Source: Gemmobacter aquatilis
GTDB lineage: Bacteria; Pseudomonadota; Alphaproteobacteria; Rhodobacterales; Rhodobacteraceae
Length of the DNA: 64,000 nucleotides
Assembly (NCBI RefSeq): GCF_900110025.1
Contig: NZ_FOCE01000001.1
Span: forward strand, 599,382-663,381
Direction of reading: 5' to 3'
A program made the translations under genes and the position numbers. The stretch's first letter is position 1. Each line of letters begins with the position of its first letter. Below, in pieces: positions 1-64,000 of the stretch. The notes below the pieces were generated by a model, which was not told the origin of the DNA, made no database searches, and saw only the letters and a program-made list of their open reading frames with translations.

Positions 1-419
1 CGACCATCCACCTGTCCACTGGCCTGAATGCTGCGGCCAAGGGCCATGCGTCCGAAATCTATGCCGCCTTCGAATCCTGCCGCGAGAAGATGGACAAGCA
101 GTTGCGCCGCTACAAGCGCCGCCTGCGCGACCATCACCGTGACCGCACGGCACCGGTTGAATTCGACGGAGGTTCCTCCTATATCCTCGCCCCAACCGAG
201 GAACCCGAGGATATTGAAGCCGACCTGAACCAGCCCATCGTCATTGCCGAGATGGAGACGAAGATTCCTTCGATCACCGTCGGCGAAGCCGTGATGCAGC
301 TGGAACTGGGCGCGCAGAAAATGCTCGTGTTCCGCAATGAAGGCCATGGTGGGGTGAACGTCGTTTACCGTCGGGATGACGGTAACATCGGCTGGATCGA
401 CCCGCGCAACAGCAAGTGA
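1..419 (+). CDS. hpf: Ribosome hibernation-promoting factor, long form (5' end outside window)
   Basis: The visible 138 residues are the end of a long-form HPF/RaiA protein, which binds the 30S subunit at the mRNA/tRNA channel and dimerises 70S ribosomes into inactive 100S particles in stationary phase. The basic stretch around KQLRRYKRRLRDHH ends the N-terminal ribosome-binding domain. After a linker, the last 60 or so residues (from about PIVIAEMETKIPSI to the stop) form the C-terminal dimerisation domain, including the typical MLVFRNEGHGGVNVVYRR. The reading frame is open from base 3, so the start lies to the left. It is followed 34 bases later by ptsN. In Proteobacteria this order usually follows rpoN, which would lie outside the window. 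Confidence 0.93.
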   Translation, partial: TIHLSTGLNAAAKGHASEIYAAFESCREKMDKQLRRYKRRLRDHHRDRTAPVEFDGGSSYILAPTEEPEDIEADLNQPIVIAEMETKIPSITVGEAVMQLELGAQKMLVFRNEGHGGVNVVYRRDDGNIGWIDPRNSK

Positions 420-453
420 AGCGCCTGCGGGCGCGGGGCATACGGCGATCCTG

Positions 454-918
454 ATGGAACTAGCGAAGATACTCAATCCTCAGGCCGTCAGGGTCGTCAG
501 CCAGTTGACCAGCAAGAAGCGCCTGTTTCAGGAACTGGGCGAGATGGTGGCCGCCGCCTACAAGATCAGTGCGGCAACCGCCATCGACGGGTTGCAGGAA
601 CGCGAAAGCCTTGGCCCGACCGGGGTCGGCCATGGCATCGCCCTGCCCCATGCCCGGATCGAGGATCTGCCGGGCATCGTCGGCGTGTTCCTGCGGCTGG
701 AAAAGCCGCTGGATTATGACAGCGTGGACCGTCAGCCGGTTGATCTGGTGTTCGGCCTGTTCGCGCCCAAGGATTCGGGCGTCGATCACCTGAAAGCGCT
801 GGCACTGGTCAGCCGCACGATGCGCGATGCTGAGATCTGCACCAAGCTGCGCGCCAACAGCGACCCGGCAAAACTTTATGCCATCCTCACCGAAACGCGG
901 GCGCCGCAGGCGGCCTGA
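454..918 (+). CDS. ptsN: PTS EIIA-Ntr regulatory protein PtsN
   Basis: This 154-residue protein is the phosphoryl acceptor at the end of the nitrogen-related phosphotransferase system (PtsP-NPr-PtsN). It regulates potassium transport, stress and nitrogen responses and does not transport sugar. The phosphorylated histidine is His66 in GIALPHARI. Length and fold match the family. The frame is open further upstream, to 376, but that would overlap hpf; the ATG at 454 begins with MELAKILNP, which matches the family. It lies 34 bases after hpf and is probably co-transcribed with it. Its stop is only 3 bases from the end of the convergent sulfotransferase gene, with no terminator visible between them. 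Confidence 0.95.
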   Translation: MELAKILNPQAVRVVSQLTSKKRLFQELGEMVAAAYKISAATAIDGLQERESLGPTGVGHGIALPHARIEDLPGIVGVFLRLEKPLDYDSVDRQPVDLVFGLFAPKDSGVDHLKALALVSRTMRDAEICTKLRANSDPAKLYAILTETRAPQAA

Positions 919-921
919 GCG

Positions 922-2313
922 TCAGGCCCGCCAGCGGCCAAAGCCGTATCCCACATAGTCGCGCTGATAGGCGTCGCGCGCGGCGTCTTCCAGTTCGGCA
1001 TCGCAGATCGCCAGCAGCCGGGCATCCGCCGCCAACGTCGGCCCGGGTGGGGCCACAAGGCCCAGCTCTGCCGCAAGGAAGGCCAGCCCTTCGGTCAGCC
1101 GTTCCTCGCGGATCAGCAGATCAGGGCCCTGAAACTGCGCGAACCCCTGCAATACCGCTGTCTGGCTTGCCAGCGCCGGGTCGATCTTCTGCCCGGTCTG
1201 CCCGCCCAGATAGATCTTCAGCCAGCGCAGAAAGGCCAGAAACCCCTCGCGCAGCGCCTCGGGCGGGGCGTCGGCAGGTGGCAGCGGCAGCTGATAGGCC
1301 TTGACCAGCAGGCGGCGCAGATTGAGGTCATCGCCCCCCGCCAGCACCTGCAAATAGCCCGCCCAAGCGCGCGGCAGCGGGTGGCGCAGCACGGCAAAGC
1401 TGCGATGCGCGGGGTTGGCGCGCTTCCATTGCCGCAGCGTCTTTTGCACGAAATCGGTGACAACCCCGCCCTTGCCGATCCGCCCCAGCCAAGCGCGCAG
1501 CTCGGCATCCGGCGCGCCTTTCACCGGCATGAACAACAGCCCCGCATCCGCCGCCGCCACGAAAGACGGAATTGCCGCCGTCCGCCGCGGTTCGAAATTC
1601 GGGGTGCGGGCCAGGTTGAACCGATCCAGCCGCGCCAGCGCCGCTTCCATCTCGGCCGGGTTCAGCACCTTGTCGGTGATCTCTTCGGGGTTCTGCTTTT
1701 TCAGCTTTGGGTCCACCGCATCCAGCCGCCCCGCCACCCCCAGCCATGCCGCAAGGCCATTCAACACGCCCAGATCCTGCAGATCTTCGTAATCAATATA
1801 GAAGGCCGTCTGCCCACTGCATTGCAGGCTGTTCATCAGCAGGATCTGAAACTCTTGCAGCCCCGTCAGATGCGCCTCGAATTCCGGCGCGTTGAACGGC
1901 ACCCGCGCGGTTTTCAGCTTGCTGGCATTGGTCAGCCGCCATTGCCCGGTATCCTGCGCGATCTTCAGGCTGACATAGCTTTCCACCGGGTTGCGCGTCA
2001 GGATGATCTTGGCGCAAGCGGGGTCGGCCAGCACCGCGGCAATCACCCGCGCATCATGGTCGTGGAACAACCGGAAGCCCGCCAAGCCATCGGTCTGCGC
2101 CCGCAGCGCCGCCAGCATCGCGTGCGGATCGGCATCGCGCGCCGCCATGTCGATGTCAAACAGGCTGAAATTGTCTTTCTTTCCAATGAAATGCGGGTTG
2201 AACACCTCGCCATGGCACATCACGCCCGGCAGCAGGTTCAAATTCGCCTCCAGAAAGTTGGAGCCGGTGCGCATTTCCGCGAACATCACGAAGGACGTGA
2301 ACTTGCCTGCCAA
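922..2313 (-). CDS. Tandem sulfotransferase-like protein (NodH/Stf0-type plus second domain)
   Basis: This 463-residue protein probably transfers sulfate from PAPS to a glycan. The N-terminal 240 residues look like a Stf0/NodH-type sulfotransferase: the 5'-phosphosulfate loop EMRTGSN lies at residues 13-19 and the 3'-phosphate-binding stretch RNPVESYVSLK begins at residue 107. Residues 250-463 resemble a second carbohydrate-sulfotransferase fold: a loop-like MPVKGAPDAELRAWL at 252-266, RHPLPRAWAGYL from residue 300, and a terminal YQRDYVGYGFG. The second loop lacks the usual Ser/Thr, so that half may not bind PAPS. The start is TTG, one base after the stop of the upstream gene, which indicates translational coupling. 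It is the last gene of the glycan run; cysQ at the other end would remove the PAP product. Confidence 0.75.
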   Translation of the reverse strand: MAGKFTSFVMFAEMRTGSNFLEANLNLLPGVMCHGEVFNPHFIGKKDNFSLFDIDMAARDADPHAMLAALRAQTDGLAGFRLFHDHDARVIAAVLADPACAKIILTRNPVESYVSLKIAQDTGQWRLTNASKLKTARVPFNAPEFEAHLTGLQEFQILLMNSLQCSGQTAFYIDYEDLQDLGVLNGLAAWLGVAGRLDAVDPKLKKQNPEEITDKVLNPAEMEAALARLDRFNLARTPNFEPRRTAAIPSFVAAADAGLLFMPVKGAPDAELRAWLGRIGKGGVVTDFVQKTLRQWKRANPAHRSFAVLRHPLPRAWAGYLQVLAGGDDLNLRRLLVKAYQLPLPPADAPPEALREGFLAFLRWLKIYLGGQTGQKIDPALASQTAVLQGFAQFQGPDLLIREERLTEGLAFLAAELGLVAPPGPTLAADARLLAICDAELEDAARDAYQRDYVGYGFGRWRA

Positions 2314-2314
2314 A

Positions 2315-4012
2315 CTACTTCACCAGATAGGGGCGGCCACGCCGCGTGTTGCCGGGGCGCGGATCGTCGCCCGCCGGGAAATCGCCCATCAGAACCGGCT
2401 GCATCCCCTGATTGCGCAGGTTCTGCAGGAACTGGCCAAAGCCGGTCAGATCCGCCATGCGCGGCGCCTCGGTCAGGCGGCGGGGGGCGCGGGGCCCGAT
2501 CTCGTCGATGATGCTTTGCAGCGGCTCCATCGGGTTTTCGACGAAATCCGCCAGCGTCCAGATCCGCACCCGCGCCTTCACATGCAGCCCGCGCAACACC
2601 GCCAGATGCTGCGATTCGATCTTTTGCAGCAGCGCAGCCTCGCGCCGGATGTCGCTGAAATTGCGGTTGGAATGGAACAGCGGCACCGCCCAGGCACCCG
2701 AGATCACCGAGATCTGCGCATGGGGATCGCGCGACAGGAATTCGGAAATCTTCTGCTCGTCCGCCGGGCCAAACTGGAAACACTGCCGTTCGCCCCGGGT
2801 GTTCCAGATCAGGTTCACCAGAAAACTGCGCGGGTTGTAATCGCGCAGCATCGCGCTGTCGCCCATCGAACCATTATAGACCGTCTCGCCCCCGGAAAAG
2901 CGCACGCGGTCTGGTGCAAACAGATGGCCATGCACCCGCACCCCCGCCACCTTACCCAGCCAGGTTTCGAAATTCTCGAACAGCTCCGCAAAGCCCTCGA
3001 ACACCGAATAGGGCGCGGCGGTCATGCCGTTTTCCCAATCCTGATTGGGGAAGCGGCTTTGCATATAGAGGCCCGCCCGCCCCTTCGTCCGCCGCTCCAC
3101 CGCTTTGGCGAACAGCCGGTCGATCTTGCCGGGATTGGGCTCTGCCACCGCCTGCGCGCCGGGATCTTCGGTCAGGAACGCGCGATACAGCTTGTCCGCC
3201 TGCGGCCAGATCTTGCGCGCCACGAAGCAATCCGATTTGCGCAGCAATTGCAGGTGATCATCGTAAAAGATATGCGGCTTGCCTTGGAAATCGAACTTGG
3301 ACAGGGTCAGCGACCGGCTTTCCACATTGCCCGACACCTGCCGCACCAGCGTTTGAAAATAGCTTTCATCCGGGATCCAGACGCGCTGGAAGTACCGCTC
3401 ATAGCTCTCCCGCTCCGGGTCTTCCAGAATCGCGCTCAGTGTCTGCCGGGTCAGGCACCACCACTGGCTGCCCAGATGCGGCACCAGCCCCGGCGGGATG
3501 CGCCGCTTGAAGCCCAGCCGCCGTTGCAGCCGCACATAGCCATCGAACAGCCGCCGGTTCTTGCGCCACGAAAACGGAAAGCGCAGCGTGAACCGTTCGA
3601 TGTTCAACCCGCCCACCGTCCAGCCGACATCCTCGGTCGTGACGCTTTCGATGAAATCGGTCTTGGGCCGCTCGTCCAGATAGGCCACCAGTTCCGATAC
3701 CGGGCGCAGCGGCAGGCAGGAGCCGGAGGCGAGATAGACATGCCGAACCCCCGGAAATTCACGCAACATCAGGCCCGCCGCCGCCTGCGTCGCCGCCACC
3801 AACCCCCAGGTGCCCCATTCGCAGGCATGGCGGGACGAAAAGCGCACGTCAGGCACATCGGCCAGATCGCGCATCAGCTTGCGCACCGTCTTGCCCTTCA
3901 CCCGCTTGTCCACATGGATGACCACCGGGCAGCCATGCCCGGCCCAGTGACGCGCCACCTGCGCGGCGCGGTCGAAGGCCGTATGGCAGAGCATGACAAA
4001 GCCGACGCTCAC
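2315..4012 (-). CDS. GT14-like beta-1,6-N-acetylglucosaminyltransferase with extra C-terminal domain
   Basis: The 565-residue protein begins MSVGFVMLCHT and carries features of the core-2/I-branching (GT14) fold in its first 280 residues: HVDKR for nucleotide-sugar binding, YLASGSCLPLRP, LGSQWWCLTR and the acidic WIPDESYFQT. It should add a branching GlcNAc-type residue to a glycan; the acceptor cannot be told from sequence. The C-terminal 270 residues are a separate domain seen in roseobacter homologues, with no function I can assign. The start is GTG preceded by AGAG, 10 bases after the GT2 gene upstream. It is coupled to the sulfotransferase downstream, so branching and sulfation probably act on the same polymer. 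Confidence 0.78.
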   Translation of the reverse strand: MSVGFVMLCHTAFDRAAQVARHWAGHGCPVVIHVDKRVKGKTVRKLMRDLADVPDVRFSSRHACEWGTWGLVAATQAAAGLMLREFPGVRHVYLASGSCLPLRPVSELVAYLDERPKTDFIESVTTEDVGWTVGGLNIERFTLRFPFSWRKNRRLFDGYVRLQRRLGFKRRIPPGLVPHLGSQWWCLTRQTLSAILEDPERESYERYFQRVWIPDESYFQTLVRQVSGNVESRSLTLSKFDFQGKPHIFYDDHLQLLRKSDCFVARKIWPQADKLYRAFLTEDPGAQAVAEPNPGKIDRLFAKAVERRTKGRAGLYMQSRFPNQDWENGMTAAPYSVFEGFAELFENFETWLGKVAGVRVHGHLFAPDRVRFSGGETVYNGSMGDSAMLRDYNPRSFLVNLIWNTRGERQCFQFGPADEQKISEFLSRDPHAQISVISGAWAVPLFHSNRNFSDIRREAALLQKIESQHLAVLRGLHVKARVRIWTLADFVENPMEPLQSIIDEIGPRAPRRLTEAPRMADLTGFGQFLQNLRNQGMQPVLMGDFPAGDDPRPGNTRRGRPYLVK

Positions 4013-4022
4013 CTCTGCCCCC

Positions 4023-5033
4023 TCATGCCCAGTTGCCCTTCGACATCAGCCCGAGAATCTCCAGCTGGCGCCAGTTGATGTATTTCTCGCTCCACTTGCA
4101 CCACAGGTCGGGGCTGTCGTCCATCGCGGCCTTGTAGGCACGGTACTCGTGGCTGTTGGCATAGTGCTGCTGGCGGGCCATCTCCTCATCCGCCTTCACC
4201 GCGAAAGTGTCGAGGAACTTGGCATGCAGCAGGCAGCCGCTGGCCTTTTCGCCGCCCCATTCGTCATAGACGAGGTTCAGGCCGCGTGGCAGCAGCATAT
4301 GGGTGGAACTGACATAAGCGTAATCGCGGTGCCATTTCACCAGCGGGATCTTGTTCAGCGCCGGGGCGCGTTCGGGCGCATCGGCAAAGAAGGTCCGTGC
4401 CCGCGGCCCGCCTTGAATCCACAGGTTGCCATAGGCACGGTTTTTCGAGATGACGTAGTTGCCGCTGTCGAACCATTTGGCGATCTCGAACGGGTCTTGC
4501 CCGGTGCGGTAGGGCTGCGCCCCGATCGGCCCTTTGGGATACATGTCCAGGATCATCGCCGAAAAGGACTTGATCGAACTGGCATCCAGCCAGTCGGTCA
4601 GCGCGCGCAACGGCCGGGTGTCGCAGAACGGGTAGATGAAGAATTCATCCGGGTCTACCACCAGCGTCCAATGGCCATGCCCATAGCGCATCTGCAACCA
4701 GTTCAGCCAATCCACCCCGAAGCGCGACCGTTTATAGCTGTGATCCGTGGTCCAGAGAGAGACATCCGGCTGTTCCGCCAGATACTCGCGTGACCCGTCA
4801 TCGCTGCCATTGTCTACGATCAGGAAATGATTGATGCCCAATTCGCGGTAATAGCGCAGGAAATACGGCAGGCGGACCAGTTCGTTGCGCAGGGTCGAAA
4901 ACAGCAACAGGCTATCGGGCCGGATCGCCGCCACGCGGCTGACAACAGGTCGCAGCTCGCGCCGCTTGCGCATGGCACGGATGCGCCAGCGTTTGCGCGC
5001 CAGCCGAAGCCGGTATGTCGTCAGGATACTCAA
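4023..5033 (-). CDS. Family 2 glycosyltransferase (Glyco_tranf_2_4 type)
   Basis: This is a 336-residue cytosolic glycosyltransferase. TLRNELVRLPYFLRYY near residue 48, FLIVDNGSDDGS and the metal-binding LVVDPDEFFIYP give the GT-A fold of the Glyco_tranf_2_4 type. The donor and acceptor sugars are unknown. The N-terminus is very basic (about ten Arg/Lys in the first 27 residues), which may help membrane association. The best-placed upstream start is TTG at 5033; an ATG at 4973 (MRKRREL) is the alternative, and neither has a strong ribosome-binding site. It lies 36 bases after the GT4 gene and 10 bases before the GT14-like gene, inside one apparent operon. Confidence 0.82.
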   Translation of the reverse strand: MSILTTYRLRLARKRWRIRAMRKRRELRPVVSRVAAIRPDSLLLFSTLRNELVRLPYFLRYYRELGINHFLIVDNGSDDGSREYLAEQPDVSLWTTDHSYKRSRFGVDWLNWLQMRYGHGHWTLVVDPDEFFIYPFCDTRPLRALTDWLDASSIKSFSAMILDMYPKGPIGAQPYRTGQDPFEIAKWFDSGNYVISKNRAYGNLWIQGGPRARTFFADAPERAPALNKIPLVKWHRDYAYVSSTHMLLPRGLNLVYDEWGGEKASGCLLHAKFLDTFAVKADEEMARQQHYANSHEYRAYKAAMDDSPDLWCKWSEKYINWRQLEILGLMSKGNWA

Positions 5034-5069
5034 GCCCTGCTATACTCCGAACCTGCCATATTGCGCCGT

Positions 5070-6296
5070 CTACCAGACGGAGCTTAAGACCGTATTGAAA
5101 TGCGTCTCCCAATCGGGCGGATTCCACCCCCCCGCCGCGCCTCTCCTCCTTTGCGCAACTGGCTGCCGAGTAACCTGCAGCATTGTTTCCAGCCAAGAAT
5201 AACTATCTGTCGCATCTAGGTAAACCGGGTAGTCGCCCATAACCTCGCGGATGACGGGCAGCGGGTTGGCAAAGACTGGCACGCCCAGCGCCGCCGCCTC
5301 GGCCGGGGGCAGGCCGAACCCTTCGGCCAGGCTAGGGAACAGCAGGGCCTCTGCCCCTTGGATCAGCGTCACCAAAGCGCCATCGCCCAACCCCGGCGCC
5401 TCGACCACCTGTTCGGGGCGCGCATCCAGCCTGCGGAACACGGCTTCGTTGCACCAGCCCCGGCCACCCGCAATCACCAGTTGCGGCATCTGGTCGCGGG
5501 GCAGATGTATGGCCAGCGCCTGCCACAGATCCAGCAGCAGGGCATGATTCTTGCGCGGCTCGATGGTGCCTACCGCTACGAAATAAGGGCGCGTTCGGTC
5601 CAGCCCCGGCAGATCCAGCGGCGCGGGCGCCGCAACCGGCACGCCCAGCGCTGCCACGCGGCCCGGTGGCACCCGCCCGAATCGCAAGAACTGCGCCTCG
5701 GTCCGGTTGCGGGCCTCTTGGGTGGAGTGAATCACCAGATCGGCCCGCCGCGCCACCGCCGCCATCTTGCGTCCGAACACCTCGGGGATACCGGGGCGGG
5801 TGAACTCCGGGTGGTCCAGCGGGATCACGTCATGCACCAGCACCGCCACCCGAACTCCCGCCCCCTGAAATGCCGCCAGAAGCCCATCGGTCAGATTGGC
5901 ATGGCCGACATTGAAATAGCGCGTGCCTACAGGCAGGCGCCGCAACAGCCGCCCCACCGCCCAGACCGGCGCCCATGCCAGCGCCCGGCGCCGCACCTGC
6001 GCCTCGGCATCGGCGCGCAGCGGGTCGCCCCGCCGCAGCCGCCGCGCCAGCCAGCCCGCAGGCGCCACCGTCACCTGCCCGCGCGCCACCGCCGCCACCC
6101 AGGCCGCCCCCGCCGCATCCAGCAGCGCAAATCCGCCCACGCCGCGCACCAATGCAAAAAGGGGGGCGCCCTCGCAGGCGTCCCCCTTCAGAAATCGGTC
6201 CAGATAGGCCAGCTCCACCCGGTCAACGCCGGTCAGCGCCCCCCGTCCCAGACGCGACACAAGGCGCGTCAGGTCCAGCAGACGCGGCGGCGCCAC
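5070..6296 (-). CDS. Family 4 glycosyltransferase (group 1)
   Basis: This 408-residue GT-B enzyme has a conserved C-terminal donor-binding half: YFVAVGTIEPRKNH near residue 240, LVIAGGRGW, LLFPSLAEGFGLPPAEA with the E-x7-E signature, and ALGVPVFANPLPVIREV. The N-terminus (LTGVDRVELAYLDRF) is typical of GT4 enzymes of exopolysaccharide loci. The acceptor is unknown. It starts 3 bases after the galU stop, so both are almost certainly on one mRNA and galU may supply its UDP-glucose or a derivative. The last 20 residues are arginine- and glycine-rich and look like an unstructured tail. Confidence 0.88.
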   Translation of the reverse strand: MAPPRLLDLTRLVSRLGRGALTGVDRVELAYLDRFLKGDACEGAPLFALVRGVGGFALLDAAGAAWVAAVARGQVTVAPAGWLARRLRRGDPLRADAEAQVRRRALAWAPVWAVGRLLRRLPVGTRYFNVGHANLTDGLLAAFQGAGVRVAVLVHDVIPLDHPEFTRPGIPEVFGRKMAAVARRADLVIHSTQEARNRTEAQFLRFGRVPPGRVAALGVPVAAPAPLDLPGLDRTRPYFVAVGTIEPRKNHALLLDLWQALAIHLPRDQMPQLVIAGGRGWCNEAVFRRLDARPEQVVEAPGLGDGALVTLIQGAEALLFPSLAEGFGLPPAEAAALGVPVFANPLPVIREVMGDYPVYLDATDSYSWLETMLQVTRQPVAQRRRGAAGGWNPPDWETHFNTVLSSVW

Positions 6297-6299
6297 GGA

Positions 6300-7199
6300 T
6301 TACTGCGCGGCCTTCTGCTGGGCGATGGTCTCGTGCAGATAGGCCGAGAATTCATCGCGCAGGTCCGGGCGGGCCATGCCGAAGGCCACCGTGGCCTGCA
6401 GGAACCCGGCTTTCGAGCCGCAATCGTAGCGCTGGCCGCGGAAGCGATAGCCATAGACGCCAGTGCCGCCTTCGCCGATTTCCTCGGCGATGGCATCGGT
6501 CAACTGAATCTCGCCACCCGCGCCCTGACGCATCTTGTTCAGGTTCACCATCACCTTCGGCGACAGGATATAACGCCCGATCACCGCAAGGTTCGATGGC
6601 GCGTCTTCCGCCTTGGGCTTTTCAACCATACCCTTGGCCTTCACGATGGCGCCCATGTCTTCCTCGACATCCAGCACGCCATAAGACGAAGCCTTGGACG
6701 GCGGCACTTCCATCGTGGCCACCATATTGCCGCCGGTCTGTTCGTAGGCTTCGACCATCTGGGCCAGACAGGGCTTTTCTGCGGCGATCACATCATCGGG
6801 CAGCAACACGGCGAAGGGCTCGTTGCCGATCAGACGACGCGCGCACCACACCGCGTGGCCCAGCCCCATCGCGCGATTCTGGCGGACATAGGCGATGGCG
6901 CCCGAATCCATGTTGGTATCCTTCAGGATCTCCAGCAGGTCGGTCTTGCCCGCGCGGCGCAGGTTGCTTTCCAGCTCCGGCGCGTGATCAAAGTAATCTT
7001 CCAGCGCGGATTTGCCGCGCGACGTCACGAAGATGAATTCCTTGATCCCGGCAGCCCGCGCCTCGTCGATCGCGTACTGGATCAGCGGGCGGTCCACCAA
7101 CGTCATGATTTCCTTGGGAATGGACTTGGTGGCAGGCAGGAACCGCGTCCCCATCCCTGCAACCGGGAAGACCGCCTTGGTGACCTTCTTCATTTTCAT
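6300..7199 (-). CDS. galU: UTP--glucose-1-phosphate uridylyltransferase
   Basis: GalU makes UDP-glucose from UTP and glucose 1-phosphate, the donor for exopolysaccharide and related glycan synthesis. The 299-residue sequence shows the nucleotidyltransferase signature GMGTRFLPATK at residues 15-25, LLPDDVI, the Mg-binding and sugar-binding VEKPKAEDAPSNLAVIGRY, and GYRFRGQRYDCGSKAGFL near the end. Length is normal. The start MKMKKVTKAVF could also be the second Met. It is the first gene of the galU-GT4-GT2-GT14-sulfotransferase run; the 167 bases upstream separate it from the next leftward gene and probably hold a promoter. Confidence 0.96.
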   Translation of the reverse strand: MKMKKVTKAVFPVAGMGTRFLPATKSIPKEIMTLVDRPLIQYAIDEARAAGIKEFIFVTSRGKSALEDYFDHAPELESNLRRAGKTDLLEILKDTNMDSGAIAYVRQNRAMGLGHAVWCARRLIGNEPFAVLLPDDVIAAEKPCLAQMVEAYEQTGGNMVATMEVPPSKASSYGVLDVEEDMGAIVKAKGMVEKPKAEDAPSNLAVIGRYILSPKVMVNLNKMRQGAGGEIQLTDAIAEEIGEGGTGVYGYRFRGQRYDCGSKAGFLQATVAFGMARPDLRDEFSAYLHETIAQQKAAQ

Positions 7200-7366
7200 G
7201 TGCTCGCTCGAATCTTTTTACCGCGTTGCGACACCCCATTTCGGGGGTTTCAGGACAAACTACCTCAATCTGATCCGGTATTCAGCGAAAAAGGTGAAAA
7301 CCGCAAAAATTGATCGTGTCTGGTGCCCCAAATACAAGCAAGCAATATCCTTTTGGCGGGGGTAGC

Positions 7367-8611
7367 TCAAGCAGAGCCGCCAACCTCCGGCCCGGATAGG
7401 CGCAGCTTTGCCCATCGCGCGCTTTCCTTGCCGAGGCAGGCCGCGAACGTGCGCAGGGCAAAGGCCGGTTCAGCCCGGTCTGCGGCACCGAAAATCCCGC
7501 CGACTTGTTCCCAATAGCCATCCGGGTGAAAGCGGTGGCGGTGGCGCAGTGCCGTCGGGCTGAACCGGAACAGCGTGACCACCGCACCGTCTGCCACCGC
7601 CTGCCGCGCCACACGCGCCAGCCGCCCGGCCTGCCAGACACGTCCGGCCAGCACCTGATGTGGCCGCACGGTCAGGGGCAGGGGCTGGAACGTCCTGTCC
7701 ACCCGCGACAGCGGCACCAGATCGGGCAGTGCCCGCGCCATCCCGTCGCGCCAGCCCGCCTCCAGCCCGGCCAGCAGTCGCCTCACCTCGCCCGGCTCGA
7801 TCCGGCCTTCGACCATCAGCCGCAGCAGCCGCGCCCGCTGTTCGCCGCGCAGCCGCGCCAGACCGGCAGCGGCAGCCCCCGGCGCGTGGCGACGCAGGAA
7901 AACGGCAGTCGAGGCGGCGATCTCTTGCAGCGTCAGTGGCACCCGGTCTGCCCGGCGCCGGGCGCTGGCGGCAAAACCATGATGCACCTGTGCATCCGCC
8001 ACGACTGCCGTCAGCCCCTGCCCCACCAGCCGCAGGTTCACATCGGCCTCGTCCAGATAGAAGTGCAGCGCGGGGTCAAATCCTCCCGCCGCAAGCAGCA
8101 TGTCCCGGCGAAAGGCGCAATTCGTGCCCTGCGTCTTGACCGCGCGCCCCGGCCTGCCCGCATGAAGGCTGACCCCTTCCGGTACCGCCAGCGGATGATC
8201 CTGCGCCAGCGCATCCACCTCGGATGCCAGCCACTGAAACGAAAAGCCGTTGCGCCCGCGCACGAATCCGGTAGCGGCGATCACCCGTGCATCGGCAAAG
8301 GGGGCCAGCAACCGCGCGGCCCATGTCGGTTCGGGCACCGCGTCGTCATCCAGAAACAGCACCACCTCGCCCGCCGCCACCTGCAGACCCAGATTGCGCG
8401 CGGCGGAAATGTTGGGGGTATCGAAGGGTACGATCTTCGCGGGTTGCCCCGCCACGGCGGCACAGCCCGCCGGATCTGCCACGATCACCAGTTCCAGCGC
8501 CGGATAATCCAGTTGCCGCACCGCCGTCACCGCCCGCCGCAAGGCTTCGGGACGGTGGCGGCTGACGATGATCAGACTGGCGGGAATCGGGGGGGCGGGC
8601 AGCGGGGTCAT
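7367..8611 (-). CDS. Family 2 glycosyltransferase
   Basis: This is a 414-residue GT-A glycosyltransferase. SLIIVSRHRPEALRRAV opens the domain at about residue 12, ISAARNLGLQVA and the DXD-like VLFLDDDAVPEPTW (about residues 88-101) bind the nucleotide sugar, and FDPALHFYLDEADVNLRL is the acceptor and catalytic region. The C-terminal 190 residues are mainly helical, arginine-rich and specific to this type. Substrates are unknown. It lies 43 bases after cysQ and 167 bases before galU on the same strand, so it may be in a separate unit from galU but belongs to the same glycan locus. Confidence 0.85.
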   Translation of the reverse strand: MTPLPAPPIPASLIIVSRHRPEALRRAVTAVRQLDYPALELVIVADPAGCAAVAGQPAKIVPFDTPNISAARNLGLQVAAGEVVLFLDDDAVPEPTWAARLLAPFADARVIAATGFVRGRNGFSFQWLASEVDALAQDHPLAVPEGVSLHAGRPGRAVKTQGTNCAFRRDMLLAAGGFDPALHFYLDEADVNLRLVGQGLTAVVADAQVHHGFAASARRRADRVPLTLQEIAASTAVFLRRHAPGAAAAGLARLRGEQRARLLRLMVEGRIEPGEVRRLLAGLEAGWRDGMARALPDLVPLSRVDRTFQPLPLTVRPHQVLAGRVWQAGRLARVARQAVADGAVVTLFRFSPTALRHRHRFHPDGYWEQVGGIFGAADRAEPAFALRTFAACLGKESARWAKLRLSGPEVGGSA

Positions 8612-8654
8612 CCCGCCGCCCCACCCTGCGCCGCAAGGCTGCGGCGCATCTCTG

Positions 8655-9449
8655 TCACTTCTTCAGGTCCACGCCGGGGGCGTAGGCGATGAAGAACGGG
8701 TTGTCCCAACCCGATTTGCCATAGGCCAGCGGCGTGTGATCGTCGAACCGCACCACATGACCGCCGGCGCCGCGCAGCACCGCATCGCCCGCCGCCGTAT
8801 CCCATTCCATCGTACGACCCAGACGCGGATACAGATCCGCCTCGCCCGTGGCCACCAGACAGAATTTCAGGCTGCTGCCAGCCGATTTCATGTCCTTCAC
8901 CGCATATTTGCCGATGTAATCGTCCGTCGCCTGATCGCGGTGGCTTTTCGACGCCACGACCATCAGCGCGCCATTGTCCGGCGTGCTGACGCCGATCGGG
9001 CTGCGCGGTCCGGGCATCGCCTTGTCCAGCGCGCCAGTTTCTTCCACCGACGAGCCGTCTTCCAGCGTGTAGAACAGCCGCCCCTGCGCCGGGGCATAGA
9101 CGACACCGCGCAGCGGCACGCCATCCTGCACATAGGCGATGTTCACCGTGAAATCGCCGCGGCGCTGGATGAATTCTTTCGTGCCGTCCAGCGGATCGAC
9201 GATCAGAAAGGTCTGTGCGCTCAGCCCGTGGCTGGCCGCCTGTTCTTCGGTGATCAGCGTCACCTCCGGGAATTCGGCCCGCAGCCCGGCAGAGATCAGC
9301 GCATCCGCCGCCTCGTCCGCCTCGGTCACCGGGCTGGCATCGCTTTTGGCCTTCACCTCGAATTCCGGCGAATTGTAGATTTCCATGATCCGGTCCCCGG
9401 CTTCGAGGGCAAGGCGGCGCATGACAGGAACGAGGCGGGCAAAATCCAT
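8655..9449 (-). CDS. cysQ: 3'(2'),5'-bisphosphate nucleotidase CysQ
   Basis: CysQ hydrolyses PAP (3'-phosphoadenosine 5'-phosphate), the inhibitory by-product of PAPS-dependent sulfotransferases, to AMP. The 264 residues show the inositol-monophosphatase superfamily metal sites: SPVTEADEAAD near 39-49, ITEEQ, IVDPLDGTKEFIQRRGDFTVNIA near 84-106, and EWDTAAGDAVLRGAGG near the end. The FIQRRGDFTVNIA segment favours CysQ over SuhB. It lies upstream of the sulfotransferase-ending glycan run on the same strand, which supports a role in sulfated polysaccharide synthesis; general sulfur assimilation is the alternative. Confidence 0.93.
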   Translation of the reverse strand: MDFARLVPVMRRLALEAGDRIMEIYNSPEFEVKAKSDASPVTEADEAADALISAGLRAEFPEVTLITEEQAASHGLSAQTFLIVDPLDGTKEFIQRRGDFTVNIAYVQDGVPLRGVVYAPAQGRLFYTLEDGSSVEETGALDKAMPGPRSPIGVSTPDNGALMVVASKSHRDQATDDYIGKYAVKDMKSAGSSLKFCLVATGEADLYPRLGRTMEWDTAAGDAVLRGAGGHVVRFDDHTPLAYGKSGWDNPFFIAYAPGVDLKK

Positions 9450-9581
9450 TCAGGAAGGCTCCGGGGGGCGGCACAAGGCCGCGCGGTTGCAAATTTTTCA
9501 AGACATCTTATCATCGCTCGTCAAGGGATCGGCAAGACATCCCGCGCAGAATGGCGCATCGCCGCCAAAGAGGTCCGCAGC

Positions 9582-10400
9582 ATGTTCAGCGCCGAACGAT
9601 CCCGATCCCGCGCCAGTTCCGCCTTCGGGCTGCTGGCGCTGATCTTCCATGCCTCGGTCCGCAATATCCGCAAGGGTCATGGCAATGCCATGCTTGGGCT
9701 GGTGATGAACGTGGTCCAGACCCTGATCCTCGTCGCGGTGTTCTGGGTCATCTCGCATATCTTCGGCCAGCGCGGGCAGATCCGGGGCGACCCGATCCTG
9801 TTCGTGATGTCGGGCATCTTCATGTTCATGACCCATTCCAAGACGATGGGCGCGGTGTCGGGGGCCGAAGGGCCAACCTCTTCGATGATGCTGCACGCGC
9901 CGATGAACACCATCATCGCCATTGCCGCAGCGGCGCTCAGCACCCTTTACATCCAGATCCTGTCGATCTGCTTCGTGCTGTTCTTCTACCACGCCATCGT
10001 TTCACCCATCACCATACACGAGCCGGTGGGGGCCTTGGCCATGCTGCTCGTCTCCTGGGCCAGCGGCATCGGCATCGGCATGATCTTCCTGGCCGCCAAA
10101 CCCTGGTCACCCGACCTGATCGGCATCATCGTCAAGGTCTACATGCGCGCCAACATGATCGCCTCGGGCAAGATGTTCGTCGCCAACAACACCCCCAGCC
10201 GCATCCTGCAATGGTTCGACTGGAATCCGCTGTTCCACACCATCGACCAAGGGCGCGGGTTCATCTTCCTGAACTACAACCCGCATAACAGCTCGATCAG
10301 CTATCCGGTCTGGATCGCGGCGGCGACCATCGTGCTGGGACTGATGGGGGAATTCTTCACCCGCAAGCACATTTCCGCCAGCTGGAGCGCGCGCGGCTAA
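9582..10400 (+). CDS. ABC-2 type polysaccharide export permease (KpsM-like)
   Basis: This 272-residue inner-membrane protein has about six hydrophobic segments (first from LGLVMNVVQTLILVAVFWVI, last from VWIAAATIVLGLMG) and the ABC-2 membrane domain of polysaccharide exporters. The re-entrant WFDWNPLFHTIDQGRGFIFL near the C-terminus is like that of KpsM/Wzm family members. The frame is open far upstream, but only the ATG at 9582 has a good ribosome-binding site (AAAGAGG), and the upstream sequence is antisense to cysQ. It is divergent from cysQ. No ATPase partner is encoded next to it; dnaK follows after 235 bases. Exported substrate is inferred from the neighbouring glycan genes. Confidence 0.85.
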   Translation: MFSAERSRSRASSAFGLLALIFHASVRNIRKGHGNAMLGLVMNVVQTLILVAVFWVISHIFGQRGQIRGDPILFVMSGIFMFMTHSKTMGAVSGAEGPTSSMMLHAPMNTIIAIAAAALSTLYIQILSICFVLFFYHAIVSPITIHEPVGALAMLLVSWASGIGIGMIFLAAKPWSPDLIGIIVKVYMRANMIASGKMFVANNTPSRILQWFDWNPLFHTIDQGRGFIFLNYNPHNSSISYPVWIAAATIVLGLMGEFFTRKHISASWSARG

Positions 10401-10493
10401 GCCTGAGGCGGGCCTTTTCGTCGGCAATTCGGGCTCTGCGGACGCAATCGGAAAAAAAGCCGATAATCCGCGTCATGTCACAGCCGCGTGACG

Positions 10494-10523
10494 CTTGCAG
10501 GCTCGAAACCTGCTGCCTATATA
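10494..10523 (+). promoter_or_regulatory. Probable RpoH heat-shock promoter of dnaKJ
   Basis: CTTGCA at 10494-10499 and CCTATATA at 10516-10523 are separated by 16 bases and resemble the alphaproteobacterial sigma-32 consensus (CTTG, then CYTATNT). They lie about 110 bases before the dnaK start. No CIRCE inverted repeat was seen in the 235-base upstream region. Confidence 0.65.
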
Positions 10524-10635
10524 CGCCCAGAAGCCGGATCGGGGCAGGCCGCCCCGGCCGCTCAACTGGGATCGGGGTCAGAGGCCTGTTGAGGCTCTGC
10601 CCCCATAACATCGCCGCAAGAAGAGGTAGCATATC

Positions 10636-12543
<1,908 letters not shown>

Positions 12544-12562
12544 GACCGCGGACAACGGAAAG

Positions 12563-12588
12563 GGGGCGGTCCGGCAACGGGCCGCCCC
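12563..12588 (+). promoter_or_regulatory. Intercistronic hairpin between dnaK and dnaJ
   Basis: A 10-bp stem (GGGGCGGTCC with GGGCCGCCCC, one G-T pair) closes a 6-base loop. No T-run follows, so it is more likely an mRNA processing or attenuation element that lowers dnaJ relative to dnaK than a full terminator. Confidence 0.5.
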
Positions 12589-12615
12589 TCTCCGGTTCCG
12601 AAGGGGAGTTGATCC

Positions 12616-13776
12616 ATGGCGAAACGCGACTATTACGAGGTGCTCGGCGCAGCGCGCGGGGCTTCGGCGGACGAGCTGAAGAAGGCTTACCGCACCAAGG
12701 CCAAAGAGCTGCACCCCGACCGCAACTCCGACAATCCGGATGCCGAGGCGCAGTTCAAGGAAGTGAACGAGGCCTATGACGTTCTGAAGGACGCCGAAAA
12801 GAAGGCGGCCTATGACCGTTACGGCCATGCGGCCTTTGAAGGCGGCATGGGCGGCGGTGGCCCGCGCGGCGGGTTCAACGGCGGCGGCAATGGCGATTTC
12901 GCCTCGGCTTTCTCGGATGTGTTCGAGGATCTGTTCGGCGATTTCATGGGCGGCGGGCGCGGGGGCCCGGGCGGCGGGCGCACGCGGGCGCAGCGCGGAT
13001 CGGATCTGCGCTACAACCTGCGGGTCTCGCTGGAAGAAGCCTTCAAGGGCGTGCAGAAAACCATCAACGTGCCGGCCTCCACCGCCTGTGACTCCTGTCA
13101 CGGCACCGGCGCCGAAGGCGGGGCCGAGCCTGTCACCTGCCCGACCTGTTCGGGTCTGGGCAAAGTGCGGGCGCAGCAGGGCTTCTTCACGGTGGAACGC
13201 ACCTGCCCCACCTGCAACGGCATCGGCCAGATGGTGAAAAACCCCTGCCGCGCCTGTGGCGGCGCAGGCCGGATCGAGAAGGAACGCGCGCTGTCTGTCA
13301 ACATCCCGGCAGGGGTGGAAACCGGCACGCGCATCCGGCTGGCCGGTGAAGGCGAGGCAGGTCTGCGCGGCGGCCCGACCGGGGATCTGTACATCTTCAT
13401 CGAGGTGAAAGAACACCCGATCTTCCAGCGCGACGGCGTGCATCTGTTCTTCCGCGTGCCGGTGCCGATGGCCACCGCCGCGATGGGGGGCGAGGTCGAG
13501 GTGCCCACCATCGACGGCGGACGCAGCCGCGTGAAGGTGCCCGCAGGCAGCCAGACCGGCAAGCAGATGCGGCTGCGCGGCAAGGGCATGCCCGCGCTGC
13601 GCGGCGGCGGGGCGGGCGATCTGCTGATCGAGCTGGTGGTGGAAACCCCGGTGAACCTGACCGCCCGGCAGAAAGAGCTGCTGCGCGAGTTCGAGAAACT
13701 GTCGGAAGAAAACAACCCGGAAGCCTCGTCCTTCTTCTCGAAGGTCAAGAGTTTCTGGGACGGCAAGAAGATGTGA
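12616..13776 (+). CDS. dnaJ: Chaperone protein DnaJ (Hsp40)
   Basis: DnaJ delivers unfolded clients to DnaK and stimulates its ATPase. The 386 residues show the full type-I architecture: J domain at 1-70 with the HPD motif (LHPDRNSDN), a Gly/Phe-rich linker ([18 protein letters not shown]), four CxxCxGxG zinc motifs ([32 protein letters not shown]) and the C-terminal client-binding domains. The ATG follows GGGGAGTTGATCC, 72 bases after dnaK. It is followed at once by a strong rho-independent terminator. Confidence 0.99.
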
Positions 13777-13778
13777 CA

Positions 13779-13801
13779 GGGCGCCTTCGGGCGCCCTTTT
13801 T
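13779..13801 (+). terminator. Rho-independent terminator of dnaKJ
   Basis: A perfect 7-bp stem, GGGCGCC and GGCGCCC, with a TTCG tetraloop is followed by five T residues, starting 2 bases after the dnaJ stop. Confidence 0.92.
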
Positions 13802-13813
13802 CTGCGAAAAAGG

Positions 13814-13875
13814 GTGGGGGCTTTGCCCCCGTCGCCTGTGGCGACTCCCCCAGGATATTTAAGCCAAGATGAAAG
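13814..13875 (+). repeat. Dispersed intergenic repeat, copy 1
   Basis: The unit consists of GGGGGCTTTGCCCCC, a short GCCTGTGGCG hairpin and the core CCCCAGGATATTT followed by an A-rich AAGCCAAGATGAAAG. Related cores occur in the four other copies listed in this window, always between genes. Confidence 0.6.
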
Positions 13876-13882
13876 CCGGCCC

Positions 13883-15793
13883 TCAGGCGCGGCGCTGATC
13901 GACGCGGATCGGGTCGATCAGCAGGCGCAGGCCGTTCAGCACGACAAGGATGGTGCCGCCCTCATGGCCGATCACCGCAATGGGCAGCGGCAGGTCGAAG
14001 AACAGCCCGCCGATCACCAGCACCGCCATGGCGCCCAGCGCGAAGATCAGGTTTTGTCGGATGATCCGCGCCGTGCGCCGGGCCAGCCGGTGGGCGGCGG
14101 CCAGTTGGCTCATCTCTTCGGACAGCAGCGCCACATCGGCGGCCTGCAGCGCCACCTCGCTGCCCGCAGCCCCCATGGCGATGCCGACATCGGCCCGTGC
14201 CAGCGCCGCCGCATCGTTCACCCCATCGCCGACAAAGGCCACCCGGCCCCGGCCTGCGAGGGTTCCCACCAGCGCCACCTTGTCTTGCGGCAGCAGATCG
14301 GCATGGATCTCGGCGCCGGTCAGCCCCAGTTCTGCGCCGATGCGTTCGGCCACAGCGCGGCGGTCGCCGGTCATCATCGCCAGTTGCGCCCCACCCTGCC
14401 GCAAGGCATCGAGCCCGGCGCGGGAACTGGCGCGCGGGCGGTCAGCCACCGTCACCGCGCCCAGAACCTGCGTGCCGCGTCCCAGCCAGATCAGCGTCTG
14501 CGCCCCGTCGCTCATCCCGTCCAGATGCGGCAGCTCGGCGGCCATCTGCGCGGCCATGCGGGCGTTCCCGGCCCAGATCGGCCCTTCGGCATCGCGCCCG
14601 GTGATACCTTCGCTGGGATGGGCCAGAACCTCGATCACCGGATCGGGCACCAGATTGCGCGCGACGATCTCACGCCGGATCGCATCGGCAATCGGATGTT
14701 CGGAATGGGCCTCCAGCCCCGCCAGCTTGCGCAGGAAGGCTGCAGGGTCGGCGGCATGGATCTCCGTCACCTCGGCCCGGCCGGTGGTCAGGGTGCCGGT
14801 CTTGTCGAAGGCAAAGGCCCGCACCTCGGCCAGCATTTCCAGCGCCGCACCGCCCTTGAACAGCACCCCGCCCCGTGCCGCCGCCGACAGCGCCGACAGG
14901 ATCGCGGCGGGCACCGAGATCACGATGGCGCAGGGGCTGGCTGCTACCAGCAGCGTGGCCGCGCGATACAGCGATTCGTCGTAACCGCGCCCCAGCGCAT
15001 AGAAGGCCGCAAAGGCTAGAAGCGAGCCGACCAGCACCGCCACCGTATAGCGCTGCCCGAACCATTCCGAAAACCGTTCGGACGGGGCGCGCGCCGCCTG
15101 CGCCTCGGTCACCAGTTGCACCATGCGCGCCACCGTGCTTTCGGCCACGCCGCGCGCCACCGTCACCTCCAGCACGCCGTTCAGGTTCACCGTCGCCTCG
15201 AACACCTTGTCGCCGGGGCCTTTATGCACCGGCATCGATTCGCCGGTGATGGTAGACAGGTCCATCGAGGCCGCGCCGCTGGCGATCACCCCATCCACCG
15301 GCACGCGCCCGCCCGGTCGCACCACCACCAGATCGCCGGGGATCAGGCTGTCGGACGGCACTTCTTCCACCACCGGGCCGCGTTTGCGAAAGGCGGTATC
15401 GGGGCGCAGCGCCATCAGCGCCTCCACCGCGCGGCGGGCGCGGCCCATGGCGCGGTGTTCCAGCGCCTCGGAGATGGTGAACAGGGTCAGCAGCACCGCC
15501 CCTTCCAGCGCCGATCCGACCAGCGCCGCCGCCAGTGCCGCCAGCGCCATCAGCAGATCAATGTCCAGCTTGTGGTCACGCCAGGCCGCACGCAGCGCCG
15601 AAAGCAGCGTCGGCACCCCGGCGGCAAGGTAAACCGCTCCCAACCCCGCAGGGCCCCACCAGCCCGGCGCCAGAAATTCCGCCATCAGCCCCGCCGCCAT
15701 GCCGATCAGCGTGATCGCGGCCAGAATCGCCTCGCGCTGGCTTTCATCAGCCTCCCCGTGGGGCGCGGAATCATGGCTGTGGTCATGCGGCAT
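13883..15793 (-). CDS. P1B-4-type heavy-metal-transporting ATPase (CoaT/CtpD-like)
   Basis: This 636-residue inner-membrane pump couples ATP hydrolysis to metal export. It has the actuator TGES at 183-186, the phosphorylation site DKTGT at 330-334, MMTGD and GDGVNDAAAL. The transmembrane metal site is SPC (286-288) with HEGGT (610-614) in the last membrane helix, the pair that marks subgroup P1B-4 (Co, Fe, Zn or Ni export), not CPC-type copper pumps. There is no N-terminal HMA domain; instead the protein starts with a histidine-rich tail, MPHDHSHDSAPH. The start follows AGGAGA. It lies 26 bases downstream of mtaB in the dapF-mtaB unit. The exact metal cannot be read from sequence. Confidence 0.9.
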   Translation of the reverse strand: MPHDHSHDSAPHGEADESQREAILAAITLIGMAAGLMAEFLAPGWWGPAGLGAVYLAAGVPTLLSALRAAWRDHKLDIDLLMALAALAAALVGSALEGAVLLTLFTISEALEHRAMGRARRAVEALMALRPDTAFRKRGPVVEEVPSDSLIPGDLVVVRPGGRVPVDGVIASGAASMDLSTITGESMPVHKGPGDKVFEATVNLNGVLEVTVARGVAESTVARMVQLVTEAQAARAPSERFSEWFGQRYTVAVLVGSLLAFAAFYALGRGYDESLYRAATLLVAASPCAIVISVPAAILSALSAAARGGVLFKGGAALEMLAEVRAFAFDKTGTLTTGRAEVTEIHAADPAAFLRKLAGLEAHSEHPIADAIRREIVARNLVPDPVIEVLAHPSEGITGRDAEGPIWAGNARMAAQMAAELPHLDGMSDGAQTLIWLGRGTQVLGAVTVADRPRASSRAGLDALRQGGAQLAMMTGDRRAVAERIGAELGLTGAEIHADLLPQDKVALVGTLAGRGRVAFVGDGVNDAAALARADVGIAMGAAGSEVALQAADVALLSEEMSQLAAAHRLARRTARIIRQNLIFALGAMAVLVIGGLFFDLPLPIAVIGHEGGTILVVLNGLRLLIDPIRVDQRRA

Positions 15794-15819
15794 GGCTGTC
15801 TCCTGCTGTCAGGCGCACC

Positions 15820-17073
15820 CTAGGCAGTCAGCCGCTCACCTGCAAACCCCGTGATGCGGGCCGTGACGATCTGCCCTTCCGGCTGATCGGCGCCAAAACC
15901 CACTTCGGTGAACTGCTCGGTCCGGCCCAGACGCGGGCCTTCCAGCAGCACGCGGTGCACCTGCCCGACCTGCGCCGCCAGATGACGCGCCAAAGCCGCG
16001 TCGCCCACTGCGCGCAGCCGCGCCGCGCGATCCTTCACCAGCGGGCCTTTCACCTGCGGCATCCGCGCGGCAGGCGTGCCCTTGCGCGGGCTGAACGGGA
16101 AGACATGCAGGAAAGTCAGCCCGCAATCTTCGACCAGCTTCAGCGAATTGGCGAACATTTCTTCGGTTTCTGTCGGAAATCCGGCGATGATATCGGCACC
16201 GAACACCATGTCGGGCCGCAGCCGCCGGGCCTCTTCGCAGAACCGGATCGCATCGTCGCGCAGATGGCGCCGTTTCATCCGTTTCAGGATCATGTCATCG
16301 CCCGCCTGCAACGACAGGTGCAGATGCGGCATCAGGCGCGGCTCGGTGGCAATCGCCTGCATCAGCATCTCGTCCGCCTCGATCGAATCGATCGACGAAA
16401 TCCGCAGCCGCGCCAGATCGGGCACCAGTTTCAGGATGCGCATCACCAGATCGCCAAGCCGCGGCTGGGCCGGCAGATCGGCGCCCCAGGAGGTGAGATC
16501 GACCCCGGTCAGCACCACCTCGTTAAAGCCCTTGCCAACCAGCCGCTTGATCTGTTCCACCACCACCCCGGCGGGCACCGAGCGGGAATTGCCCCGCCCG
16601 AACGGGATGATGCAGAAGGTGCAGCGGTGATCGCAGCCGTTCTGCACCTGCACATAGGCCCGGTGCCGCCCGAACCCGTCGATCAGATGCCCCGCCGTTT
16701 CACGGACCGACATGATGTCATCGACCTGCACCCGTTCCGTCGTGCCGATCAGATCGGGCACGCGCAAGCTGGCCCATGTTTCCGCCTGCATCTTTTCGGT
16801 ATTGCCGACGACCCGTGTCACCTCGGCCATCGCGGCAAAGGTTTCCGGTTCGGTCTGCGCCGCACAGCCGGTGACGATGATCGGCGCGCCAGGGTTTTCA
16901 CGGGCGAGCTTGCGGATTTCCTGCTTGGCCTTGCGCACGGCCTCGGCGGTCACCGCACAGGTGTTCACCACCACCGCGTTTTCCACGCCCGCCGCCGCCG
17001 CCAGTTCTTTCATCGCCTCGGTCTCATAGGCGTTCAACCGGCAGCCGAGGGTCGAGAACACAGGCGCGCTCAT
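15820..17073 (-). CDS. mtaB: tRNA (t6A37) C2-methylthiotransferase MtaB
   Basis: MtaB is a radical-SAM enzyme that methylthiolates t6A37 of tRNAs reading ANN codons, forming ms2t6A. The 417 residues show the N-terminal UPF0004 domain with STLGCRLN (Cys11), VVNTCAV and VTGCAAQ as ligands for one iron-sulfur cluster, the radical-SAM motif CDHRCTFC, then a C-terminal TRAM-like region. The frame is open 73 codons further upstream, but the ATG at 17073 overlaps the dapF stop in an ATGA and gives the family N-terminus [11 protein letters not shown]. It sits between dapF and the metal ATPase. Confidence 0.95.
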
Positions 17074-17906
17074 AGCAGGCCCGCCAGAAACGCGGGCGAC
17101 AACACGCCGTCGAACACATGCGCCACCGGCCCGGCCATCCAGACGCCATCCTCGCGCCAGTCGATCTCCAGCACGCCGCCATCCAGTTCCAGCGCCACTT
17201 GGCGCCCCGTCAGCCCGCGCGTCACCGCCGCCACCGCCGTGGCACAGGCGCCAGATCCGCAGGCCAGCGTGATGCCCGCCCCGCGTTCCCACACCCGCAT
17301 CCGCAGCCGGTTGGGCCCGATCACGCTGGCAAATTCCACATTGGTCTTTTGCGGGAACAGCGGGTCCACCTCATAGCGCCGCCCCTCGCCTGCCACATCC
17401 ACCGCCCCGGCATCCGGCACGAAGAACACGCAATGCGGATTGCCCATCCCCACCGCCACCGGATCGCCCGGCAAGGGCAGATGATCGGTATCCACCGTCC
17501 GCGCTAGCGGCACCTCGGCCCAGTCGCGCTGCGGCTGGCCCATGTTCACCGAAACCAGCCCATCCGCCCGCCGCACCGCACGCAGCCCCCCGCGCAGCGT
17601 GACCAGCGTCACCGCATCCCGGCCCAGTTGCCGCATCATGTAATCCGAAACGCAGCGCGTGGCATTGCCGCAAGCACCCGCCCGGCTGCCATCGCTGTTC
17701 CAGAAATCCAGCGTGAAATCAGCGCCTTCCGCATCGCGGATTTCGGCCAGCTGATCGAAACCCACGCCGCGGTTGCGATCACCCACCGCCCGCGCCAGCG
17801 CAGCCGTCACCACCGCCCCGCGCCCACGCGAATCGATCACTACAAAGTCGTTACCTGCCCCGTGCATCTTCATGAACGGCAGGCCATGGGGGAAAAGCTC
17901 TGTCAT
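17070..17906 (-). CDS. dapF: Diaminopimelate epimerase
   Basis: DapF converts LL- to meso-diaminopimelate for lysine and peptidoglycan synthesis. The 278-residue protein contains the two catalytic cysteines in [13 protein letters not shown] and [13 protein letters not shown], the substrate loop [14 protein letters not shown] near the start, and GNPHCVFFV. Length is normal. It is the first gene of dapF-mtaB-ATPase, overlapping mtaB by 4 bases. About 110 bases separate its start from the divergent tRNA-Lys gene, so this gap should hold both promoters. Confidence 0.97.
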
Positions 17907-18015
17907 ATGGGCGTCGTAACCCAGATTTAGGGATTTTGCCAGAGACCCGCGTTTTTGTGATTTTTCGCTCTTGACCCCCCCGACCGAACTCCGTAGTTAG
18001 CCGCTCACAGAGAGT

Positions 18016-18091
18016 GGGCCGGTAGCTCAGTTGGTAGAGCAGCTGACTTTTAATCAGCGGGTCACAGGTTCGAATCCTGTCCGGCTCACCA
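18016..18091 (+). tRNA. tRNA-Lys (anticodon UUU)
   Basis: The 76-base gene folds as a full cloverleaf. The acceptor stem GGGCCGG pairs with CCGGCTC through one G-T pair, the D arm begins with GCTCAG, the anticodon stem GCTGA/TCAGC encloses the loop CTTTTAA (anticodon TTT), and the T arm contains GGTTCGAATCC. The 3' CCA is encoded. The decayed prophage lies directly on its 3' side, consistent with integration at the tRNA 3' end, though I found no second copy of that end on the far side. Confidence 0.98.
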
Positions 18092-18123
18092 CTTTCTGTA
18101 CCGCCCCGGACAAGTGAACACTA

Positions 18124-18798
18124 TCACATGACACGAGGTCGGCTTGGCACAGCCAAGGCACACAGCCCCCCGTCGCTATCCCCACTGTTGTTACGGCAAA
18201 CAGCTTGCAGCGCCACCCTTCCGCGACGCCCCCCGTGCGCTGCGCCGAAGTCGAGCCGGATGCGGGTCTGCACGCCGTCCACTTCGAAGCCCGCACGGGT
18301 TTCGATCTGCGGGCCGGGCGCGCCTTCCAGATAGGAATATTCCAGCCCTTCGGCGCTGGCCGGATCGGCCACGACATACCAACGGTCAGCGACACTCAGG
18401 CGCGGTTCCACCAGCAGCGACAGCTTGCCGAAGGGGTTCACGTCTTCGGTCTTGGCCGCGGCGATCTCGGTCAACACCTGTTCGGCCAAGGTTTCCAACT
18501 CGGGCGGCACCAGCACGAAGCGCGGGGTCACGTCGATCAGCATACCACCCAGGGCCTTCATCTTGCGCATGGCGAGACGCGCAGCAGACAGCGAAGTTAC
18601 GTTCGGATTGGCAGCAGCAGTCAGGTTGCCGTGATCGGCATGGAACACCGCCACGCCGTCCGACAGGACCGGGTTCGCCATGACCATGGCCGCCAGCGTG
18701 TCATTCTCGAAGGCGCAGGCGGCGATGCCCATCTTGCCGAAGGTCTCGATGCGGTAGGCTTCTTCCGTGGCTTCGGTGTTGTCGCGTTCATCATTCAT
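18124..18798 (-). pseudogene. Remnant of prophage prohead protease/major capsid fusion gene
   Basis: The 224-residue frame starts with a protease-like N-terminus (MNDERDNTEATEE) after a good AAGGAG site but passes straight into the C-terminal half of a phage major capsid protein (SDGVAVFHADHGN, LIDVTPRFVLVPPELE, VADPASAEGLEYSYLEG and RIRLDFGAA). The protease body and the first half of the capsid are missing, apparently through one internal deletion. After RLDFGAA the expected capsid end is lost and an unrelated tail of about 39 residues runs to a chance stop near tRNA-Lys. It overlaps the portal remnant upstream. It is unlikely to make a working capsid. Confidence 0.7.
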
Positions 18799-19740
18799 GG
18801 CTTTCTCCTTTGATGTTCTGCGCCCGGTCGCGGGCGCGCTCTTCGTCCAGTTCGTCAATGTCGCGGCCACGGCCGGCCACCACCTCTTCGCGGGATTTCA
18901 GGCCCGCCGCGATTGCGGCCACATCGGCTTCGACCTCGTTCTTCGGGTCCACCCAAGCCCAGCCGGGCGGCACGAAGCGCACCGCCAGATGATCGGCCAG
19001 CGCCTCGGGCGGGATCGCCCCTGCCAGCGCCTGCACGTCGATCCAGCGCCGCCACAACGGGCGCAGCAGGCCCGCCTCGATCAGGTTGCGCTGCAACATT
19101 TCGGCGCGGCGGCGGAAGTCCAGCAAGCCCACGCGGGCCGAGGAATAATTGGCCTCGCCCAGATCGCCGGTCAGCATTTCGAAGGTCAGCCCCACGCCGG
19201 TTGCGATTTCCCGATCCTGCGCCCGCAGGAATTCCACCGCCTGGGCAAGGCCCGCGCCGGGGTTGGAAAAGGTCACATCCGCGCCCCGTCGCCCAGATCG
19301 CGGGTCAGGCTCGGGTCGATCTGATCGGCGGCGATCAGCTTCGGGCGCAACGCGCCGTCGCGGGTCACGATCAGATGCACGAAGGCTTCGCCATCGCGCA
19401 CAATGGCACGGGCCAGCGGCAGCAGGATCGGGCGCACCAGCTCTTCAAACCCCTCGGCCAACGCCTTGCGCCGGGCCGCGTCGGGGTGCTACGGGCGCGC
19501 CTGCCAGCCCTTGCCCACCAGCGCCGCCCCCCATGCCTCCACAATCCGGTTGCCCTGCGGCGTGTTCATATAGGCGGCGCTGGCGCGCGCCTTGGCGGCC
19601 CCACGGGCGGCAAGCGTCGATTGCGAAGGGGCCGGGAGCATGGCCGCACCTTCCCAACGACGCCCGCCGCCCCCCGCCTCGATCTGGCGCTTGTGGACCG
19701 GGCGAAACACCCGCCCGAGCAAGTTAAAGGGGAAGGACAT
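18791..19740 (-). pseudogene. Broken lambda-type phage portal gene
   Basis: Three pieces of a lambda GpB-family portal are still in order. Piece 1 (19740-19489) begins MSFPFNLLGRVFRP and ends GKGWQARP at an in-frame TAG where such proteins commonly have Gln (CAG). Piece 2 continues in the same frame (from about 19488) through LVRPILLPLARAIVRDGEAF to IDPSLTRDLGDGARM, stopping at 19273. Piece 3 (19276-18791) is in another frame and resumes at VTFSNPGAGLAQAVEFL through NYSSARVGLLDFRRRAEMLQ. About 100 residues normally found between pieces 2 and 3 are absent. The gene therefore has a nonsense change and a frame-shifting deletion. Its ATG overlaps the preceding stop as TAATG. Confidence 0.8.
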
Positions 19741-19964
19741 TACGCCGCGTCCTTTTCAACCTGCGCCCAGAGCTTCCGGGCCAACACGCCGACATTCAGC
19801 ACCATGGCGAATTCGCCCATGTCTTCGAAGAAGCCAACGAGGTTTTCCATGGCGGTAACGGCGAAGATCGGCTGATCCGCCCGTGCCTCGGCGGAGGGCA
19901 ACAAGATCCAGCATTCCCATGCGCGATTGCGCAACAGCATGGCCTGCACTTCCGGCGCGGCCAC
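19740..19964 (-). CDS. Short prophage-remnant protein of unknown function
   Basis: This is a 74-residue frame with a GTG start (VAAPEVQAMLLRNRAWECW) and a compact helical-looking C-terminus (GFFEDMGEFAMVLNVGVLARKLWAQVEKD). I do not recognise it. Its stop overlaps the portal ATG (TAATG), the position of small head genes in lambda-like phages. Its N-terminus runs into the truncated ATPase with no clear ribosome-binding site, so the 5' part may have been lost in the same deletion that cut the ATPase. Confidence 0.4.
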   Translation of the reverse strand: MAAPEVQAMLLRNRAWECWILLPSAEARADQPIFAVTAMENLVGFFEDMGEFAMVLNVGVLARKLWAQVEKDAA

Positions 19965-20614
19965 GCTGCCAGCCCGCGCAGCAGGCCCACGAATTGCCGC
20001 GCCTGCGCCCGGTCATTCTCATTGCCGGGGAACAGATCGGCCAGCGTGTCCAGCACCAGCACCACGGGCCGCAGATCCCCCATGAAGGCGTCAAGCTCGC
20101 GGAACAGGTCAGAGGCCCGCAGGATGCCGCTGCGCAGATCCAGCGCCGCCAGAAGCGCATCCTCGCCCGCAAGGCTGCGGATCGACAGGTGATCCAGATC
20201 GGAGAGCGCCGCATCCTCGGCCTGCACCACATCCCAGAGACGGCGATGCAGCTCGGCTTCGTCATCCTCGGCGGAAAGGAACAGCACCCGCCCCGCAGAC
20301 ACGCCCCGGCCCAACCATGTCTTGCCCAGGGCGCAGGCCACGGCCAGTTGCAGGGCCAGCAGCGATTTCCCGGTGCCGCCGTCGCCGGTCAGCAGCGTTA
20401 CCGTTCCGGCCGGGATCAGATCGGGCACCAGCCATTCGCGCGGCGGCACCGGCTTGCCGTCCAGATCGGCGGCGGAAAAGAAACGGCTCTTGCGGCCCGA
20501 GGCATTCGCCTGCCGGGCATTCACCTGGCGCGGGCGGTTGCGGAAGTCGGAAAGATTGGTGACATTCTGCGGCGGCTCTTCGGGCTTGAGGCCGTCAAAC
20601 GGATCGTCGGTCAT
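19796..20614 (-). pseudogene. Truncated RepA-like AAA ATPase of the prophage
   Basis: The first 216 residues or so are a clear RecA/AAA_25-type ATPase: VTLLTGDGGTGKSLLALQLA is the Walker A motif, VLFLSAEDDEAELHRRLW follows, and VVLVLDTLADLFPGNENDR is the Walker B region. Such proteins act as phage or plasmid replication ATPases. After GLLRGLAAW (about 19965) the frame has no more family character and runs antisense-like across the short downstream ORF until 19796, so the C-terminal third is lost. The ATG at 20614 overlaps the stop of the upstream gene in ATGA. Confidence 0.75.
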
Positions 20615-21219
20615 GCTGCCCCCCGCACAAATGCGCCCTGGGGATCGACGCGGGCAAGGAAGGCGTGTCGGTCGCTGGCGGGCAGCGTGTCCCACAGTTG
20701 CACCAACAGCCGCTTGCGCGTGTTCACCTTCACCGCTTCGTCGGTCAGCTGGGCCAGACAGGCTTGCAGATAGGCCAGCAGCTCGAACGGCGTAGCCATG
20801 CTGGCCCACCAGCTGGCTTCGTGTTCGATGTCCAGCAACGGCGGCAGCGGTGCCCCTCGGCGCAGCCGTTCCACCACCCCGCAGCAGATCGACAGTGCAT
20901 CGTCGGGATGCGCATTCTCCACCGCATAAGTGAGTGTGATTGCCCAATCATGCCGCAAGCGATATTCTGCCGCCAGATCGTCAACTTTATCGGGTTGTTT
21001 GGTCAGACCTGCCGCCCCGGTCGCGCCCGCCAGCGCGCCGGGGTTTTCCATTTCCGGGGCTTCGCCAAGAACATTCCGCGAAGACCCTGTGGCAGATTTG
21101 TGCCACGAATCAGCGGTCGTTCCCGTCTCGTTCACGGCGCTTGCGACCAGTTTCCGATCGGAAACGACATTTCCGCTTGCAAGAATCTTGGGCGTTTCGT
21201 AAAGCCCGCAGCGGGACAC
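20611..21219 (-). CDS. Prophage-associated hypothetical protein
   Basis: This 202-residue protein is not recognised. Residues 80-202 are helical and acidic ([73 protein letters not shown]) and translationally coupled to the ATPase by ATGA, so it probably belongs to the phage replication module. The first 60 residues are low in hydrophobic content. The GTG at 21219 lies inside the serC leader on the opposite strand, so the true start may be internal, or the 5' end may have been replaced by the integration event. Confidence 0.5.
21150..21165. promoter_or_regulatory. 16-bp perfect palindrome upstream of serC
   Basis: GTTTCCGATCGGAAAC is a perfect inverted repeat 91 bases before serC and inside the start of the opposing prophage gene. 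It could be an operator for either. No matching known site was recognised. Confidence 0.35.
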
Positions 21220-21255
21220 CTCTCCCCAACGAGAGGCTCATATCTGGAAGGATAC
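21204..21255 (+). promoter_or_regulatory. Candidate serC leader RNA motif
   Basis: Two adjacent hairpins lie directly before the serC start: a short CCCG-CAG-CGGG at 21205-21215 and CCTCTC/GAGAGG with a 6-base loop at 21219-21236. They are followed by CTCATATCTGGAAGGA, which includes the ribosome-binding site. Position and layout fit the serC RNA motif described upstream of alphaproteobacterial serC genes; identification is from memory of that family, not from a covariance search. Confidence 0.55.
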
Positions 21256-21256
21256 C

Positions 21257-22414
21257 ATGGCTGATCTCATCGCCCCGGCACAGCGCCCGGCAAACCCGCG
21301 CTTTTCCTCTGGCCCCTGCGCCAAGGTTCCCGGTTTCACCCTCGATCAACTGGCAGACGCCCCGCTGGGTCGCTCGCACCGTGCCGCCGTCGGCAAGGCA
21401 AAGCTGAAGCAGGCCATTGATCTGACCCGCGACATCCTCGGCGTACCCGCCGATTACCGCATCGGCATCGTCCCCGGTTCTGACACCGGCGCGGTGGAAA
21501 TGGCGATGTGGTCGCTGCTCGGCGCCCGCCCGGTTGAAATGCTGGCGTGGGAAAGCTTTGGCGAAGGCTGGGTCACCGATGTGGTGAAACAGCTCAAGCT
21601 CGACGCCACCGTGAAAAAGGCCGCTTACGGCGAGATCGTCGATCTGGCGACCGTCGATTTCGACAAGGACGTGGTGTTCACCTGGAACGGCACCACCTCG
21701 GGCGTGCGCGTCGCCAATGGCGATGCGATCCCGGCGGACCGCGCGGGCCTGACCATCTGTGACGCGACCTCGGCCGCCTTCGCGATGGATCTGCCGTGGG
21801 ACAAGCTGGATGTCGTCACCTTCTCCTGGCAGAAAGTGCTGGGCGGTGAAGGCGCGCATGGGATGCTGATCCTCAGCCCCCGCGCGGTGGAACGGCTGGA
21901 AAGCTATACCCCCGCCTGGCCGCTGCCGAAGATTTTCCGCCTCACCTCGAAGGGCAAGCTGATCGAAGGCATCTTCGTCGGCGAAACCATCAACACGCCC
22001 TCGATGCTGGCCGTGGAAGATTACCTCGTCGCGCTGAACTGGGCAAAATCGGTGGGCGGGCTGCAGGGCCTGATCGACCGCGCCACCGCCAATGCGCAAG
22101 TGGTGTGGGAGTTCTGCGCTGCCAATCCGTGGCTGCAAAACCTCGCGGTGAACCCGGCCAATGCCTCGACCACCAGCGTCTGCCTGAAATTCGCCGACCC
22201 GCGTATCACCGACGGCGCCACCTTCGCCAAGAACGTGGCGAAACGGCTGGAGAAAGAGGGCGTTGCCCTTGACGTGGGCGCCTATCGCGACGCGCCTGCC
22301 GGTCTGCGCATCTGGTGCGGCTCGACCGTCGAAACCGCAGATGTTCAGGCGCTGATGCCCTGGATCGCCTACGCGTTCGAGGCCGAAATCGCGGCGCTGG
22401 CGAAAGCCGCCTGA
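21257..22414 (+). CDS. serC: Phosphoserine aminotransferase
   Basis: SerC is the PLP enzyme that converts 3-phosphohydroxypyruvate and glutamate to phosphoserine in serine synthesis, and also acts in pyridoxine synthesis in many bacteria. The 385-residue sequence has the PLP-lysine region [19 protein letters not shown], the substrate-binding [12 protein letters not shown] near residue 16, and [18 protein letters not shown]. It matches the alphaproteobacterial form in length. The ATG follows GGAAGGATACC within the candidate leader structure. serA follows after 125 bases that contain a large inverted repeat. Confidence 0.97.
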
Positions 22415-22418
22415 TCGG

Positions 22419-22514
22419 GATGGCGGGGGCAACCCCCGCCCTACCTGCACCGTCCGGGAAAGCGGAATACCCCGCCTTCCCCACACCGTAGGGCGGGGAT
22501 CACCCCGCCATTCC
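22419..22514. repeat. REP-like inverted repeat between serC and serA
   Basis: Two arms (22419-22444 and 22488-22514) are near-exact inverted copies. Each is itself a hairpin: GGCGGGGG-CAA-CCCCCGCC on the left and GGCGGGG-ATCA-CCCCGCC on the right, with CTAC/GTAG flanks. The whole could fold as two hairpins or one long stem and may reduce read-through from serC to serA. No other copy was seen in this window. Confidence 0.65.
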
Positions 22515-22539
22515 AAACCCATATCCAGAGGTCACCCAA

Positions 22540-24135
22540 ATGGCTCCGCGCGTTCTCGTTTCCGACGAACTTTCCGAAACCGCCGTCCAGATCTTCCGCG
22601 ACCGGGGCGTCGAGGTCGATTACATGCCGAAACTCGGCAAGGACAAAGAGAAACTGGCCGAAATCATCGGCCAATATGACGGCCTTGCCATCCGTTCGGC
22701 CACCAAGGTCACCGAAAAGCTGCTGGAAAACGCGACCAACCTGAAGGTCGTGGGCCGCGCCGGGATCGGTGTCGATAACGTCGATATTCCGGCCGCGTCG
22801 AAAAAAGGCGTGATCGTGATGAACACGCCCTTCGGCAACTCGATCACCACCGCCGAACATGCCATCGCCATGATGTTCGCCGTCGCCCGCCAGATCCCCG
22901 AGGCGAACGCCTCCACCCATGCCGGCAAATGGGAAAAGTCGAAATTCATGGGGGTCGAGCTGTTCAACAAGACGCTCGGCGTGATCGGCGCCGGCAATAT
23001 CGGCGGGATCGTCTGCGACCGCGCCGTGGGCCTGAAGATGAAGGTCGTGGCCTATGATCCCTTCCTGTCGGACGAGCGCGCCAAGCAACTGGGCGTCACC
23101 AAGGTGGAACTGGACGATCTGCTGGCCCGCGCCGATTTCATCACCCTGCATGTGCCGCTGACCGACAAGACCCGCAACATCCTCTCGGCGGAAAACCTCG
23201 CCAAGACCAGGAAGGGCGTGCGCATCATCAACTGCGCCCGCGGCGGCCTGATCGACGAGGCGGCGCTGGTCGATGCGCTGAAATCCGGCCATGTGGCAGG
23301 GGCAGCGCTGGACGTGTTCGAGGTGGAACCCGCCACCGCGAACCCGCTGTTCAACATGCCCAACGTGGTCTGCACGCCGCACCTTGGCGCCTCCACCACC
23401 GAAGCGCAGGAAAACGTGGCGCTGCAAGTGGCCGAACAGATGTCGGATTACCTGCTGACCGGCGCCGTGTCGAATGCGCTGAACATGCCCAACGTCACCG
23501 CCGAACAGGCCGCCATCATGGGCCCGTGGATCAAGCTTGCCTCGCATCTGGGTGCCTTCATCGGCCAGATGACCGAAGAGCCGATCCGCGCCGTCAACAT
23601 CCTCTATGATGGCCGCGTCGCCGACATGAACCTCGCCGCGCTGAACCAGGCGGTGATCGCGGGCGTGATGAAAGCCTCGAATCCCGATGTGAACCTCGTC
23701 TCTGCCCCCATCGTGGCGAAAGAGCGCGGGATTCAGGTTTCCACCACCAAGCAGGACAAGACCGGCACGTTTGACGCCTATATCAAGGTGACCATGGTCA
23801 CCGACAAGCGCGAACGTTCGGTGGCAGGCACCTGCTTTGCCGATGGCAAACCGCGCTTCATCCAGATCAAGGGCATCAATATCGACGCCGAAGTGGGGCG
23901 GCACATGCTGTATACCACCAACGATGACGTGCCGGGCATCATCGGCCTCCTGGGCATGACCATGGGCAAGAACGGCGTGAACATCGCCAACTTCACCCTT
24001 GGCCGCTCGGGCGTGGGGCAGGACGCGATCGCGATCCTGTATCTCGATCAGGCGATCGACGCGAAAGTGGTGGATACGCTGGAGGCCACCGGCATGTTCC
24101 AGCAGGTCAAACCGCTGGAATTCGACGTGGCCTGA
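22540..24135 (+). CDS. serA: D-3-phosphoglycerate dehydrogenase
   Basis: SerA oxidises 3-phosphoglycerate with NAD+ in the first step of serine synthesis. The 531-residue protein is the long form: substrate-binding and NAD-binding domains (GVIGAGNIGGIVCDRA for the dinucleotide; INCARGGLIDEAAL; catalytic His in VVCTPHLGASTTEAQENVA), then an intervening domain from about residue 320, and a C-terminal ACT domain (GRHMLYTTNDDVPGIIGLLG) that usually senses serine. It lies downstream of serC in the same direction and ends before a strong terminator. Confidence 0.97.
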   Translation: MAPRVLVSDELSETAVQIFRDRGVEVDYMPKLGKDKEKLAEIIGQYDGLAIRSATKVTEKLLENATNLKVVGRAGIGVDNVDIPAASKKGVIVMNTPFGNSITTAEHAIAMMFAVARQIPEANASTHAGKWEKSKFMGVELFNKTLGVIGAGNIGGIVCDRAVGLKMKVVAYDPFLSDERAKQLGVTKVELDDLLARADFITLHVPLTDKTRNILSAENLAKTRKGVRIINCARGGLIDEAALVDALKSGHVAGAALDVFEVEPATANPLFNMPNVVCTPHLGASTTEAQENVALQVAEQMSDYLLTGAVSNALNMPNVTAEQAAIMGPWIKLASHLGAFIGQMTEEPIRAVNILYDGRVADMNLAALNQAVIAGVMKASNPDVNLVSAPIVAKERGIQVSTTKQDKTGTFDAYIKVTMVTDKRERSVAGTCFADGKPRFIQIKGINIDAEVGRHMLYTTNDDVPGIIGLLGMTMGKNGVNIANFTLGRSGVGQDAIAILYLDQAIDAKVVDTLEATGMFQQVKPLEFDVA

Positions 24136-24169
24136 ACCGGGCACAGGCCAGCCGTCACGCGAAATCCAG

Positions 24170-24196
24170 AAGGCCGGGGCCCACGCCCCGGCCTTT
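24170..24196 (+). terminator. Rho-independent terminator of serA
   Basis: GGCCGGGGC and GCCCCGGCC form a perfect 9-bp stem around CCAC, flanked by AA and TTT, 34 bases after the serA stop. Confidence 0.85.
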
Positions 24197-24230
24197 GTCC
24201 TTTCCCAACGCAGGGCCCCGCGCCACGCCC

Positions 24231-24287
24231 CTTGCACTTTCTTCTTTGCCCAAATACCCCGGGGGTCCGGGGGCTGGCCCCCGGCCT
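24231..24287 (-). repeat. Dispersed intergenic repeat, copy 2
   Basis: On the minus strand the core reads GGGTATTTGGGCAAAGAAG followed by AAAGTG, next to a GGGGGCCAGCCCCC-type hairpin. It has the same layout as copy 1 with a slightly different core. Confidence 0.55.
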
Positions 24288-24323
24288 TACCCATCCGCGA
24301 CACGGCTCTCCATGGAGGCACCC

Positions 24324-25070
24324 ATGCGCAGCTACGCCATCGGCGACATTCACGGCCATCTTTCGCTGCTTCTGGGCGCGCATGACCTGATCGCGCGCGA
24401 TCAGGCCCAGCACGGCGCCGCCCCGGTGATCCATGTCGGCGATCTGGTGGATCGCGGCCCCGACAGCCGTGGCGTGATCGAACATCTGATGCAGGGTCAG
24501 GCCCGCGGCGAGGATTGGGTGGTGCTGAAAGGCAACCATGACCGGATGTTCAGCCTCTACCTTACCGCCTTCGACGCCCATGACGAAGGCCTGCGCCGGG
24601 ATCTGAGCTGGCTGCACCCGCGCCTCGGCGGCGTGCAGACGCTGCAATCCTATGGCGTGGCCTCGCCCGGCGACCGGCCTTTGCTGCCGGTGTTCCACGA
24701 TGCGCTGGCCGCCGTGCCGCAGGCCCATCGCGACTGGCTGGCTGCACGGCCCACCTCGCATCAACGCGGCGAGGTGACCTTTGTCCATGCCGGCATCCGC
24801 CCCGGCATCCCCTTGGCGAAACAGACCGAAACCGATCTGGTCTGGATCCGCGAACCCTTCCTGTCGGACCCCCGCGACCATGGCAGCCTGATCGTGCACG
24901 GCCATACCGCGCTGGATGTCGCCACCCATTACGGCAACCGGGTCAACATTGACAGTTCCGCCGCCTATGGCGGGCCGCTGACCGCCGTGGTGATCGAAGG
25001 GCGCGAGGTGTTCGAACTGACCGCGCAAGGCCGCAAACCGCTGCGCCCCGCGCATCCGCATTTGCCCTAA
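24324..25070 (+). CDS. Metallophosphoesterase (serine/threonine phosphatase family)
   Basis: This 248-residue hydrolase shows the two-metal phosphoesterase motifs in order: YAIGDIHGHLSLL (residues 4-16), HVGDLVDRGPDSRGV, LKGNHDRMF, FVHAGIRPGIPL and HGHTALDVATHYGNRVNIDS. These are characteristic of bacterial PrpA/ApaH-like phosphatases acting on phosphoproteins or dinucleoside polyphosphates; the real substrate is unknown. An ATG 12 bases upstream is possible, but GGAGGC sits at the right distance only for the ATG at 24324. It stands alone after the serA terminator. Confidence 0.9.
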   Translation: MRSYAIGDIHGHLSLLLGAHDLIARDQAQHGAAPVIHVGDLVDRGPDSRGVIEHLMQGQARGEDWVVLKGNHDRMFSLYLTAFDAHDEGLRRDLSWLHPRLGGVQTLQSYGVASPGDRPLLPVFHDALAAVPQAHRDWLAARPTSHQRGEVTFVHAGIRPGIPLAKQTETDLVWIREPFLSDPRDHGSLIVHGHTALDVATHYGNRVNIDSSAAYGGPLTAVVIEGREVFELTAQGRKPLRPAHPHLP

Positions 25071-25174
25071 AGGCAGCGCAAGCGCCGCAATATTGCCCGG
25101 CTCTGGCAAGGCCGCATTAATAATCTGCCATCAGTCTGACGTTCGGGGGCACCGTCCAACCGAAGGAGACAGGG

Positions 25175-25339
25175 ATGAAGGTCGAGATGATTGACGGCGT
25201 GCGCGTGCTGAAACTGCGGGATCACCCGGGCACCCATGCCGCGAGGGATGACATGATGACGATGGCACATCTGTGGCGCCTGTTGTCGGGCGGCCATGCG
25301 CTGCGCGACGCAACGCCGACGATGCGGCACTATCTCTGA
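25175..25339 (+). CDS. Small 54-residue protein of unknown function
   Basis: A short gene with a strong ribosome-binding site (GAAGGAGA, 5 bases before the ATG) encodes MKVEMIDGVRVLKLRDHPG and then a Met/His/Arg-rich region ending TPTMRHYL. There is no signal peptide or membrane segment. I do not recognise a family. It lies 104 bases after the metallophosphoesterase and is followed by a hairpin before the convergent MFS gene. Third positions are GC-rich like its neighbours, which supports its being real. Confidence 0.55.
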   Translation: MKVEMIDGVRVLKLRDHPGTHAARDDMMTMAHLWRLLSGGHALRDATPTMRHYL

Positions 25340-25348
25340 GCCTGTGGC

Positions 25349-25370
25349 AGGAGGCCCGAAACGGCCTCCT
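25349..25370. terminator. Hairpin between convergent genes
   Basis: AGGAGGCC and GGCCTCCT pair perfectly (8 bp) around CGAAAC, between the small gene and the MFS stop. There is no T-run on either side, so termination would be weak or factor-assisted. Confidence 0.5.
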
Positions 25371-25375
25371 GACGG

Positions 25376-26467
25376 TCAGCGTCGCCGCATCACCAGCAGA
25401 CCCAGCGCCAGCAGAACCAGACCCAGCGCGCCAAGGCACCAGAAAAACCCGCGTGTCCCCAGTGCCTCGACCAGCCGCGCCAGCACCAGCGGCGCGCCGA
25501 TGCCGCCGATCAGGCCCGCACCCACCACCACCGGCGCCACGCGCGGCCCATGGCCCATGCGCGCCAGTGCCTCCACGAAATAGCCGGGAAAGATCATCCC
25601 GGCAAAAGCGCCCGCAGGCACGAAGAACCAGTCCGGCACGCTGACGGCAGCCAGAATCATGCAGGCGCCGATCCCGCCCACCGCAATCAGATACAGACGG
25701 AACGGCGCAATCAGATGCGCGGCAAAGGTCAGCACCACCCGCGCACCCAGAAAGGCCACGAAAAACGCCGACAGCAGCGCCGCCGAGGTGGCCTCGGTCT
25801 CGCCCGCCCGCACCAAAGCCGCCGGGCCAAGGCCGATCAGACAGGCCTCCATCCCGACGCCGAACAGGCCAAAGGTCAGGATCAGCGCATCGGGCCGCAG
25901 CCGCTCCACCGTTTCCACCTTCACCGCCACCCGCCCGGCATCCTGCGCGCCCAGCAACACCAGCAGACACAGACCCGCAATCAACCCATAGCCCAGCCCG
26001 GGCTGCGACCCCAGCGCCACGAACACCAGCGGCGCCGCAATCGCGCCGATGCCGAAGGTGGCATTCAGCAGCGACAGCATCGAAGGCCCCCGGTCGCCAA
26101 ACGCCGCCAGAAAGCGCGGGTTGAACAGCACCGTCGATCCGCCATAGCCCGTGCCGAACACCGTGGCCCCGATCAGCGTCACCGGCCAGCCCCAGCCTGC
26201 CGCAATCAGCGCCGCCCCCGCCGCCATCAGCGCCAGCACCCGGCGCGGCGTGGCCAGATGCCCCGCCACGAACATCACCGCCACCCCGATGAAACAGCCC
26301 ACCCAATGCGCCGAAATCACCAGCGAGGCATCGGCAAGGCTCAACCCCATCTCGCGCCCAAACACCGGCAGCGCCGGGCCATACAGCGATTGCCCCGCCC
26401 CCATCAGGATGAAACTCGCCATTCCCGCAAACAGCAGCCCGGCCTGGCCGCCCATCATCCCGCGCAT
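25376..26467 (-). CDS. MFS transporter
   Basis: This is a 363-residue integral membrane protein with about 12 hydrophobic segments in two halves; it is slightly short for the superfamily. The first half opens with LLFAGMASFILMGAGQSLYGPALPVF and has the glycine-rich FGTGYGGSTVLFNP near TM4. The loop after residue 190 is short and charged (VKVETVERLRPD). The substrate is not evident. The start follows AGGAGATCGGGAAG. It is divergent from the thiolase gene with 149 bases between them and convergent with the small 54-residue gene. Confidence 0.85.
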   Translation of the reverse strand: MRGMMGGQAGLLFAGMASFILMGAGQSLYGPALPVFGREMGLSLADASLVISAHWVGCFIGVAVMFVAGHLATPRRVLALMAAGAALIAAGWGWPVTLIGATVFGTGYGGSTVLFNPRFLAAFGDRGPSMLSLLNATFGIGAIAAPLVFVALGSQPGLGYGLIAGLCLLVLLGAQDAGRVAVKVETVERLRPDALILTFGLFGVGMEACLIGLGPAALVRAGETEATSAALLSAFFVAFLGARVVLTFAAHLIAPFRLYLIAVGGIGACMILAAVSVPDWFFVPAGAFAGMIFPGYFVEALARMGHGPRVAPVVVGAGLIGGIGAPLVLARLVEALGTRGFFWCLGALGLVLLALGLLVMRRR

Positions 26468-26616
26468 CTTCCCGATCTCCTGTTTCGCGGCTTCACATTC
26501 TGCCTGCAGGCCCGACTGTCAATCGCTTCGCTTGCTTAATTTCTGAGGCAACGTAAGACTCGCGTGATCGCGCCCCGGGCGACACATTTCCCGTAAACCT
26601 TTGGAAAGGCCCTTCC

Positions 26617-27792
<1,176 letters not shown>

Positions 27793-27795
27793 GCC

Positions 27796-29826
27796 TCAGC
27801 GCAAGCGAATGGCGACGCGGGCGGATCGTCCGGCCGCGTCGATCACCGACAGGGTGACAAACCCCGCGCCGGGCAGATCGAGCAGCGTCTCGCGCCCGCG
27901 CAGCCCCACCTGCACCGGCACCCCATCCGCCAGCAGGGTGAAGGGCGCCGTGCCGCCGCGCAGCCGGACCATCAGCTTGCCGCCCAACCGCTCCACCTCG
28001 GCCCCATCGGGCGGAAAGGCCACCACCGGCGCCTCCGCCACCTCGAACGCCGCATTGCGCGACCGGAACCGCTGCAACGGCTGCGGCAGTTGCGCGTTCG
28101 ACACCAGCAACGTCGCGGCGGGCGGGGGCGGCAGTGGCGTCAGGCTGCGGCTCAGCCGCCCCATCGCCTGAAACAGCACCGGCGCTGCCAGATCGCCCCC
28201 AAAGGCGCCCGGCACCGGCGTGCCATCAGCCCGCCCCATCCACACCCCCACCACAAACCGCCCGTCAAACCCGATCGCCCAGGCGTCGCGGTGGCCGTAG
28301 CTGGTGCCGGTCTTGTAGGCCAGCCGGTTTTCCGGCGCGCCGGGCGGTGGCGGCAGGCCCGCCAGCACATCCGCCACCTGCCAGGCCGCCACGGCAGACA
28401 TCACGCGCTGCCCCTCGGCCCCTTCGCCGGTATAGCGCAGCGGCAGCGCCACCCCACCCCGCGCAATCGCGGCGTAAAGCTGCACCATATCTTCCAGCGT
28501 CACCCCCACCCCGCCGAGGCTCAGCGCCAGCCCCGGCTGCCCGCCCTCCAGCACCGGCTTCATCCCGGCGCGGCGCATCGCGGCCAGCACCTTGGCCGGG
28601 CCCAGCGCATCGGTGATCAGCACCACCGGAATGTTCAGCGACATCTGCAACGCCTCGCGCATCCGCACCGTGCCGCGAAACAGCTTGTCGAAATTCTGCG
28701 GCGCATAGGGGCCGAAACTCACCGGCTTGTCGTCGATCATCGTCTCGGGGTGGCCCAGCCCCTCGTCAAAGGCCAGCCCATAGACCAGCGGTTTCAGCGT
28801 GCTGCCGGGTGAACGCAGCGCCCGCGTCATATCCACAAAGCCCTGCCGCCGATCCGCCAGAAACCCGGCAGACCCGACCGAGGCCAGCACCTCGCCCGAC
28901 ACCGGGTCGGCGGCCAATAGCGCGATCTGCAACTGATCGCCCTTGCCCGCCACCGCGTCACGCGCCAGCGCCTCCAGCGCCTTTTGCAACCCGGCGTCCA
29001 GCGTCAGCGTGATGCGCGGGTTCTGCGGCTCGGCGGCGCGCATCCGGTCGGCCAGATGCGGCGCCAGCATCGGCACCGGCTTGCGCGCCTGCGGCACCGG
29101 CTCGCCGCGCACCGCCTCGGCCTCCTCAGCCGAGATCACCCCATCGCCCAGCGCCCGCGCCAGCACCCGCCCGCGCGCTGCAATCGCCGCCTGCAGATGC
29201 CGGTCGGGGCGGCGGCTTTCCGGCGCCTGCGGAATGGCCACCAGCAGCGCCGCCTCTGCCGGGGTCAGGCGGCGCGGCTCCTTGCCGAAATAGGCCAGAC
29301 TGGCCGCCCGCACGCCCTCCAGATTGCCACCAAACGGCGCAAGGTTCAGATAAAGCTGCAGGATCTGGCGCTTCGTCAACTGCTGCTCCAGCGCCAGCGC
29401 CACGCGCGCCTGCCGCAGCTTGCCCGCCACTTGCCCGGTGCCGCTGTCTTCCAGCAGCCGCGCCACCTGCATCGTTAGCGTTGATCCGCCCGACACCACC
29501 CGCCCGTTCCATGCCGCCTGCGCGACGGCCCGCAGGATCGCCCAGCCATCCACCCCACCATGCTGCCAGAACCGCTTGTCCTCATAGGCCACCAGCATCT
29601 CGATATAGCGGGGGTCCACCGCCTCCGGCTCCACCGTCATTCGCCAGCGCCCGTCCCCCACCGTATAGGCCCGCAACAATATCCCGTTGCGATCCACCAC
29701 CTCGGCCGAGCTTTCCAGCACCAGCGGCGGCAGGTCCGTCACCGCCACCCAATCGCGCGCGCGGTCCATGGCAAAACCCGCCGCCCAAAGGGCAGCGACC
29801 AGGGCAAAGGCGGCAAAGGCGCGCAT
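27796..29826 (-). CDS. pbpC: Penicillin-binding protein 1C
   Basis: PBP1C is a bifunctional inner-membrane peptidoglycan synthase. The 676 residues comprise a short N-terminal anchor (FAAFALVAALWAAGFAM), a GT51 transglycosylase domain with catalytic Glu82 in YEDKRFWQHGG and SGGSTLTMQVARLL, a transpeptidase domain with SPGSTLK (catalytic Ser341), SLN and YKTGTSYGHRD, and the C-terminal BiPBP_C domain typical of PbpC. A GTG at 29829 is in frame, but the ATG at 29826 overlaps the upstream stop as TGATG. It is coupled to the alpha-2-macroglobulin gene, the usual partner of pbpC. Confidence 0.95.
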   Translation of the reverse strand: MRAFAAFALVAALWAAGFAMDRARDWVAVTDLPPLVLESSAEVVDRNGILLRAYTVGDGRWRMTVEPEAVDPRYIEMLVAYEDKRFWQHGGVDGWAILRAVAQAAWNGRVVSGGSTLTMQVARLLEDSGTGQVAGKLRQARVALALEQQLTKRQILQLYLNLAPFGGNLEGVRAASLAYFGKEPRRLTPAEAALLVAIPQAPESRRPDRHLQAAIAARGRVLARALGDGVISAEEAEAVRGEPVPQARKPVPMLAPHLADRMRAAEPQNPRITLTLDAGLQKALEALARDAVAGKGDQLQIALLAADPVSGEVLASVGSAGFLADRRQGFVDMTRALRSPGSTLKPLVYGLAFDEGLGHPETMIDDKPVSFGPYAPQNFDKLFRGTVRMREALQMSLNIPVVLITDALGPAKVLAAMRRAGMKPVLEGGQPGLALSLGGVGVTLEDMVQLYAAIARGGVALPLRYTGEGAEGQRVMSAVAAWQVADVLAGLPPPPGAPENRLAYKTGTSYGHRDAWAIGFDGRFVVGVWMGRADGTPVPGAFGGDLAAPVLFQAMGRLSRSLTPLPPPPAATLLVSNAQLPQPLQRFRSRNAAFEVAEAPVVAFPPDGAEVERLGGKLMVRLRGGTAPFTLLADGVPVQVGLRGRETLLDLPGAGFVTLSVIDAAGRSARVAIRLR

Positions 29827-32800
29827 CACTCGGTGATCGTGACTTGGCCGGTCTCGCTGCGCGCGCGGTAATCCGGGCGATACATATCCTCGACCGAGGC
29901 TGCCGGATGCCGGAAGGTGCCGGGCGACACCGCCCGCACGATATAGGCCAGCTTGAATGCGCCAGACCCGACCTGATCCACCGCCGCAAGGAAGCGATCT
30001 TGCCGGAACTCGCTATGCGCCGTATCGGTCTCCAGCCCCAGCCAATCCAGCGCGGCGATGTTGCCGCCGCTGATCAGGCTCGGGTTGTCGATCTCGAACC
30101 CGGCCGGCAGCGGATCGGCCACCATCAGCCGCGCCTCGTTGCCCTCGAACGGGGTGATCTCCAGCACCGTCACCAGCCGCGTGCCAACCGGCACGCTGTC
30201 CAGCACCATCGGCTCCCCTTCCAGCGTGTAATAGCTGCGGGTGATGGCATAGCCATTGCCCCCCGCCGCCACCGGCTCTGACGGCACACCATAGGTGGTG
30301 ACGGTCAGTTGCGTCTTCGCCCCGCCATTCTTCACCACCAGTGGCGCGCTGGTGTCATTCGCCACCCGCACCAGCGGCCCACTGGCGGCGGCGCCATTGA
30401 TCGTCACATCCGCCCCGCCCGCCCCGATCAGCGCGTTCGACGCCAGCAGCGCCCAGACGCTTTCCTGCGTGGACAGCGCGCCCTGCGTGGCGATGCGGTT
30501 CACCAGCGCGTCACGGTCCACCGCTTCCGATCCCGCTTCCACCGCCAGCGTCAGCATGGCCGCCGCATCGCGGTAGGTGGTGCCGTAATCGGCGCGATAG
30601 ATCTGCGCACCCTTGTCGTCGCTTTCATCCAGCCGCGCCTGCGCCTTGCGGAACATCGCATCCGCCCGCGCCGGATCGCCATAAGCCGCCAGCGCCGCAC
30701 CCAGTTGCGCCTGAGCCAGCGGGGTGGCAAAGGCATCGCCCTTCACATCCGCATAATAGCGCAGATCGCCCACCGCCGCAGCACCTTCGCGCGCCAGCAC
30801 CAGCAGCGCATAGGCCAGCGCCTCGCCCCCCAGATCGAAATCGGTCTGGTAGTTCACCTGATTGCGCAGGTTGTCCAGCGCGCTGCGGAACGCGATGTCG
30901 GGCACCGCATGGCCCTGCGCCCGCGCCCGGCTGAGGAAGTCGGTCACATAGGCATCCAGCCACAGGTCAGAGCCACTCGTCTCCGGCGCCGACCACAGGC
31001 CAAAGGCCCCTTCGGCGTTCTGGTTCTGCAAGACCTCGGTCACCGCCTGCCCGATGCGCAGGCTGATATTCTCGGCCCCCTGCAACTGCATCGCCTGCGC
31101 CACCTGATCGAAATACACCAGCGGCAGCGCCTTGGAGGTGATCTGTTCGGTGCAGCCATAAGGATAGCGATCCAGCGCTGCCAGCAGCCCCGGCGCATTC
31201 AGCCGCGCAATCGGGCCGATTGCCAGACTGGCCGACCCCGTGCCGGGGATCATGCCCGCAAAGACATTGGCGTCGAAGGTGAACTCCTGCCCCTTGTCCA
31301 GATCGAAGCGGCTGATCCGCGCCACCTCGGGGTCATTGGTCTGCACCGGCAACGTCAGGGTTTTCACCAGCGCCTTGCCGTCGGGCGTGGTCAGCGTGAC
31401 GGTGATCTGATGCAGCCCCGCCGCCGTCGCGGTGACCGGGATCGCCAGCACCACCTTCTGCTTTTCGCCCACATCCACGCTGTCCGGCAGTGCGCCCAGC
31501 GTCACGCCTTCGGCCACCGCGCTCAGCGCCATCTTGCCCGCCGGGCCGGTGGCATGAACCACCTCCAGCAGCACGCGGCTTTCGTCCCCCGGCGCCATGA
31601 AGCGCGGCAGCGAGGCCGTCACCACCACCGGGTCGCGCACCAGCACATCCTTTTCGGCCTGCCCCACCGCCTTGCCCGACCACGCCACCGCCATCAGCCG
31701 CACCGTGCCGTTGAACGAGGGCAGATCAAAGCTGGCCCGCGCCAGACCATCGGCGCCCACCTGCACCGGGCCGGTGAAATAGGCCACCAGTTCCTCTGTC
31801 GGCGGCGGGCCTTGCAGCCGCGCCTGCGCGCCCGCATCACCGCCAGATCGCACCTGACCTTCGGCACCGTTCAGCCCGTCGATCAGCCGCCCGTAAACGT
31901 CACGGATGCCGATGCCCAGCTTGCGCTGGCCAAAGTAATAGCCTGCCGGATCGGGCGATTTGAACGCGGTCAGGTTCAGGATGCCCACATCCACCGCCGC
32001 CAGCGTGACATAGGCCGTATCGCCCTCGGCCACGCCGTCCACCTTCACCGCAACCTCCACCGGGCTGCGCGGCGCCACCTCATCCGGCGCCTCCACGCGG
32101 ACCGCCAGCTTCGCCGCACCCGGATCAATCGCCGCATGGGTCAGGCCCAGCGCGCGGGCCGGGTTGCGCCCTGCCGCCACATCCATCGGGCGTAGCGCCT
32201 GCACCGTCACATAGACCCCGGCGCCCCAGTCATCGGTCACCGGCAGCTCGATCAGGTTCTCGCCCGCCGTCACATCCACCGCCTGCATCGCCACCAGCCG
32301 GTTCGACAGCACCATCACCAGCGCCTTGCCCGCCGCCCGCGGCACCATGCGCAGCTTCGCCACCTCGCCCGGCTTGTAGGCCGCCTTGTCCAGCGACAGT
32401 TCCAGCATGTCGGGCGACTCTGAAGCCCCCGCCGCCGCATACCACCCGGCCGAAAAGCCGGTGGAGGTTTCGGCCGGCGCGCCATCCGCCCGCGTCACCA
32501 CAAGCTCGTATTCGCCCCATTGCACCGGCACCGCCACCTGCACCGGCTCTGCCCCCAGATCGGCGCGGCCTTCGGTCACCCGGGTCCGCGTCGTCACCGG
32601 CTCCCAGTTCCAGCTGCCGGAATACTGATACCACTGGTATTGCGTCTCAACCCGCACCAGCTCCCACTTTACCGCCATCGGCACCGGCGCCGCGTCCGCG
32701 CCGACACCGATCAGTTGAAACCGCGCCTCGCCATTTTCCGGCGCCACGGCGTCGAACAGCGGCTTCACCCCGATCATCGGCGCCGAGGGCGCAAGGATCG

Positions 32801-35261
32801 TGCTGACCCGCCGCTCCACCGGGCGGCCCGAGCCTTCGGCGATGCGCAGGGTCACCCGCGCCTCCAGCGGCAGGCCGGGATCGTCCGCCTCGGGCAGCGC
32901 CGCGCTGACCACGGCCTTGCCCGCCGCATCGGTGCGCGTGCCCTCCGGGATCGGCTCCATCCGCGCATCGAAGGGTGCGTCGTGGCGGCCAAATACATAG
33001 CCGGGGAATTTGGGCAACTCCTTGGCGGCGCGCAGCAGCACCTCGCCCTCAATCGCCAGATCCGCCCCCGGCGCGCCGAACAGATATTGCGCTGCCACAT
33101 CCAGCCGCAGCACATCGCCCAGCTTCACCGGCCCGTCCGTCAGCGCCAGCGTGTAATCAATCCGCTCCGGCAGAAAATCTTCGACCAGAAAGGTCTGCTT
33201 GGTCAGCGGGTCCGCCTCGGGGTCGGCATAGACCTCCAGCGACCAGACGCCGCGCGGCGCCGATCCGGCCACCGGCAGCGCAAAGACATGCCCGCCCTGC
33301 CCGGCATCCTGTGTCACAAGGCGGCTGTATTCCACCCCGTCGGGCCGTTTCAGCACCGCCGTCAGCGGCATGCCGGCAATCGCCTGCGCCTGCGCATCCC
33401 GCGCCAGCGCCGTGGCGAACACGGTTTCCCCGGCACGATAGGCGCCGCGATCCGTGGTCAGGAACACATCCACCGGCGGCGCGGCCTCGCGCCCCTCCAC
33501 CCCGCGATCCGACAGATCGAACTCCGGGTCGGTCAGCGACAGGAAGGCGATGTCCGTCTCGCCCTCATGCGCCACCACCATGGCAGGCGCCGCCCCGCCG
33601 GTGCCCCGTGCCAGCCCGGCGTCAAAGCGGGCATAGCCCTGCGCATCGGTCACCGCACTGCCCAGCACCGCATTGGCCCGGCTCAGCAGATCGACGGTCA
33701 CCCCCGCCTTCGCCTCGGCGGTGCCAAGGCTGCGCACCATCACATGCAGCCCGTCGGTGCCCGACAGCGTGGTCACCCCCAGATCCGACACGACAAACCA
33801 CTGCCACGCCGCCGGAATGGTATAGGGGTCCACCCCCGGCACCGCCGCCTTCAGCGCATAGATCCCCGCTGGCAGACCCTTCAGCGCCTCGTCCATCGGC
33901 AGGCGGGTGGTCACGTCCTTGTTGACCTCCTGCACCACCGTCGCGGCGCCTTTCCACAACTGCTCGCCCACATCACCGTCAAAGCCGTATTCCTGATATT
34001 CGGCCATCGGCATGTCGAGATAGCTGTTCTGCACCGCCCGCAGCAGGTTGCGATCCGACACGCGGAACAGCGTCAGGTCCAGCTTTTCGGTGTTCACCGT
34101 TTCCACCGGCAGCGCCGCCTGATCCGATTTCGGCAGCACATAGGCCCGCCCCGGAAAGCGCACGCCCGGCTGGCGGTCGCGCACATAGGCCGAAACCCCC
34201 ACCGATTTCGCCAGCGCTTGCCCATCCGCCGCAGGCAGCCCCTCGCGGAAGGTGAACTGATAGCGCGTGCCGTGGCTCACCCCTTCGATGCACAACTGCC
34301 GCCAGCCGCCCGGCTCTACCGTCAGGCCCGGTTCGGGCAGTTGCACGAAGGGCGTGTAATCCACCCCCGCCTCCACCAGATCTTCCGAGGTGTTGACGCA
34401 GACGCGCGGCCGCGCGCTGTCGGCCTGCACATCGGTTTCCAGCAGGCGAAAGCCGTATTTCCCCGCCGCATCGTCCAGCAGCGCCGCCGTCTCGTCACGC
34501 GGCTGCATTTGCTGCGCCAGCCGCAGCGCCTTGACCATATCGCTGCCACGCTCGGTGGCCTCCAGCGCAAAAGCCATCTTCACCAGCGCGTTATGGCGGA
34601 TCGCCTTGTTCCCCGCCCGCAGATAGGCGTTGATCGCGGCACTCAGCGCCCGCGCCCGCTGATCGCCCACATCGCCCTGCCCCGCGTCCGAGGCCGCCAG
34701 CAACAGCCGCGCATATTCCGTCCACACCTCCGGGCTGTCATCGACATTGGTCGCCGCCCCGGCGAAATCGCTGGCGCGCAGCGCATCGCCGCCCGCCTCC
34801 AGATCATGCGCCTGTTGCAGATGCTCCGCCGCACTCCACTGCCCCGAGGTGTGGCGCGCCGCCAACCCCTCGGCCTGTTGCAGCGCCGTGGCAAACTCGT
34901 CGTCGCGCAGGAAGGTCAGCTCGGCCTTGCGCGCCGCCGCCCCGGCCAGCACCTTCGCGTCATTGGCCACCGCCCGGCCCGACAACGCCCCCTGATAGAA
35001 CGCCTCCGCCCCCGGATCGGCCTTGGCAAAGCAAGACCCGTTGCGCGTGTTGAAGGTGAAATGCGTGCAGCGCGCCTCGCTGAGGCAGGCCCGCTCGCAG
35101 GCCTCCAGCGTGGTATCCAGCAGCGTGGACAGATCGCCCCCCGGCAGGTCCGCATCCTGACTGATGACAAACCGCTTTGCCGGCACAAGATCCTCTGCCC
35201 AAGCCCCGGCGGGCAGGGCGCAAAAGAGACCGAACAGAATGGCCCGGCTGAACGCACGCAT
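29826..35261 (-). CDS. Bacterial alpha-2-macroglobulin with N-terminal PAN/Apple-like domain
   Basis: This 1811-residue periplasmic protein is a YfhM-type protease trap. It begins with a signal peptide (AILFGLFCALPAGAWAE) with no lipobox Cys, so it should be soluble or otherwise attached, unlike E. coli YfhM. Residues 30-100 carry cysteines in a PAN/Apple-like pattern (CERACLSEARCTHF, then NGSCF). MG1-MG6 type beta domains follow, with a bait-region candidate in the middle, then the thioester CTEQ at about residue 1370 (YPYGCTEQITS), the helical TED domain and a receptor-like C-terminal domain. The ATG follows AGGAGG at 7 bases. It is coupled to pbpC: the trap protects the envelope while PBP1C repairs it. 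Confidence 0.93.
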   Translation of the reverse strand: MRAFSRAILFGLFCALPAGAWAEDLVPAKRFVISQDADLPGGDLSTLLDTTLEACERACLSEARCTHFTFNTRNGSCFAKADPGAEAFYQGALSGRAVANDAKVLAGAAARKAELTFLRDDEFATALQQAEGLAARHTSGQWSAAEHLQQAHDLEAGGDALRASDFAGAATNVDDSPEVWTEYARLLLAASDAGQGDVGDQRARALSAAINAYLRAGNKAIRHNALVKMAFALEATERGSDMVKALRLAQQMQPRDETAALLDDAAGKYGFRLLETDVQADSARPRVCVNTSEDLVEAGVDYTPFVQLPEPGLTVEPGGWRQLCIEGVSHGTRYQFTFREGLPAADGQALAKSVGVSAYVRDRQPGVRFPGRAYVLPKSDQAALPVETVNTEKLDLTLFRVSDRNLLRAVQNSYLDMPMAEYQEYGFDGDVGEQLWKGAATVVQEVNKDVTTRLPMDEALKGLPAGIYALKAAVPGVDPYTIPAAWQWFVVSDLGVTTLSGTDGLHVMVRSLGTAEAKAGVTVDLLSRANAVLGSAVTDAQGYARFDAGLARGTGGAAPAMVVAHEGETDIAFLSLTDPEFDLSDRGVEGREAAPPVDVFLTTDRGAYRAGETVFATALARDAQAQAIAGMPLTAVLKRPDGVEYSRLVTQDAGQGGHVFALPVAGSAPRGVWSLEVYADPEADPLTKQTFLVEDFLPERIDYTLALTDGPVKLGDVLRLDVAAQYLFGAPGADLAIEGEVLLRAAKELPKFPGYVFGRHDAPFDARMEPIPEGTRTDAAGKAVVSAALPEADDPGLPLEARVTLRIAEGSGRPVERRVSTILAPSAPMIGVKPLFDAVAPENGEARFQLIGVGADAAPVPMAVKWELVRVETQYQWYQYSGSWNWEPVTTRTRVTEGRADLGAEPVQVAVPVQWGEYELVVTRADGAPAETSTGFSAGWYAAAGASESPDMLELSLDKAAYKPGEVAKLRMVPRAAGKALVMVLSNRLVAMQAVDVTAGENLIELPVTDDWGAGVYVTVQALRPMDVAAGRNPARALGLTHAAIDPGAAKLAVRVEAPDEVAPRSPVEVAVKVDGVAEGDTAYVTLAAVDVGILNLTAFKSPDPAGYYFGQRKLGIGIRDVYGRLIDGLNGAEGQVRSGGDAGAQARLQGPPPTEELVAYFTGPVQVGADGLARASFDLPSFNGTVRLMAVAWSGKAVGQAEKDVLVRDPVVVTASLPRFMAPGDESRVLLEVVHATGPAGKMALSAVAEGVTLGALPDSVDVGEKQKVVLAIPVTATAAGLHQITVTLTTPDGKALVKTLTLPVQTNDPEVARISRFDLDKGQEFTFDANVFAGMIPGTGSASLAIGPIARLNAPGLLAALDRYPYGCTEQITSKALPLVYFDQVAQAMQLQGAENISLRIGQAVTEVLQNQNAEGAFGLWSAPETSGSDLWLDAYVTDFLSRARAQGHAVPDIAFRSALDNLRNQVNYQTDFDLGGEALAYALLVLAREGAAAVGDLRYYADVKGDAFATPLAQAQLGAALAAYGDPARADAMFRKAQARLDESDDKGAQIYRADYGTTYRDAAAMLTLAVEAGSEAVDRDALVNRIATQGALSTQESVWALLASNALIGAGGADVTINGAAASGPLVRVANDTSAPLVVKNGGAKTQLTVTTYGVPSEPVAAGGNGYAITRSYYTLEGEPMVLDSVPVGTRLVTVLEITPFEGNEARLMVADPLPAGFEIDNPSLISGGNIAALDWLGLETDTAHSEFRQDRFLAAVDQVGSGAFKLAYIVRAVSPGTFRHPAASVEDMYRPDYRARSETGQVTITE

Positions 35262-35427
35262 CGAAATACCTCCTGAAATCAGTTGCCGCGATGCTGCCAC
35301 GCCCGGCCCGATTGCGCAATCGGGCAGCGGGTCGCGCCAGAGACCCCGCCGAAGATTGTCGGCGTTAAGCCTTGCTTCACGATGTTGCGCCAGCCTGCCC
35401 TGCAATCGCCCCTGCGGACGGAATCGG

Positions 35428-37953
35428 ATGGACCTTTCAGAACGGCTGGCAAAAGAACGGCGCGCCCGCCTTGCGGCGGAACGCCTGCTGGAACAGAAAA
35501 GCCGCGAGCTTTTCGCGGCCAATGAAAAACTGGCCCTGCACGCGCGTTCCCTGTCCGACCAGATCGTGGAACAGCGGCAGGTGGTGAAATCGGCCCTGTC
35601 GGAGGCCGAGGCGCTGAAAGGCCAGAACCTGCGCTTCCTGTCGGATCTGGAACGCGCCCATACCGCGGCGGTGATGGCCGAACGGCGGCTGTGGGACTCG
35701 ATCAACACCATCCGTGACGGGTTTGCCGTGTTCGACAGTGCCAACCGCCTTGTCGCCGCCAACCGCGCCTACCTCGCCGCCTTCGAAAGCGAAGACATCG
35801 CCCCCGGCACTGCCTATGACACCCTTCTGCGCAGCGCCTGCGAAACCGGCCTTGTCGATATCGGCAGCGTCCCGCCGCAAGACTGGTGCTCCACCATGCT
35901 GGCCCGCTGGGATCAAGACCCGATCGAACCGCTGGAGCTGCAATTTTCCAACGGCACCTGGGTCCGCCTTGTCGATCACCGCGGGCGCGATGGCGATATG
36001 GTCAGCCTCGCGCTCAACATCACCGACCAGAAGCGCATCTGGGCCGCGATCGAGGCGATCCCCGATGGCTTCGTGCTTTTTGACAGGGAGGACCGGCTCA
36101 TGGTCTGCAATCAGCGTTACCGCGACCTCTTTCCCGAAAGCGCCCCGGCCATGGTGCCCGGCGCCACCTTTGAAACCATCCTGCGTTACGGGCTGGATCG
36201 CGGCCAATATGCCGATGCACAGGGCCGCGAGGCGGATTGGCTGGATGAACGCCTGCGCCTGCACGAGGCGAAAAGCTCGGATTTCGAACAGGAACTGACG
36301 CCGGGCCGCTGGCTGCGGGTGATCGACAAGGAAACCCCGGATGGCGGGCGCGTCGGCCTGCGGGTGGACATCACACGCCAGCGCGAACAGCAGGCCGCCC
36401 TGCAAGCCGCCCGCGAGGCGGCCGAGGCGGCGGTGCGCGCCAAATCGGCCTTCCTCGCCAATATGAGCCACGAGATCCGCACCCCGATGAACGGCGTCGT
36501 CGGCATGGCCGAACTGCTGTGCGACACGCCGCTGACCGAAGAACAGCGCCTGTTCGCCGATACCATCCGCTCCTCGGGCGAGGCGCTGCTGGTCATCATC
36601 AACGACATTCTCGATTATTCCAAGATCGAGGCAGAACGCCTGACCCTGCGCCCGGAACCCTTTGATCTGGAACGGGTCATTCACGAGGTTTCGATGCTGC
36701 TGCAACCCAAGGCGCGCGCCAAGGGCGTCGATCTGCTGATTGATTTCGACATGTTCCTGCCCACCCGCTATATCGGCGATCCGGGGCGGCTGCGGCAGGT
36801 GCTGACCAATCTGATCGGCAACGCGGTGAAATTCACCGATGCCGGCCATGTGCTGATCCGCGTCGTCGGCATCGCCGCCGAACCGGGCGCGCAGCAATTG
36901 CACATCACCGTCGAAGACACCGGCATCGGCATCGCACCCGAACATCTCGATCACATCTTCGGCGAATTCAATCAGGTGGAAACCGACAGCAACCGCAAAT
37001 TCGAAGGCACCGGGCTTGGCCTCGCCATCACACAGCGGCTGGTGGACCGGATGGGCGGCGCCGTCTGGGTGGACAGCGAACTGGGGCGCGGCTCGTGCTT
37101 CGGCTTCCGCCTGTCGCTGCCGGTGGCCGAGATCAGCGAGGATCACCCCGCCACCGTCAGCCTGAAACGCGCACTGGTGGTGGATGACCAATATATCAAC
37201 CGCACCATTCTGGAACGCCAGTTGGTCACCTGCGGCATGCAGGCCGTGCTTTGCCGCTCGGGCGCCGACGCGCTGGCGGTGCTGGACAGTGACCGCGATT
37301 TCGACGTGATCCTGTGCAATCAGGACATGCCGGAACTGGACGGGCTGACCCTCGTGCAGCGCCTGCGCGGCGCGGGCATCGTCGCCCCCGTGCTGCTGCT
37401 GTCGGCCAATCCCGCCGCCGCCCGCGATCTGCCGGGGGCCGATCTTGTGGCGCATATCCTGCAAAAGCCGCTGCTGCGCGCCGATCTGTATCGCCGCCTG
37501 CAAGATCTCGCCCCGCCGCCCACCGCCGCCCCCCTGCGCCAGATGCGCGTGCTGGCAGCCGAGGACAACCGCACCAACCAGCTTGTCTTCCGCAAGATGG
37601 TGCGCGATCTCGACCTCGATCTGACCTTCGCCCATAACGGGCGCGAGGCGGTGGCGCTGTTCACCACCCTGCATCCCGACCTGATCTTCATGGATATTTC
37701 CATGCCGGAAATGGACGGGCGCGAGGCCGCCCGCGCCATCCGTCAGGCCGAAGGCACCGGGCCGCGCGTGCCCATCATCGCGCTGACCGCCCACGCGATG
37801 GAGGGCGACGCCGAAACCATTCTCGCCGCCGGGATCGACCGCTATCTGACCAAACCGCTGCGCCGCTCCGCGATCTGCGAGGCGCTGGTGGAATTTACCC
37901 CCGCCGATGTGCGCCCCGTGCTGACCGATACGCCCGAGGCCGGGGCCGCCTAG
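35428..37953 (+). CDS. Hybrid sensor histidine kinase with two receivers, first one degenerate
   Basis: This 841-residue protein has no membrane segment. Order: coiled coil (about 5-90), two PAS-like domains (about 90-200 and 205-320), HisKA with His348 in [12 protein letters not shown], HATPase with [20 protein letters not shown] and [12 protein letters not shown], receiver 1 (580-695) and receiver 2 (705-820). Receiver 2 is complete: acidic pair E712-D713, phosphoacceptor Asp756 ([11 protein letters not shown]) and Lys809. Receiver 1 keeps D586-D587 and Lys680, but its phosphoacceptor position is Asn631 ([12 protein letters not shown]), so it should not be phosphorylated there. A stretch upstream of 35428 is open in frame but lies antisense to the divergent gene. 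It overlaps convergent yaaA by 4 bases. Confidence 0.9.
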
Positions 37954-38708
37954 GCCCCGCGCCGGAAGATCAGCCGATCCCCCTCGGCCCCGCTGAACCG
38001 ATAGCCGCCCGCATCAAAGCCGCGCAGCGCCTCCACATCATCCAGCCGGTTCTCGACAATAAACCGCGCCATCGCCCCGCGCGCCTTCTTGGCCCAGAAG
38101 CTGACCACCTTCGCTTCGCCCGCCTTTTCCTCCAGAAACACCGGCGTCACCACCCGCAAGCGCAACGCCGCCAGATCCACCGCCGAAAAATACTCGACCG
38201 AGGCGCAGTTGACCAACACCCGCGCCCCCGTCTCCTCCGCCGCCACGTTCAGCGCCCCGGCGATCCGATCCCCCCAATAGGCGTAAAGATCCGTCCCCTT
38301 GGGCGAAGCAAGCCGCGAGCCCATTTCCAGCCGATAGGGCTCGATCCGGTCGGTCGGGCGCAGCAGCCCGTAAAGCCCCGACAGGATGCGCAAATGCCCC
38401 GCCGCCCAGCGCCAGCCATCGGGCGACAGCGTCTTCGCCTCCAGCCCGGCATAGGTGTCGCCCGCGAACAGCAGCGCGGCAGGCGCGCGGTCCTGTGTGC
38501 CAAAGGCGGCAAAGCGCCCCACATTCAGCTCGGCCAGCGCGGGCGAGATGTCCATCAGCTTGCGCAATTCCGCCGCAGACAGCCCGCGCGCGATCTGCGC
38601 CAGATCGCGCGCCGCGGCGACAAAGGCCGGGTCACTGGCGGCGATGCCGTCGGGCAAGGCAGGCGGGGCGGGATCAAGGCGTTTGGCGGGGGAAATCACG
38701 GTCAGCAT
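37950..38708 (-). CDS. yaaA: Peroxide stress protein YaaA
   Basis: YaaA family (DUF328/UPF0246) proteins bind DNA and limit free iron and oxidative damage during peroxide stress. The 252-residue sequence has the typical MLTVISPAKRLD start, YAGLEAKTLSPDGWRWA, ILSGLYGLLRPTDRIEPYRLEMG and VVSFWAKKARGAMARFIVEN. Length is normal. It is third in yggT-recQ-yaaA, 48 bases after recQ. The 3' ends of yaaA and the kinase gene overlap on opposite strands. Confidence 0.94.
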   Translation of the reverse strand: MLTVISPAKRLDPAPPALPDGIAASDPAFVAAARDLAQIARGLSAAELRKLMDISPALAELNVGRFAAFGTQDRAPAALLFAGDTYAGLEAKTLSPDGWRWAAGHLRILSGLYGLLRPTDRIEPYRLEMGSRLASPKGTDLYAYWGDRIAGALNVAAEETGARVLVNCASVEYFSAVDLAALRLRVVTPVFLEEKAGEAKVVSFWAKKARGAMARFIVENRLDDVEALRGFDAGGYRFSGAEGDRLIFRRGA

Positions 38709-38756
38709 CGGGCACTCCTTCGCGCCCTAGCTAACCGTGCGGGCGGCGAAGGCAAG

Positions 38757-40796
38757 TCAGCCCGCGCGGCAAATCTCCAGAAAGGCCGCGCCAAAGCGTT
38801 CCAGCTTGGCCGGGCCCAGATCGCCCGCCCGGTCCAGATCCGACAGGGTCGAAGGCCGCGCCTCGGCGATCTTGCGCAGCGCGGTCTGCGACAGCGACAG
38901 CGGCTTGCCGATGCCATCCTCGCCCCGCATCAGCCGCAACTGCGCCTCGGCCAGCCGGTCGAAGATCTCGCCCGCCGGGCGCCCGGCCAGCCGCATCCGC
39001 TGCGGATGCAGCCCCTCCACCGCGCCGGTGATCACCGCCAGAAACGCCGCGCCATAGCTTTCCAGCTTTTTCGCCCCGACACCGCTGACCTGCGCCATCT
39101 GGTCCAGTGTCGTGGGCCGCCGCTCGGCCATCTCGATCAGCGTGCGGTCGGGGAAGATCACATAGGCGGGCACCCGCGCCGCCTCGGCCAGCGCGCGCCG
39201 CTTGGCCTTCAGCGCCGACAGCAGCGGCGCGTCCTCCTCCGAAACCAGCGCCTTGGCCACCGGCCCGCCCGAAACCTGCACGGTATCCTTGCGCAGGGTG
39301 ATGCTTTCCTCGCCGCGCAGGATCGGGCGCGCGGCCTCGGTCATCCGCAACGCGCCAAAGCGATCCGGGTCGGGGCGCAGCAGGTCGCGCCCCATCATCT
39401 GGCGGAACACCGCGCCCCAGCCGGTTTTCGACAGCTCGCGCCCGACACCAAAGGTTGGCAACCCGTCATGGCCCTTTTCGCGCACCTTGGCCGTGGCGGT
39501 GCCGGTCAGGATGTCGATCAGATGCCCCGCGCCGAACCATTCGCCGGTGCGCAATACCGCCGACAGCGCCTTGCGCACCGCATCGGTGGCGTCGAACAAT
39601 TGCGCCGGGCGGTCGCACAGATCGCAATTGCCGCAGGGCGCGGACGCCTCGCCGAAATAGCCCAGCAACACCTGACGGCGGCACCCCACCGCCTCGGCCA
39701 ACCCCAGCAGCGCATTCAGCCGCGCGTGATCGGCGGCCTTGCGGTCGGGCGGGGCGGCGCCTTCGTCGATCTGGCTGCGGCGCAGGCGGATGTCGTCGGG
39801 GCCATACAGCGTCAGCGTTTCCGCAGGCGCGCCATCGCGGCCCGCGCGACCGATTTCCTGATAATAGGCCTCGATGCTTTTCGACAGGTCGGCATGGGCG
39901 ACCCAGCGGATATCCGGCTTGTCGATCCCCATGCCGAAGGCGATGGTGGCGCAGACGATCAGCCCGTCTTCCTGCTGAAACCGCACCTCGACCTGACGGC
40001 GGTCCTCCGCCTCCATCCCGCCGTGATAGTGGCAGGCGGCGTGCCCGGCCTCGCGCAGCGCACTGGCCAGCGTTTCCGTCTTGGCCCGCGTCGCGCAATA
40101 GACGATGCCCGATTGCCCCTTGCGCGCCGCGGCAAAGCCCAGAATCTGGCGGCGCGGATTGTCCTTCACCGCGAAGGCCAGGTGGATATTGGGCCGGTCG
40201 AACCCGCGCAGAAAGGTCGCAGGCTCCACCCCGTCGAACAGCCGGGTCACGATCTCGGCGCGGGTTTCCTCGTCCGCCGTGGCGGTGAAGGCGGCCACCG
40301 GCACCTGCAGCGCGCGTTTCAGATCACCGATGCGCAGGTAATCGGGGCGGAAGTCATGGCCCCACTGGCTGACGCAATGCGCCTCGTCCACCGCGATGCG
40401 CGACACGCCGACCCGGCGCAACAGGCCCAGCGTGCCGGGTGCGGCCAGCCGTTCCGGCGCCATGTATAGCAGTTTCAGCCGCCCCTCGTCCAGCGCGTGA
40501 AACACCGCCTCGGTTTCTTCATCGGTATTGCCAGAGGTCAGCGCCCCGGCCTCCACCCCCGCCTCGCGCAAGCTGCGCACCTGATCGCGCATCAGCGCAA
40601 TCAGCGGCGAGATGACCACCGTCACGCCCTCAAGGCACAGGGCAGGCAGTTGGAAACACAGGGATTTCCCGCCCCCCGTCGGCATGATCGCCAGCGTGTC
40701 GCGCCCGGCCAGCACCGCATCGACGATCTCTTCCTGACCGGGCCGAAAGGCGCCATAGCCAAAGACCGAGGCAAGAAGCGCGCGCGGCTCCTGCAT
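38757..40796 (-). CDS. recQ: ATP-dependent DNA helicase RecQ
   Basis: RecQ unwinds DNA 3' to 5' in recombination and replication-fork repair. The 679 residues contain Walker A (IMPTGGGKSLCFQLPAL near 36-52), the helicase box VDEAHCVSQWGHDFRPDY, motif V-VI region AFGMGIDKPDIRWV and QEIGRAGRDG, the zinc-binding CRRQVLLGYFGE plus CGNCDLCD, a winged helix, and two HRDC domains near the end (around MAQVSGVGAKKLESYG and LDRAGDLGPAKLERFG). Tandem HRDC modules are known in some alphaproteobacterial RecQ proteins. It follows yggT by 3 bases. Confidence 0.97.
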   Translation of the reverse strand: MQEPRALLASVFGYGAFRPGQEEIVDAVLAGRDTLAIMPTGGGKSLCFQLPALCLEGVTVVISPLIALMRDQVRSLREAGVEAGALTSGNTDEETEAVFHALDEGRLKLLYMAPERLAAPGTLGLLRRVGVSRIAVDEAHCVSQWGHDFRPDYLRIGDLKRALQVPVAAFTATADEETRAEIVTRLFDGVEPATFLRGFDRPNIHLAFAVKDNPRRQILGFAAARKGQSGIVYCATRAKTETLASALREAGHAACHYHGGMEAEDRRQVEVRFQQEDGLIVCATIAFGMGIDKPDIRWVAHADLSKSIEAYYQEIGRAGRDGAPAETLTLYGPDDIRLRRSQIDEGAAPPDRKAADHARLNALLGLAEAVGCRRQVLLGYFGEASAPCGNCDLCDRPAQLFDATDAVRKALSAVLRTGEWFGAGHLIDILTGTATAKVREKGHDGLPTFGVGRELSKTGWGAVFRQMMGRDLLRPDPDRFGALRMTEAARPILRGEESITLRKDTVQVSGGPVAKALVSEEDAPLLSALKAKRRALAEAARVPAYVIFPDRTLIEMAERRPTTLDQMAQVSGVGAKKLESYGAAFLAVITGAVEGLHPQRMRLAGRPAGEIFDRLAEAQLRLMRGEDGIGKPLSLSQTALRKIAEARPSTLSDLDRAGDLGPAKLERFGAAFLEICRAG

Positions 40797-40799
40797 CGG

Positions 40800-41087
40800 T
40801 CAGTAGAACATCGGCATGTTGTTCACGATGATGATGCGCAGCGCGTAAATCGCCAGCAGCGCCAGCAGCGGCGCAAGGTCGATCCCGCCCATCGCCGGCA
40901 GAACGGACCGCAGCCGGTCATACACCGGGTCCAGCAAGCGGCCCAGCCCATACCACAACTGCCCCACCAAGGGCTGCCGCAGGTTCAGCACCTGAAAGTT
41001 GATCAGCCAGGACATGATGATATGCGCAAGGATGATGAACTGCGCCACGCTCAGCACCATCAGCAGGATTTGCAGGATCGAAACCAT
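40800..41087 (-). CDS. YggT family inner-membrane protein
   Basis: This 95-residue protein has two hydrophobic regions (ILQILLMVLSVAQFIILAHIIM and LAPLLALLAIYALRIIIV) around the conserved YGLGRLLDPVYDRLRSVLP loop. YggT proteins are linked to osmotic and potassium tolerance and, in some bacteria, to cell-division placement; the mechanism is unclear. A GTG at 41093 is in frame, but it lies inside the ribosome-binding region GAGGGTGCCG, so the ATG at 41087 is preferred. It is the first gene of yggT-recQ-yaaA. Confidence 0.9.
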   Translation of the reverse strand: MVSILQILLMVLSVAQFIILAHIIMSWLINFQVLNLRQPLVGQLWYGLGRLLDPVYDRLRSVLPAMGGIDLAPLLALLAIYALRIIIVNNMPMFY

Positions 41088-41210
41088 CGGCACCCTCGTT
41101 CAAAGCTGTGGTTTAGGTAGCGCGCGGCCCCCCGAAGCACAACCACTTCCGCAGCGTTTCGCTTGACGCCCCCACCCCCGGAACGGCACCCGACAGGGCA
41201 GAGGTGCCCC

Positions 41211-41741
41211 ATGTATCCCTATATCCGACTCGCCAAAGAAATCCTGAACGCCCGCCGCGCGCCGAAACTCGGCCTGCTCGACACCCACGAAAGCACGCAT
41301 ATCTGCTGGCCGTGGGATATCGACCCGTGGCGCGAGTTGAACAATGGCCGCACGTTGACACTCTACGATCTGGGCCGGGTGCCGCTGGGCATCCGCACCG
41401 GGCTTTCGGCCACCGTGCTGCAAAACGGCTGGGGCATGGCCATCGCCGGAAACTCCACCCGCTACCGCAAGCGGGTGACGGCGTTTCAAGCCATCACCAT
41501 GCGCTCGCGCTGCGTCGGCTGGGACGACCGTTTTCTCTATATCGACCAGACGATGTGGCGCGGCGCAGAGTGCACCAGCCAGATGCTCGCCCGCTCCGCC
41601 TTCACCTCGCGCAACGGCATCGTGCCGCCCACGCAGGTGATCGCCGCGATGGGCGAAAACCCGGCCAGCCCGCCGCTGCCCGCCTGGGTGGCAGACTGGA
41701 TCGCCGCCGATGCCACCCGCCCCTGGCCGCCCCACCCCTAA
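41211..41741 (+). CDS. Hotdog-fold acyl-CoA thioesterase-like protein
   Basis: This 176-residue cytosolic protein resembles the 4-hydroxybenzoyl-CoA thioesterase/FadM-like group: residues 30-150 carry the hotdog pattern with HICWPWDIDPWRELNNGRTLTLYDLGR, YRKRVTAFQAITMRSRCVGWDDRFLYIDQTMW and AFTSRNGIV. The likely role is hydrolysis of an acyl-CoA or acyl carrier thioester, with unknown substrate. The frame is open 16 codons further upstream; the ATG at 41211 gives the family start MYPYIRLAKEIL. It is divergent from yggT and is followed 64 bases later by the UMF1 transporter. Confidence 0.85.
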   Translation: MYPYIRLAKEILNARRAPKLGLLDTHESTHICWPWDIDPWRELNNGRTLTLYDLGRVPLGIRTGLSATVLQNGWGMAIAGNSTRYRKRVTAFQAITMRSRCVGWDDRFLYIDQTMWRGAECTSQMLARSAFTSRNGIVPPTQVIAAMGENPASPPLPAWVADWIAADATRPWPPHP

Positions 41742-41805
41742 TCTACGCTGCACTTGCACATCCCGCCGCTTTCGGGCTTCATCGCCCGGCAAACAGGGGG
41801 CGCGC

Positions 41806-43164
41806 ATGGACCGCAAACGCATCTGGGGCTGGTATTTCTTCGATTGGGCCAGCCAGCCCTACAACACGCTCCTGCTGACCTTCATCTTCGGCCCCTATTT
41901 TGCCGAGGTGGCGCGCACTCATTACACCAGCCTCGGCATGGCCCCCGACCGCGCGGCGGCCGAGGCGCAGGCCTTCTGGGGCTATGGCCAGACCCTTGCC
42001 GGCATCGCCATCGCCTGCCTCGCCCCGATCCTTGGCGCGATTGCCGACAGTTCGGGCCGCCGCATGGCGTGGATCTGGGTGTTTTCCGCCTTCTACGTCT
42101 TCGGCGCCTTCGGCCTGTGGTATCTGCTGCCCACCGCCCCCAACCTGACGCTGGCCATGCTCTGCTTCGGCATCGGCCTGATCGGGATGGAGTTTGCGAC
42201 GATCTTCACCAACTCGCTGATGCCCAGCCTCGCCCCGCCCGAGGAGATGGGCAAGGTTTCCGGCTCCGGCTTCGCCTTCGGCTATACCGGCGGCATCGTG
42301 TCGCTGGTGCTGATGCTGCTGCTGTTCGCCGAAAACGGCGCCACCGGCAAAACCCTGATCGGGCTGGACCCGCTGTTCGGGCTGGACGCCACCGCCCGCG
42401 AAGGCACCCGCGCCGTCGGCCCCTTTACCGCGCTGTGGTATGCGCTGTTCATGGTGCCGTTCTTCCTGTGGGTGCGCGAACCCAAGGGCACCGGCACCGG
42501 CCACAGCCTGCCCCGCGCATTGGCGCAACTCGGGCGGCTGCTGAAATCGCTGCCCTCGCGGCAAAGCCTGTTCGCTTACCTCATGTCCTCGATGTTCTAC
42601 CGCGACTCGCTGAATGCGCTTTACGGCTTCGGCGGCGTCTATGCCTCGGGCGTGCTGGGGTGGAGCGTGACGCAGATCGGCATCTTCGGCATCATCGGCG
42701 CGCTGTCGGCCGCCGTGGCCACCTGGATCGGCGGCAAGCTGGATGCCGCACGCGGGCCAAAGCCTGTGATCGTGGGCTCCATCTGGGTGCTGATCGCGGT
42801 CTGCGCCGTGATCGTCGGCATGTCGCGCGAGTCGATCTTCGGCCTGCCCTTCGCCCCCGGCTCCCCCCTGCCCGACCTCATCATGTATGGCTGCGGCATC
42901 CTGATCGGGGCGGCGGGCGGCACGGTGCAGGCCGCCTCGCGCACCATGATGGTGTTCCACACCACCCCCGAACGCGCGACCGAGGCCTTCGGCCTGTTCG
43001 CCCTGTCCGGCAAGGCCACCGCCTTCATCGCGCCCTTCGCCATCGCCATCGCCTCGGATGTAAGCGGATCGCAGCGCATCGGCGTCGCGCCGCTGATCGG
43101 GCTGTTTCTTGTCGGCCTGATTCTGCTAGTCTGGGTCAAACCGAATGGTGACAGGCAGGCATGA
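41806..43164 (+). CDS. UMF1 family MFS transporter
   Basis: This is a 452-residue inner-membrane protein with 11-12 hydrophobic segments and the UMF1/Atg22-like start WGWYFFDWASQPYNTLLLTFIFGPYF. It has SLAPPEEMGKVSGSGFAFGY between early helices and a repeated half with YRDSLNALYGFGGVYASGVLGW. The family may export amino acids or other small molecules; no substrate is proven for this branch. The ATG at 41806 is chosen because the upstream in-frame extension overlaps the thioesterase. It overlaps mepA by ATGA. Confidence 0.9.
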   Translation: MDRKRIWGWYFFDWASQPYNTLLLTFIFGPYFAEVARTHYTSLGMAPDRAAAEAQAFWGYGQTLAGIAIACLAPILGAIADSSGRRMAWIWVFSAFYVFGAFGLWYLLPTAPNLTLAMLCFGIGLIGMEFATIFTNSLMPSLAPPEEMGKVSGSGFAFGYTGGIVSLVLMLLLFAENGATGKTLIGLDPLFGLDATAREGTRAVGPFTALWYALFMVPFFLWVREPKGTGTGHSLPRALAQLGRLLKSLPSRQSLFAYLMSSMFYRDSLNALYGFGGVYASGVLGWSVTQIGIFGIIGALSAAVATWIGGKLDAARGPKPVIVGSIWVLIAVCAVIVGMSRESIFGLPFAPGSPLPDLIMYGCGILIGAAGGTVQAASRTMMVFHTTPERATEAFGLFALSGKATAFIAPFAIAIASDVSGSQRIGVAPLIGLFLVGLILLVWVKPNGDRQA

Positions 43165-44054
43165 CCATGATCCGCCCCTTTCTGACCGCGCTGGCGCTGG
43201 CTTGCGCCCTGCCCGCCACGGCGGCCCCGCTGGCCGTGGAAACGCTGGGGCAGGCGCAAAGCCCCTCGCAGCAACCGCCCATGCCCATCGGCTCCTACGC
43301 CAAGGGCTGCGCTGCGGGTCTGGTGCAACTGCCGGAAACCGGGCCGACATGGCAGGCCATGCGCCTGTCGCGCAACCGCAATTACGGCCAGCCGGTGCTG
43401 GTGGACTATCTGCAACAGCTTTCGGTCGCCGCCACGCAGATCGGCTGGCGGGGCCTCTATATCGGTGACATGAGCCAGCCCCGCGGCGGCCCGATGACCT
43501 CGGGCCATGCCAGCCACCAGATCGGGCTGGATGCCGATATCTGGATGCTGCCGCCCGACCGGCTCGACCTCAGCCGCAAACAGCGCGAGAATATCAGCTC
43601 CATCCCCGTGCGCTCCGCCGATCAGCGCAGCGTCACCCGCAACTGGACGCCGCGCCACCACGCCCTGCTGCGCGCCGCCGCCTCGGATGCGCGGGTGGAC
43701 CGCATCTTCGTCGCCGCCGCCGTGAAGATCGAAATGTGCAAGACCGCCACGCGGAAAGACACCGCATGGCTGCAGAAAATCCGCCCCGTCGCCGGGCATG
43801 ACACGCATTTCCATGTGCGGCTGAAATGCCCGAAAGGCGCCACGCTCTGCAAGACCCAGACGCCGACGGTGGATGATCTGTCGAAAGGCGGCAATGGCTG
43901 CGATGACACGCTCACCTGGTGGGTGACCGATTACCTGAACCCGCCCAAACCCGGCAAGAAGCCGCAGGAACCGGCCCCCCGCACCCGCCACCCGCGCGAA
44001 TACACCATGGCCGATCTGCCCGCCCAATGCGCTGCCGTTCTCTCTGCGCCCTGA
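43161..44054 (+). CDS. mepA: Penicillin-insensitive murein endopeptidase MepA
   Basis: MepA is a periplasmic zinc endopeptidase cutting D-Ala-meso-DAP cross-links of peptidoglycan. The 297 residues start with a signal peptide ([17 protein letters not shown]). The zinc and catalytic residues lie in [18 protein letters not shown] and [12 protein letters not shown]. The remaining Cys residues near the end ([16 protein letters not shown]) fit the family disulfides. The ATGA overlap with the UMF1 gene and a 28-base overlap with the next gene imply one transcript. Confidence 0.96.
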
Positions 44055-44923
44055 TCCTCGGCTGCGGGCTGGCGCTGGAGGGCAGCGCCGCCGAAACCCT
44101 GCCCGCAGGCTATATCGGCAATTATGTCTGGACCTCCGATGATCCCCGCCTCGGCGGCCTGTCCGCGTTGGAGGTTGACCGCACCGGCACCCGCTTCACC
44201 GCCCTGTCGGATCGCGGCGCCTGGACTGCGGGGCGCATCCTGCGCGACGCCAGCGGCGCGATCACCGGAATCGCGGCAAGCCCTGTCACGCTGCTGAAGG
44301 CGCGCGGCACCATGCCTCTCGCCCCCGGGCGCAATGACAGCGAAGGCCTGGCCATCGCCCCCGACGGCACCGCCTATGTCTCGTTCGAGGGGCCGGGCAC
44401 CGCCCGCGTGCTGCGCTATCGCGACATCGGCGGCCCGGCGGAAAACCTGCCCTCCCCACCCGAATTTGCCCGCCTGCGCCTGAACAGCGCGCTGGAGGCG
44501 CTGGCCATCGGCCCCGACGGTGCGCTGTATACAATCCCCGAAAGCGGCGGGCGCGACAGCGGCCCCCTTCAGGTCTTCCGCTTCCGGGGGGGCCAGTGGC
44601 AACGTCCCTTCACCCTGCCCCGCCTTGGCACCTTTCTTCCCGTTGGTGCCGATTTCGGCCCCGACGGGCGGCTTTACCTGCTGGAACGCCAGTTTCGCGG
44701 CATCATGGGCTTCGCCAGCCGCGTGCGCCGATTCGACATCCGCGGCGACACCGCCTCGGCGGGCGAGGTGCTGCTGGAATCCCGCCCCGGCCAGCATGAC
44801 AATCTGGAAGGCATCGCCGTCTGGCGCGACAAGGGGGGCGCCATTCGCCTGACCATGGTCGCCGACGATAATTTCCGCTTTTTCCAGACCACCGAACTGG
44901 TCGAATACCGCCTGCCACGGTGA
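44027..44923 (+). CDS. Phytase-like-domain esterase, secreted
   Basis: This 298-residue secreted protein belongs to the esterase-like activity of phytase family. The signal peptide is [19 protein letters not shown], followed by a beta-propeller-like body with repeated acidic turns: [61 protein letters not shown] and [14 protein letters not shown]. Substrate is unknown; these domains are widespread in roseobacters. The start is the ATG at 44027, inside the end of mepA; upstream in-frame sequence is antisense in character. Confidence 0.85.
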
Positions 44924-44967
44924 CTCGCCCGTTGACTCGGGGGGCCCTCCCGGCGTATCGGACCCGC

Positions 44968-44986
44968 CTTGCCCATAAGGGCCAAG
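44968..44986 (+). promoter_or_regulatory. Small hairpin in leader of the VUT/QueT gene
   Basis: CTTGCCC-ATAA-GGG-C-CAAG forms a 7-bp stem with one bulge, 31 bases before the start codon. No preQ1 riboswitch consensus could be fitted. It may be a weak terminator for the upstream gene or a translational control hairpin. Confidence 0.3.
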
Positions 44987-45017
44987 TCTCCGCGACCTTG
45001 TAAAAAACGGAACTCAC

Positions 45018-45641
45018 ATGTTCAAATCCCTGATCCCTGGCATCCTTGCCATGGCGACGCTTGTCGTAGCCTCCAATATCCTCGTGCAGCACCTGCTTGG
45101 CCCCTGGCTGACCTGGGGCGCGCTCACCTATCCCTTCGCCTTCCTCGTCACCGATCTGACGAACCGCCTGCAAGGCCCCGCCGCCGCGCGCCGCGTCGTC
45201 TATGCGGGCTTTGTCGTGGGGGTGATCTGCTCGCTGATCGGCACGCAGATCATGGGCGAATTCGGCCCGCTGGTCACCCTGCGCGTCGCCCTCGGCTCTG
45301 GCCTCGCATTCCTCTGCGCGCAACTGACCGATGTCGCCGTGTTCAACCGCCTGCGCTATCGCGGCTGGTGGCGCGCCCCGCTCGTCTCCACCCTGTTTGG
45401 CGCCACGCTGGACACCGCGCTGTTCTTCTCCATCGCCTTTTCCGCCAGCCTGATCTGGCTGGATCCGGCAACCGATGTGTCCTGGGCCAACGAGTCGCTG
45501 CCTCTGCTGGGCCTTGGTCCGATGGCGCCGCTCTGGGTCTCGCTGGCCGCTGCCGACTGGCTGGTGAAGTTGGCGCTGGCCGCTGTTGCACTTGTGCCAT
45601 TCCGCCTGATTGTCGGAAAATTTACCGCTGCACTCGCGTAA
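45018..45641 (+). CDS. Queuosine precursor transporter (VUT/YhhQ family)
   Basis: This 207-residue inner-membrane protein has about six hydrophobic segments. The VUT/YhhQ family pattern is VVASNILVQHLLGPWLTWGALTYPFAFLVTDLTNR, VTLRVALGSGLAFLCAQLTDVAVFNRLR and SLIWLDPATDVSW. YhhQ takes up preQ0/preQ1 for queuosine tRNA modification; that function is inferred by family. The ATG follows CGGAACTCAC, with a weak ribosome-binding site. The gene stands alone, 95 bases after the phytase-like gene. Confidence 0.88.
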   Translation: MFKSLIPGILAMATLVVASNILVQHLLGPWLTWGALTYPFAFLVTDLTNRLQGPAAARRVVYAGFVVGVICSLIGTQIMGEFGPLVTLRVALGSGLAFLCAQLTDVAVFNRLRYRGWWRAPLVSTLFGATLDTALFFSIAFSASLIWLDPATDVSWANESLPLLGLGPMAPLWVSLAAADWLVKLALAAVALVPFRLIVGKFTAALA

Positions 45642-45647
45642 AAACTT

Positions 45648-45653
45648 TTGACA
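45648..45653 (+). promoter_or_regulatory. Possible -35 box of the small structured RNA
   Basis: A perfect TTGACA lies 7 bases after the VUT gene stop. No convincing -10 is found at 16-18 bases; ACCTTT at 45671 is the best. It would start transcription just before the candidate RNA at 45690. Confidence 0.35.
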
Positions 45654-45711
45654 ATCACCAGATCTGTGTCACCTTTCCCTTATCGGCAACACATTGAAAG
45701 GAGGTGATCCA

Positions 45712-45768
45712 GTGTCTAGAGTGATATTGGAGAGAGGTGTCGGGACAGTCGGGGGGCACGATATCTAG
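45712..45768 (+). CDS. Possible 18-residue leader peptide with extended Shine-Dalgarno
   Basis: GTG start, then MSRVILERGVGTVGGHDI and a TAG stop. AGGAGG ends 7 bases before the start codon, an ideal distance, and is part of the 17-base anti-16S match. There is no signal or membrane segment. It could be translated as a leader peptide or serve only to hold a ribosome. Not recognised. Confidence 0.35.
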   Translation: MSRVILERGVGTVGGHDI

Positions 45769-45837
45769 GGGCAACCCCTTGGAATCCAACCACTGATTGG
45801 GCTTGAAACCTAACTGGCCCATCTCCTTGGAACTCGG

Positions 45838-45872
45838 AAAGGGTCGCCGCACACCGGCGACCCTTTCTCGTT
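45838..45872. terminator. Strong terminator hairpin
   Basis: AAAGGGTCGCCG and CGGCGACCCTTT form a perfect 12-bp stem around CACAC, followed by CTCGTTTT on the plus strand. It closes the candidate RNA and lies 126 bases before arfB. Confidence 0.85.
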
Positions 45873-45997
45873 TTCACTCAACCTTAAAATGTCCGGATCC
45901 GTCGCTTAAAATGTAAACAGTTTATAAACGACCAGATCAGACGACAATTCCCGCCCGCCCCTCTTCCCCCCGCCGCAAAACCCGTTACCCTGTCCCC

Positions 45998-46420
45998 ATG
46001 CTGCGCATCACCGACTCCGTCTTCATCGCCGACTGGGAACTGAGCGAGAATTTCTCGCGCTCGTCCGGCCCCGGCGGCCAGAACGTCAACAAGGTGGAAA
46101 CCGCCGTCGAACTGCGATTCGAGGCGGACCGTTCGCCGCATCTGACCCCCGCCGTCAAAGCCCGCCTGAAACGCCTCGCCGGGCGCCGCTGGACGACCGA
46201 GGGCGCCATCGTCATCCGCGCCGAAGAAACCCGCAGTCAGGCCCGCAACCGCGAACTGGCGCAGGAACGTCTGGTGGAATTGATCCGCCAGGCCCTCGTC
46301 GCGCCCAAGCGCCGTATCGCCACCAAGCCGACGCTGGGCAGCCAGCGCCGCCGCCTCGCCGCCAAATCCATCCGGGGCGAGGTGAAATCGCTGCGCGGCA
46401 AGATCGAGGGCGAAGAATGA
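45998..46420 (+). CDS. arfB: Alternative ribosome-rescue factor ArfB (peptide-release factor homologue)
   Basis: ArfB (YaeJ/ICT1 type) hydrolyses peptidyl-tRNA on ribosomes stalled without a stop codon. The 140-residue protein has the catalytic GGQ in SRSSGPGGQNVNKVETAVEL (about residues 21-40) and a long basic C-terminal tail (KRRIATKPTLGSQRRRLAAK, KSLRGKI) that enters the empty mRNA channel. Length equals the family. It overlaps the following kinase-like gene by ATGA. The candidate structured RNA with anti-16S complement lies just upstream. Confidence 0.95.
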   Translation: MLRITDSVFIADWELSENFSRSSGPGGQNVNKVETAVELRFEADRSPHLTPAVKARLKRLAGRRWTTEGAIVIRAEETRSQARNRELAQERLVELIRQALVAPKRRIATKPTLGSQRRRLAAKSIRGEVKSLRGKIEGEE

Positions 46421-47352
46421 CCGAGGCCGAGGAAGCCGCCCGCCATTGGGGCGGCACCGATCTGCGCGAATTGCGCAACCGCGAAAATGCCGTCTATGCC
46501 ATGCGCCTGCCCGATGGGCGCCGCGCCGCGCTGCGCCTGCACCGCATGGGCTATCAGGGCGCCGATGCCATCCGCTCGGAACTCTGGCTCTGTGCCGCGC
46601 TGGCCGAACGCGGCCTGCCGGTGCCCGCGCCGATCACCACCACCAGCGGCGAAACCCTGCCGCAGCTTTCCACCCGCCGCCACGCCTCGGCCATCGGCTG
46701 GATCGCGGGCGAACCCTTCGGCGAGGCGGGCGTGCCCCTGCCCGGCCCCCCTGCCGCGCAACAGGCCCGCCACCGCGCGCTGGGGCGCCTGCTGGCGGAA
46801 ATCCACACCGCCACTGACAGCCTGACCCTGCCCGCCAGCTTCACCCGCCCGCGCTGGGACATTGACGGGCTGGTGGGCGAAACTCCGTTCTGGGGCCGCT
46901 TCTGGGAACATCCGCAGCTTTCGCCCGATGCCGCCGCCACCCTGCGCCGCGCCCGCGCCTTCCTGCGCGACCGGCTGACCGATCACGCCCGCACCGCCCC
47001 CCTCGCCCCGATCCATGCCGATGTGCTGCGCGAAAACATCCTCGTCTCCGACCACCTGTCGCTGATTGATTTTGATGACAGCGGCATCGGCTTCCGCCTC
47101 TACGACCTCGGCACCGTGCTGTCCCAAGACCTTTACGAACCGCAGCGCCCCGCGCTGCAAGAGGCGCTGATCGACGGCTACGCCAGCCTGCGCCCGCTCG
47201 ATCCCGCCATGGTGCCGGTGTTCACGCTGGCCCGGGTGTTGGCCTCGGTCGGCTGGGCCGCCCCGCGCCTGCCGCCCGAAGACCCGGTGCACCGCAGCCA
47301 CATCGCCCGCGCCGTGATGTGGGCCGATCACGTTTTGGCAGGCGGTCGTTAA
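46417..47352 (+). CDS. APH-family phosphotransferase (SrkA/homoserine kinase-like)
   Basis: This 311-residue protein has the aminoglycoside-phosphotransferase/choline-kinase fold: ELRNRENAVYAMRLPDGRRAALRLH near the N-terminus for ATP, the catalytic loop PIHADVLRENILV (Asp and Asn) and the metal motif LIDFDDSGIGFRLYDLGTV. It most resembles SrkA/YihE-like or homoserine-kinase-II-like proteins; the substrate cannot be set. It is translationally coupled to arfB (ATGA). The convergent pncB gene overlaps its end by 4 bases. Confidence 0.85.
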   Translation: MTEAEEAARHWGGTDLRELRNRENAVYAMRLPDGRRAALRLHRMGYQGADAIRSELWLCAALAERGLPVPAPITTTSGETLPQLSTRRHASAIGWIAGEPFGEAGVPLPGPPAAQQARHRALGRLLAEIHTATDSLTLPASFTRPRWDIDGLVGETPFWGRFWEHPQLSPDAAATLRRARAFLRDRLTDHARTAPLAPIHADVLRENILVSDHLSLIDFDDSGIGFRLYDLGTVLSQDLYEPQRPALQEALIDGYASLRPLDPAMVPVFTLARVLASVGWAAPRLPPEDPVHRSHIARAVMWADHVLAGGR

Positions 47353-48638
47353 ACCACCACCTCGCGCGCCACCTGATCGCCCACCCCGAAAATCCGCTTG
47401 TAACGCGCGATCTCGTCCGCCGGCCCCATCGCCTTGTTGGGATTGTCCGAAAGTTTCACCGTCGGCCGCCCATCGGCCGACACCGCCTTGCAGACCAGCG
47501 AGAACGGCGCCAGCCGGTCGCCCGCCAGCCCGTTGAAATCATTGGTCAGCAGCGTGCCCCAACCGAAAGACACCTTCACCCGGCCGGTGAACTGGCGGTG
47601 CAATTCCTCGATCTTGTCCACATCCAGCCCGTCGGAAAAGATCACCAGCTTCTGTCTCGGGTCTTCCCCCCGCTCGTTCCACCAGCGGATCGCATTTTCC
47701 GCCCCCACCGCCGGATCGCCGCTGTCGATGCGGATGCCGGTCCATGTGCTCAGCCAGTCCGGCGCGTTGCGCAGGAAGCCTTCGGTGCCATAGGTATCGG
47801 GCAGGATGATGCGCAGATTGCCGTCATGTTCCTCGTGCCAGTCGGCCAGCACCTTGTAGGGCGCCTGCGCCAGTGCGGCATCGCTATCGGCCAGAGCGGC
47901 ATAGACCATCGGCAATTCATGCGCATTGGTGCCGATCGCCTCGATGTCGCGCTTCATGGCGATCTTGCAATTCGACGTGCCGATGAAGGCCTCTGGCAAC
48001 CCTTCCTGCAACGCCTGCACCGCCCAATCCTGCCACAGGAAGGAATGGCGCCGCCGCGTGCCGAAATCGGCCAGCTTCAGCCCCTCGATCCCGCGCAACC
48101 GCTCCACCTTTTCCCACAGCCGGGCCATGGCGCGGGCATAGAGCACCTGCAGCTCGAACTTGCCCATATCCTTCAGCACCGCACGGCTGCGCAACTCCAT
48201 CAGCACCGCCAGCGCCGGGATCTCCCACAGCATCACCTCGGGCCATTTGCCCTCGAAGGTCAGCTCATATTGCCCGTCGATCTTTTCCAGATGATAGGGC
48301 GGCAGGCGCATCCCCTCGAACCATTCCATGAAATCCGGGCGGAACATCTGGCGCTTGCCGTAGAACGTGTTGCCCCGCAACCAGGTGCTTTCGCCGCGCG
48401 ACAGGCTCAAGCCGCGCACATGATCCAGCTGTTCGCGCAGCTCGCCCTCGTCGATCAACTCGCCCAGCCGCACCGATTTTGATCGGTTGATCAGGCTGAA
48501 CACCACCGTCGTATCCGGGCTGTTGCGGAAAATAGACTGACACATCAACAGCTTGTAGAAATCTGTGTCGATCAGAGACCGGACAATCGGGTCAATCTTC
48601 CAATTGTGGTTATGCACCCGTGTCGCAATATCAACCAT
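47349..48638 (-). CDS. pncB: Nicotinate phosphoribosyltransferase
   Basis: PncB converts nicotinate and PRPP to nicotinate mononucleotide in NAD salvage. The 429-residue protein shows the family signature: SLIDTDFYKLLMCQSIF near residue 21, TFEGKWPEVMLWEIPALAVL, FGTRRRHSFLWQDWAVQ, FIGTSNCKIAMKRDIEAIGTNAHELPMV and GIRIDSGDPAVGAENAI with FSDGLDVDKIEEL. The start follows GGAGGCGCGGGC. It lies 70 bases downstream of pncA, so the two steps of nicotinamide salvage are adjacent. Confidence 0.97.
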   Translation of the reverse strand: MVDIATRVHNHNWKIDPIVRSLIDTDFYKLLMCQSIFRNSPDTTVVFSLINRSKSVRLGELIDEGELREQLDHVRGLSLSRGESTWLRGNTFYGKRQMFRPDFMEWFEGMRLPPYHLEKIDGQYELTFEGKWPEVMLWEIPALAVLMELRSRAVLKDMGKFELQVLYARAMARLWEKVERLRGIEGLKLADFGTRRRHSFLWQDWAVQALQEGLPEAFIGTSNCKIAMKRDIEAIGTNAHELPMVYAALADSDAALAQAPYKVLADWHEEHDGNLRIILPDTYGTEGFLRNAPDWLSTWTGIRIDSGDPAVGAENAIRWWNERGEDPRQKLVIFSDGLDVDKIEELHRQFTGRVKVSFGWGTLLTNDFNGLAGDRLAPFSLVCKAVSADGRPTVKLSDNPNKAMGPADEIARYKRIFGVGDQVAREVVV

Positions 48639-48708
48639 GCCCGCGCCTCCCTGCTCCGCCCCTGTCTAGGGCAGATCGGGCGGCAAGGTCAAAACCCGAT
48701 TCGGCAAA

Positions 48709-49305
48709 TCACGTCAGAACCACCCCCGCCGCGCGCATCTGCGCACAGGCGGCGGCCAGCGATCCGTCCAGATCAATCGCCCGGCAGGCGCTCATCTGCA
48801 CCGTCACCGCATAGCCCAGCCGCGCGGCATCCAGCGCCGAATAGGCGACGCAGAAATCGGTGGCCAGCCCGACCAGCGTCACCGCCCCCACGCCCCGGTC
48901 GCGCAGATAGCCATCCAGCCCGGTGGGGGTGCTGCGGTCATTCTCGAAAAACGCCGAATAGCTGTCGATCTGCGCCCGAAACCCCTTGCGGATCACCAGA
49001 TCCGCCGCATCGACCTGCAGCCCCGGATGAAACGCCGCCCCCGCCGTGCCCTGCACGCAATGGGTGGGCCACAAGACCTGCGGCCCGTAAGGCATCTCCA
49101 CCATCGAAAACGGCGCCGCGCCCGGATGATTGGCGGCAAAGCTCGCATGATCCGCCGGGTGCCAGTCCTGCGTCAGCACCTTCACCTCAAAGCTGCCCAG
49201 CAGCGCGTTGACCTCCGCCAGGATCGCATCGCCCCCGGCCACCGCCAGCGCGCCACCGGGGCAGAAATCGTTCTGCACGTCGATCACGATCAGCGCTTCG
49301 GTCAT
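48709..49305 (-). CDS. pncA: Nicotinamidase
   Basis: PncA hydrolyses nicotinamide to nicotinate and ammonia. In the 198-residue protein, LIVIDVQNDFCPGGALAV provides the catalytic Asp9, TQDWHPADHASFA the zinc ligands, VLWPTHCVQGTAGAAFHP the substrate wall with Lys in VIRKGF, and LVGLATDFCVAYSALDA the nucleophilic cysteine. The ATG at 49305 follows AGGAGG at 6 bases, so it is preferred over the in-frame start 8 codons upstream. It precedes pncB on the same strand. Confidence 0.96.
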   Translation of the reverse strand: MTEALIVIDVQNDFCPGGALAVAGGDAILAEVNALLGSFEVKVLTQDWHPADHASFAANHPGAAPFSMVEMPYGPQVLWPTHCVQGTAGAAFHPGLQVDAADLVIRKGFRAQIDSYSAFFENDRSTPTGLDGYLRDRGVGAVTLVGLATDFCVAYSALDAARLGYAVTVQMSACRAIDLDGSLAAACAQMRAAGVVLT

Positions 49306-49399
49306 GCCAGCCTCCTGCGGTTTCCCCATGGCTACGCAGCCCCGCCCGATGCGTCAATGCCGCGCTTGCATTTCGCGCCCGCCCGCGCCAGATGGGGCC

Positions 49400-50302
49400 A
49401 TGTTCACCATCACCGCGCTCTATCACTTCACCCGCTTCCCCGACCCCGCCGCCCTGCGCGCGCCCCTGCAAACGCTGGCCGAGGCGCAGGGCGTCAAAGG
49501 CTCGCTGCTGTTGGCGACCGAGGGGATCAACGGCACCATCGCCGGCCCCCGCGCCGGGATCGACGCCATGCTGGCGCATATCCGCGCCCTGCCCGGTTGC
49601 GCCGCGTTGGCGCATAAGGAAAGCTGGTCCGACACCATGCCGTTTGGCCGCATGAAAGTGCGGCTGAAGCGGGAAATCGTCACCATGGGCCAGCCCGACA
49701 TCGACCCGCGCGCCTCTGTCGGCCATTACGTCGCCCCTGCCGACTGGAACGAGTTGATCACCCAACCCGACGTGGCGGTGATCGACACCCGCAACGATTA
49801 CGAGGTCGCCATCGGCACCTTTCGGGGCGCCGTGGATCCCGAAACCCGCAGCTTCCGCGATTTTCCCGCCTGGTGGGCCGCGAACAAGGAGCGGTTTCAC
49901 AACAAGCGCATCGCCATGTTCTGCACCGGCGGCATCCGCTGCGAGAAATCGACGAATTTCCTGCTGCAGCAGGGCGTGCCCGAGGTCTTTCACCTCAAGG
50001 GCGGCATCCTGCAATATCTGGAAGACGTGCCCGAGGATCAAAGCCTGTGGCACGGCCAGTGCTATGTCTTCGATCAGCGCGTCAGCGTCGGCCACGGCCT
50101 TGTGCCCGGCGATTACGACACCTGCCACGCTTGCCGCCGCCCGCTGTCCGCCACCGACAAGCAGCACGAAGCCTATGAAGAAGGCGTGCAATGCCCGCAT
50201 TGCACCGGCGAATATACCGAGGCCGACCGCGCCCGGTTCCGCGAGCGGATGCACCAGATGCGACTGGCCGAACAGCGCGGCACCCGCCACCTCGGCGCCT
50301 GA
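49400..50302 (+). CDS. trhO: tRNA uridine(34) hydroxylase TrhO (YceA), rhodanese family
   Basis: TrhO uses oxygen to form 5-hydroxyuridine at position 34 of some tRNAs. The 300-residue protein has an N-terminal acylphosphatase-like domain (TEGINGTIAGPRAGID), a rhodanese domain with active Cys175 in FCTGGIRCEKS, and C-terminal cysteines CHAC and CPHC that may bind zinc. The ATG at 49400 begins MFTITALYHFTRFPD; upstream in-frame sequence overlaps pncA in antisense and is rejected. It is divergent from pncA by 94 bases. Confidence 0.95.
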   Translation: MFTITALYHFTRFPDPAALRAPLQTLAEAQGVKGSLLLATEGINGTIAGPRAGIDAMLAHIRALPGCAALAHKESWSDTMPFGRMKVRLKREIVTMGQPDIDPRASVGHYVAPADWNELITQPDVAVIDTRNDYEVAIGTFRGAVDPETRSFRDFPAWWAANKERFHNKRIAMFCTGGIRCEKSTNFLLQQGVPEVFHLKGGILQYLEDVPEDQSLWHGQCYVFDQRVSVGHGLVPGDYDTCHACRRPLSATDKQHEAYEEGVQCPHCTGEYTEADRARFRERMHQMRLAEQRGTRHLGA

Positions 50303-50319
50303 CACCACCCCCACCCCGG

Positions 50320-50342
50320 CCCTCCCCCCTGAAGGGGGAGGG
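50320..50342. terminator. Strong hairpin after trhO
   Basis: CCCTCCCCC and GGGGGAGGG form a 9-bp stem around CTGAA, 18 bases after the trhO stop. No clear T-run follows. It may be a terminator or one of the common palindromic intergenic units of Alphaproteobacteria. Confidence 0.5.
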
Positions 50343-50389
50343 GGCGCCTTGGCCCCGCCGTGGCTGGGCGGCATTGGCGTCGCAAAGGC

Positions 50390-50453
50390 AGGGGCTTTGC
50401 CCCTCTTGGCCTGCGGCCAATTCACCCCAGGATATTTTTGAACAGAAAATAAG
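50390..50453 (+). repeat. Dispersed intergenic repeat, copy 3
   Basis: AGGGGCTTTGCCCCT, then a GGCC-TGC-GGCC hairpin, then CCCCAGGATATTTTT and GAACAGAAAATAAG. It is the closest relative of copy 1 and sits between convergent trhO and the hydrolase gene. Confidence 0.6.
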
Positions 50454-50471
50454 GGGGCGATGCGCGCCGTG

Positions 50472-51197
50472 TCAGGGGGCAGCGCCCAGCGTGATCTCCA
50501 CCGCCCGCGCCAGGCCCATCACCGGGTCAAACCGCCCCTGCCGCAGAAACAGCACGGTCTGCGCGATCACCTCGGGGTTCAGCATCATGAAAGTATGCGT
50601 CACCGGCAGCACCAGATGCGCCCGCATCCCCGCCACCCGGGTCGAGGCGACCGAGACCTTGCCGTCATCCTGCCCGTCGATGAGCGCCGAATAGACCGGG
50701 TTCAGCGAGCGTGTGCCCGCGATCACCCCCAATTCGTAATCCGGCAGGGCCAGCGCCAGCGGCACCGATCCCGCGCCGGTGCCCAGTTCCATCCCGGCAG
50801 GGCCGTTGATCCATTCGAAGGCGCCCAGATGCCCGAAGGCATCGACGATCTCTGACCCGCCATTGGGCGGCGCCAGCATCACCACCCGCCCCATCTGCGC
50901 CGGTTTGTGATCGGCCAGCCAGACCCGCGCCAGAATCCCGCCCATCGAATGGGTCACGACATGCACCGGCCCCGGCCCGCAGCGTGCCACCGCCTCGCCC
51001 ACAAGCGGCGCCAGATCGCGGATCGGCGCGGCGGTCGAGGGGTAGCCCTCGTTCACCACGTCAAATCCCTGCGCCTGCAGCGCCTTTTCCATCGCCAGCA
51101 GCGAGGCCTCGCTGCGCGCCAGCCCATGCAGCAGCACCACGCAATCGGCCCAAACCGGAGCGGCCCACAGGCAAAGGATCAGAACCAGACGCAGCAT
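50472..51197 (-). CDS. Secreted alpha/beta hydrolase (lipase-like)
   Basis: This 241-residue protein has a signal peptide ([17 protein letters not shown]), a lipase-type oxyanion strand [13 protein letters not shown] and the nucleophile elbow [13 protein letters not shown], with [13 protein letters not shown] and [20 protein letters not shown] supplying the probable catalytic Asp and His region. It is similar to PGAP1/LipA-like bacterial lipases of the periplasm. The real substrate is unknown. It lies divergent from the Nudix gene with 28 bases between start codons. Confidence 0.85.
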
Positions 51198-51225
51198 CCC
51201 CGCAATCTAGGCCCCTCGCCCCGCC

Positions 51226-51714
51226 ATGACCATGGACAAACCGCCCGCCATCGGCCAGCCTCGGCCCATGTCGAAGCCCAGCCCCCGCCTTGCCGCCCGC
51301 GCCCTGATCCTGCAGGACAACCGCCTGTTGCTCGTCAACGCCTTCCGCACCACCGTCTCGGATCTGTGGTGCGCGCCCGGTGGCGGCGTCGAACGCGGCG
51401 CCTCGCTGCCCGCCAACCTCGCCCGCGAGGTGTACGAGGAAACCGGCCTCACCGTCACCGTGGGCGCCCCGGCGCTGGTGAACGAATTTCACGATCCCCA
51501 TGGCAGCTTCCATCAGGTGGACATCTATTTCCGCTGCACCATCACCGCAGGCCAGATTTCGTCCAACTGGCGCGACCCCGAAGGTATCGTGACCGAGCGC
51601 CGCTTCTTCTCGCGCGCCGGTCTCGCCGCCATCCGCTTCAAACCCGACAGTCTGGCCGCCGCCGCCTGGGGCGAAGGCATCCTCTATGACCCGCTGGAGC
51701 CGATCGTCCGATGA
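51226..51714 (+). CDS. Nudix hydrolase
   Basis: This 162-residue hydrolase carries a complete Nudix box: GGGVERGASLPANLAREV continuing to YEETGL (about residues 47-70). Nudix enzymes cleave nucleoside diphosphates linked to other groups, such as damaged nucleotides or ADP-ribose. Substrate is unknown. The first ATG (51226) gives an extra 14 residues; a second at 51268 (MSKPSPRLAARALIL) is equally plausible, since neither has a good ribosome-binding site. It overlaps the next gene by ATGA. Confidence 0.88.
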   Translation: MTMDKPPAIGQPRPMSKPSPRLAARALILQDNRLLLVNAFRTTVSDLWCAPGGGVERGASLPANLAREVYEETGLTVTVGAPALVNEFHDPHGSFHQVDIYFRCTITAGQISSNWRDPEGIVTERRFFSRAGLAAIRFKPDSLAAAAWGEGILYDPLEPIVR

Positions 51715-52217
51715 GCCGCGCCTTCGTCAAGGAAGACGGCAATGATCTGGCCCCCCTGCCCGACCTGCCGATCCCCGACCATCCGAACTATGTCACCCCG
51801 CGCGGTCTGGCCGCGCTGCAGACCCGCCTGCGCGATACGCAATCCCGCCTCGCCACCCTGCGCGCCCGCCCCGACCGGCTCGACAAACTGCCCGAGGCCG
51901 CCGCCGAACGCGACATCCGCTATCTGGAGGCGCGGTTGCGCTCGGCCCAGGTGATCGACCCGGCGCGCCAGCCGCTGACCGCCGTCGCCTTCGGCCTGCG
52001 CGTCACCGTGGCGGAGGGCAGCGGCCAGACCGCCACCTATGAAATCACCGGCGAGGATGAGGCCGATGCCCCCCTTGGCCGCATCGCCCCCCATTCGCCG
52101 CTCGCCCGCGCGCTCATGGGCGCCGAACCCGGCGATACCGTCACCTGGCGCCGCCCCACCGGGCCGCTGGAGCTGGAAATCCTCAAGATCGAGCCTCCCG
52201 ATGATCCGCAGCCTTGA
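51711..52217 (+). CDS. GreA/GreB-family transcription elongation factor-like protein
   Basis: This 168-residue protein is a Gre-family member: a helical N-terminal hairpin (LAALQTRLRDTQSRLATLRARPDRLDKL, then AAERDIRYLEARLRSAQVID) and a C-terminal FKBP-like domain (YEITGEDEADAPLGRIAPHSPLARALMGAEPGDTV). Gre factors enter the RNA polymerase channel to restart backtracked complexes. The tip acidic pair of a true GreA/GreB is not plainly seen, so it may be a modified regulator such as Rnk-like. It is coupled to Nudix and GNAT genes. Confidence 0.85.
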   Translation: MSRAFVKEDGNDLAPLPDLPIPDHPNYVTPRGLAALQTRLRDTQSRLATLRARPDRLDKLPEAAAERDIRYLEARLRSAQVIDPARQPLTAVAFGLRVTVAEGSGQTATYEITGEDEADAPLGRIAPHSPLARALMGAEPGDTVTWRRPTGPLELEILKIEPPDDPQP

Positions 52218-52689
52218 CCCGCAACAAGACCGCGCCGCCGTCGCGGCGCTGTTCCGCGCCGCCGCCGATTACGTCGCGCTGGAAACCGGCCTGCCGGTCG
52301 ATGACTCGCAGGCCGACGCCTTCTTCACCGATGCCCCGCCTGGCATCGACCCGGCCACCAGTCTGCGCCTCGGCCTGTTCGACGGCGCCACCCTGCTGGG
52401 CAAGGTGGATGTGGCCTTCGGCTATCCCGGGCCGCAGGATGCCTATATCGGCCTGATGATCTTTGCCCCTGCCGCCCGCGGCGCAGGCCATGGCGCCCGC
52501 CTGCTGCGCGCGGTCGAAACCGCCGCCCGGGCGCGCGGCGCCACCCGCCTGCTGATCGCCGCGCTGGAGGCCAATCCCAAAGGCCGCGCCTTCTGGCAGC
52601 GGGAAGGCTTCCTGCCCGAACAGGTGTTCCCTGATCGCCCCTATGGCACCCGGCACCACACCGTCCACCGGATGGCCAAACCGCTCTGA
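52201..52689 (+). CDS. GNAT family N-acetyltransferase
   Basis: This 162-residue protein shows the GNAT acetyl-CoA fold: the beta4 segment DAYIGLMIFAPAARGAGHGARLLRAVE contains the pyrophosphate-binding R/Q-x-x-G-x-G/A pattern (ARGAGHGARLL), and ANPKGRAFWQREGF is the usual C-terminal part. Substrate not predictable. The start ATG at 52201 lies within the end of the Gre-like gene (17-base overlap); the frame continues upstream but overlaps that gene fully. It is the third gene of Nudix-Gre-GNAT. Confidence 0.88.
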   Translation: MIRSLDPQQDRAAVAALFRAAADYVALETGLPVDDSQADAFFTDAPPGIDPATSLRLGLFDGATLLGKVDVAFGYPGPQDAYIGLMIFAPAARGAGHGARLLRAVETAARARGATRLLIAALEANPKGRAFWQREGFLPEQVFPDRPYGTRHHTVHRMAKPL

Positions 52690-52746
52690 TCCCTTCTTCT
52701 TTGTAAAAATACCCACGGGGGGAGGCCGCAGGCCGTGGTCCCCCCT
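52690..52746 (-). repeat. Dispersed intergenic repeat, copy 4
   Basis: On the minus strand it reads GTGGGTATTTTTACAAAGAA followed by GAAGGG, beside a GGCC-TGC-GGCC hairpin framed by a run of C and G. It lies between two convergent genes. Confidence 0.55.
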
Positions 52747-52747
52747 C

Positions 52748-54355
52748 TCAGCCCGCGCGCAGGCCCGCCGCGCAGCGCGTCCAGACCCAGCCACAGGGCG
52801 CAAGCCGCACCACGCCGCCCGCCAGCACCGCCCCTTCCGATGGCCCGTCCAGCGCCGCAAGCCCCGTCACCGGCACATCCACCGCCACATCCGACAGGTT
52901 GAACAGGCACAGCACCGATCCGCCCGCCGCATCGCGCCGGAAGCCCAGCACCGGCGCCGCCAGATCGAAGAACACGCTCCGCCCCGCCTGCAACGCCGAT
53001 CCCTTCCGCCACCCCAGCAGGCTGCGATAGGTTTCCAGCACCGATCCGTCCACCCCGTCCTGCCCCATCACGTTGCGCGCCAGTTGCGGCGCCTTCACCG
53101 GCAGCCAGGGCTTCACCGCGCTGAACCCGCCATGGCGCGACCCGTCCCACACCATCGGTGTGCGGCAGCCATCGCGCCCCTTGTAATCCGGCCAGAAGCG
53201 GAAGCCGGGCGGGTCGGTCAGCTCGTCATACTCGATCTCCGTCTCGCTCTGCCCCAGTTCCTCGCCCTGATACAGACAGATCGAGCCCTCAAAGCTCAGC
53301 AGCAGCGCCGCCGCCAGCTTGGCCACCTGTTCTGGCGTGCCAAAGTCTTCCCAGCGCGTCACATGGCGGATCACGTCATGGTTGGAAAAGGCCCACATCG
53401 GCCAGCCATTCGGCGCCGCGTCAAAGAACCCTTCCACGCGCGACCGGAAATGCGCGGGCGAGAATTTCGGCCCCAGCATGTCAAAGCTGTAGGCCATGTG
53501 CAGCCGCCCGTCGCTGGTGTAATCCTCCATGATCTTCAGCGCCCGGCGCGGGTTGTCGCCTACCTCGCCCACCATGGTCCGCCCGTCATAACCGTCCAGC
53601 ACCGCCCGCATCCGCGCCAGAAACGCCAGATTCTCGGGCCGCGTCTTGGAATATTCGTGGTCCTGCATGTCATAGGGATTGACCGCCGGGGTGTTTTCCA
53701 CGCTCGGCTCCGGCCCGTTGTCGCGCAGCTTGGCATCGTGGAAGTAATAGTTCACCGTATCCAGCCGGAACCCGTCCACCCCCCGCTCCAGCCAGAAGCG
53801 CAGCACGGAAAGCGCCCAGTCCTGCACCTCGGGGTTATGAAAGTTGAAATCCGGCTGCGAGGGCAGGAAGTTGTGCAGGTAATACTGCCGCCGCTGCGTA
53901 TCCCATTCCCAGGCAGAACCACCAAAGACCGAAATCCAGTTGTTGGGCGGGCTGCCATCGGGTTTCGCATCGGCCCAGACATACCAGTCCGCCTTGGCAT
54001 TGTCGCGCGACCGTCGGCTTTCGGCAAAGAACGGATGCTGGTCGCTGGAATGGCTGATCACCTGATCCACGATCACCTTCAGGCCCAGATCATGGGCGCG
54101 GTCCACCAGCGCGTCAAAATCCTCCAGCGTGCCGAACAGCGGGTCGATGTCGCAATAGTCCGACACGTCATAGCCCATGTCGGCCATCGGGCTGCGAAAC
54201 ACCGGCGACAGCCAGATCGCATCGACCCCCAGCCGCGCCACATGGTCCAGCCGATGGGTGATCCCCGCCAGATCACCGATCCCGTCGCCATCGCTATCCT
54301 GAAAGGATCGCGGGTAGATCTGATAGACCACCGCGCCGCGCCACCACTCGCTCAT
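52748..54355 (-). CDS. Alpha-glucosidase (GH13 family)
   Basis: This 535-residue enzyme hydrolyses alpha-glucosidic bonds of oligosaccharides. It begins WWRGAVVYQIYPRSFQDSDGDG; the conserved GH13 regions are LGVDAIWLSPVFRSPMADMGYD, VIVDQVISHSSDQHPFF, GVDGFRLDTVNYYF (nucleophile Asp), TMVGEVGD (acid/base Glu) and FSNHDVIRH. The ATG at 54355 follows AGGAGA and gives MSEWWRG; an ATG five codons upstream is less well placed. No sugar transporter or LacI regulator is adjacent, unlike typical agl loci. It is divergent from an MFS gene with a patterned 210-base region between. Confidence 0.93.
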   Translation of the reverse strand: MSEWWRGAVVYQIYPRSFQDSDGDGIGDLAGITHRLDHVARLGVDAIWLSPVFRSPMADMGYDVSDYCDIDPLFGTLEDFDALVDRAHDLGLKVIVDQVISHSSDQHPFFAESRRSRDNAKADWYVWADAKPDGSPPNNWISVFGGSAWEWDTQRRQYYLHNFLPSQPDFNFHNPEVQDWALSVLRFWLERGVDGFRLDTVNYYFHDAKLRDNGPEPSVENTPAVNPYDMQDHEYSKTRPENLAFLARMRAVLDGYDGRTMVGEVGDNPRRALKIMEDYTSDGRLHMAYSFDMLGPKFSPAHFRSRVEGFFDAAPNGWPMWAFSNHDVIRHVTRWEDFGTPEQVAKLAAALLLSFEGSICLYQGEELGQSETEIEYDELTDPPGFRFWPDYKGRDGCRTPMVWDGSRHGGFSAVKPWLPVKAPQLARNVMGQDGVDGSVLETYRSLLGWRKGSALQAGRSVFFDLAAPVLGFRRDAAGGSVLCLFNLSDVAVDVPVTGLAALDGPSEGAVLAGGVVRLAPCGWVWTRCAAGLRAG

Positions 54356-54423
54356 GCCTGTCTCCTGCACCGTTCGCGCTAACGTAGCGCCCCCCGGCCC
54401 CGGCCCGCAAGCGCCCGACGGCG

Positions 54424-54452
54424 GGTGTACCGGGGGTGTACGCCCGGTGTAC
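54424..54452. promoter_or_regulatory. Three phased GGTGTAC direct repeats
   Basis: GGTGTAC occurs at 54424-54430, 54435-54441 and 54446-54452, an exact 11-base period, so all face the same side of DNA. The cluster lies between the alpha-glucosidase and MFS starts. It may be an operator for one or both. Confidence 0.5.
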
Positions 54453-54491
54453 CGATGTCACCCCCCCTTTTTTCACCATTCCAAACCCCGA

Positions 54492-54506
54492 TTGTGTGCA
54501 TCACAA
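54492..54506. promoter_or_regulatory. TTGTG-N5-CACAA inverted repeat
   Basis: Perfect 5-bp arms around TGCAT, 60 bases before the MFS start. The pattern resembles GntR/CRP-like operators in symmetry only; no known regulator is adjacent. Confidence 0.35.
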
Positions 54507-54565
54507 AAATCACATTGACCCTGCGCCGCCGCCGCCTCACCCTCCGCCCCTGATCGGAGCGCGCC

Positions 54566-55801
54566 ATGACCAAAGCCAATATCTTCACCCCCGTCCTCAT
54601 CGCGGGCTGTGTGATCCTGCTGCTGAACTTCGCCCTGCGGGCCAGTTTCGGCGTGTTCCAATTGCCCATCGCCAATGAATTTGGCTGGCCGCGGGCCGAA
54701 TTTTCGCTGGCCATCGCCATCCAGAACCTTGCCTGGGGCATCGGCCAGCCGCTGTTCGGCGCCGTGGCGGAACGGTTCGGGGATCGCAAGGCGATCATCG
54801 CCGGCGCCCTGCTGTATGCGCTGGGGCTGGTGCTGTCGTCTTTCGCCGTCACGCCGGGGCAGATGCAACTTCTTGAAATCCTTGTCGGTTTCGGTATCGC
54901 GGGCACCGGCTTCGGTGTGGTTCTGGCCGTGGTGGGCCGGGCTGCCGCCCCCGAACACCGCTCGCTCACCCTTGGCATCGCCACCGCCGCAGGCTCTGCC
55001 GGTCAGGTGGTCGGCGCCCCCTTGGCCGAAATTCTGCTGCAAAGCTTCCCATGGCAGGGCGTCTTTCTGATCTTCGCGGGCATCATCCTTGCCACGCTGC
55101 TGGCCCTGCCCTTCCTGCGCTCGCCCGAACTTGCCAGCCGGGCCGAGCTGGAAGAAAGCTTGGGCAGCGTGCTGAAACGCGCCTTCGTCGATCCGTCTTT
55201 CATCATGATTTTCCTTGGTTTTTTCTCCTGCGGCTATCAGTTGGCCTTCATCACCGCCCACTTTCCCGCCTTCGTGACCGAGATGTGCGGCCCGATTGAT
55301 CCCAACGGCCCGCTCGCCGCCCTGGGCATTTCCAGCACCTCGGCACTGGGGGCGGTGGCAATCTCGGTGATCGGCCTCGCCAATATCGTCGGCACGATCA
55401 CGGCGGGGATGCTGGGCAAGAAGTTCACGAAAAAGTATTTGTTGGCAGGTATTTACACCGCCCGCACCGTGATTGCCGCCGCCTTCATCCTGCTGCCGAT
55501 GACGCCGACCACCGTGCTGTTGTTCTCGATCTCGATGGGCGCGCTGTGGCTGGCCACCGTGCCGCTGACCTCGGGCCTTGTCGCGCATATCTACGGGCTG
55601 CGCTACATGGGCACGCTCTACGGCTTCGTGTTCCTCAGCCACCAGATCGGCGGCTTCCTCGGCGTCTGGCTGGGTGGGAAAATGTATGACATTACAGGCA
55701 ATTACACGCTGGTCTGGTGGATCGGCGTCGGCGTCGGCGCCTTCTCGGCCCTCGTCCACCTGCCCATCCGCGAACGGCCCTGGGCCGCGCAGGCGGCCTG
55801 A
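54566..55801 (+). CDS. MFS transporter (monocarboxylate/OFA-like)
   Basis: This 411-residue membrane protein has 12 hydrophobic segments. The start ILLLNFALRASFGVFQLPIANEFGWPRAEFSLA and repeated GLANIVGTITAGMLGKKFTKKYLLAG are like MCT/OFA-type carriers for organic acids, although the substrate is not proven. The C-terminal half has VPLTSGLVAHIYGLRYMGTLYGFVFLSHQIGGFLGVWLGG. The ATG follows GGAG at 7 bases. It is the first gene after the patterned divergent region and 3 bases from a second MFS gene. Confidence 0.88.
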   Translation: MTKANIFTPVLIAGCVILLLNFALRASFGVFQLPIANEFGWPRAEFSLAIAIQNLAWGIGQPLFGAVAERFGDRKAIIAGALLYALGLVLSSFAVTPGQMQLLEILVGFGIAGTGFGVVLAVVGRAAAPEHRSLTLGIATAAGSAGQVVGAPLAEILLQSFPWQGVFLIFAGIILATLLALPFLRSPELASRAELEESLGSVLKRAFVDPSFIMIFLGFFSCGYQLAFITAHFPAFVTEMCGPIDPNGPLAALGISSTSALGAVAISVIGLANIVGTITAGMLGKKFTKKYLLAGIYTARTVIAAAFILLPMTPTTVLLFSISMGALWLATVPLTSGLVAHIYGLRYMGTLYGFVFLSHQIGGFLGVWLGGKMYDITGNYTLVWWIGVGVGAFSALVHLPIRERPWAAQAA

Positions 55802-55804
55802 CCC

Positions 55805-56977
55805 ATGCGCCTCGGCATCGCCAGCCTTGTCACAGCCTATGTGCTGAGCCAGTTCTACCGCGCCTTTCTGGCAGTTCTGGCCCCGACCCTGAAAGCCGAA
55901 CTTGGCGCCAGCGCCGAAGATCTGGCGCTGGCCTCGGGCCTGTGGTTCCTGACCTTCGCCGCCATGCAGCTTCCCGTCGGCTGGGCGCTGGATCGCATCG
56001 GCCCGCGCCGCACCAGCGCCGTTCTGCTGGCACTGGGCGGCGGCGGCGGCGCCCTTGTCTTTGCCACCGCACAGGGACCGCTGGCCGTCACCTTGGCGAT
56101 GGGCCTGATCGGCATCGGCTGCGCCCCGGTGCTGATGTCCAGCTACTACATCTTCGCCCGCCTCTACCGCCCCGCCGTCTTTGCCACCCTCGCCACCGCC
56201 ACGATCGGCATCGGCAGCCTTGGCAATATCGCAGGCAGCCTGCCCCTTGCCCGCGCGATCGAGGCGTTCGGCTGGCGCGGCACGCTGGGCGCCACCGCCG
56301 CGCTGACCCTGCTGGTCGCGGCCCTGATCGCCCTGGCCGTGCGCGACCCGGAACGCGCAGAGGGCCATGCCGAAGGCTCGGTGCTGGATTTGCTGAAACT
56401 CCGTGCCCTATGGCCGATTCTGGCAATGATGGCAGTCTGTTACCTGCCTGCCGGGGCGCTGCGCGGGCTGTGGATCGGCCCCTATTATGCCGATGTTTTC
56501 GCGGCGAATACCGAAACGGTGGGCCGCGCGACGCTGGTGATGGGTCTGGCGATGGTGGCCGGAAACTTCGCCTATGGCCCGCTGGACCGGCTGTTTCGCA
56601 CCCGCAAACGGGTGATCTTCACCGGAAACCTGATCTGCGCGCTCAGCCTGCTGGCGCTGTGGCTGCGCCCCGAGGCGGGCGGCTGGTTCACCCTGGCCCT
56701 GCTGTCGGCGATGGGGTTCTTCGGGTCCAGCTTCGGTATGGTCATCGCCCATGGCCGCGCCTTCTTTCCCCCGCATCTGGTGGGCCGGGGGGTGACGCTG
56801 CTCAACCTGTTCGGCATCGGCTCTGTCGGGCTGGTGCAACTGCTCACCGGGCGTTTGCATGCCGCCATCGCCCCCCTCCCCCCGTCGGCCCCCTATGCCG
56901 CGCTGTTCCTGTTCTTCGGCGCAACGCTGCTGTTCGGCTGCCTGATCTACCTCTTCGCCAAAGACCGCACCGACTGA
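55805..56977 (+). CDS. MFS transporter
   Basis: This 390-residue membrane protein has about 12 hydrophobic segments, with MFS motif A-like sequence GWALDRIGPRRTSAVLL after TM2. It has GLIGIGCAPVLMSSYYIFARLYRPAVFATLATATIGIGSLGNIAGSLPLA in the N-half and FGYGPLDRLFRTRKRVIF-like turns in the C-half (AYGPLDRLFRTRKRV). Substrate unknown. It lies 3 bases after the first MFS gene, so the two are probably co-transcribed, and 56 bases before the KpsS-like gene. Confidence 0.86.
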   Translation: MRLGIASLVTAYVLSQFYRAFLAVLAPTLKAELGASAEDLALASGLWFLTFAAMQLPVGWALDRIGPRRTSAVLLALGGGGGALVFATAQGPLAVTLAMGLIGIGCAPVLMSSYYIFARLYRPAVFATLATATIGIGSLGNIAGSLPLARAIEAFGWRGTLGATAALTLLVAALIALAVRDPERAEGHAEGSVLDLLKLRALWPILAMMAVCYLPAGALRGLWIGPYYADVFAANTETVGRATLVMGLAMVAGNFAYGPLDRLFRTRKRVIFTGNLICALSLLALWLRPEAGGWFTLALLSAMGFFGSSFGMVIAHGRAFFPPHLVGRGVTLLNLFGIGSVGLVQLLTGRLHAAIAPLPPSAPYAALFLFFGATLLFGCLIYLFAKDRTD

Positions 56978-57033
56978 GCTTTCCCTTTGCCCGGCGCGGG
57001 CCTACTTTGGCGCCAGCAACAGACAGGCCCGCG

Positions 57034-58191
57034 ATGATCGTCTTCCCCGCCGAATACAATGCCCGCAAGGAAGCCGTGTTCAAAGCGCTGGCCGAGGTTG
57101 AGGGCGCCTCGCGCCGCCTGACCGCCATCCCGCTGAACTTCCACGATTTCCCGGAAACCGCCGCCCGCGTGGCCGAAGCGCTGGCCCGCGCCAAGCGCCA
57201 GCCGAAAGGCCCCGTCGCGCGCTGGCTGAAACGGCAACTGCTGCGCGGCCAATACAACTGGGCCCGGCGCCATTTCACCAAGCACCCCGACCAGATCGCG
57301 CTGGCGTGGAACGGCCTCACCGGCTCGCGCATGTGTTTCCTGCAAGGGGCGCGCGATGCCGGGGCGCCCACGCTTTATGCCGAACTTGCCCCCCTGCCCG
57401 GTCGCATCACGCTGGACCCTGCGGGGGTGAACGCCGAGGGATCAGTGCCGCAAGGCCCTGATTTCTATCGCCAATGGGCCATCACCCATGACACCACCTC
57501 TTGGCGCGCCATCGGCGCGGGCCTGACCGCCCGCGCCTCGCGCCGCGCCGATGTCGGGCAAGCGGGCGGCGCATTGCCCGATACGCCCTTCCTGTTCTGC
57601 CCGCTGCAAGTGCCCGATGACAGTCAGGTCACGCTGTTCGCGGGCTGGTGTGGCGGCATGGACGGGTTTCTGGCGGCGCTGGCACAGGCCGCCGCCCATC
57701 TGCCCGCAGGCTGGCACCTGCGGCTGAAAGAGCATCCCTCGGCCAAGATCCCGCTGACCGCCGCGTTGGCCCCCCTGCTTGCCACCGGGCGCGCCGTGCT
57801 GGACAATGGCACCGACAGCTTTGCCCAGATCGCCGCCTCGCGCGGGGTGGTGACGCTGAACTCGTCGATGGGGCTGCAAAGCTTCTTCCATGACAAGCCC
57901 GTCATCACGCTCGGCCGCGCCTTCTTCACCCTGCCGGGGCTGGCGAACCACGCGCCCAACCAGCCCAGCTTGAACGCTCTGTTCACGACGCCCGACCGAC
58001 AAGGATTCGACGCAGACCTGCGCGCCGCCTTCCTGCATTGGCTCGGCACCGCCTATTACCCCGCCTTCACCGCCCCCGAAGGCCAGCCCGCGCAGTATGA
58101 CCGTGACGCATTCGCCGCAAAGCTCGCACAAGCGCGTGCGCAGGCCCGCGCGCGTGCAGAACCCCTTCCCCCCCGCCCCCCGTTGCGGTAA
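57034..58191 (+). CDS. KpsS-like capsule polysaccharide biosynthesis protein
   Basis: This 385-residue cytosolic protein resembles the KpsS/LipB (GT99-like Kdo transferase) family of capsule export loci, which add Kdo to the lipid anchor of capsule. Family features include AWNGLTGSRMCFLQGARDAGAPTLYAELAPLPGRITLDPAGVNAEGS and the C-terminal HLRLKEHPSAK, TLNSSMGLQSFFHDKPVITLG. The C-terminal 25 residues are rich in Ala/Arg. The frame is open upstream for 440 codons, but this is antisense-like overlap with the MFS genes; the ATG at 57034 gives the typical MIVFPAEYNARKEAVF. No other capsule gene is adjacent. Confidence 0.75.
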   Translation: MIVFPAEYNARKEAVFKALAEVEGASRRLTAIPLNFHDFPETAARVAEALARAKRQPKGPVARWLKRQLLRGQYNWARRHFTKHPDQIALAWNGLTGSRMCFLQGARDAGAPTLYAELAPLPGRITLDPAGVNAEGSVPQGPDFYRQWAITHDTTSWRAIGAGLTARASRRADVGQAGGALPDTPFLFCPLQVPDDSQVTLFAGWCGGMDGFLAALAQAAAHLPAGWHLRLKEHPSAKIPLTAALAPLLATGRAVLDNGTDSFAQIAASRGVVTLNSSMGLQSFFHDKPVITLGRAFFTLPGLANHAPNQPSLNALFTTPDRQGFDADLRAAFLHWLGTAYYPAFTAPEGQPAQYDRDAFAAKLAQARAQARARAEPLPPRPPLR

Positions 58192-58228
58192 GGGGCAGCG
58201 TCACTTTTGACGCTATGGAGGGTCCCCG

Positions 58229-59251
58229 ATGGGCTATAAAGTCGTCGTCGTTGGTGCCACGGGCAACGTGGGCCGCGAAATGCTGAACATCCTCGCCGAG
58301 CGCGAGTTCCCGGTGGACGAGATCACTGCGCTGGCTTCGCGCAATTCTCTCGGCACCGAAGTCAGCTTCGGGGACAAGACTCTCAAGACCAAAGACCTCG
58401 CCGATTTCGATTTCACCGGCTGGGACATCGCCTTCTTCGCCGTCGGCTCCGACGCGACGAAGATCTATGCCCCCAAGGCCGCCTCGCAGGGCTGCGTGGT
58501 GATCGACAACTCGTCGCTCTACCGCTACGACCCCGACGTTCCGCTGGTCGTGCCGGAAGTGAACGCCGAGGCCGTGGACGGCTACAAGAAGAAGATGATC
58601 ATCGCCAACCCCAACTGCTCCACCGCGCAGATGGTCGTGGCGCTGAAGCCGCTGCATGATCGCGCCCGCATCAAGCGCGTTGTCGTCGCCACCTACCAGT
58701 CGGTGTCCGGCACCGGCAAGGAAGCAATCGACGAGCTGTGGAACCAGACCAAGGGCATGTATGTCCCCGGTCAGGAAGTGGCGCCGAAGGTCTATCCGAA
58801 ACAGATCGCCTTCAACGTGATTCCGCATATCGACGTGTTCCTCGATGACGGTTCCACCAAGGAAGAGTGGAAGATGGTCGCGGAAACCAAGAAGATCCTC
58901 GACAAGAACATCAAGCTCACTGCGACCTGCGTGCGCGTGCCGGTGTTCGTCGGCCATTCCGAGGCGATCAATATCGAGTTTGAAGACCCGATCGACTGGC
59001 AGGAAGCGCAAGACATCCTGCGCGAGGCGCCCGGCATCATGGTGATCGACAAGCGCGAGGCCGGTGGCTACATCACCCCGGTCGAATGTGTGGGCGATTA
59101 CGCCACCTATATCAGCCGCATCCGTCAGGACAGCACGGTTGAAAACGGCCTGTCGCTGTGGTGCGTGTCCGACAACCTGCGCAAGGGCGCGGCGCTGAAC
59201 GCGGTGCAGATCGCCGAAGTTCTGGGCAAGCGCTGCCTGAAAAAAGGCTGA
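58229..59251 (+). CDS. asd: Aspartate-semialdehyde dehydrogenase
   Basis: Asd reduces aspartyl phosphate to aspartate semialdehyde, feeding lysine, DAP, threonine and methionine synthesis. The 340-residue protein has the NADPH motif VVVGATGNVGREML at residues 5-18, the catalytic cysteine in IANPNCSTAQMV, and VPVFVGHSEAINIEF. The ATG follows GGAGGG at 5 bases. It has its own terminator and probably its own promoter in the short gap after the KpsS-like gene. Confidence 0.97.
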   Translation: MGYKVVVVGATGNVGREMLNILAEREFPVDEITALASRNSLGTEVSFGDKTLKTKDLADFDFTGWDIAFFAVGSDATKIYAPKAASQGCVVIDNSSLYRYDPDVPLVVPEVNAEAVDGYKKKMIIANPNCSTAQMVVALKPLHDRARIKRVVVATYQSVSGTGKEAIDELWNQTKGMYVPGQEVAPKVYPKQIAFNVIPHIDVFLDDGSTKEEWKMVAETKKILDKNIKLTATCVRVPVFVGHSEAINIEFEDPIDWQEAQDILREAPGIMVIDKREAGGYITPVECVGDYATYISRIRQDSTVENGLSLWCVSDNLRKGAALNAVQIAEVLGKRCLKKG

Positions 59252-59272
59252 TCCCCACCTGGATCACGCCAG

Positions 59273-59300
59273 AAAGCCCCGCCCGCGTGCGGGGCTTTTT
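59273..59300 (+). terminator. Rho-independent terminator of asd
   Basis: AAAGCCCCGC and GCGGGGCTTT form a perfect 10-bp stem around CCGCGT, followed by further T residues, 22 bases after the stop. Confidence 0.92.
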
Positions 59301-59306
59301 CATGCG

Positions 59307-59348
59307 CATTTCCTGTTTGAAAATATCCCCGCCGGAGGCTACCCGAGG
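59307..59348 (-). repeat. Dispersed intergenic repeat, copy 5
   Basis: On the minus strand the core reads GGGGATATTTTCAAACAGGA followed by AATGC. Downstream bases to about 59476 are noncoding and contain further GC-rich hairpins (such as GGGGGG-CTGTCTG-CCCCC near 59433-59450). Confidence 0.5.
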
Positions 59349-59476
59349 CGATCCGGGCCCTGCCCGGTCGCCGAGACAAAGACTTGCGCCGCAGGCGCGC
59401 CTTTTGACGGCGGGCCAGGCGGAACTGTCGCCGGGGGGCTGTCTGCCCCCACCGGACTTCGCCCCCCTGAGGAAAC

Positions 59477-60616
59477 TTACTCGCCGATCAAAGCCGGGGT
59501 TTCCGGGGCGAGTTCCTCGAAATCAAAGTTGTCCAAGCGGCGGGCGCGGCGACCGGCTTTTTCGGAAGAAATCTTGATCTCCTCCAGATCCTTGGCGGCC
59601 TGCCCGAAATGGCGGTCCAAGTTGCCCACGCGGTCGCCGAGCCGCTGCACGTCCTTGTAAAGCTCGGCCAGTTCCTTGCGGATCGCCCCCGCCTGTTCGC
59701 GCATCCGCGCGTCTTTCAGCACGGCGCGCATGGTGTTCAGCGTCGCCATGCAGGTGGTGGGCGAGACAATCCAGACGCGGGCGGCAAAGCCGTCGCGGAT
59801 CAGTTCGGGGTAATTGGCGTGCAACTCGGCATAGACGGCTTCCGAGGGCAGGAACATCAGCGCGCCATCCGCCGTTTCGCCTTCCAGAATGTATTTCTCG
59901 GAAATCGCCCGAATATGGGCGCGGACCGAGGTGCGCAGCAGGCGGGATGCGGCCTCGGTCTCGATCGGGGTCTGGGCGCGGCGCAGCGCCTCATAGGCCT
60001 CCAGCGGGAACTTGCTGTCGATCACGATGGGGCCGGGCGGGTTGGGCAGGTGGATCAGGCAATCGGCCCGCTTGCCGTTGGAAAGCGTGGCCTGCATCGT
60101 ATAGCTGTCAGACGGCAGCGCCTTCAGCACGATGTCATGCAGCTGAATTTCGCCAAAGGCGCCGCGGGTCTGTTTATTGGACAGGATGTCTTGCAGGCTC
60201 AGCACATTGCCCGACAGTTTTTCGATATTGGCCTGCGCCTTGTCGATGGTTTCCAGCCTTTGCTGCAACTCGCCCAAGCTGCGCGCCGTGCGGGTGGATG
60301 ACCCGTGCAGGCTTTCGCCCATCTGGCGCTGCACCTCGGCCAGACGCTGTTCCATCACGCGCAGCATGGCGCTTTGGCTGACGGCCTGCGTTTCGGAAAC
60401 GTGGTGCAGCCCGCCTGCCAGCCGTTCCTGCCCCTCGGCCAGCGCCTGCACCCGCTGGCCCAGCCAGCCCAGTTCCTGCAACAGAGGCCCCGCCGTGCTG
60501 GAAGACCGCGCCACCGCGCGCAGCAGCAGCCCCATCAGCAGCAGGAACAGCGCCCCTGCCCCGCCGATGATCAGCACAAGGGGATCATTGAGGTCGATAT
60601 TGGCCAGCCCGTTCAT
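59477..60616 (-). CDS. rmuC: DNA recombination protein RmuC
   Basis: RmuC is a predicted nuclease-fold protein that limits inversions and other recombination between short inverted repeats. The 379-residue protein has an N-terminal membrane segment ([20 protein letters not shown]), a long coiled coil to about residue 150, and the conserved domain with [38 protein letters not shown] and [19 protein letters not shown]. The ATG overlaps the mutL stop (ATGA). It ends the M16-M16-mutL-rmuC run. Confidence 0.95.
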
Positions 60617-62451
60617 CTGCGTCCGAACAGCCGTTCAATATCGGCCAGCTTGAGTTCCACATAGGTCGGGCGGCCATGGTTGCACTGGCCCGACAGCGGC
60701 GTCGCCTCCATCTCGCGCAGCAGGGCGTTCATCTCGTCGGCGCGCATCTGGCGGCCCGAGCGGATGGAGCCGTGGCAGGCCATGCGGCTGAGCACGGCGT
60801 CGATGCGGCCTTTGAGTCGCTCTGATGAGCCGAGATCGGCCAGATCATCCACGATGTCGCGGATCAGGGCGCTGGCATCCACACGACCCAAGATCGCGGG
60901 CACCTCGCGCACCGCCACCGCACCGCCGCCGAAGGGTTCGACCACAAGGCCAAGCGCCGCCAGATCGGGTGCAATATCCAGCAGGCGGGCAGCGTCGGCC
61001 TCTGACAGATCGACGATTTCGGGGATCAGCAGCGCCTGCGCCGCGATGCCCTTGTCGGCCGCCTGCGCCTTCAGCCGCTCATAGACCAACCGCTCGTGTG
61101 CGGCGTGCTGATCGACGATGACCATGCCGCGCGTGGTCTGGGCGATGATATAGTTTTCATGCACCTGCGCGCGGGCGGCGCCCAAGGGCCGTTCGGTCAG
61201 ATCGGGTTCCGGGGCGGCCACCGCCTCTACCCGGGCGGAAGGCGCTTCGGCAAAGCCGAAGCCTTCGGGCGCTTGCGCGGTATAGGCGCGCATCAGGCTG
61301 GGCTGGCTGGGCCGATCCATCTGATAGACGCGGGGAAAGCCGGACGCTTGTTGCGGTTCGGGCTGAAAGGCCGCCAGCGTTTCATCCGCCACGGTCGAAG
61401 AGGCCCGATGCCCCGCCCCGCCCAATGCCAGACGCAGGCCCGACACGATCAGCCCCCGCGCCAGCGCCGGTTCGCGGAACCGCACCTCGGATTTCGCGGG
61501 ATGCACGTTCACATCCACCCGTTCGGGATCGCAGATCAGGTTCAGCACCGCCGCTGGGTGCCGATCCCGGCTGAGCACATCCATATAGGCGGCGCGCAGG
61601 GCACCGAACAGCATCTTGTCCAGCACCGGGCGGCCATTCACGAACAGGAACTGCGCGGCGGACGATCCGCGCGAATAGGTGGGCAGCGCGGCATAGCCCA
61701 CGAGGTGCAGCCCCTCCCGCTCCAGATCAATGCGCAGGGCGTTGTCGGTGAAATCGGCGCCAAGGACGCGCGACAGGCGGCCATGCAGCGCATCGAAGAA
61801 GTCGCCATTCTCCGGGTCGGCGCGGAAGACCACGCGCCCCTCGCCCCCGCCCGACACATCGCGCAGGATGAATCCGACATGCGGTTCCGCCAGCGCCAGA
61901 CGTTTCACCACATCGGCAATCGCGCCCATTTCCGACCGATCAGAGCGCATGAATTTCAGCCGGGCCGGGGTGGCGAAGAACAGGTCGCGCAGTTCCACCA
62001 CCGTGCCACGGGACAGCGCGGCGGGGCGCGGGGCGCCCATGCGGCCGCCTTCAACGCTCAGGCTCACGCCGTCATGGCCTTCGGCGCGCGAGGTCAGCGT
62101 CAGGCGGCCCACCGCGCCCAGCGAGGGGAGCGCCTCGCCGCGAAAGCCGAAGCTGCGGATGTTCAGCAGATCGGACCCGTCGATCTTCGATGTGGCATGG
62201 CGTGATAGCGCCAGCGGCAGGTCTTCGGCGGTCATGCCGCAGCCGTCATCCGTCACCCGGATCAGCGTCTTGCCGCCATCGGCGTAATCGACGGTGATCC
62301 GCCGCGCCCCGGCATCCAGCGCGTTTTCCACCAGTTCCTTCACGGCAGAGGCCGGACGTTCCACCACCTCGCCCGCAGCGATGCGGTTGATCGCCGCTTC
62401 GTCCAACTGCCGGATGACAGGCCGCGCTATCTGGGGGGTATCGAGTTTCAT
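60613..62451 (-). CDS. mutL: DNA mismatch repair protein MutL
   Basis: MutL links mismatch recognition by MutS to strand removal. The 612 residues contain the GHKL ATPase motifs ([59 protein letters not shown]) and a C-terminal endonuclease motif [12 protein letters not shown], with ACHGSIRSG and CNHGRPT near the end supplying metal ligands. The enzyme therefore should nick DNA itself and needs no MutH. It lies 54 bases after the M16 gene and overlaps rmuC. Confidence 0.97.
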
Positions 62452-62505
62452 ACCCCCAGAGCTAGCATGAGGCGGCAGATTCGGCCACAGGAATAGCGGC
62501 GCAGG

Positions 62506-63807
62506 TCACGGAGCCGGCAGCCCTTCGGGTTGGCCCACCACGACGATGCGCAGGTCATCGGGGCGGTAGATCCGCTTGGCCACCCGCGCCACATCGGCCA
62601 GCGTCACCGCCTCGATCCGGGCATTGCGGGTTTTGGGATAGTCCTTGTCATAGCCGCTCATCTGCATCCCCACGAGGATATTGGCGATGGTGCCATTGCC
62701 ATCGAAGCGGAGCGGATAGGCGCCGGTGAGGTAGGTCTTGGCGGCGGAAAGTTCGGCCTCGGTCACGCCTTGGGCGGCGCGCGCCCATTCCTGCCGCAGC
62801 ACCTCCACCGCCTGCCCGGCGGTGCGGTTGTCGGTGGCGAATTCGCCCAGCACCAGATCGGCCTGATCGTAATCGGCCAGATAGCTGCCGACGCCATAGG
62901 TGAGGCCGCGCTTTTCGCGCAACTCGATCATCAGGCGGGCGGTGAAACGGTCGCCACCGACGATTTCGTTCAGCACGAAAGCGGCGAAATAATCGGGATC
63001 GTCGCGGGGGATGCCGTCATGGCCAAACATCACCACGGCCTGTGGTGTCGGGAACGGTTGCACCATCACACCGCCGGTCAGGCCGACCTTGGCCGGGCCG
63101 GGCAGCGGGGCGCCGGTGGCGGGCAATTCGCCCAGCAGATGATCCAGCAGCGCGCCCAGTTCCTCGGGCGTGATGTCGCCCACCGCCGCCACATACAGCC
63201 GGTCGCGCGCCATGGCACCACGATGGGCGGCAAGGATGTCATCCCGGGTCAGCGCAGCCACGCTGGCCTGCGTGCCATCGCCCGAACTGCCATAGGGATG
63301 ATCGCCAAAGGCCATATGCGAGAACACATCGCCCGCAATCGTGCCCGGATCTTTCTCGCCCGCGCGGATATTGGTCAGCACCTGCCCGCGCACCCGTTCC
63401 ACCGCATCGGCATCAAAGCGCGGGTGGTTGATCGCCAGCCGCAGCAGCTCGGCCGCCCGTGCGCGGTTTTCGGTCAGCATCCGCGCCGAAACCGATACGG
63501 AATCGACCGAGGCGTTGAAGCGAAACTCGGCCGCCAGCGCATCGCGGCTTTCCGCGAATTTCTGCGCGTTCATCTCTGCCGCACCTTCTTCGATCAGCGC
63601 GGTCATCAGGTTCACCGCACCGCGCTTGCCCTCGGCATCCAGAGATGTGCCGCCGCGAAAGCGGATTTCCAGCGCGGTGAAGGGGATGCCATGTTCCTCG
63701 ACCAGCCAGGCCTTGATGCCGCCGGGCGAGGTGACTTCCTGAATATTCGTCTCGGCCTGCAGCGGCAGGGCGATCAGCGCGAACAATGCAACCAGACGCC
63801 AGATCAT
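62506..63807 (-). CDS. M16 family peptidase, non-catalytic subunit
   Basis: This 433-residue exported protein has a signal peptide (MIWRLVALFALIALPLQAE). It keeps the M16 fold (GIPFTALEIRFRGGTSLDAEGKRG, ALTRDDILAAHRGAM, RFTARLMIELREKRGLTYGVGSYL), but the position of the HxxEH zinc motif reads AVNLMTALIEEG, so it lacks catalytic zinc residues and should act as a partner subunit. The ATG at 63807 overlaps the upstream gene in ATGA; an in-frame upstream extension is ignored. The catalytic partner is probably the gene starting outside the window. Confidence 0.9.
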   Translation of the reverse strand: MIWRLVALFALIALPLQAETNIQEVTSPGGIKAWLVEEHGIPFTALEIRFRGGTSLDAEGKRGAVNLMTALIEEGAAEMNAQKFAESRDALAAEFRFNASVDSVSVSARMLTENRARAAELLRLAINHPRFDADAVERVRGQVLTNIRAGEKDPGTIAGDVFSHMAFGDHPYGSSGDGTQASVAALTRDDILAAHRGAMARDRLYVAAVGDITPEELGALLDHLLGELPATGAPLPGPAKVGLTGGVMVQPFPTPQAVVMFGHDGIPRDDPDYFAAFVLNEIVGGDRFTARLMIELREKRGLTYGVGSYLADYDQADLVLGEFATDNRTAGQAVEVLRQEWARAAQGVTEAELSAAKTYLTGAYPLRFDGNGTIANILVGMQMSGYDKDYPKTRNARIEAVTLADVARVAKRIYRPDDLRIVVVGQPEGLPAP

Positions 63808-64000
63808 TGCGCGCCCCCCTCTGCCAGCAACCAGCCGGTCACGGCATTGCGCCGATCCAGCACCTTGCGCGCGGCGGCCATCACCTCTTCGGGTGTCACC
63901 TCTTGCAGCACCTTCGGCCAATCCTGCACATCGCGCACCGAAAGCCCGGTGGTCAGGGCTGCGCCATAGCGGCGGGCGATGCCATCCACATCATCCTGCG
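63804..64000 (-). CDS. M16 family peptidase, probable catalytic subunit (5' part outside window)
   Basis: Only the last 65 residues are inside the window. They show the C-terminal M16 pattern (LSVRDVQDWPKVLQEVTPEEVMAAARKVLDRRNAVTGWLL). The gene is coupled to the zinc-less partner by ATGA. Such pairs (processing-protease-like) usually have the HxxEH motif in the first subunit, which cannot be seen here. Confidence 0.8.
   Translation of the reverse strand, partial: QDDVDGIARRYGAALTTGLSVRDVQDWPKVLQEVTPEEVMAAARKVLDRRNAVTGWLLAEGGAQ

Follow-up and report, generated by a model that had tools for sequence, protein, structure and literature searches.

A predicted stand-alone RNA of Alphaproteobacteria with a near-complete complement of the 16S rRNA 3' tail and a short open reading frame, possibly gated by ribosomes

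The stretch of Gemmobacter aquatilis DNA analysed here (the window, 64,000 nucleotides) carries, at about positions 45683-45868 of the forward strand, an element that on the sequence evidence is an autonomous RNA gene and no chance match. We tentatively propose, at a little under an even chance, that it represents a ribosome-gated, autonomous structured RNA of Alphaproteobacteria, near CC2171 (RF01867), which works by ribosome docking. The components on which this reading builds are supported by the sequence: a near-complete 16S complement, a start codon one base behind it, a short open reading frame (ORF), a fold built with the ORF, and a terminator. There is no fixed partner gene next to the element across the class. 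A chance match is ruled out by the uniqueness of the site in the window, the sites in the organism's own genome, the kept start codon and the class-restricted distribution. An antisense 16S fragment is also ruled out: the match stops at CAG, 16S continues with CCGC, and a conserved start codon follows.

A sequence-only reading of this DNA had described a perfect complement of 17 bases to the 16S 3' tail, far beyond an ordinary Shine-Dalgarno (SD) sequence. The 17-mer, GAAAGGAGGTGATCCAG at 45696-45712, is the sole such site in the window even when 3 mismatches are allowed (shuffles give an expectation of 0.14). The assembly lacks the organism's own 16S end, and CTGGATCACCTCCTTTC matches there solely at the element, on the opposite strand. 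A search for the 16S end in 13 relatives gave a match in 3, and locus L186 of the congener G003 reads CTGCGGCTGGATCACCTCCTTTCTAAGGATG; the bacterial SSU rRNA model aligns to this locus with its 3' end. Since the proven SSU rRNA 3' end of the congener reads GGCTGGATCACCTCCTTTCTAAGG, all 17 bases pair with the 16S tail, and the earlier claim stands. In the own genome (3.96 Mb), four sites match AAAGGAGGTGATCC at 0-1 mismatch, and a start codon stands behind one of them, the element.

The complement had also been placed at an ideal distance from an 18-codon ORF. The ORF of this length is present; the distance has to be restated, as the last G of the 17-mer is already the first base of the GTG start codon. 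The complement kept across the class spans about 15 bases, GAAAGGAGGTG[A/G]TCC, and is followed by one free base and then the start codon. We aligned 66 of the 69 Rhodobacterales elements (alignment A1), three being dropped because their predicted end lies beyond 205 bases. Positions 45697-45706 are invariant in A1, some rows of which were fetched by a pattern that itself fixes this stretch. Base 45707 is A in 41 rows, G in 23 and C in 2, so that looser relatives exist. A plain standby site, one of the functions suggested earlier, is unlikely because the complement directly abuts a conserved start codon.

Table 1. Predicted features of the element, in window coordinates
Feature	Position	Strand	Basis
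-35-like box, TTGACA	45648-45653	+	TTG[AC]C at most 62 nt upstream in 53 of 63 Rhodobacterales elements
RNA (predicted ends)	45683-45868	+	5' end from -35 box and RF01867 model start (45688); 3' end from terminator
Hyper-extended SD, complement of 16S 3' tail, GAAAGGAGGTGATCCAG	45696-45712	+	16S end of congener
Micro-ORF, 18 codons, GTG...TAG, VSRVILERGVGTVGGHDI	45712-45768	+	kept start, length and stop
P1 5' strand (the SD); partner 45820-45828	45698-45706	+	fold; two main parts with 92.2% and 98.5% of cells paired
H1 hairpin around start codon, 45708-45716 with 45723-45731	45708-45731	+	fold; 97.3% of cells paired
P2 5' strand, within ORF; partner 45790-45811	45735-45755	+	fold; both-sided changes in 12 of 18 pairs (helices 5-7)
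H3 hairpin, 45760-45771 with 45776-45786; includes stop codon and GCARYCY-type loop	45760-45786	+	fold; both-sided changes in 9 of 11 pairs; 69.5% of cells paired
AACTGGCC, 3' half, predicted unpaired; candidate output site	45812-45819	+	fold
CATCTCCTT, internal mimic of 16S tail, P1 3' strand	45820-45828	+	fold, alignment
Rho-independent terminator stem-loop, then T-rich tail	45836-45868	+	both-sided changes in 14 of 18 aligned pairs (helix 9)

The proposal of an RNA element with a promoter-like site and a terminator is borne out by the fold, the kept -35-like box and the covariation of the terminator (Table 1). TTGACA is indeed found upstream at 45648, and a similar box is present in most Rhodobacterales elements; in 52 of the 53 that have TTG[AC]C (63 examined), it lies 47-53 nt ahead of AAAGG. 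The terminator stem, previously given as 12 bp, comprises 14 pairs (45836-45849 with 45855-45868). Between the -35 box and the RNA start, at 45649-45670, the window contains a partial inverted repeat (ACACAAAATCTGTGT-like), which may bind a regulator; a loose pattern of this repeat is found in 29 of 63 Rhodobacterales upstream regions.

The element had been called unrecognised. This is correct in so far as RF01867, which is catalogued as an sRNA (Caulobacter sRNA CC2171), matches the window with 32.7 bits (E 1.8e-5 in 301 bases), below its gathering score of 75; it is incorrect in so far as the element is a sub-threshold relative of this family. The model aligns over its full length (1-159 of 159) to 45688-45864, 5' core and 3' terminator included, and the two have an identical 5' core, AAAGGAGGUGAUCCAGUGUCU, their length and a terminator at the 3' end in common. 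They differ in that the model contains a closing helix of the CAUUGUC/GACAAUG type, whereas the window has an SD/anti-SD helix, and their middle parts are not alignable. The closing helix, in which codons behind the start pair with the segment before the terminator, is present in the folds of SHC-type elements and not in the window, where pairing of the SD (45698-45706) with 45820-45828 takes its place. (The clade names Rhodo, Sphingo, Brady, SS and SHC were coined in this analysis from peptide motifs.) Because the score lies below the gathering threshold and the model's closing helix is lacking, we regard the element as diverged from RF01867, to which it is related, rather than as a member. 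Rfam matches above threshold elsewhere in the window are a Ruegeria Cis2_sRNA (10142-10297, reverse strand), a serC leader (21209-21260, forward strand) and a tRNA (18016-18088, forward strand).

Conservation in relatives was confirmed, the DNA search detecting the element in 58 of 101 relative genomes. With RF01867 at E<=0.001, 61 of the 101 match, one of them above the gathering cut-off. The same model matched Caulobacter vibrioides alone among 14 named control genomes, and 5 of 8 named relatives at E<=1e-4, of which only Bosea passes the threshold (88.5). A scan of named genomes resulted in at least 119 stretches with the element. Among the matches listed (80 titles, sorted by what we take to be their taxonomy), 75 are alphaproteobacterial taxa, 3 are given just as Proteobacteria and 2 are Gemmatimonadota. 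The strict core AAAGGAGGTGRTCCNDTGTC is present in 65 of 385 evenly drawn Alphaproteobacteria genomes, with one copy each, and is missing from the majority (320 of 385); the reversed pattern gave 0. In a sample of the phylum, it was found in 70 of 135 members of the class versus 0 of 263 other Pseudomonadota. The complete congener G008 gave no match by DNA search or by RF01867, and the genomes G072 and G098 each contain a second RF01867 match, these being possible paralogues. Homology beyond the core is indicated by the common layout and by a GCARYCY hairpin motif located at the same offset in Rhodobacterales (49 of 69; 3.8 expected) and SS-type elements (18 of 22; 1.1 expected). Elsewhere this motif occurs in 0 of 32 SHC, 1 of 26 Sphingo, 0 of 7 Brady and 1 of 10 other elements.

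Seven IMG/VR stretches (L190-L196) also hold the core. A phage origin appears unlikely: six of them read as host-type elements, four of the Bradyrhizobium type and two of the VSHCH type, and the seventh has an unlike ORF of 71 codons. Some of these elements are located near the end of the viral stretch and may mark prophages integrated beside the element.

The ORF runs from GTG (45712-45714) to TAG (45766-45768) and includes AGA, ATA and GGG codons. A set of 166 elements (L002-L180, without duplicates over the first 90 bases and without loci that have fewer than 210 bases downstream) was collected with a pattern that demands NTG, and the evidence for the start codon is therefore taken from a search with this codon left open alone. 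The open pattern matched in 66 of 385 class genomes, and 65 of the 66 sites have a start codon (ATG 33, GTG 27, TTG 5) preceded by a free base; its reversed control gave 2 matches in the 385 genomes. An in-frame ORF of 14-31 codons is present in 163 of the 166 elements, the other two frames giving 33 and 42. Codon 19 of the Rhodobacterales elements (n=69) is TGA in 29, TAG in 22, TAA in 14 and another codon in 4. TGG is missing there, which corresponds to a Fisher p of 3e-8 if the rows were independent, which they are not; the shuffle controls likewise ignore relatedness. With its kept start codon, controlled length and interchanging stop codons, the micro-ORF looks selected for start, length and stop.

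Constraint on the encoded peptide appears weak in codons 2-12, where 65 of 136 cells of one-step codon variants (17 of 43 types) are synonymous versus a fraction of 0.30 expected, and none is visible in codons 13-18 (45 of 135 cells, 13 of 33 types, versus 0.32). Serine is found at codon 2 in 68 of 69 Rhodobacterales elements, with changing codons, and the peptides of different types have little in common beyond Met-Ser. Given this weak constraint, evolution seems to keep the act of translation more than its product, although the surplus of synonymous variants in codons 2-12 would allow for some role of the peptide. The element might instead be a short mRNA whose product, a micropeptide of about 14-31 residues, is functional, its strong SD providing high expression. 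We consider this unlikely: the kept start, length and stop, the serine and the synonymous excess are in its favour, but the types hardly share more than two residues, codons 13-18 look neutral and the ORF serves to build the fold.

The predicted fold of the window RNA has an energy of -82.7 kcal/mol versus -60.3 kcal/mol in shuffles, and is better than all 200 of them (z -4.74). A1 is a sequence alignment to which the structure of the element's own fold was applied, which favours its own structure over slid versions; 82.4% of the cells are paired, against 77.8% when shuffled and at most 53.3% when slid. The covariation test suggested earlier gave a positive answer, with both-sided changes in 36 of 65 pairs across the 66 elements. 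The cells with such changes number 250 versus 105.5 in shuffles, and 0 of 500 shuffles reach 250. The covariation supports a fold that incorporates the ORF. Variation is confined to one side in P1 and nearly so in H1, which is what an SD and a start codon that cannot change would lead one to expect, and the variation in CATCTCCTT mainly preserves pairing with the SD. Five of the eight positions of AACTGGCC are conserved at 90% or more in the 66 elements (A 60, A 63, C 64, G 64, C 60).

In a rough control on 163 of the 166 elements, in which some Rhodobacterales rows form their best duplex with bases other than those of P1, the segment ahead of the terminator forms a more stable duplex with the 5' part of its own type than with the 5' parts of the others. 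The values for own and other-type pairing are, in kcal/mol, -26.8 and -19.1 (SHC), -25.3 and -21.1 (Sphingo), -22.9 and -18.3 (SS), -23.4 and -18.8 (Rhodo), -20.9 and -18.3 (Brady), and -22.5 and -19.4 (other). In the predicted folds of L115 and L126 (Bradyrhizobium-type), the stretch CACCTC within the 14-codon ORF (..KRCHLAG..) is paired with the SD, and the ORF thus carries its own anti-SD.

Opening of the region from SD to start codon was calculated for 161 of the 166 elements. The median costs are 12.4 kcal/mol for Rhodo, 10.6 for Brady, 8.0 for other, 5.0 for Sphingo (8 of 24 above 9), 3.9 for SS and 3.7 for SHC; for the window RNA the cost is 14.1 kcal/mol. In the predicted folds, the SD is buried in Rhodobacterales and in the two Bradyrhizobium-type elements folded, and is more open in other types. 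According to these models, the closed ribosome site is a feature of lineages, while the complement, the start codon and the short ORF are general. Since the closed site is confined to some lineages, its invasion cannot explain the complement everywhere, and the Rhodobacterales median against 3.7-5.0 in three other types counts against closed-site invasion as a general account.

The predicted duplex with the 16S tail amounts to -31.0 kcal/mol for 17 bases and -26.8 kcal/mol for 15, compared with -11.2 kcal/mol for an ordinary 8-base SD. Complementarity to almost all of the free 16S tail at such a duplex energy, together with a weakly constrained peptide, would also fit a sponge, which captures 30S subunits, holds them on a futile mini-ORF and damps translation under stress. 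However, with a single strict copy in each matched genome the RNA would have to be expressed very strongly, and a sponge has no need for a kept stop codon, a covarying fold over the ORF or, in Rhodobacterales, burial of the SD; this explanation is quite unlikely. Very unlikely, in our judgement, is a sensor of special ribosomes, in which the hyper-extended SD favours those 30S subunits whose tail is exposed, such as subunits lacking a platform protein. As far as the consulted parts of the sources go, it has a precedent in the extended SD of rpsU in Flavobacteriales (PMC9976891), and SDs are uncommon in C. crescentus, being present at 24.6% of CDSs (PMC4117421); yet the ORF is not rpsU, and there is no sign here of hidden alphaproteobacterial tails.

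The gene upstream of the element encodes a VUT-family transporter (PF02592, 45018-45641). The next gene downstream (45998-46420) encodes a protein of 140 aa with an RF-1 domain (PF00472), consistent with arfB, as it had been named earlier. Of 45 genomes of the family (51 loci, 6 of them repeats; flanks of up to 1.5 kb), 44 have the VUT gene upstream of the element and 34 have arfB downstream of it. Outside the family, the neighbour genes differ, and a simple ORF caller placed the downstream gene of the 166 elements on the same strand in 82 cases and on the opposite strand in 73 (unknown in 11). A leader or attenuator of the downstream gene, here arfB, is hardly credible and was ruled out: a short ORF and a terminator do precede a gene that is arfB in most family genomes, but downstream genes lie on either strand, other neighbours are found outside the family, and the steady neighbour within it is the upstream VUT gene. 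A link to arfB is thus not supported. At locus L033 of a class relative, the element is located between what we take, from reading the protein sequences, to be a NudC-like and a dnaX-like gene.

For the ribosome-gated RNA, we infer docking, opening, gating and output as follows. 30S subunits would invade the RNA through the extended 16S pairing. In the Rhodobacterales branch, where SD and start codon are predicted to be buried, the opening cost of about 14 kcal/mol would be repaid by the 17-base duplex and not by an ordinary SD. The ribosome would then read the 18 codons, which supply the 5' strand of P2 and part of that of H3, and, because the ORF builds these strands, a translating ribosome must undo both helices. 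Docking and translation would dismantle the fold and make the conserved 3' half accessible, with AACYGGCC and the CUCC strand in it. The RNA would then be a switch between two states that responds to ribosome availability, and its output would be the freed 3' half, which probably acts by base pairing in trans; AACYGGCC, predicted to be unpaired, adjoins CAUCUCC, a likeness of the 16S tail. A more specific form, possible rather than probable, is an RNA switch with the ribosome as its ligand, in which 30S capture and translation of 14-31 codons, the peptide hardly mattering, refold the RNA and report translational capacity via the 3' half.

Ribosome profiling of C. crescentus found intergenic ncRNA regions to be untranslated, according to the part of that article consulted (PMC4117421); this statement counts against translation, and CC2171 may or may not be among those regions. 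Long SD-16S helices have been described in S. aureus, in the excerpt consulted (PMC13009471). CC2171/RF01867 is mentioned in the consulted parts of two articles, in a table row for MH_s33 of Mesorhizobium huakuii and in an Rfam list (PMC5596092, PMC11701678). Our literature searches on CC2171/RF01867 retrieved no function, 16S complement or translated ORF, which the founding paper may mention, and searching for the motif text brought up nothing relevant. The parts consulted of small-ORF papers on S. meliloti and B. japonicum contain nothing on the element.

The element would extend the RF01867 group to Rhodobacterales, which are missed at Rfam's threshold. If the proposed reading is true, an RNA listed as non-coding across a bacterial class serves as a conserved site for ribosomes to dock and has an obligatory micro-ORF, and how bacteria measure free ribosomes becomes directly testable.

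Leader-peptide attenuators of the trpL type have a fold that contains a short ORF and, behind it, a terminator. The window element shares the short ORF in a fold and the terminator, and differs from them in being without a linked regulated gene across the class, as the mixed strand of the downstream gene shows. Pos19 of R. sphaeroides is likewise a small RNA with a translated short ORF, from a related bacterium, but identity with Pos19 is ruled out by the latter's ORF in the 50-codon class (150 nt), its RpoE promoter and its restriction to R. sphaeroides strains, as reported in the part of PMC5036791 consulted. The Flavobacteriales rpsU genes with their extended SD resemble the element in the exceptionally strong 16S pairing before the start codon (PMC9976891, in part). 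In contrast to them, the window element is a structured stand-alone RNA that encodes no ribosomal protein, its ORF of 18 codons (VSRVILERGVGTVGGHDI) not being rpsU. Its 16S pairing of -31.0 kcal/mol (17 bases) or -26.8 kcal/mol (15 bases), calculated with an energy method that differs from that of PMC9976891, is stronger than the -13 kcal/mol criterion given for rpsU in the consulted part of that article.
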